From IMG/VR virus record IMGVR_UViG_3300033141_001134, positions 1 to 23,000 of that record: a DNA stretch of 23,000 nucleotides, one strand, 5' to 3'. The number at the start of each line of letters is the position of its first letter. The stretch's first letter is position 1. The translations under genes and the position numbers were made by a program. The notes under the pieces are model-generated. The model saw nothing but the letters and a program-made list of their open reading frames with translations, was not told where the DNA came from and made no database searches. Origin of the DNA: a virus. Below are positions 1-23,000 of this stretch, piece by piece.

Positions 1-83
1 AGCCAAATGTCTTGTTCCAACTTCCCGGCCTTCTCCTTTTTGGTCATTTTGACCGGTAGTCATTCCCTCATAACCCTATGAGT

Positions 84-123
84 CTCTACGATTGTCGTGC
101 CGGTTCGAGTCCGGCCTCCGGCA
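84..123 (+). tRNA. 3' fragment of a tRNA gene (probably tRNA-Leu), attachment core
   Basis: The T arm is exact: GCCGG (99-103), loop TTCGAGT (104-110), CCGGC (111-115). It is followed by a 7-nt acceptor strand CTCCGGC (116-122) and discriminator A123; CCA is not encoded. Just before it, ACGA-TTG-TCGT (88-98) forms a long variable arm, as in class II tRNAs. The segment closely resembles the 3' end of bacterial tRNA-Leu as I remember it. No matching 5' acceptor strand (GCCGGAG) lies in the 80 nt upstream, so this is a fragment and not a working tRNA. The exact left limit of identity with the host gene cannot be told without the host sequence. Confidence 0.7.
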
Positions 124-132
124 TAAAATAGC

Positions 133-167
133 AAGCCCCTAAGTGGTAGTCATTTAGGGGTTTCTTT
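133..167 (+). terminator. Rho-independent terminator after the tRNA piece
   Basis: AAGCCCCTAA (133-142) pairs with TTAGGGGTTT (154-163), with one G-T pair. The loop is 11 nt and contains the GGTAGTCAT motif, and the stem runs into TTTCTTT. It would end a tRNA transcript running rightward, and could also shield against read-through toward the integrase end. Confidence 0.7.
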
Positions 168-371
168 ATGGACTGTAACCACTTACAGGATATTGAACGT
201 TGCGCAGTAGAACGCAAGAAAACGCAGATATGGTCATCGTTTGGTCATTCTTTGGGCAACGCTTGGGCATCGATGACCAAAATCGATTAAAATATACTTC
301 TAAAATCAAATCCTTGCGGGCAAATCTCACGCTCAGTGAACGCAAAATTGAAGAGGCATAAATTATAGGGA

Positions 372-1400
372 TTAAAATTTGAGCTTCTCTATGGCCGTTT
401 TTATGTGTTCTGGGTATAAATCTGAGTAAATCATCGTCTGTTTGATATCAGAATGGCCGAGGATTCGGGAGACGGTGACCAGATCGACGCCCGCCATAAC
501 AAGATGACCGGCGGTCGCATGGCGCAGGTCGTGAACGCGCATCGGCTTTACACCGGTTTCCCGGCAGGCTTCCTGTAACAACTTCCAGTAATAATTATTG
601 TGATATACTGGCTCATTGGTCCCGGAGTCAAATACATAAAGATTCTTTTTGGTGGGGAGTTTTTTGAGCCATTCGGCGAGCTCGGGATGAATCGGGATGG
701 TATTGTAATCTTTTGCTTTTCTTTCGGTTACGGTGATCAGTCCCCGTTTGAAATTAATATCCGTCCATTTCAGATTGACGGCCTCGGACAATCTCATACC
801 TGTATATAAGAGTGTCCGGAAAAATGTCGATATGATAATACCCTGACCGTCCATCCACTCAAGGATTTTTGCAATCTCCTCTTTGGTGGGGATCCGGGGT
901 GGCTTCTTTTGCGGTTTGGCTCGAAACTCTCGACCGGCAATAATGTTTTTGGACATTATTTCTCTACGGACACACCAGTTGAAAAATGCCGAGATCGCTT
1001 CCTGATATTTATTCCAGGTCGCTTCACCAGTTGAAACGTGCCTGTGATTTTTTTTCGAATTGAAGGGGAAGTTCTTAAAAAAATAGTCCTGAAATTCGGC
1101 CATGTCTTTGATTGAAAGCTCGGAAAGATCCCTTTTCTCCAGCCAGCGATTGAATATGGAGAGCATTTGCCGTTGACCTCGCATGGTCCCGGGTGCTTTT
1201 TTTTTCACCAGTTCTGACCATCGGTGATATTTGTCGAGTAATTCAGCGGTTGGTTGGTCAGTTTCCGGGGTAAGGCTCGATGTTATGTCGCGGATATAAT
1301 TGTCGGCGGCCTCACGCCTCGGAAACTTTTTTCGGTGTCGCCTTCGATTGAAGTAAAAATCGACTCTCCAGCCGTTCTTAATTCTTTTCGGTTTGATCAT
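372..1400 (-). CDS. int: Tyrosine-type phage integrase
   Basis: This 342-residue site-specific recombinase would insert and excise the phage at the adjacent tRNA-derived site. The layout is standard: an N-terminal arm-binding region (about 1-45, rich in Arg/Lys), a SAM-like core-binding domain (about 50-150), and a C-terminal catalytic domain. All catalytic residues are visible: Arg203 in TGMRLSEAV, a beta-hairpin Lys at 228/230, His290 and Arg293 in HDLRH, His316 in LGHSD, and the nucleophile Tyr325 in MIYSD. The gene reads leftward to the attachment region, and its start overlaps the stop of the upstream small membrane gene by 4 nt (1397-1400), so the two are likely co-translated. Length is typical and the protein appears intact. 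Conservation of the full active site makes the assignment very secure. Confidence 0.97.
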   Translation of the reverse strand: MIKPKRIKNGWRVDFYFNRRRHRKKFPRREAADNYIRDITSSLTPETDQPTAELLDKYHRWSELVKKKAPGTMRGQRQMLSIFNRWLEKRDLSELSIKDMAEFQDYFFKNFPFNSKKNHRHVSTGEATWNKYQEAISAFFNWCVRREIMSKNIIAGREFRAKPQKKPPRIPTKEEIAKILEWMDGQGIIISTFFRTLLYTGMRLSEAVNLKWTDINFKRGLITVTERKAKDYNTIPIHPELAEWLKKLPTKKNLYVFDSGTNEPVYHNNYYWKLLQEACRETGVKPMRVHDLRHATAGHLVMAGVDLVTVSRILGHSDIKQTMIYSDLYPEHIKTAIEKLKF

Positions 1401-1606
1401 TTCTTTTCAGGCATACCGGCCGCGGTGATCAGTGCAAGAATCCCAAAAATCAATCCCCAGAAAAACCAATCAATATTCGGGCGACCTTTAGCTTTGGCGA
1501 GAAAAGCACAAAATCCCCCACATGCCAGATGAATTAAGATCGGTAATGCAAAGATAAAGATAACCGCCGATGAAGCTATCTTCTCAATGGCTGCGATTGC
1601 TTCCAT
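1397..1606 (-). CDS. Small membrane protein with two transmembrane segments
   Basis: This 69-residue protein has two hydrophobic stretches (about 11-36 and 47-64) around a short basic loop with AKAKGRPNIDWFFWG. A loop of the form KGR...WF..G followed by a G/A/L-rich helix is common in small bacterial membrane proteins of unknown function. GAAAGGGG lies about 7 nt before the ATG. It sits between repressor and integrase and overlaps the integrase start, so it belongs to the lysogeny transcript. Genes in this position sometimes act in superinfection exclusion; that is inference from location only. Confidence 0.75.
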   Translation of the reverse strand: MEAIAAIEKIASSAVIFIFALPILIHLACGGFCAFLAKAKGRPNIDWFFWGLIFGILALITAAGMPEKK

Positions 1607-1697
1607 TGTTTGACCCCTTTCAGAATTGCTTCAATGAGTTCTTTCTCGCTATCTGACAGGGTGTTAAGTAAGTAAGTGTGTAGGTGGGACGTGGCAA
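1576..1697 (-). pseudogene. Frame-broken small gene (about 40 codons if restored)
   Basis: A strong ribosome-binding site (AAAAGGAGG on the minus strand, opposite 1702-1710) stands 4 nt before a TTG at 1697. That frame runs 25 codons and stops. A protein-like continuation, including LSDSEKELIEAILKGVKQW, lies in another frame and ends at 1576 without a start of its own. The switch point is a tandem TAAG repeat (three units, 1665-1676). A fourth unit would join the two frames into one polypeptide of about 40 residues. It overlaps the start of the membrane gene 1397-1606. This could be decay, a sequencing error, or repeat-length switching; function unknown. Confidence 0.35.
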
Positions 1698-1764
1698 ATA
1701 ACCTCCTTTTAAAAGGGTGAATGCCCAATTAAAATACACATGATAACCCTGCCTGTCAATATTA

Positions 1765-2148
1765 TTATTGCTCACTTTTTTTAATCCCGAGTAAAATATG
1801 GTCGATCATATCCTTGCGGGGATCGTCATCGGCCAGCTTGTTGTAAGCTTCAAGTAGTTCTTGATCCATTTTTGATAACTCCGGGGTTGGCTTCTTTTCA
1901 TAGTCTTTGAGCTTTTCTATCCCGGTCAGTTCATATAAAGAAACACGGAAGTAGGCAGCGAGCCTGAGAAGAACTTCAATTTTTGGGTAAGCTGTCTGGT
2001 GTAAATATTGAGAAATTACCTGCTGAACAACACCAATATTTTTAGCTAAAACAACCTGGGTTGTCCCGGTTCTTTGCATTAATTCGTGTAGTTTTAATGC
2101 AAAATACTTAGTATTTTGTTCTCTATTAACCATATATCTTGTAAACAT
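1765..2148 (-). CDS. XRE-family (CI-like) repressor
   Basis: This 127-residue DNA-binding protein probably maintains lysogeny. An HTH_3/Cro-CI domain covers about residues 14-76, with the helix-turn-helix near 30-50 (TQVVLAKNIGVVQQVISQYL) and the usual trailing helices (IEVLLRLAAYFRVSLYEL). The C-terminal part (about 85-127) is short and charged. There is no LexA/S24-type self-cleaving domain (no Ser/Lys peptidase motif), so induction would not be by RecA-driven self-cleavage. It is divergent from the early operon across a 160-bp control region with a palindromic operator. ATG 2148 has AGGTG about 10 nt upstream; ATG 2133 is an alternative start. The role is inferred from domain and position. 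Confidence 0.9.
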   Translation of the reverse strand: MFTRYMVNREQNTKYFALKLHELMQRTGTTQVVLAKNIGVVQQVISQYLHQTAYPKIEVLLRLAAYFRVSLYELTGIEKLKDYEKKPTPELSKMDQELLEAYNKLADDDPRKDMIDHILLGIKKSEQ

Positions 2149-2206
2149 TTAACGGTATTCACCTACAAAAATCAATAAAAAAGTTGATAAAAATGCAACT
2201 TTTATG

Positions 2207-2234
2207 TTGACAAATACCTAAAATCATGTAAATT
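2207..2234 (+). promoter_or_regulatory. Putative early rightward promoter (PR-like)
   Basis: A perfect -35 hexamer, TTGACA (2207-2212), is followed after 16 nt by TAAATT (2229-2234, 4 of 6 matches to TATAAT). It faces the early operon starting at 2312. ATACCTAAA (2214-2222), half of the palindrome downstream, lies inside the spacer, so a bound repressor would block RNA polymerase here. Confidence 0.6.
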
Positions 2235-2286
2235 CTATATCAGACAAGCCGAATAAGGTAATAAGCGTTAATTTTTTTATAAAGGA

Positions 2287-2304
2287 ATACCTAAATTTAG
2301 GTAT
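2287..2304. promoter_or_regulatory. Perfect 18-bp palindrome, probable repressor operator
   Basis: ATACCTAAA-TTTAGGTAT is a perfect inverted repeat directly before the first early gene. A matching half-site, ATACCTAAA, occurs at 2214-2222 within the PR-like promoter. Cro/CI-type dimers bind such palindromes. The right half also covers the likely ribosome-binding site (TTAGG) of the gene at 2312, so binding could affect translation as well. The AbrB-like protein from the next gene is another possible ligand. Confidence 0.6.
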
Positions 2305-2311
2305 CGTAACT

Positions 2312-2497
2312 ATGAAACAATTTGACTTCAGCGAAAAGTATACGGTCAGGAGTCGAGGGGATTTCCTGATCCCGCCGAGCATCATTACTCGGTTGCTTAA
2401 TTGGAAGCCGGGATTCAAACCGGTTGTCAAAGTCGATCCATTCGGCGAGTCGATCACGATTTCCGCCCCTAAAGTAACGAGTAAGAAAAATGGATAA
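2312..2497 (+). CDS. AbrB/SpoVT-like small regulator in Cro position
   Basis: This 61-residue protein has a pattern close to the swapped-hairpin AbrB/MazE fold: YTVRSRGDFLIPPSI, then LLNWKPGFKPVVKVD, then GESITISAP. It matches the family sequence (v.s.G...IP..i...l.w.pGd.v.v....g.i.i). Such proteins bind DNA as dimers and serve as regulators or antitoxins. It is the first gene of the rightward operon, where lambdoid phages carry cro, so a role in the lysis-lysogeny switch is plausible but inferred. No toxin gene is obvious next door. The start ATG 2312 follows the palindrome by 7 nt, and the stop overlaps the next start by 8 nt. Confidence 0.65.
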   Translation: MKQFDFSEKYTVRSRGDFLIPPSIITRLLNWKPGFKPVVKVDPFGESITISAPKVTSKKNG

Positions 2498-2843
2498 GAC
2501 CACTATTGCGGATAGCAATATACATCATTCGGGAAATTTGTCAAGCGGTATTTTCCCCGAGCGGGTCTGCACAAGGTGTGATCGGAGACTGCCGGAGTCC
2601 GAATTCGTGTATTCTGAACGGCGGAAAGATTTGAAACCCTGGTGCCGGCAGTGTGAACATTCGATCAGGATTGACCGGATATTCGGACGCAAAGAATGGT
2701 CATTATCTGACGCAGAAAAGTTTGTCGGCAAATCAGTTGATACTTATAAACGGTGGGTCAGAGAGGGGAGACTCACCGTTATATCAACCCGTCCAAGATA
2801 TGTCCGGGCGGATAAACTGTATCATGCAATCGTGGATAACTAA
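2490..2843 (+). CDS. Zinc-finger plus helix-turn-helix early protein (excisionase-like)
   Basis: This 117-residue protein has two parts. Residues 27-55 form a four-cysteine zinc finger (C27-x2-C30 ... C52-x2-C55), similar to short HNH/zinc-ribbon modules. Residues about 68-115 resemble MerR/AlpA/excisionase winged helices: EWSLSDAEKFVGKSVDTYKR, then RWVREGRL, then RYVRADKL. Excisionase HTH proteins bend attachment-site DNA and favour excision. This is the best candidate for Xis here, because it lies in the early operon of a phage with an integrase and no other recombination-directionality gene is seen. It could equally be a transcription regulator. It overlaps the previous gene by 8 nt. Confidence 0.65.
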   Translation: MDKTTIADSNIHHSGNLSSGIFPERVCTRCDRRLPESEFVYSERRKDLKPWCRQCEHSIRIDRIFGRKEWSLSDAEKFVGKSVDTYKRWVREGRLTVISTRPRYVRADKLYHAIVDN

Positions 2844-2853
2844 GGAGAGTATC

Positions 2854-3018
2854 ATGCGCAAAATTAAATTACCAAAGAACTCGGAAATAAAAACGGCCGT
2901 CTGCCCGATCTGCGGAGATGAATATTCTTATTACGGTCGCCGGCCCTTAACGTGCAAGAATATATCCTGTCAATTGAAGCATCGTGAAAATATGCTCAAG
3001 AAAGCGGCCAGCCGATGA
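2854..3018 (+). CDS. Small four-cysteine zinc-finger protein
   Basis: This 54-residue basic protein starts at ATG 2854, behind AAGGAGAG. It carries CPIC (about residues 17-20), then CKNISC, making a CxxC...C(x4)C zinc site like those found in DNA- or RNA-binding minidomains. The C-terminus is rich in Lys/Arg (KHRENMLKKAASR). It overlaps the next gene by 4 nt (ATGA). Function unknown; nucleic-acid binding is a guess from composition. Confidence 0.65.
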   Translation: MRKIKLPKNSEIKTAVCPICGDEYSYYGRRPLTCKNISCQLKHRENMLKKAASR

Positions 3019-3275
3019 TTAAAGAAAAAACCATATTGAAATTGCGGTTAATTCAATTCGGGGACAGACTTGAAAGAACTCACATCCCCGGTCTGGAGTA
3101 TCAGAAGAACGCCTTACTGTCGGCGATCAGAATTTATTTACAGGATGTCTCTGACTGCCGGGGGTTGAGATTATTCATGGAAAAAAGACGGCTTTGGATG
3201 TCCGCTTTATCGACATGGAAGCTGAAGAAAAATATCCGGGAGTGGAATAAGACAACTCATGCAATCAAATTATAA
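3015..3275 (+). CDS. Hypothetical early basic protein
   Basis: This 86-residue protein is rich in Lys, Arg and Leu and is predicted to be mostly helical. It is coupled to the preceding zinc-finger gene by ATGA overlap. I recognise no domain. The position, directly before a structured non-coding-looking segment, makes it the last gene of the first early block. Confidence 0.6.
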   Translation: MIKEKTILKLRLIQFGDRLERTHIPGLEYQKNALLSAIRIYLQDVSDCRGLRLFMEKRRLWMSALSTWKLKKNIREWNKTTHAIKL

Positions 3276-3636
3276 TAATTCTCCTTTGGGGGATTTTGAC
3301 TGGAAAGCGGCGGGTCCAGGGGTTAAGCCCGCCGCGAAAAATCACACAGCATCAACTCCTGACTTAAATGAGCCGGATGCGGCAATTATGCCCACCATAG
3401 TTACACACAGCAAATCATCCGGCTCAATGATTACCCCGGCGGCCCGGGTTGTTCCCAACTTTACACCCTCGTCCTGGGTCGCCATAAAATATCCAGTCCA
3501 CTATAAACGAAAACACTTTAGCAATGAAAGGAGTTTGGACAATAATTTCTCACAGACTTTCCTGAAACAAAATTCACTCAATGCAGCCGCCCGTCATTGT
3601 TACCCGGCGGGCGGTTTTGAAAACATGAAAGGGTAG
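3259..3636 (+). CDS. Doubtful open reading frame over a structured segment
   Basis: A 125-codon frame is open here, but support is poor. There is no close ribosome-binding site. The composition (Pro, Ala, Asn and Ser rich, no hydrophobic pattern) is unlike a folded protein. The DNA contains several perfect inverted repeats that would explain the sequence better as RNA structure (see the neighbouring entry). It overlaps the preceding gene by 17 nt. I list it so the open frame is not lost; I lean toward non-coding. Confidence 0.25.
   Translation: MQSNYNNSPLGDFDWKAAGPGVKPAAKNHTASTPDLNEPDAAIMPTIVTHSKSSGSMITPAARVVPNFTPSSWVAIKYPVHYKRKHFSNERSLDNNFSQTFLKQNSLNAAARHCYPAGGFENMKG
3300..3620 (+). ncRNA. 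Candidate structured RNA or leader with four stem-loops
   Basis: Four strong inverted repeats lie in about 310 nt. GCGGCGGG/CCCGCCGC is at 3307-3314/3328-3335. TGAGCCGGATG/CATCCGGCTCA is an 11-bp perfect pair at 3369-3379/3416-3426. CCCGG-CGGC-CCGGG is at 3435-3448. CCGCCCG/CGGGCGG is at 3587-3593/3608-3614 and is followed by TTTT. The last looks like a Rho-independent terminator. The segment sits between two blocks of early genes. It could be a small phage RNA, an attenuator, or an antitermination (nut/put-like) site. No known RNA family is recognised; structure alone supports the call. Confidence 0.4.
3587..3618 (+). terminator. Rho-independent terminator inside the early operon
   Basis: A 7-bp GC-only stem, CCGCCCG/CGGGCGG, with a 14-nt loop is followed by TTTT. 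It would stop the early transcript before 3641 unless antitermination acts, and would separate the switch genes from the recombination and accessory block. Confidence 0.6.
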
Positions 3637-3640
3637 AATT

Positions 3641-3847
3641 ATGACCAATCGGGTTAATATTAACATGGCCTTAATTTGCAATGAGAATGGTGTTGCCTTT
3701 CCATCCGATCCCGAGGATGAGCAACTCACCTTTACCGACAAAGAGGCCCTTGAATCCTTCATTTGGGGGATCGTCAAACAAAAAATCAATGACGCCTTCA
3801 CCTTACACCAGAATCTAAAGAAGGGCAAAACGGAAGACGGGGGATAA
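3641..3847 (+). CDS. Hypothetical small acidic protein
   Basis: This 68-residue protein begins MTNRVNINMALICNENGVAF and continues with acidic residues and a helix (DKEALESFIWGIVKQKIND). GAAAGGG precedes the ATG by about 8 nt. No domain is recognised. It is the first gene after the terminator-like hairpin at 3587. Confidence 0.65.
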   Translation: MTNRVNINMALICNENGVAFPSDPEDEQLTFTDKEALESFIWGIVKQKINDAFTLHQNLKKGKTEDGG

Positions 3848-3891
3848 TATATGAGACATAAATCAATAATAACAGTTTTAAGGAGAATATT

Positions 3892-4251
3892 ATGATTGAG
3901 ATGGCTTGTTCGGATCCTAAATGGATTAAAGTAGACATTGATGGTAATGGGGAGCGGTGGTTGCTATGTTTTGAGAGAGATGGGCAACTTATATTCCCGA
4001 TGGAGGAATTTGAGGATGATTGCGAAAATTACACAAAAGAAATTAGCTGCCCAATCTATACCCCGGAGCAACTTATGGAGATTAAAAACCAGCAAATGGC
4101 CCTCTATAATCGACTGGTCGAGCTTGCAATCGCTGTTTGTAAAACAGCGAGCGGCACCTATAACGATAAGCGCAGCTCCGTTAGCCGTGCGAAATTACAG
4201 GCTTTAAACAATTTTTTATTCGAACGGGAGGTGATTATAAAAGATACTTGA
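3892..4251 (+). CDS. Hypothetical early protein
   Basis: This 119-residue protein has a beta-rich first half (WIKVDIDGNGERWLLCFERD..QLIFPM) and a helical second half. A strong AAGGAG lies 7 nt before ATG 3892. No known domain is recognised. The stop at 4249-4251 is followed immediately, in the next frame over, by a protein-like continuation with no start codon (4244-4363), so the C-terminus may be cut short by a frame change. Confidence 0.7.
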   Translation: MIEMACSDPKWIKVDIDGNGERWLLCFERDGQLIFPMEEFEDDCENYTKEISCPIYTPEQLMEIKNQQMALYNRLVELAIAVCKTASGTYNDKRSSVSRAKLQALNNFLFEREVIIKDT

Positions 4252-4363
4252 AATACTGCGGGAATTAATTGAAAAAGGCGACGAGTTACAAAAACTCACC
4301 GCTGAACATGAACAGCCGGATTACTGGTTTGATCTGGCGAAAGATATAACAAGGAGGTCATAG
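4244..4363 (+). pseudogene. Protein-like frame without a start codon
   Basis: Thirty-nine codons (ILEILRELIEKGDELQKLTA... ending ITRRS) read as an amphipathic helix, but no ATG, GTG or TTG begins them; the frame opens just after a stop. It overlaps the end of the previous gene, which has GGGAGG near 4227-4232, a normal ribosome site for a downstream gene. A one-base change near 4239-4250 would either fuse it to the upstream gene or give it a start. The next gene's ribosome site (AAGGAGG) lies inside its end. Function unknown. Confidence 0.4.
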
Positions 4364-4365
4364 TA

Positions 4366-4647
4366 ATGCTTGATAAGCAAATGTTGGAAGCTATGCCGCC
4401 GGGGACTATTTTTGCGACCGGGACGGCGATGGATGTTGAGGGTGATTTGTTTATGGCAAACACCGGAAAAGAATTAAAATGGATTGCCATCAGGGGGCAT
4501 GGCCCCCATGATTGGACTATTTATTGTCATTATGCAACACACCCTACACAATACATTGCAACAAGCGGGGATAAGGTGGGTATGGAATCAAACATTCGTA
4601 AACTTGTCCCCTGTGATGATGAGGCTTATAAATATTATAGAAAATAA
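4366..4647 (+). CDS. Conserved phage hypothetical protein
   Basis: The product is 93 residues. Features are PPGTIFATGTAMD, MANTGKELKWIAIRGHGPHDW, and SNIRKLVPCDDEAYKYYR near the end. I recall similar small proteins (a TNSGK..L.WVA.RGG..DW motif, then I..LVPCDDE.F..YR) in many phages, without known function. AAGGAGG lies 9 nt before ATG 4366. Its internal 18-mer beginning ATGGCAAAC (4453-4470) reappears exactly at 13185, at the start of another small frame. Confidence 0.8.
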   Translation: MLDKQMLEAMPPGTIFATGTAMDVEGDLFMANTGKELKWIAIRGHGPHDWTIYCHYATHPTQYIATSGDKVGMESNIRKLVPCDDEAYKYYRK

Positions 4648-4656
4648 GGAGAGATG

Positions 4657-4851
4657 ATGCAAAATATAAATATTAATATTAATCAGGCTAAAATAGAGAG
4701 CTTTTCCGTCATTCTTGGCGACGATAAACCTTCTGTCGAAGCAACCATTATATTATTATCCGGGCAAAAACGAATCAGTTCGTTTACCCTGTCATCCCAA
4801 TATGATTTTGGCGATAGGGTAAAATTTGAACTCCCGCCTGATATGGTATAA
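4657..4851 (+). CDS. Hypothetical small beta-rich protein
   Basis: This product of about 64 residues starts at ATG 4657, chosen over ATG 4654 because AAGGAG at 4647-4652 is too close to the latter. It has an Asn/Ile-rich start followed by alternating hydrophobic strands (SVEATIILLSG, ISSFTLSS, DRVKFELP). No domain is recognised. Confidence 0.6.
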   Translation: MQNINININQAKIESFSVILGDDKPSVEATIILLSGQKRISSFTLSSQYDFGDRVKFELPPDMV

Positions 4852-4892
4852 GGCACTTGGCCAAATAGGATTTGATGTTTAGAAAGGAAACA

Positions 4893-5051
4893 ATGATGCA
4901 AATTTGCGGAAAACATTGTCACATTCACCCCGGCGTGCCCCTGTTTATGGTTGGCGGCGAATGGGAATGTCTCAAATGTGACGAAGAATTTTGGAAAGAA
5001 AAGGCCGCCAGAACGACGGCCAATTCACGAATTGAATTCTCAAACAATTAA
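4893..5051 (+). CDS. Small Cys/His-rich (zinc-binding) protein
   Basis: This 52-residue protein begins MMQICGKHCHIHPGVPLF, then has GGEWECLKCDEEFW. Cys/His pairs CGKHCHIH and CLKC could bind one zinc. AAAGGA lies just before the two adjacent ATGs (4893, 4896). It ends 21 nt before the exonuclease gene, so it is probably co-transcribed with the recombination pair. Function unknown. Confidence 0.65.
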   Translation: MMQICGKHCHIHPGVPLFMVGGEWECLKCDEEFWKEKAARTTANSRIEFSNN

Positions 5052-5072
5052 ATATACGAGGGTCAACAAATC

Positions 5073-6029
5073 ATGTCAACAGAAAAATTCAAGCAAGAAC
5101 GATCATCGGGAATCGGTGGGTCCGATATGGCGGCCATTCTCGGTCTGTCAAATTGGGGATCTCCTTTTTCAGTATGGGCAAAAAAGACCGGCCAGATACC
5201 CGATGAAATCCCCGATAATGAGGTGATGTGGATGGGGCGGATTCTTGAGGCTCCGGTCATTCAGGCCTATGAAGAAAAGACTGGCAACAAAGTCCAGAGA
5301 GAAGTCTTTCAGCGTCACCCCAAATATGATTTCCTTATGGGTCATTTCGATGGTGTGATTATGAATGGGGATGGTCCTGAAGGAATCCTTGAGGTTAAAA
5401 CAACCTCAATCCGGAATTGGGATAAATGGGGAGACGAGGGAACCGATCAGGTCCCGGAATATTATCTCATACAGTGTATGCACTACCTGTCGGTATCAGG
5501 TCTGCCGTATGCCGACCTTGCCGTGCTCATGGACAACCGGCTTAGGATTTACAGAATCGATCGGGACGAAGAACTGATTGAGTCCATAACTGCCGCGGCC
5601 GTCAAATTCTGGAATGAATATGTCCTGACTAAAATCGCCCCGCAGGATACAACCGGGCTGGATGCCGAGAAGGAAGCAATCGCCGCCATGTTCAAGTCGG
5701 GCAGTAAATATCTCGGCGGTGTGGAAGATGAGGAACTTCTCGAAGCCGCGGGCCAATATCTCAGAGATAATCAGATAATCAAGGAACTGACCGAGCGTAA
5801 GAAACTGGCCCACAATTTTATTACCAAATGGCTCGGCAAGCAGGGTGCTGAGGGCGCTGAAGCTCCGGGAATTAAAATCACATGGAAGCTCGGCAAAGGT
5901 CGGGTCGGTTGGGGAAAAGTGGCCGAAGCGCTTTCCGACATCGTTCCGGCTGATAAATACACCGAGGTAATTGCCAAGCATACGGCCGAGCCATCCAGAA
6001 CACTTCGGGTTGTCAGGACTAAGAGGTAA
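5073..6029 (+). CDS. YqaJ-type viral exonuclease (lambda Exo-like)
   Basis: This 318-residue nuclease of the YqaJ/PD-(D/E)XK group would resect double-stranded DNA ends 5' to 3', producing the single strand used by its annealing partner. Family signatures are clear: RSSGIGGSDMAAILGLSNW (about 10-28), GHFDGVI with metal-binding Asp93, LEVKTT with Glu107 and Lys109, and the helix YYLIQCMHYLSV containing Gln134. The C-terminal third is helical and family-variable. ATG 5073 has GAGGG about 10 nt upstream. It is followed after 3 nt by a Rad52-type gene, the standard exonuclease-annealase pairing of phage recombination modules. The protein appears complete, with all catalytic residues present. Confidence 0.93.
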   Translation: MSTEKFKQERSSGIGGSDMAAILGLSNWGSPFSVWAKKTGQIPDEIPDNEVMWMGRILEAPVIQAYEEKTGNKVQREVFQRHPKYDFLMGHFDGVIMNGDGPEGILEVKTTSIRNWDKWGDEGTDQVPEYYLIQCMHYLSVSGLPYADLAVLMDNRLRIYRIDRDEELIESITAAAVKFWNEYVLTKIAPQDTTGLDAEKEAIAAMFKSGSKYLGGVEDEELLEAAGQYLRDNQIIKELTERKKLAHNFITKWLGKQGAEGAEAPGIKITWKLGKGRVGWGKVAEALSDIVPADKYTEVIAKHTAEPSRTLRVVRTKR

Positions 6030-6032
6030 GTC

Positions 6033-6806
6033 ATGGAAATATGGAAGAAACTACGCGAACCATTTCCAGCCGAAGAAATTGAGTGGCGGATTCAATCGTC
6101 CGGCTCTTTGAATAACGGCGAAAAGTGGGTTATGATTGTTCCTTACGTCGACAGTCGAGCTGTAATGAACCGGCTTGACGATGTGGTTGGTCCGGAAAAC
6201 TGGCGGGATCAGTATCGTCCCGCGAGCAGTCTTGACATACCGGGACTTATTTGTCGATTATCAATCAGGGTTAATGAGGAATGGATTTCAAAAGAGGATG
6301 GCGCCGATGCCCGATCTCAAAAAGCAGGGGAGCCGATGAAATTTAAAGGGCTTTTATCTGACGCCCTGAAACGAACTGCCGTCAAGTTTGGAATAGGCCG
6401 GGAGCTGTATGATCTTGAACCGGTCTATGTCGGCGGATCCGATATAAAACCGGGTCGGCCACCCCGCAACAGTAATGGTATCCGTTTGTATGTCAAAGGT
6501 AAAATCAATGGTTGGTGTGATCGACCGAATGTGAACGGCAATAAACCAGCCACGAAAAAAACCAAAAAGAATACGACCGAAGATCCCGAGGATGCAACTA
6601 AGGGCCAGTACAACGCCATTAAGATGCTGTCGGAATCAAAAGATCTCTCGGATAATCCCGACCTCGAAGCCCGTGTCGATGATTTCCTGAACAGTGATAT
6701 CCGGGAATATGCAGTCGCGGCCAAACTGATAAATGAGTTGAATGAAATGCCGAACGGAACAAAAACCGAATCGATAAAGAAGAGACTGGCAAAATCTAAT
6801 GTATGA
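6033..6806 (+). CDS. Rad52/Rad22-family single-strand annealing protein
   Basis: This 257-residue protein would anneal complementary single strands made by the neighbouring exonuclease, in recombination-dependent repair or replication. The Rad52_Rad22 domain covers about residues 1-130: a WRIQSSG start, AVMNRLDDVVGPENWRDQY, then the diagnostic block KFKGLLSDALKRTAVKFGIG followed by RELYDLEP (about 104-130). A basic linker (KKTKKN, about 175-180) leads to a helical C-terminal region, which may contact other proteins. It starts 4 nt after the exonuclease stop, with AAGAGG near. This combination is well known in phages; the assignment rests on the conserved KG...KR.A..FG.G..LY motif. Confidence 0.92.
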   Translation: MEIWKKLREPFPAEEIEWRIQSSGSLNNGEKWVMIVPYVDSRAVMNRLDDVVGPENWRDQYRPASSLDIPGLICRLSIRVNEEWISKEDGADARSQKAGEPMKFKGLLSDALKRTAVKFGIGRELYDLEPVYVGGSDIKPGRPPRNSNGIRLYVKGKINGWCDRPNVNGNKPATKKTKKNTTEDPEDATKGQYNAIKMLSESKDLSDNPDLEARVDDFLNSDIREYAVAAKLINELNEMPNGTKTESIKKRLAKSNV

Positions 6807-6813
6807 TAACCAT

Positions 6814-6858
6814 GGGGCGGTCCCGCCTGACTACCTGACATACTTCTGTGACCGCCCC
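6814..6858 (+). other. Intercistronic stem-loop after the annealing gene
   Basis: GGGGCGGTC (6814-6822) pairs perfectly with GACCGCCCC (6850-6858) across a 27-nt loop. There is no T-run, so it is more likely an mRNA-stabilising or processing element than a terminator. A 28-codon frame (6799-6885) starting MYDNHGAVPP runs through it, but has no ribosome site. Confidence 0.5.
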
Positions 6859-6874
6859 CAGAAAGTGAGGAATG

Positions 6875-7102
6875 ATGAAAACTAAAGTTCTTGTTGATAT
6901 TTATCAAATGGCTATTGCAATAGCCTATAATGATAGCAATATGCAGTCTGCTTTTTTCAATGAATTTGTATATCACTATAACAAGACCATGAACAATGAT
7001 GATCTCACAATCGAAAGACAGAACTGCCATGTATGCCATGAATTAAACGAAAAGGCAAAAAAGTTTTTCTTAGAGATGGCCGGGATGATTCAGGCCGGAT
7101 GA
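6875..7102 (+). CDS. Hypothetical small protein
   Basis: This 75-residue helical protein contains one HVCHE motif near the middle, but only a single Cys-x2-His, so there is no full zinc site. GTGAGG lies close before ATG 6875 (ATG 6872 is the alternative). It ends in a 4-nt overlap with the next gene. No domain is recognised; it opens the accessory block. Confidence 0.6.
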   Translation: MKTKVLVDIYQMAIAIAYNDSNMQSAFFNEFVYHYNKTMNNDDLTIERQNCHVCHELNEKAKKFFLEMAGMIQAG

Positions 7103-7389
7103 TGAAAACGATCGGCAGGCTTGTCAAATTGTTGTCTAAACGAAATACAGATATCAGCGATAGGCTTGATGAAGAAATAAAACGGAGATGCGCCATTATA
7201 GCGTGGCTATTCTCGTCTGATCCATCACCTGAATTACGGCGGCGGGCGGGGATTGAATTTGTTTGCCACCCCAAGGATGTGGTCATTACAGAAGAAGCTA
7301 TACGAAGGGCTAAACGAATTGCCGGAGAGGGGCAGAAGGCCCCCAATGAAGTGATGCAAGAAATCAAGCGGGGGAAAAGGAGTAAGTGA
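7099..7389 (+). CDS. Hypothetical basic protein
   Basis: This 96-residue helical protein is rich in Arg/Lys (ISDRLDEEIKRRCAIIAWLF; ELRRRAG; EEAIRRAKRIAGEG; a KRGKRSK tail). It overlaps neighbours on both sides by a few bases, so translation is coupled. The charge suggests nucleic-acid contact, but no known fold is recognised. Confidence 0.65.
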   Translation: MMKTIGRLVKLLSKRNTDISDRLDEEIKRRCAIIAWLFSSDPSPELRRRAGIEFVCHPKDVVITEEAIRRAKRIAGEGQKAPNEVMQEIKRGKRSK

Positions 7390-7538
7390 TGATTTATATC
7401 GTATGCAAATGCGGGTATGAGGTCGATGTTGAAGATGTCGAGCCAACCGTTGGGGGTTTTGTCGAGCCGTTCCGTGTCTGTCCCAGATGCGGATGCGTTG
7501 GACTCTGGACATTAGCGGTGGGGGCTGGCCATGACTAA
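7389..7538 (+). CDS. Small zinc-ribbon protein
   Basis: This 49-residue protein has CKCG near the N-terminus (Cys6, Cys8) and CPRCGC (Cys31, Cys34, Cys36), a minimal zinc ribbon as seen in many tiny phage proteins. The start overlaps the preceding stop (ATGA at 7389), and its end overlaps the next start. Function unknown. Confidence 0.65.
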   Translation: MIYIVCKCGYEVDVEDVEPTVGGFVEPFRVCPRCGCVGLWTLAVGAGHD

Positions 7539-7641
7539 AGAACATTGGTGGGATCGTAACGGCCCGTGGTATGTGATTATCTTTGGGATCATGTATTTTG
7601 TTTGCCATCTTGTCGTGGCAATTTTCAGGGAGACATTATGA
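7531..7641 (+). CDS. Tiny single-pass membrane protein
   Basis: This 36-residue peptide has a polar, Trp-rich start (MTKEHWWDRNGPWY) followed by one hydrophobic helix (VIIFGIMYFVCHLVVAIF) and a short charged tail. The start overlaps the upstream gene, with GGTGGGGG before it. Tiny membrane proteins in phage early regions sometimes alter host envelope functions or exclude other phages, but nothing here shows which. It is short enough to be a chance frame, though its hydrophobic pattern is convincing. Confidence 0.5.
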   Translation: MTKEHWWDRNGPWYVIIFGIMYFVCHLVVAIFRETL

Positions 7642-7642
7642 A

Positions 7643-7861
7643 ATGAAATATACTTATGACGAAGAGGGCGATGTCTTTTATGCTTATGTAGGCAATCCGA
7701 GGGAATGCGCTTATGATGCAATCGGCAATGGGATATATCTTCGGAAGGATTATTCTTCTAATGAGTATATCGGATTTATGATTTTAGATTTTGTCGAACA
7801 ATTAGCTAAAAGTAAAGACTTCCATAAACTTCAAAAGGCCCTGGAAGAGGCCGTTAAGTGA
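7643..7861 (+). CDS. DUF2283-like protein
   Basis: This 72-residue protein matches the small DUF2283 pattern: YDEEGDVFYAYVG near the start, an acidic middle, IGNGIYLRKDY, and IGFMILDF. The family forms compact beta-rich units of unknown role, often near toxin-antitoxin or phage genes. ATG 7643 is used because the ATG 5 nt upstream runs into a stop after two codons. A GGGAG site lies 10 nt upstream. Confidence 0.65.
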   Translation: MKYTYDEEGDVFYAYVGNPRECAYDAIGNGIYLRKDYSSNEYIGFMILDFVEQLAKSKDFHKLQKALEEAVK

Positions 7862-7869
7862 GGAGTGGG

Positions 7870-8217
7870 ATGAAAAAGGTTTTAACTAAAGTTAAGGGTC
7901 TCTATCACCACAAAGATGGTAGACATATTGAGGGGCCGCATGCCAATCTTACCGGAAAGCACATTGGTCTTAGAGGCGACTGCACATGGCTGAGGGGTGA
8001 TTGCTCCAATCTGCGGGGCAATTGCTTCGGTCTTGAGGGCGACTGCACTAAACTTGTAGGTGATTGCTCTGGACTTATCGGTGATTGCACCGGGCTTAGG
8101 GGCGATTGCACGGGGTTAAGGGGCAACCTAAATGAAGCAGATTTAACGCCTAATGACCGGCAGAAAGGTGTTGATATTAAATCCCTTATAAAAACCACAG
8201 AGGGAGGTGAGGAGTGA
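7870..8217 (+). CDS. Tandem-repeat protein with GDC heptad repeats
   Basis: This 115-residue protein has a centre (about 33-86) that repeats a seven-residue unit, L-x-G-D-C-x-x, about eight times ([49 protein letters not shown]). The C-terminus ([20 protein letters not shown]) matches a tail I recall from phage proteins with L.GNV-type repeats. A regular beta-solenoid is likely. The aligned cysteines would stack along one face, which could form a metal or disulfide ladder. AGGAG precedes ATG 7870. Function unknown. It is followed by two more repeat proteins in the same operon. Confidence 0.75.
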
Positions 8218-8720
8218 TGGACAAAGATAATCTAAAGCAAATACTGGATAAGCATAAGATGTGGTTGGACAATAAGGGGGGCGGTCGCGCCAATCTGAGA
8301 AGTGCCGATCTGCGCGATGCCGATCTAAGCGATGCTAATCTAAGCTATGCCGCCCTGGGCTGTGCCGATCTGAGCGGTGCCGATCTGCGCGATGCCGATC
8401 TGAGCGATACCAATCTGAGCGGTGCCGATCTGAGAGGTGCCGATCTGAGAGGTGCTAATCTAAGTGGTGCCGATCTTGATTTTTCTTGTTGGCCTCTGTG
8501 GTGTGGTTCTAAGGATGTCAAGGTTGACCGTAGAATAGCCGCTCAACTGGCGGCACATTTTTGCGCTTTGGACTGTGATGATGATGACTATCGAAAGGCT
8601 CGATCCGCGATATTAAAATTTGCCAAAACCAGCCATATAGCACATCACATGATTAGTGGGGCGGATAAATCCCGGGACGATAAATTTCAAGGCGAGGCTA
8701 AAAAGATTAAAAATGTGTGA
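8217..8720 (+). CDS. Pentapeptide-repeat protein with conserved C-terminal domain
   Basis: The product is 167 residues. About thirteen A(D/N)Lxx pentapeptides (residues 24-88: [20 protein letters not shown] and so on) predict a right-handed quadrilateral beta-helix, the fold used by Qnr/MfpA to mimic DNA. The C-terminal part carries [37 protein letters not shown] and [13 protein letters not shown] recall this from many phage pentapeptide proteins, so it is a conserved module. AGGTGAGGAG lies just before ATG 8217. Role unknown; DNA mimicry is only an analogy. The DNA repeats of about 15 bp may allow length change by recombination. Confidence 0.85.
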
Positions 8721-9273
8721 ATTCCCTTCCTGGATAGAAAAAGACGGGGTGTCATATTGGAATACCGACGCCCTGCTTGATCAGCATAGAATAGATCATA
8801 AAGATGGCGTTGGTCATTCGGGCATCAGGTTGGTATGGAATATCGAGGGGGGGGAGGAGCATGAATTTCCTGAAGATATTCCCCCTGAAATGGGAGCGGA
8901 CGTTAAATCAGGTAAATGCCGAAAGATGATGAAGGCGGCAGGGATTGTTGCCATTTATTACAATTCAAAAGGCCAGCTTCATCGGGACAATGGCCCTGCC
9001 ATTGAAAAAGCTGATGGCTCTAAATATTGGTATCGCGAGGGTGGACGCCACCGGGACGATGGCCCTGCCATAGAACATGCGGACGGTTTTAAGGCATGGT
9101 ATAGGGACGGTTGGCTTCACCGGGACAGAGGGCCGGCCGTGGAGCGCCCCGATGGTTCTGAATATTGGTATAGGCATGGTAAGTTTCACCGCGATGACGG
9201 CCCTGCTATAGAGCGCCCCGATGGTTCTAAATATTGGTATAGGCATGGTAAGTTTGTGAAAGTGGAAACATGA
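8713..9273 (+). CDS. Repeat protein with HRDxGPAIE / YWYRxG units
   Basis: This 186-residue protein has a non-repeat N-terminal part (1-75) with [20 protein letters not shown]. It then has four 23-residue repeats (about 84-181), each reading roughly HRDDGPAIE-x-ADG-S-x-YWYR-x-G. At DNA level the unit is 69 bp, from about 8978. The repeat resembles MORN/YwqK-type beta-hairpin repeats and is common in hypothetical proteins of phages and giant viruses. The start at ATG 8713 overlaps the upstream gene by 8 nt. Function unknown; repeated beta-hairpins suggest a binding surface. The last repeat is cut short by the stop. Confidence 0.8.
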
Positions 9274-9434
9274 TATTCGACCGATACTGGAGAGTTAAGA
9301 CGCGATTACCTGAACGTAGGGGCCAACTGTGTCGGGTATTAGCCAGAGGGAAAATGAACTCCTGCCTGGTCGAATTTGAGGACGGCTATAAGGTGGTAAC
9401 ATCGAGAAATTTTATAAGGAAGGTGAAAAAATGA
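9270..9434 (+). CDS. Small conserved phage protein (SH3/KOW-like)
   Basis: This 54-residue basic protein reads RLPERRGQLCRVLARGKMN then VEFEDGYKVVTSRNFIRKV. This short barrel-like pattern (G..CRVL.RG..NS..VEFEDG..V.TSRN..R) is a familiar small phage protein, usually unannotated, and may bind nucleic acid. The ATG overlaps the preceding TGA, and its own stop overlaps the next ATG. It was placed by translation, since it is too short for many gene finders. Confidence 0.7.
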   Translation: MIFDRYWRVKTRLPERRGQLCRVLARGKMNSCLVEFEDGYKVVTSRNFIRKVKK

Positions 9435-9598
9435 AAGTATATGAAATTAATTTTGGGGGAGACTCCCCTATCATTTTCACGGAGAAAGACATTGATAAAT
9501 TACAGGGTGTTCTCCGGCGACTGCGCATGGGAAAAAAGATAAGGCTGACTATAGAAGAGGGTTGTCTTAGTGAAATAATTGAGGGAGAAATAAAATGA
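9431..9598 (+). CDS. Hypothetical 55-residue protein
   Basis: The peptide has a beta-rich start (MKVYEINFGGDSPIIFTEKD), then a helix with basic residues (KLQGVLRRLRMGKKIRL) and an acidic tail. AAGGTG lies 8 nt before the ATG. Overlaps with both neighbours fit a coupled operon. No domain is recognised. Confidence 0.6.
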   Translation: MKVYEINFGGDSPIIFTEKDIDKLQGVLRRLRMGKKIRLTIEEGCLSEIIEGEIK

Positions 9599-10421
9599 GT
9601 TGGTCTGACATAGATAGAAAAATAGCGCAAGAATCGGTTCCGTTAAAAGATTTTTTAGCAAAAAATAAATATAATTGGAAAACAGCGGAATCAATCCTAT
9701 GCTATGGATACCGTGCAAATGTGAGGCTAATTGTTGGGCCAAAAGTTTTTATCCGCGCCTTGATCAAACATTCAAAAATATAAAGGCCGATAAAAATGGA
9801 ATAAAGTTCGACATATCGAAAGTGGATGTTTGCAAATTGACGGGTCGGCCCTATGTATATGCAGTCCAGTGGCTGGGTGATATAGCGCACGAATCGGTGG
9901 ACGAGTTATATATCGCCCAGATATTTCATTTTTGTAGCTTTATAAATTATGATCGAATCCAACATGGACTCCGACCGCATATCTTTCTCTTTCTAACAAA
10001 GTGGCCTTATGGGTTATGGCAGATGCTATTGGATATTGTTTATTACCCTGGGCCATTAATCCCAACCAAAGATGGTATTTATGTCGGGACGACAATTACG
10101 GATCAGAATACATGCAGTCTAAGATTACCCGGATTGATTAAGTTCGCCGACGCCGGATTCAAAATATGGGTTTCTTACGAGCCCGTATACGGGCCGGTAG
10201 ATATTAATTATGAAACGCTGAAAAAGATTTCTCAGGTCGTGGCGGGCTGTGAGACTGGCCCCGATCGGCGTTTGGCTAATCTGGATTGGTTCAGGTCGAT
10301 ACGGGATCAATGTGAGCGCGCCGCAATATCCTTCTTTTTGAAACAATCTGATATAATCAACGGTAAGCGGTCGCGCCTGCTCGACGGGCGGGAATATAAT
10401 AATCTAACATGGAGGATGTGA
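9595..10421 (+). pseudogene. DUF5131 (phage Gp37/Gp68) protein, apparently frameshifted
   Basis: Two frames seem to make one gene. The first starts at ATG 9595 behind GAGGGAG and encodes MSWSDIDRKIAQES...NKYNWKT. The second runs to 10421 and continues NPMLWIPCKCEANCWAK, a cysteine cluster (C14, C16, C20 counted from the TTG at 9675). It ends CETGPDRRLANLDWFRSIRD then FFLKQSD and RLLDGREYNNL, the hallmark end of DUF5131. A break in frame of one base in about 9676-9690 would join NWKT to NPMLW, as family alignment expects. The only start for the second frame is a TTG without a ribosome site. No classical slippery heptamer lies there. DUF5131 proteins have a three-Cys motif reminiscent of radical SAM enzymes and often sit beside a TcmP partner, absent here. 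Activity is unproven. Confidence 0.7.
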
Positions 10422-10423
10422 TG
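10387..10423 (+). repeat. 37-bp direct repeat, left copy
   Basis: The exact sequence from GGCGGGAATATAATAATC to GATGTGATG recurs at 10897-10933, offset by exactly 510 bp. This copy encodes the C-terminus and stop of the DUF5131 gene, plus the GGAGG ribosome site (10411-10415) and start codon (10421) of the next gene. Confidence 0.97.
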
Positions 10424-10909
10424 CATCAAGAAGAAATATTTGAAAAAATGAAGAGAAAATATCACGAAGCTATTTATAGCAATAAATTTTGGCCGACGAT
10501 TCATGCAATCCGAGATGATATTAAATTTTTCTATGAATATGCGGCCAGATTTAAAAAGGTGACTGGATTTTTCGGATATGAGATTAGGCTGGCAACTCCT
10601 GGATTGATTTATAATTTCTTTTTCCGGCAGGCTGATGATTATATACGAAACGGCTGTGAAGATGCTCTTGAGCATACGCTCGAAATATTCTGGATGCTAA
10701 TACATTTATTTAATGGTTGGCAAAATACTGATGGCATTACCAATGAAGAAATTGTGAAAGATATAATCATAATGGATGATGTTGTTCGATGGTACTTGGG
10801 TGGAAATGCTTTTTGGTATTTATCGTCATTTATCGGTTCCAATCACACCATTGAAAAATTAAAGTCTGAGATAAGCCGCCTTTCGGCGGAGGAACAGGCG
10901 GGAATATAA
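10421..10909 (+). CDS. Hypothetical helical protein carried between 37-bp repeats
   Basis: This 162-residue, largely helical protein is rich in Phe, Trp and Tyr (FWPTIHAIRDDIKFFYEYAA; LEIFWMLIHLFNGWQ; DDVVRWYLGGNAFWYLSSF). It has a hydrophobic core pattern but no clear membrane signal. No domain is recognised. The gene is bounded by identical 37-bp repeats. The left copy supplies GGAGG and the ATG at 10421; the right copy supplies its last residues and stop (10907-10909), plus the ribosome site of the next gene. It therefore behaves as a cassette gained, or able to be lost, by recombination between the repeats. Function unknown. Confidence 0.7.
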   Translation: MHQEEIFEKMKRKYHEAIYSNKFWPTIHAIRDDIKFFYEYAARFKKVTGFFGYEIRLATPGLIYNFFFRQADDYIRNGCEDALEHTLEIFWMLIHLFNGWQNTDGITNEEIVKDIIIMDDVVRWYLGGNAFWYLSSFIGSNHTIEKLKSEISRLSAEEQAGI

Positions 10910-10933
10910 TAATCTAACATGGAGGATGTGATG
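10897..10933 (+). repeat. 37-bp direct repeat, right copy
   Basis: Identical to 10387-10423. Here it is read in another frame: it gives the stop of the cassette gene, and its GGAGG (10921-10925) serves the GTG start at 10933. The ATG that starts the left-hand gene is followed here by TGA, so it is dead. Confidence 0.97.
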
Positions 10934-11640
10934 TGAATATAATAACGATTGATGCAGATAAGGCGGAGGAGGAAATAAAAAAAACTATCCTGCGGGATTG
11001 CACCGTGCCTGTGCCGGAGAGTGCAAAAGATATGGCGGAAAAAATTCGTCAGATATGGAAATATTATCGTTCGGACTGTGAGGCTGTTTATGATGCCGAC
11101 TATGCCGTAAGGGATAAAGAAATCGCCGCCCTGATTCAAGCCTACGTCGAGAAACAGGTGGCCGAAAAATGCAAAGAATGTGCCGATCATCGACTAATCG
11201 GGGATGTTGTTGTCGATGAAATGACGCAAGAGCGCATCGCCGAGCTCAAAGCACATATCCAAGATTTAAAAAAGTATTGCGCTATTAAAGATAAGGCTTT
11301 GCACATTCTATACGGCGCAAAACTTGAGAAACGATTCATCGGACTAACCCCTGATGAAACAAACATTTTGGAAGTTGCTTATGGATACAAAGAGATAGAC
11401 GAGGATGTAAAGAATCAAAAGATTGATGATTTTGATTGGCATCCTGAATACAAATTAATGGCCAATCTCAAAGCGGAAAATGAGAGACTGAAGAATGAAC
11501 TCGATGAGTTGGATGGATTGTATGTTGAATTATGGAACTCATTGAATGTTCCTAATTCCGAATTATGGGAAAAATTCAAAGTCATTCACAAGAAAGTTGT
11601 GAAATATCGCCAAGCCCTGGAGGATGACGATGCGAATTGA
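10933..11640 (+). CDS. Hypothetical coiled-coil protein
   Basis: This 235-residue acidic helical protein probably contains coiled coil in two zones (about 85-115, RIAELKAHIQDLKKYCAIKD; and about 175-200, LKAENERLKNELDELDGLYV). A CKECADH cluster near residue 77 might hold a metal, but a second pair is missing. It begins at GTG 10933 with GGAGG 7 nt before. Its stop overlaps the next gene. No known family is recognised. Confidence 0.65.
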   Translation: MNIITIDADKAEEEIKKTILRDCTVPVPESAKDMAEKIRQIWKYYRSDCEAVYDADYAVRDKEIAALIQAYVEKQVAEKCKECADHRLIGDVVVDEMTQERIAELKAHIQDLKKYCAIKDKALHILYGAKLEKRFIGLTPDETNILEVAYGYKEIDEDVKNQKIDDFDWHPEYKLMANLKAENERLKNELDELDGLYVELWNSLNVPNSELWEKFKVIHKKVVKYRQALEDDDAN

Positions 11641-11860
11641 AAACCTGCCGGGGTTCAAAAAAATCAAATTCACCCACGAATTAGACCGACCGCAAATATG
11701 GGAATTTATTGAGCGTATGAAGGCGGTCATCCCAGCCGGTGCCAGAGAATATAACCCCAAACGAAAGACATGGACGATCCCGGATTTATGGATGCCTGAA
11801 TTTGATCGGCTGTATGATGAGATGTTTAGCGATAAAAACCAAATATCAATGGATTTTTAA
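11630..11860 (+). CDS. Hypothetical small basic protein
   Basis: This product of about 76 residues starts at ATG 11630, chosen because GGAGG at 11619-11623 abuts the earlier ATG 11624. The sequence KFTHELDRPQIWEFIERMKA then PAGAREYNPKRKTWTIPDLW suggests an alpha-beta unit. NPKRKTWTIP resembles short motifs found in helicase-adjacent (HARP-like) phage proteins, but I am not sure. It overlaps the preceding gene by 11 nt. Confidence 0.6.
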   Translation: MRIENLPGFKKIKFTHELDRPQIWEFIERMKAVIPAGAREYNPKRKTWTIPDLWMPEFDRLYDEMFSDKNQISMDF

Positions 11861-11977
11861 TGTTATTTCCGAAGCCAAAGCATAAAAAGCGGTTTTCGGT
11901 GGGATGAGTCATATTATGAATTGGACAAACGCATCGCCTTAAAGGAGGTTGGCTGTGTCGAAACTACCGCTAATTGA
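11860..11977 (+). pseudogene. Broken small gene, possible endonuclease remnant
   Basis: ATG 11860 begins MLFPKPKHKKRFSVG and stops at 11907. In the next frame over, from about 11897 to 11977, reads WDESYYELDKRIALKEVGCVETT. Joining them with a one-base change gives a peptide of about 39 residues. The FPKPK...C pattern looks like the beginning of phage HNH or NinG-type proteins, which then continue with further Cys/His pairs that are missing here. It overlaps the start of the next gene. This is a guess from a short stretch. Confidence 0.3.
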
Positions 11978-12203
11978 TACGACGACAAAGGTTGAGAAAT
12001 CAATTTCAGAAATCGTCGGCTATTTGGAAAAGCTCGGCTTCGATCAAATGATACAAGGGTCGAGTAAGGAAAAAGGCCGATTCATTGCCGCACAAAAGGA
12101 CGGTATTGCTTTCCATTGGACGGTTAATCCGGTAAAGGTCATGCAGGCCATTATTGAGGACAAAGGCGAGAAGTTCAAGCCGAGCGAGTTGCATGGCGAG
12201 TAA
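11955..12203 (+). CDS. Hypothetical small protein
   Basis: This 82-residue protein starts at GTG 11955, placed 7 nt after an excellent AAAGGAGG (11941-11948). It has helix ISEIVGYLEKLGFDQM followed by a beta hairpin (GRFIAAQKDGIAFHWTV) and another helix. The arrangement resembles small DNA-associated phage proteins, but no family is recognised. Its stop overlaps the next ATG (TAATG). Confidence 0.65.
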   Translation: MSKLPLIDTTTKVEKSISEIVGYLEKLGFDQMIQGSSKEKGRFIAAQKDGIAFHWTVNPVKVMQAIIEDKGEKFKPSELHGE

Positions 12204-12409
12204 TGAAGCACAAAATCAAAGCTGATTGTGACGCCATATTATATGAAGCGGCTGAAATCGCCGACGTATTCGCCGGGTATCTGGTGATGAACACCAAAGG
12301 TGGGCAAACCACAACATTCGGAAAATATCTGGCACAGGCACAGGCGGACGGAAAACTGACCGCCCCTGACATAATGGCGCCATTGATGATAGAGGATAAT
12401 ACGAAATAG
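12203..12409 (+). CDS. Hypothetical small protein
   Basis: This 68-residue protein is coupled to the previous gene by TAATG. It has a helical first half (CDAILYEAAEIADVFAGYLVM) and an Ala/Gln-rich segment. No domain is recognised. Confidence 0.55.
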   Translation: MKHKIKADCDAILYEAAEIADVFAGYLVMNTKGGQTTTFGKYLAQAQADGKLTAPDIMAPLMIEDNTK

Positions 12410-12420
12410 AACCATAGGAA

Positions 12421-12756
12421 GTGCTTGCGCAAAGGATTGCGGACTTTCTATTCAAAAAGAGACCGGAATCCTATACAGCCAAACGCATTAAAGACATCTT
12501 TGGTGAAGATATTCATAAGGCATTATTTGCGAAGGCTGTTGATCTTGCCCGGAACACATATCCAATAATCGGTAACAATGACGGTATGCACTATGCGAGA
12601 AATATAATAGAGTGGCGGGAATACAATTATAAAAAAATGGAATCAGCCATTAGAATATATACAAAATGTCAGGCCAGACTAAAGATGAAGGTCGATGTCA
12701 GGCCGGTAAAAATCAAGCCATTCAATCCATCACCACAAAAGGAGATGATGCTATGA
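12421..12756 (+). CDS. Hypothetical winged-helix-like protein
   Basis: This protein of about 111 residues has QRIADFLFKKRPESYTAKRI, then DIHKALFAKAVDLARN, then YPIIGNNDGMHYA. The order resembles a winged helix (a helix, a recognition-type helix, then a beta wing with a G-x-x-Y/W-A motif). The C-terminus is basic (KCQARLKMKVDVRPVKIKPF). The start at GTG 12421 has only AGGAA close by, so it is uncertain. It may be a regulator or a replication accessory protein, being near the initiator gene. Confidence 0.55.
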   Translation: MLAQRIADFLFKKRPESYTAKRIKDIFGEDIHKALFAKAVDLARNTYPIIGNNDGMHYARNIIEWREYNYKKMESAIRIYTKCQARLKMKVDVRPVKIKPFNPSPQKEMML

Positions 12757-12830
12757 AGAAGATATATAAATATATCACGATTGCCCCTTCCGGACACCAT
12801 GAGAATAAAGCGCTTTATAATGCAAATTGA
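12753..12830 (+). CDS. Tiny 25-residue open reading frame
   Basis: MKKIYKYITIAPSGHHENKA follows AAAGGAG (12738-12744) with a spacing of 8 nt, and ends at 12830. It overlaps both neighbours. The ribosome site is good, but the length is near the limit; it could be a leader that couples translation to the next gene. Confidence 0.3.
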   Translation: MKKIYKYITIAPSGHHENKALYNAN

Positions 12831-13185
12831 AATTATCGGCACAGAGAGAAAGTTCGGCCAACGTCTGGTTAGATTCGAGGGCAGGGATGTCTGGTTGCGA
12901 GGCAAGGCATTTAAGTATTTGACAATTCTGGCGGCCGCAAGGGTGACAAATGACTGGTGGGTCGAAGTAGAAAAGTTCGATGTCAGCTACAATGTCAGCC
13001 GGAATATATATCGATTAAAGCAGGAGCTGAAGGCCGCCGGGATCTGTGACATCATTGAAAACGGTCGGTGGTGTGAAGTCGGGCGGGGATATTATCGCTT
13101 AAAAAATGTATCTCGCGTCAGATTAGACGACTCTTTGTCTGAAGATGCTGATATGGATATTAGGCTGGCAATGGCGGGGTTGTAA
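12820..13185 (+). CDS. Winged-helix DNA-binding protein (OmpR-type effector fold)
   Basis: This 121-residue protein starts at ATG 12820; ATG 12799 or TTG 12781 are possible earlier starts. The layout follows the Trans_reg_C winged helix: a short beta start (IGTERKFGQRLVRFEG), VWLRGKAFKYLTILAAARV, the recognition region YNVSRNIYRLKQELKAAGI, and the hairpin wing ending EVGRGYYRL, equal to the familiar G-x-GY-R-L. No receiver domain is present, so it is a stand-alone DNA binder. It may act as a middle or late gene regulator, as the terminase promoter lies downstream. Its stop overlaps the next frame by TAATG. Confidence 0.7.
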   Translation: MQIEIIGTERKFGQRLVRFEGRDVWLRGKAFKYLTILAAARVTNDWWVEVEKFDVSYNVSRNIYRLKQELKAAGICDIIENGRWCEVGRGYYRLKNVSRVRLDDSLSEDADMDIRLAMAGL

Positions 13186-13364
13186 TGGCAAACACCGGAA
13201 AAAAGTTGTTGACAAAATATGGCCGGGTGTCGATATTATTACTGACAACCCTGAGCCAGTATTTTTATTTCAAAAATATGGCCCGTAAGATGGGTGCTTG
13301 CGATCTACTGGTTGCAGGGTTGTCCACTCGTCGAGCGGGCCTATCATTTCGGAGGTTCCTATGA
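13185..13364 (+). CDS. Uncertain 59-residue open reading frame
   Basis: It opens MANTGKKLLTKYGRVSILLL, with a short hydrophobic stretch and a basic end (STRRAGLSFRRF). The ATG overlaps the previous stop, but there is no ribosome site. Its first 18 bases (ATGGCAAACACCGGAAAA) are identical to 4453-4470 inside the hypothetical gene at 4366, in the same frame. That may mean a recombined gene piece rather than a real gene. Confidence 0.35.
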   Translation: MANTGKKLLTKYGRVSILLLTTLSQYFYFKNMARKMGACDLLVAGLSTRRAGLSFRRFL

Positions 13365-13495
13365 CAACCCAGGAATCAAAATCAAACAATTATTATCTCC
13401 TGACAAGAGCGGAAGCCCTTCTGGTGAGTCTGTACCGGGATTTATCGGACAAGAAACAACAAAAAATAGATATGATAGCTTTGGGGGTAAAATAA
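13361..13495 (+). CDS. Small hypothetical protein
   Basis: This 44-residue protein starts MTTQESKSNNYYLLTRAEAL, at ATG 13361 behind GGAGG (13351-13355). It is helical (EALLVSLYRDLSDKKQQKID). It ends 1 nt before the replication initiator start and so belongs to its transcript. Its role is unknown. Confidence 0.6.
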   Translation: MTTQESKSNNYYLLTRAEALLVSLYRDLSDKKQQKIDMIALGVK

Positions 13496-13496
13496 T

Positions 13497-14360
13497 ATGG
13501 CTGGATACGGCAAAATTTATAAGAAACTTTGGACAAATCCGAAAATAATTAATTTACCGGACGCGGCTAAATTATTGTGGATTTACTTACTTAGCAGTCC
13601 CCACGCTAATTGTGTTGGGCTGTATAGAATAAGCCGTAATTATATCATAGCTGATCTCAAATGGGATGCCAAAAGGTTTGCCAAAGCCTTTGGCATCCTG
13701 CTTGGCAAAGGTTTGATAAGATATGATGAGTCGAGCGAAGTAATACTAATTCCGTCTTGGTTTGAATATAATGGATTGACGAGCAAAAACCAGCTAAAAA
13801 AGGCAAAGTCGGAGTTATCTGAGTTGCCGAAAACCAAACTGGCGCAAGAGTTTAATGCCATAGTGGATGCCTTACCGGATGGCATACCTTTTGTCAAAGC
13901 CCTTGCCATACCTTATGCCATACCTTATGGCATAGGTAACTCTGAAGCTGAAGCTGAAACTGAAGCTGAAACTGAAGCTGAAACTGAAGCTGAAACTGAA
14001 GCTGAAACTGTGCCTCCGGCGGAAAAAGATAAAATTCCGTATCAAGAAATTATTTCCCATTTGAATCAGGTGACCGGAAAACTTTTCCGACATAAAACTG
14101 AAGCAACTCGGAGGCTGATCCGGGCACGCTGGAGAGAAGGATTCAGGCTGGATGATTTCAAGAGAGTCCATGAGAACAAAGTTGCAGACGATTTCTTTAT
14201 AAAAAATTCCAATTTTCTTTGTCCCAGCACGCTCTATCGGCCGGGACATTTCGAAAAATATCTAAATGAGATACCGAGGACGACCCTATCTCCGGCGGCA
14301 ATAAAAACAGCCCAAAATATTAAAGCGGTTAAGGCGGAAATAATGGGGGAAAAGTTATGA
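13497..14360 (+). CDS. Phage replication initiator-like protein
   Basis: This 287-residue protein has an N-terminal winged-helix region (about 1-105): GYGKIYKKLWTNPKI, LPDAAKLLWIYLLSSPH, GLYRISRNYI, then LIRYDESSEVILIPSW. It is typical of phage replisome-organiser proteins that bind the origin. A low-complexity linker (about 149-171, alternating Glu/Ala/Thr) follows. The C-terminal domain (about 180-265) reads IISHLNQVTGKLFRHKTEAT, WREGFRLDDFKRV and STLYRPGHFEKYLNE, matching the conserved phage C-terminal module (LN...TG..F, then L.P.TL....FE.YLN). The linker DNA contains iteron-like repeats, as in lambda O. It overlaps the partner gene by 4 nt (ATGA). Confidence 0.85.
   Translation: MAGYGKIYKKLWTNPKIINLPDAAKLLWIYLLSSPHANCVGLYRISRNYIIADLKWDAKRFAKAFGILLGKGLIRYDESSEVILIPSWFEYNGLTSKNQLKKAKSELSELPKTKLAQEFNAIVDALPDGIPFVKALAIPYAIPYGIGNSEAEAETEAETEAETEAETEAETVPPAEKDKIPYQEIISHLNQVTGKLFRHKTEATRRLIRARWREGFRLDDFKRVHENKVADDFFIKNSNFLCPSTLYRPGHFEKYLNEIPRTTLSPAAIKTAQNIKAVKAEIMGEKL
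13881..14009 (+). repeat. Iteron-like repeats inside the initiator gene, candidate origin
   Basis: Two exact tandem 12-mers, GCCATACCTTAT, lie at 13905-13916 and 13917-13928, with a diverged copy GGCATACCTTTT at 13881. They overlap an 8-bp inverted repeat, TATGCCAT-ACCTT-ATGGCATA (13914-13934). Five exact copies of GAAGCTGAAACT follow, from 13950 to 14009, preceded by GAAGCT at 13944. In lambda the origin lies within gene O as initiator-bound iterons, so this is the best candidate origin in the window. Codon repetition alone could also explain the second set, since it encodes Glu-Ala-Glu-Thr. Confidence 0.5.
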
Positions 14361-15013
14361 ATGACGCAGACTTTGCACAATTTTCTGAAATGCTTTTGGC
14401 TATGGCTGAGATTTACAACAAGGAATTATCAGGGCCAACAATCAAGCTTTATTGGCAAATATTAAAACCATACCCGATTGAAAAAATAACCATAGCGGCT
14501 CAAAACATATTGACCAGACGAAAGTATTCAACATTTCCTCTGCCTGCTGATTTTATCGAGTATATCAATCCACAGGCGAGCCTCGAAGAAAGAGCCTCGG
14601 TTGCGGTTGAATTGGTCCTTGATAAAATGGAATTTAAGGGAAGTTGGTATTCTGTATCATTTGAAGACAAATTAATCCACGCTACAATAGAGAGACTTGG
14701 GGGATGGATAAAGTTATGCGCCGAGGTTAGGCAAATGCAATCAAAAGAATTGCCATTCTGGAAGCGGGATTTTATTCGGTTGTATTCAGCGTTGGCAAAA
14801 ATGCCGAATTTGGAGAGTCCAGGGTCACGTCTGATTGGACGATGTGAGGCGGACAATATTGCGAGGGGCTATTTGAATCCGGAGACGATGATTTTAACCC
14901 TGCCAAACAGCGACCCTGTTAAGATCGGTTTTGATGGTGTAACCCCCGAAAAGCAAAATCAACTTGAATATATCCGGTCAGAGAGAAAAATTAACCAAAT
15001 GGAAAAAAGCTAA
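14357..15013 (+). CDS. DUF6475-like replication partner (possible helicase loader)
   Basis: The product is 218 residues. The N-terminal half reads FAQFSEMLLAMAEIYNKELS, IKLYWQILKPYPIEKI, AAQNILTRRKYSTFPLPADF, the pattern of DUF6475 proteins (F...M..LAE.Y.KELS...L.LYW..L..Y....) found next to phage replication initiators. The C-terminal half includes GGWIKLCAEVRQMQ and FWKRDFIRLYSALAK. No Walker motif is seen, so it is not a DnaC-type ATPase. A loader or adaptor function is inferred from its place after the initiator, as with lambda O and P. It overlaps the initiator gene by 4 nt. Confidence 0.7.
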   Translation: MNDADFAQFSEMLLAMAEIYNKELSGPTIKLYWQILKPYPIEKITIAAQNILTRRKYSTFPLPADFIEYINPQASLEERASVAVELVLDKMEFKGSWYSVSFEDKLIHATIERLGGWIKLCAEVRQMQSKELPFWKRDFIRLYSALAKMPNLESPGSRLIGRCEADNIARGYLNPETMILTLPNSDPVKIGFDGVTPEKQNQLEYIRSERKINQMEKS

Positions 15014-15037
15014 AACCAAAAAAAATAAAGATTGTTG

Positions 15038-15067
15038 TTGACAAAGTATTCAGCAATTTGCTTTATA
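15038..15067 (+). promoter_or_regulatory. Putative promoter before the terminase genes
   Basis: A perfect TTGACA (15038-15043) is followed after 18 nt by TTTATA (15062-15067). It lies in the 126-nt gap between replication and packaging genes, the usual place of a late promoter. Downstream, at 15097-15118, is a strong inverted repeat. Confidence 0.55.
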
Positions 15068-15096
15068 GCGTCAGGAGATGATATTTTTTTGACCGG

Positions 15097-15118
15097 AAAT
15101 ACCAGAAAGCTGGTATTT
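15097..15118 (+). promoter_or_regulatory. Perfect hairpin/palindrome AAATACCAG-AAAG-CTGGTATTT
   Basis: Nine-bp arms with a 4-nt loop lie between the putative promoter and the terminase start. The left part, AAATACCAGAAA, recurs exactly at 19708-19719, just before the protease-capsid gene. It may be an operator, or an RNA stem that tunes late translation. It is not followed by a clean T-run, so termination is less likely. Confidence 0.5.
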
Positions 15119-15139
15119 TAGCTTTGGGAGGCTTTTAAG

Positions 15140-15610
15140 TTGGCTCTGACTTCGAACAAATTATCCAAAAAGGCTAAACGTCTTGTTGTCCAAATGCTTG
15201 CCGAAGATGCTACTTATTCAGAAATAGTCGAAGCAGTAAAAGCTCAATTCAAAATCAGGATATCAAGTGCCAACGTTGGATTTTATAACGGCCACAGGGC
15301 TGATGAAATCCGGGATCTGCGCAAGCAATACTATGACAATCTAATTGAGGAATTTCCGTTAACGGCAAAGGGTTGTCGGATAAGAGAAATTGTTAATGAT
15401 TATAAAAAAGCCAAAAGCGGATTTTTGAGAAGCAGGCTCCGTGAAGAATTACGGAAGGAAATCGGAGAAGATGTCAAAACCCTTGCAGACGCTATGGCTA
15501 AGTCTGGTGGTGATAATATTGTCAACATCGGCATCACAGGCGACGCCGACCGTCTTATCGAAGAGTCAGCGGCTATTCTTGGCCTCGAGCGCACAGAAGA
15601 TAGAATGTGA
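15140..15610 (+). CDS. terS: Terminase small subunit
   Basis: This 156-residue protein would recognise the packaging site on phage DNA and deliver it to the large subunit. The N-terminal region (about 1-50) has helix-turn-helix character (SKKAKRLVVQMLAEDATYSEIVEAVKAQF) and is followed by long charged helices (about 60-125) typical of the oligomerising core; the end is short and acidic. The start is TTG 15140, with GGGAGG 8 nt upstream. Location before an unmistakable large subunit, and overlapping it, is the main evidence; the sequence itself is only broadly TerS-like. Confidence 0.75.
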   Translation: MALTSNKLSKKAKRLVVQMLAEDATYSEIVEAVKAQFKIRISSANVGFYNGHRADEIRDLRKQYYDNLIEEFPLTAKGCRIREIVNDYKKAKSGFLRSRLREELRKEIGEDVKTLADAMAKSGGDNIVNIGITGDADRLIEESAAILGLERTEDRM

Positions 15611-17186
15611 ATGGCCTGAGCTGGCGATTGCCCTCTACCATCACCGCAATACTCTTGGCGAGCCCATGATGTTTGCCCGGCCGGGCAGGCGGTGGGCTAT
15701 TCCGCTTTACAAAGATAAAGCCCATACCATAATCGTGATGAAGTCGGTCCAGTGCGGTGTGACTGAATGGCTGATCGTCAAAATGGCCGCATCAGTCTGG
15801 CAGGGGAAATCGATTTTATACGCCTTACCAACGCAAGATATTCGCAATGATTTTGTCAATAACCGTATTGATCCGCTCTTTTCCGATGTTGAATTTTACG
15901 CCAGAATGTCAACCCGGACTGATAACACCGGACTCAAGAAATTCAAGACAGGCGGCGGCGTGAAGTTTGTCGGCTCGCAGACGAGGACGGTATTCCGAGA
16001 ATATCCAGCTCAGATATTTATCGCCGATGAATACGACATCTGCGACATGAGCAATATAAATTATGGGATGGACCGTCTCGCCGCCGCTAAGGCATTGACC
16101 GGAGTCGAACCATATGTCTATTTCGTCAGTAACCCCTCCGTGGCCGGCTTTGGCATTGCCGAGAAATTTGACCAGTCGGATAAAAAATACTGGCATGTTA
16201 AATGCCCGCATTGTAACGAATGGCAGACGATTGACTGGTTCAAAAACATAGTCCGCCAGACTGACGACAATACATTCTCACTGCGAGACCTTACGCATAA
16301 TCCCTCCAACGGAAGCGGTGGAGAGCCTTGTGCTTTTTGCCGCTTCTGCAATAAGCAAATAGACAGACTTAGCCGGGGCGAATGGGTCGCCGAATATCCA
16401 GACAGGGACGTCTCCGGCTACCAAATATCGAGCTTATTCACCGACCAATTAACAATCACCTGGTTGTGGGATTATTTTACTCAGGGATTGCGTAATGCAA
16501 CCGTCATGCAACAATTTTGGAATTCATATCTTGGTCTGCCTTATTCTGGAGAAGGCGATAAAATCACGTATGATGTTCTGGCGGCCTGTTCCGGCAATTA
16601 CAAGATGCCGGCAACGGCCAAAGCAACAGTTGCAGGCATTGACGTTGGCAAGGTATTCCATCTGGTAGTTTCTTCTTTGCAGTCGGGAAAAATCCGGGAC
16701 GAATATATCGGCACTTGCCCTGACGTCCCGGATCTCCTTAAAAAGCTAAAGCAATATGGAGTTAACCGGTATATTATTGATGCAGGCCCTGAATTGCATA
16801 CCGCCAAAGCCATTATCAAAAAACACCCGGGCGGTTTTCTGTGCCGGTATAACACGAGCGAAAGTCCAAAAGGCCAGAAGATTGACCTGAAGGAACGAGT
16901 TATCACGCCCAACCGGACGGAGTCGATTGACAAAATGGTGGCGGCTTATATGGATAAGCTGATAATGATACCGGCCAGTTGGCACACGATATCAAATGGC
17001 GATTATGCGTCTCAAATGATGGCGCCGACCCGAATACTCGATGATAAGCGGCGCCCCCCGGTCTTTGTCTGGGATGAGGGCAGTCAGGCCGATCACTTTT
17101 TACATGGCGGCCGAGATGATGGGATTCTCAAGCAGACCATTTGGCGGGATGATAATTTAACCTTGTGGGCAAGAACAAGAGCATGA
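15471..17186 (+). CDS. terL: Terminase large subunit, GpA-like
   Basis: This packaging motor has an ATPase that pumps DNA into the prohead and a nuclease that cuts it. Counted from ATG 15471 (571 residues), there is a deviant Walker A (KSVQCGVT, 91-98, with the lysine at its start as in lambda gpA), Walker B IFIADE (183-188), and a zinc-like cluster C245/C248 with C287/C290/C293. The RNase H-like nuclease has Asp391 (AGIDVG), Asp437 (IIDAG) and Asp541-His542 (ADHFLHG). The protein is intact and of normal length. The start is uncertain: ATG 15471 has GGAG 3 nt upstream but overlaps terS by 140 nt; TTG 15519 or 15579 would reduce the overlap. The portal gene follows. Confidence 0.93.
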   Translation: MSKPLQTLWLSLVVIILSTSASQATPTVLSKSQRLFLASSAQKIECEWPELAIALYHHRNTLGEPMMFARPGRRWAIPLYKDKAHTIIVMKSVQCGVTEWLIVKMAASVWQGKSILYALPTQDIRNDFVNNRIDPLFSDVEFYARMSTRTDNTGLKKFKTGGGVKFVGSQTRTVFREYPAQIFIADEYDICDMSNINYGMDRLAAAKALTGVEPYVYFVSNPSVAGFGIAEKFDQSDKKYWHVKCPHCNEWQTIDWFKNIVRQTDDNTFSLRDLTHNPSNGSGGEPCAFCRFCNKQIDRLSRGEWVAEYPDRDVSGYQISSLFTDQLTITWLWDYFTQGLRNATVMQQFWNSYLGLPYSGEGDKITYDVLAACSGNYKMPATAKATVAGIDVGKVFHLVVSSLQSGKIRDEYIGTCPDVPDLLKKLKQYGVNRYIIDAGPELHTAKAIIKKHPGGFLCRYNTSESPKGQKIDLKERVITPNRTESIDKMVAAYMDKLIMIPASWHTISNGDYASQMMAPTRILDDKRRPPVFVWDEGSQADHFLHGGRDDGILKQTIWRDDNLTLWARTRA

Positions 17187-17237
17187 GAGCTGAGACATAA
17201 AATAAAAGGCATAAGGAAATGGCTGGCGAGAGTTATA

Positions 17238-18113
17238 TTGGGCAGGGAAGCCCTCAAGGCTCTCAGTTTTCCCCTTACAAGACAGGCCGATACTGACGCT
17301 AATATCATATACATGCCGAATGACGCCGAGGCCGAAACCAAGGCCGAACGCGCCGATTCTAACATTGCGACTTGTGTTCGACTAATTACAAACGCTCTGT
17401 CATGGCTACCGCTTGATGTCATGTCAGTCGATTACAATGACAAAGGTGACATCGAATACGAAAAGGAGCCGGATCATCCCGCGGCCCTGGTGCTTAATAA
17501 GCCTAATCCAATAATGACACGGCAGGAAATAGTCTCCTATATTGTTGAATCATGGATTTTGTCCGGCCGGGGAATAGTCAACATCGACAAAGAAGGGGAT
17601 GTCATAAACCTCTGGCCGATACAACCGTGGCGCATCGAAATTGAAAAAGAAAAGAACGCTCTATTCATGCCAACGGGTTATGTTCTTGACCGTGATTCAG
17701 GCCATGAACACAAATTCAAACTTGAAGAAATAATCTTTGTCAAGAATTTCAACATCCTCGATCTATATTATGGTCGGTCACATGTCGAGCCGCTTCGCCG
17801 ACAGATACTCATGGATTATTACTCCGAAACCTACAATAAAAACTATTTCAAAAATAACGCTACTCCGGGGAGTATGTTTGTCCCGGAGTTTGATTTCAAT
17901 GAAGAGGCCGCCAAGCAGTTCCGAAAAAACTGGAACAAAATGAACCGTGGAGTGGACAAGGCTTTTGGTTTCCTGGTCGCCCCGCAAAAAGGTGACCTTA
18001 AAACAATAGCTCAACCGCTGGATGATGCGGCCTTCATGCAAATGAGTCGTGCAAACCGGGAAAAAATATTTGGCCTGTTTGGCCTCCCGCCTTCACTCGG
18101 GCAAATCATATAG
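17238..18113 (+). CDS. Portal protein, main part (frame ends early)
   Basis: Portal forms the ring through which DNA enters and leaves the head. This 291-codon piece has the HK97/SPP1-type core: RADSNIATCVRLITNALSWL, then KPNPIMTRQEIVSYIVESWI, ILSGRGIVNID, FNILDLYYGRSHVEPLR, NNATPGSMFV, and REKIFGLFGLPPSLG near the end. Two things are odd. The coding frame extends upstream to 17187 (LRHKIKGIRKWLARVIL reads as a true N-terminus), but no standard start opens it. ATG 17183, overlapping the terminase stop, is one frame away; TTG 17238 is the first usable start in frame. At 18111 a TAG stops the frame just after the conserved PP motif, and the remainder continues in another frame. Confidence 0.85.
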   Translation: MGREALKALSFPLTRQADTDANIIYMPNDAEAETKAERADSNIATCVRLITNALSWLPLDVMSVDYNDKGDIEYEKEPDHPAALVLNKPNPIMTRQEIVSYIVESWILSGRGIVNIDKEGDVINLWPIQPWRIEIEKEKNALFMPTGYVLDRDSGHEHKFKLEEIIFVKNFNILDLYYGRSHVEPLRRQILMDYYSETYNKNYFKNNATPGSMFVPEFDFNEEAAKQFRKNWNKMNRGVDKAFGFLVAPQKGDLKTIAQPLDDAAFMQMSRANREKIFGLFGLPPSLGQII

Positions 18114-18373
18114 CTCTGGCGCTTACCCGGCAATTCCTGTGGCGACATTATGATGAACAGCATGTATTCAAATATGATTTCTCGAATGTTGAAGCTCTCC
18201 AGTCGGATAAACTCAAAGAAGCACAAAAATATAAAATTGCCTGTGGCGGTCCATGGATGACGGTTAATGAAGTCAGAGCAAAACAGGGACTCGAAGAGCT
18301 TGAAGGCGGGGACGAAATCAGATCCGGTCAAATTATATATCAGGGGGAGGGGTCCGAAAAACTCTCGCTATAA
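18101..18373 (+). pseudogene. Portal protein C-terminal part, out of frame
   Basis: Reading frame two, from 18101 to the TAA at 18371-18373, encodes ANHIALALTRQFLWRHYDEQ, then VFKYDFSNVEALQSD, WMTVNEVRAKQGLEELEGGD. These are hallmarks of portal C-termini (an LN/LTRQF helix, F.FDFS..E, G..T.NEVR...GL). No start codon with a ribosome site precedes it. Between the PP motif and LTRQF the family normally has about 35-40 residues; here only about 17 can be placed. A small deletion that also changed frame fits best. A programmed shift is unlikely, since no slippery sequence is seen. Confidence 0.8.
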
Positions 18374-19154
18374 ATATTGGAAGGCTGTTGATGATTTCAG
18401 AGAATCAAAAGAGCGGGGATTTTCGAAGATCATGCGCTCATTCTTCAAACAGCAGGCCGCCCGAGTCCTGGAGGGATTGTCGAATATCACCGGCAAGGGT
18501 GCGCTTATGAGGTATGGCATTCATAAGGTTTATTGGGGCATGAAAGATGATGACCTACCAGATGATGTCAGACAGATATTTGATATGTCGGCGGAAAACC
18601 AGGCTCTTGGTGAGGTAACCGAACCATATATCAAGAGAGTAATCAAAGAATCAGGGGATAGAGTATTCGACGAATTGATGATTGAGAATTCTTTTGATGT
18701 CGAAAATCCGATGGTCCAGGACGCCATTGATAATCTGAAAACCAAGATCAAGGGCATAAACGAAACCAGTTATCAGCGGATAAAGAATCTCCTGAGTGAA
18801 GGATATGCCGAGAACTGGTCGCTCGGTGACTTTGAACGAGAAATCCGAAGCCTATATAAGAATTTCGCGGAAAACAGAATACCGGCCATTGCCAGAACGG
18901 AAACTCTGAAGGCCGTCAATGGCGGGACTATGTATGCCTATAATCAAGGCAGAGTTGAAAAAAAGGAATGGATTGCAAGCATGGACGCCAACACCAGAGA
19001 CACTCATGCAGTTCTCGATGGTGAAGTCGTTGGCGTCAATGATACGTTCAATCGCGGGTCCGTGCCAATGAAATATCCGGGCGATCCGAATGCGCCCGCG
19101 TCTGAAGTTGTAAACTGTCGCTGTGCAATAATGCCAGTAATAGAGGATGATTAA
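18267..19154 (+). CDS. Head morphogenesis protein, MuF/SPP1 gp7-like
   Basis: This minor head protein, up to 295 residues long, is packaged with or attached to the portal. The sequence begins in frame near 18267 (ATG), inside the portal tail; the region from SRYKYWKAVDDFRESKERGF (about 33-52) onward is convincing. A long helical stretch leads to the MuF core: AIARTETLKAVNGGTMYAYN, EWIASMDANTRDTHAVLDGE, and the signature NCRC (about 283-286). The true start is unclear. ATG 18267 lacks a good ribosome site, ATG 18432 would lose plausible coding, and a strong GGGGGAGGGG at 18345-18354 has no normal start behind it. Related phages sometimes fuse portal and MuF, so a third frame break is possible. 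Confidence 0.85.
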   Translation: MKSEQNRDSKSLKAGTKSDPVKLYIRGRGPKNSRYKYWKAVDDFRESKERGFSKIMRSFFKQQAARVLEGLSNITGKGALMRYGIHKVYWGMKDDDLPDDVRQIFDMSAENQALGEVTEPYIKRVIKESGDRVFDELMIENSFDVENPMVQDAIDNLKTKIKGINETSYQRIKNLLSEGYAENWSLGDFEREIRSLYKNFAENRIPAIARTETLKAVNGGTMYAYNQGRVEKKEWIASMDANTRDTHAVLDGEVVGVNDTFNRGSVPMKYPGDPNAPASEVVNCRCAIMPVIEDD

Positions 19155-19180
19155 CAATGGGGCGGGAAGGAATTACAAAA

Positions 19181-19693
19181 ATGAGCAAGAAAATGAAATC
19201 GCTCGCGTTTGTATTTGTCGTGGTGATATTTGCCTCATTTGTTTGCGGGGATATCACTATGGCGGGCGAAAAACCGAAGGGGCAATCAATGTCGGGCAGT
19301 GCGACATTCGATTACACCTTGTCGTCCACTGCAACCAAACGGGACACCTCAAGTGCAATGTGGAAGTTCACCAGTCTGGCTGATTACAGCACTATCAAGG
19401 GCCGTATGTATGCCGGATTTTACACGATGGACTCGGCGGGAGTGGATACAGCCAAAGATACCATTTATGTATATGCCTATTCAAATTCGAATACGGGCTG
19501 GTTTTCCGACCGCCTGGTATTTACCGATACTATCGTCCCGGTGGATTCGACATACGAGGAAATCAGTTGGGATTTGTCCGACTCGACCGTTTACGATTAC
19601 ATACAATGGAAAATCGTGACGAATGTCAATGATGCCGCACCGGTCGGCGCCATCTGGAAATGTAAGGTGTATATCGAGCAATATGCAAAGTAA
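19181..19693 (+). CDS. Exported beta-rich protein inside the head gene cluster
   Basis: This protein has about 170 residues. A classical signal sequence starts it: MSKKMKSLAFVFVVVIFASF (basic start, long hydrophobic core), with cleavage probably before or near MAGEKP. The mature part is Ser/Thr/Asp/Tyr-rich with alternating strands (SGSATFDYTLSSTATKRDTS; IYVYAYSNSN; KCKVYIEQYAK), probably a beta-sandwich. A start at ATG 19181 has AAGGAA 8 nt upstream; ATG 19157 is an alternative. The Cys near the signal end (SFVCG) does not fit a good lipobox. An exported product between MuF and capsid genes is unusual; it could be a cargo (moron) gene modifying the host surface, or a virion protein with a misleading start. 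Confidence 0.7.
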   Translation: MSKKMKSLAFVFVVVIFASFVCGDITMAGEKPKGQSMSGSATFDYTLSSTATKRDTSSAMWKFTSLADYSTIKGRMYAGFYTMDSAGVDTAKDTIYVYAYSNSNTGWFSDRLVFTDTIVPVDSTYEEISWDLSDSTVYDYIQWKIVTNVNDAAPVGAIWKCKVYIEQYAK

Positions 19694-19736
19694 ATTTTTA
19701 TGCTTGAAAATACCAGAAAACCAGTAAGGCGGTTGT

Positions 19737-21836
19737 ATGAATCATAAAGACTTTCAAATTAAAAATTGGAAATCGAGTCAGGAAAACGAGTCGCTTATCA
19801 TTGAGGGTTGGGTATCAACTGATGATTTGGACTCATACAACGATATTGTCGAACCCACCGCCTTTGCTCCTGTTATCGATAAGTATCTGAAAAAGCCTAT
19901 CGTTCTTTGGATGCATCAGTTCTACGATCTGGCTATTGGTAAAACCCTGTCTCTGGAAATCATCGATACTCCAAGAAATGAGGAGCCTTATGGAAGTAAG
20001 CGCGGACTGTGGGGTAAGATTGAAATCGCGGGGACAACCACAGGGAAAGACGTTCAGATTCTACTTGATATGGGAGCCGTCAATTCATTCAGCTACTGGT
20101 ATGAAATTGCAGAGGACGGTGCGACGGTGACAACCCTCAATGGTGAAACGATAAGGCATATCACAAAATTTAGTGCATTGCATGAGATTTCGGTGTGCAA
20201 TCTCGGCGCCGATTGGGATGCCATAATCAAAGTAGTTAAATCAAAAAATCTAAATCTTAAATCATTGAATGTATCTCCGGAGGGCAGGGAGAATAAAGAA
20301 CACAAGGAGGTTCACGTGTCACTCAACAAGGAAGAAGTGAAGAGTGTCGTCAGCGAATCCCTGGACCCTCTGAGCAAAGACATGGAAACGGTCCAGGTCA
20401 CAGTTGATGACCTGAAGGGGCAGATTGGCAAACTGACGGAATTCAAAAAAGAAATGCTGGAGGTCAAAGACCGGAACAAATCCGAGATTGACGAAAAAGT
20501 CGCTCGCATGGAGGAGGACTTCAAAAAGGCGCTCGATGAATTCAATGTCGAATTCAATAAAGCCAAACAAGCCAAACTCGGAAATATCGGGATTGCCGGA
20601 GGTCTGCCCAAAGACCTGAAGGCTTTGGTTATGGAACCGACCCCGAGACTGAAATCTCTTTTACCTTCCGACAGGTTCGGGATGATAAAAGAGTTTCAGA
20701 AAAAGCATGATGATCTCCTACTGGTTGACGCCACGCTCGAGGCATCGTCCAGAAAGTTCGGCCCTATTGATGGTCTTGGTGAATATCACAATCACCCCCG
20801 CCATCAGAGAATAAAAAACCTGAACATCTACAAAGAGTTCGATGAGTTCCGCAAGGCAATGGATTCCACGACGGCAAGCGAGGGGGACGAATGGGTGCCG
20901 ACCGGAATGTCGCGGGATATCATAGAGCTGGTTGACGTTCAGCTCAAGGTGGCTGATCTGTTTGACTCTTTCACCATGCCGACTTCACCGTTTGATATTC
21001 CGGCGGAAGGTGCCGACACCGAGGCGGTGATTGCTTCGGAAACAACGGCGGTTACGGCTGCCCGGGCGGATACGACCGAGCAGACTCCGGGAACCGGCAA
21101 AGTAACCTTCACGGCCGAAAAACTCCGCGGTAGATATCAGATATCAAGAGAGCTGACCGAGGATTCGGCGGTTGCTATCATCCCCTTTGCCAGGAAAAAG
21201 ATTGCTAAGTCAATGGCGAGAGCCGAAGAGCAGGCAATTATAAATGGGCAGGAGACGGCCGACATCGACACTGGATACGGCGGAATCAGTTCAACATCGG
21301 CCAAGAAAATCTGCGACGGTCTGAGATACCATACTCAGTCAAATGCGCAGATTGATCTATCGACTTTTAATGAAGACGGTCTCCGAAATATGCGCGCAGT
21401 CATGACTGAAGGTGGGCCTTATGGTCTATATCCCGAAGATATTGCATTCATCTGCTCCGCGAAGGGTTATCTGAAGCATTTCCTCAAAGACCTGGATTCG
21501 GTATTGACGGTTGATAAGTATGGCCCCAATGCGGTTGTCCTTAAGGGCGAACTTATGAAGTTCGACAATATCCCGGTGATTCCCTCCGGGTTTGTTCAGG
21601 ACGATCTGAATGCCTCGGGTATCTACGATGCGACTACCACGGACAAGACCATCGTTTTGTTGGTTTACAGAGATGGTTTCCGGCGTGGCATCCGGAGAGA
21701 TATCGAGATCATGACAGAGTATAATATGTTCCACGATATCTATGACATTGTGGCGTTCAAGCGTTGGGATTTCCAGCCGGTATATACGGTCGCCTCAAAC
21801 TATATCACTGCTTATGGTTATGGAGTGACGACCTAA
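19737..21836 (+). CDS. Fused prohead protease and HK97-type major capsid protein
   Basis: One 699-codon frame joins functions usually on two genes. Residues 1-170 are an HK97 gp4-type prohead protease: EGWVSTDDLDSYNDIVEPTA, His60 in VLWMHQ, Ser117 or Ser119 in VNSFSYWYE, and HEISVCN near 149-155. Residues about 196-290 are charged, coiled-coil like (EEVKSVVSESLDPLSKDMET; KKEMLEVKDRNKSEIDEKVA), equal to the scaffolding delta region. Residues about 375-699 are the HK97-fold capsid: ASEGDEWVPTGMSRDIIELV, GKVTFTAEKLRGRYQISREL, ARAEEQAIINGQ, VYRDGFRRGIRRDIEIMTEY. AAGGCGG precedes ATG 19737 by 4 nt. Self-cleavage should release mature capsid protein and remove protease and scaffold. The frame is continuous. 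Confidence 0.93.
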   Translation: MNHKDFQIKNWKSSQENESLIIEGWVSTDDLDSYNDIVEPTAFAPVIDKYLKKPIVLWMHQFYDLAIGKTLSLEIIDTPRNEEPYGSKRGLWGKIEIAGTTTGKDVQILLDMGAVNSFSYWYEIAEDGATVTTLNGETIRHITKFSALHEISVCNLGADWDAIIKVVKSKNLNLKSLNVSPEGRENKEHKEVHVSLNKEEVKSVVSESLDPLSKDMETVQVTVDDLKGQIGKLTEFKKEMLEVKDRNKSEIDEKVARMEEDFKKALDEFNVEFNKAKQAKLGNIGIAGGLPKDLKALVMEPTPRLKSLLPSDRFGMIKEFQKKHDDLLLVDATLEASSRKFGPIDGLGEYHNHPRHQRIKNLNIYKEFDEFRKAMDSTTASEGDEWVPTGMSRDIIELVDVQLKVADLFDSFTMPTSPFDIPAEGADTEAVIASETTAVTAARADTTEQTPGTGKVTFTAEKLRGRYQISRELTEDSAVAIIPFARKKIAKSMARAEEQAIINGQETADIDTGYGGISSTSAKKICDGLRYHTQSNAQIDLSTFNEDGLRNMRAVMTEGGPYGLYPEDIAFICSAKGYLKHFLKDLDSVLTVDKYGPNAVVLKGELMKFDNIPVIPSGFVQDDLNASGIYDATTTDKTIVLLVYRDGFRRGIRRDIEIMTEYNMFHDIYDIVAFKRWDFQPVYTVASNYITAYGYGVTT

Positions 21837-21855
21837 TAATGGTGTTATCAAAACG

Positions 21856-21876
21856 GGGGGCGTTCAAGGCGCCCCC
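21856..21876 (+). other. GC-rich stem-loop directly after the capsid gene
   Basis: GGGGGCG (21856-21862) pairs with CGCCCCC (21870-21876), with a 7-nt loop. It starts 20 nt after the capsid stop, and no T-run follows (ATTAATAAT). It probably stabilises the 3' end of the capsid message or partly attenuates downstream genes. Confidence 0.6.
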
Positions 21877-21898
21877 ATTAATAATAGGAGACAATACA

Positions 21899-22150
21899 AT
21901 GGCCATAGTCAGAATGACAAAAGCCGCACCTGAGATTTATGTCGGGGGCATACTGCGCAAGCCTGGGGATATTTTCGAAACTGAATCACGGTGGATTCAT
22001 AATATGCGGAAATCGCACCCGGATTGGATTGAAACCCCGGCACCCTCAGAAATAACCCAAGAGGAGTTCAAGAAGCTGAAAAAACCGGTCGGTGAGAATA
22101 AAGTCAAAGAGCCGGTCGGTGAGAACAAGGCCAAGAAGAAAGATAAATAA
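21899..22150 (+). CDS. Small structural or linker protein
   Basis: This 83-residue protein begins MAIVRMTKAAPEIYVGGILR and PGDIFETESRWIHNMRKSHP, and ends with a Lys-rich tail that repeats PVGENK twice. Small proteins of this type often lie between capsid and connector genes and may be capsid-associated, but no family is recognised. AGGAG (21886-21890) lies 8 nt before ATG 21899. It overlaps the next start by 1 nt. Confidence 0.7.
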   Translation: MAIVRMTKAAPEIYVGGILRKPGDIFETESRWIHNMRKSHPDWIETPAPSEITQEEFKKLKKPVGENKVKEPVGENKAKKKDK

Positions 22151-22761
22151 TGTCGCTCGATACCACCATTGCTCTGGTTGATGTGTCCGAGGTGAAAACG
22201 TATGGAAGACTATCTCAAGACGATCCCTCGGACATTGACCTCCTGGAGTCGCTGATCAACTCAGCCTCGCAGTATATCGCTGATTACTGTAACCGAGAAT
22301 TTATTCTGGTTTCGGAAAATGTAAGCGAAATCTTTGAGGGTGACGGCACAGATACAATTTATCTTCGGAACGCTCCCATAACCTCAGACATTTCAGCAAC
22401 TTCAGATATTTATTACTGGTCAGGAACGGAATGGACAAATCTGACGAGTGCAACCATCCGGCAAAACTCCGCGAAAGGCATTATCAAATTTACCGACGGA
22501 AACAGATTTATTGATGGTCTGGAATACAAGATTACTTACCAATACGGATGGTCACAATCAAATGTCCCGGCGGATCTGAAAGAAGCCTGCTGTCGGATAG
22601 TTCTTTTCAGGAGAAAGCTCTATGCTGAAGACCTGCATGGTATATCTGTCCGGAATTTTGTTGACGAATCAACTTCATACAGTTTCAACAAGCTCCCCGA
22701 TGATGTAAAACGAGTAATGAATAAATACAAGCGATTCGCCACGGGGGAATTGGCCGATTAA
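22150..22761 (+). CDS. Head-tail connector, HK97 gp6-like
   Basis: This 203-residue protein would form the adaptor ring under the portal. Family pattern: VKTYGRLSQDDPSDIDLLES, INSASQYIADYCNREF (the gp6 start helix pair, L..LI..A...I..YC.R.F), a beta-rich centre (TDTIYLRNAPITSD, ITYQYGWS), and the helix VPADLKEACCRIVLFRRKLY, with P.DLK.A......R as in HK97 gp6/SPP1 gp15-type proteins. ATG 22150 directly follows the last gene's stop base, and the next gene starts within the stop (TAATG). Length and order after the capsid support the call. Confidence 0.85.
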   Translation: MSLDTTIALVDVSEVKTYGRLSQDDPSDIDLLESLINSASQYIADYCNREFILVSENVSEIFEGDGTDTIYLRNAPITSDISATSDIYYWSGTEWTNLTSATIRQNSAKGIIKFTDGNRFIDGLEYKITYQYGWSQSNVPADLKEACCRIVLFRRKLYAEDLHGISVRNFVDESTSYSFNKLPDDVKRVMNKYKRFATGELAD

Positions 22762-23000
22762 TGGATATCTCAATCTCATTTGCTGGCGGCCAGAAAGAGT
22801 CGATCAAACTAAAACGGTATGGTGCCAACCTGAACGGGAATATAACCCGGGGACTTCGCAAATGCGGTCAGCATGGTGAGCGGTCACTTAAAAAGAGTCT
22901 CAAGGCGTCCAATTCGACAAAGTTCTTCGCGCCGGCACGCGGGCGACATCTTTCGTCGAGGACAGGCGCACTCCGAAGGTCAATAACTCACCAGATGGGG
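22761..23000 (+). CDS. HK97 gp10-like tail/neck protein, truncated by window end
   Basis: ATG 22761 overlaps the previous stop and opens a frame of 80 codons that runs off the window. MDISISFAGGQKESIKLKRY, RGLRKCGQHGERSLKKSLKA and ARGRHLSSRTGALRRSITHQ fit the gp10 family (a basic helix followed by (T)G.LR.SI). These proteins complete the head-tail joint. The C-terminal half lies outside. Confidence 0.75.
   Translation, partial: MDISISFAGGQKESIKLKRYGANLNGNITRGLRKCGQHGERSLKKSLKASNSTKFFAPARGRHLSSRTGALRRSITHQMG

Follow-up and report, generated by a model that had tools for sequence, protein, structure and literature searches.

Does the portal gene of this virus record encode a working protein, or is it broken? 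The 23,000-base stretch analysed here (the window) carries an integrase gene (372-1400), recombination genes of the YqaJ and Rad52 types, and genes for terminase, portal, a MuF-like protein, capsid and connector. Its head module is of the HK97 type, where a single protein is expected to combine the portal with the MuF-like minor head protein, and the virus record contains no second portal copy. The original prediction, made from this DNA alone, was that the portal gene is damaged at its start and again after the PP motif. That observation was partly confirmed, and its interpretation is partly supported: the portal frame is broken after the PP motif, the proposed damage at the start is not supported, and two further lesions, a break before MuF and a 20-nt loss in the gene for the terminase large subunit (TermL), had been passed over. 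Rfam and tRNA searches of the window gave no match, and a plasmid search returned nothing near-matching it. Elsewhere in the window, short tandem pentapeptide-like repeats make up two neighbouring genes at 7858-8720, of which the second matches PF00805. In a DUF5131 gene (9595-10421), the coding signal runs in frame 1 from ATG 9595 to ~9690 and then in frame 0 to 10421, possibly another frameshift.

The portal-MuF region, on the plus strand, is read in three pieces. The N-terminal part of the portal (17187-18113, frame 0) contains the PF04860 portal core (E 9.1e-44) and ends at TAG 18111-18113; a middle/C-terminal part (18107-18373, frame 2) matches the PF04860 tail and ends at TAA 18371-18373; and the MuF-like minor head domain, normally fused to the portal, lies in frame 0 (18354-19154; PF04233, E 1.9e-13). 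Against a family profile built from 11 relatives (L088, L093-L098, L102, L131, L133 and L134), the pieces, searched as a set of three sequences, gave E values of 1.8e-72, 7.2e-20 and 5.3e-93, and they occupy profile positions 39-297, 328-408 and 434-694, i.e., they stand in order on one protein. Codon preference, scored after training on other window genes, follows frame 0 to ~18090-18100, frame 2 over ~18110-18340, and then frame 0 again. These switches indicate that the three-frame layout is more than chance. All 11 aligned relatives carry portal and MuF in one stop-free ORF (nine are complete at the 5' end, where L097 and L134 are cut), and further fused loci exist beyond the 11 aligned; L089-L092, L123 and L125, six loci from outside the clade, have portal and MuF in separate ORFs. 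None of the breaks seen in the window, in TermL, portal or linker, is present in any relative examined.

The nearest relatives in the head module are L102 (38% identity in the portal N-terminal part and 48% in MuF), L131/L132 (39% and 43%) and L133 (33% and 42%). Some handles denote the same DNA: L002, L088 and L103 are one contig, and L102, L130 and L148 another. Single-protein portal scans of viral and genome collections found no relative, and a single-protein TermL scan of genome contigs gave no match; L002 was recovered in another search with TermL as the query, and further relatives came from profile scans. Compared with L088, positions 17104-22142 of the window are a mosaic: TermL and the connector share 93-95% of their DNA sequence, and the head cassette between them has been exchanged for a distant one, with 27-37% identity in protein. 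The window gene shares domain order, profile order and neighbours (TermL upstream, S78 protease-capsid downstream) with HK97-family portal-MuF fusions (PF04860 + PF04233; PHROG 2662), including the Geobacillus phage GBK2 portal, L102, L131 and L133. Whereas these relatives use one ORF, the window gene is in three frames and 26-27 residues short. By sequence profile and by fold, the family is matched best by the RcGTA portal Rcc01684 (6te8/6tba) and the HK97 portal (8cez), whose chains of ~390-425 residues are too short for a MuF fusion.

The first break lies after the PP motif. At TAG 18111-18113 the frame changes from 0 to 2, a shift of -1, just as predicted: the portal frame is closed by a TAG, and sequence of the C-terminal part is read one base off. 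The stretch between the first two pieces is exactly 34 residues long in 11/11 aligned relatives, all of them uninterrupted at the position of the TAG, and measures ~7 residues in the window. Since the closest portal relative found is only 39% identical, we infer the size of the loss, from the constancy of this 34-residue length, as 26-27 residues (~79 nt), with the junction at 18105-18112. The predicted loss of family residues thus stands, at 26-27 by the family profile and not at the ~20 first proposed. A six-frame search of the window did not recover the missing residues (top score against the profile 2.7 bits, E 0.78), in a test of limited power in which four control loci also scored weakly.

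Mapped onto the portal of L102, the absent residues are ~302-327 and include 18 residues of a predicted 32-residue helix at 310-341. An AlphaFold2 model of this portal (mean pLDDT 64, with 76-90 over most of the helix block) matches the HK97 and GTA portals in fold, and the RcGTA portal structure 6te8 retains the stretch that is absent from the window. In the window, the helix after the PP motif is therefore incomplete. With most of this helix gone, the protein would not be expected to form a normal portal, and on that reasoning the claim that no normal heads could be made with this portal would hold.

A second frame jump, from frame 2 to frame 0, is placed by codon preference, the family profile and a homopolymer check in the portal-MuF linker (18340-18362, plus strand), which adjoins runs of G5, G4 and A5. 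At this position the relatives carry portal and MuF fused in one ORF. In the window MuF does not follow the portal within an ORF, its frame differing from that of the portal middle; in-frame ATGs for MuF stand at 18267, within portal sequence, and at ~18432.

The third lesion lies upstream, in TermL (GpA-type ATPase; 15441-17186 with a tentative start, plus strand, frame 0; PHROG 675, PF05876), whose frame is also open for ~56 codons within the small terminase gene (15429-15610). The TermL genes of L002 and the window are 94.6% identical over 1622 ungapped nucleotides (15485-17106), after which 20 nt are absent from the window, near 17097-17106. An ATG (3 bp) stands at each edge of this loss. 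Past it, 24 nt (17104-17127) match L002 1640-1663 at 96%, and the distance to the original stop, TAA 17158-17160, is equal in window and L002. The original 3' end of the gene (17104-17160, plus strand) is thus still there, now out of frame in frame 1, and the shifted frame runs on to TGA 17184-17186. Out-of-frame sequence replaces a C-terminal helix that L102 and L088 keep. It is because of this frameshift that the TermL stop overlaps an ATG at 17183-17186. The window and L088 give a dN/dS of 0.010/0.255 in TermL and of 0.028/0.283 in the connector; with values this low, both genes were under selection until recently.

Taken together, the locus is probably a fused portal-MuF gene from an HK97-type prophage that was recently inactivated. 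The element combines an integrase with inactivated morphogenesis genes (the TermL end and portal-MuF), as expected of a defective prophage, and the undecayed codon usage, along with the low dN/dS of TermL and connector, points to recent decay. Short deletions, together with a frameshift in the linker with its homopolymer runs, would have arisen once the prophage was no longer selected to make particles; unless the portal came from another phage, the element would be unable to assemble a normal portal vertex. Two features count against inactivation: the breaks cluster within 1.3 kb rather than being spread, and most other genes, including capsid and connector, look intact.

The main rival, that the breaks are artefacts of sequencing, amplification or assembly in a real phage with intact fused portal-MuF and terminase genes, strikes us as rather unlikely. 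In its favour, codon usage is undecayed on either side of every break, the neighbouring genes look intact, TermL dN/dS is low and the linker break sits among the G5, G4 and A5 runs. However, deletions of 20 and ~79 nt account for two of the three events; their edges show no long repeat, and losses of this kind are rarely made by read errors or graph collapse.

The start of the portal gene has a different history. As the original prediction described, the TermL stop overlaps an ATG (17183) whose frame closes after five codons (MRAET; 17183-17200, plus strand, with stop TAA 17198-17200), and portal-like sequence runs in another frame, frame 0, from 17187. The portal frame is +1 to this ATG, with an in-frame CTG at 17190; standard in-frame starts follow at TTG 17238 and ATG 17313. 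The original start could have been lost to an indel that fell after ATG 17183 and ahead of the portal frame, a reading that we consider quite improbable. It would explain why no in-frame ATG, GTG or TTG precedes 17238 even though the alignment with the L102 N-terminus begins near 17190, but the same +1 relation between ATG and portal is found in 4/4 independent nearest relatives with intact portals (L088, L102, L131 and L133). A two-frame layout shared with the closest relatives, which would count against the original prediction, is thus seen at the start and not at the TAG, through which 11/11 relatives read.

Each of these four relatives has an ATG, out of frame, four bases upstream of an in-frame TTG (portal starts at L131 5206, L133 4758, L102 4941 and L088 1724). 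The ATG frame closes after 5, 4, 5 and 3 codons in L088, L102, L131 and L133, respectively, and the portal follows in the +1 frame. The window has its ATG seven bases before the CTG in the same frame relation; private to the window are CTG instead of TTG and a spacing 3 bases longer, the latter leaving the frame unchanged. Three of the four relatives carry GGCGAGAA 8-9 bases upstream of the ATG, where the window has GGCAAGAA. In L102 the ATG doubles as an internal codon near the end of an upstream ORF. Elsewhere an ATG at the four-base offset was found for 4/205 TTG first starts, a set that includes some duplicate contigs and was used to test an offset that had been noticed beforehand; beyond the clade, most relatives start at an ordinary in-frame ATG. 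Since the four portals are only 31-44% identical to one another, retention of ATG-N-TTG by chance is unlikely. On this comparison, the two-frame start, with ATG-N-TTG and the portal in +1, is the ancestral layout of the clade and not damage.

A second start within a few bases, in another frame, is thus conserved in 4/4 independent clade relatives, and ATG-N-TTG may be a conserved, putatively ambiguous initiation site. We propose, tentatively, that this layout regulates portal dosage: AUG would open a decoy of 3-5 codons and the +1 UUG would open the portal, so that start competition, perhaps with reinitiation, limits the portal to the few copies needed per head; the window would then hold a damaged version in which the layout survives. 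One pair of contigs from different metagenomes, L131 and L132, bears on this. They differ at one base in 3417, and in L132 that base (127, equivalent to L131 5234) creates a TAG ten codons downstream of the putative start at TTG; both have a further in-frame ATG downstream of the TTG. As far as these two contigs indicate, the TAG and the later ATG speak against TTG as the only start. A +1 frameshift joining the ATG mini-ORF to the portal was also considered and is not favoured, as the shift codons and stops vary between members and there is no common site.

The putative site resembles ambiguous overlapping initiation sites of E. coli, AUGUG and GUGUG, which include narQ with termination-reinitiation (PMC9841429). 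In the cases described there, as here, two starts lie a few bases apart in different frames and one of them meets an early stop. Unlike those sites, the present one is AUG-N-UUG, has an offset of 4 rather than 2, belongs to a phage portal gene and is known from sequence alone. No description of an ambiguous portal start, or of such a portal frameshift layout, was found at the level of titles and abstracts in the open-licence PMC literature.

That ribosomal frameshifting or a genuinely split portal/MuF yields working products from the three frames is very improbable: each of the three parts gives a clean frame signal, separate portal and MuF ORFs do occur outside the clade (L089-L092, L123 and L125) and ATG 18267 could start MuF, but the residues lost after the PP motif, in a stretch length-conserved in 11/11 relatives, are missing from the DNA and recoding cannot supply them, the frame overlap (18026-18113) contains no in-frame slippery heptamer (X XXY YYZ), and the nearest relatives are fused. 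A programmed -1 frameshift at the TAG was rejected on the first two of these grounds and because relatives do not conserve the layout, and a genuine portal/MuF split because the nearest relatives lack it.

If recent inactivation is the right explanation, the broken portal gene is a case of ordinary prophage decay, and it cautions against taking this record for a functional phage. If the start layout of the clade acts as a translational throttle on the portal, it would be a simple answer to the problem a tailed phage faces in making few portal and many capsid subunits from one operon.
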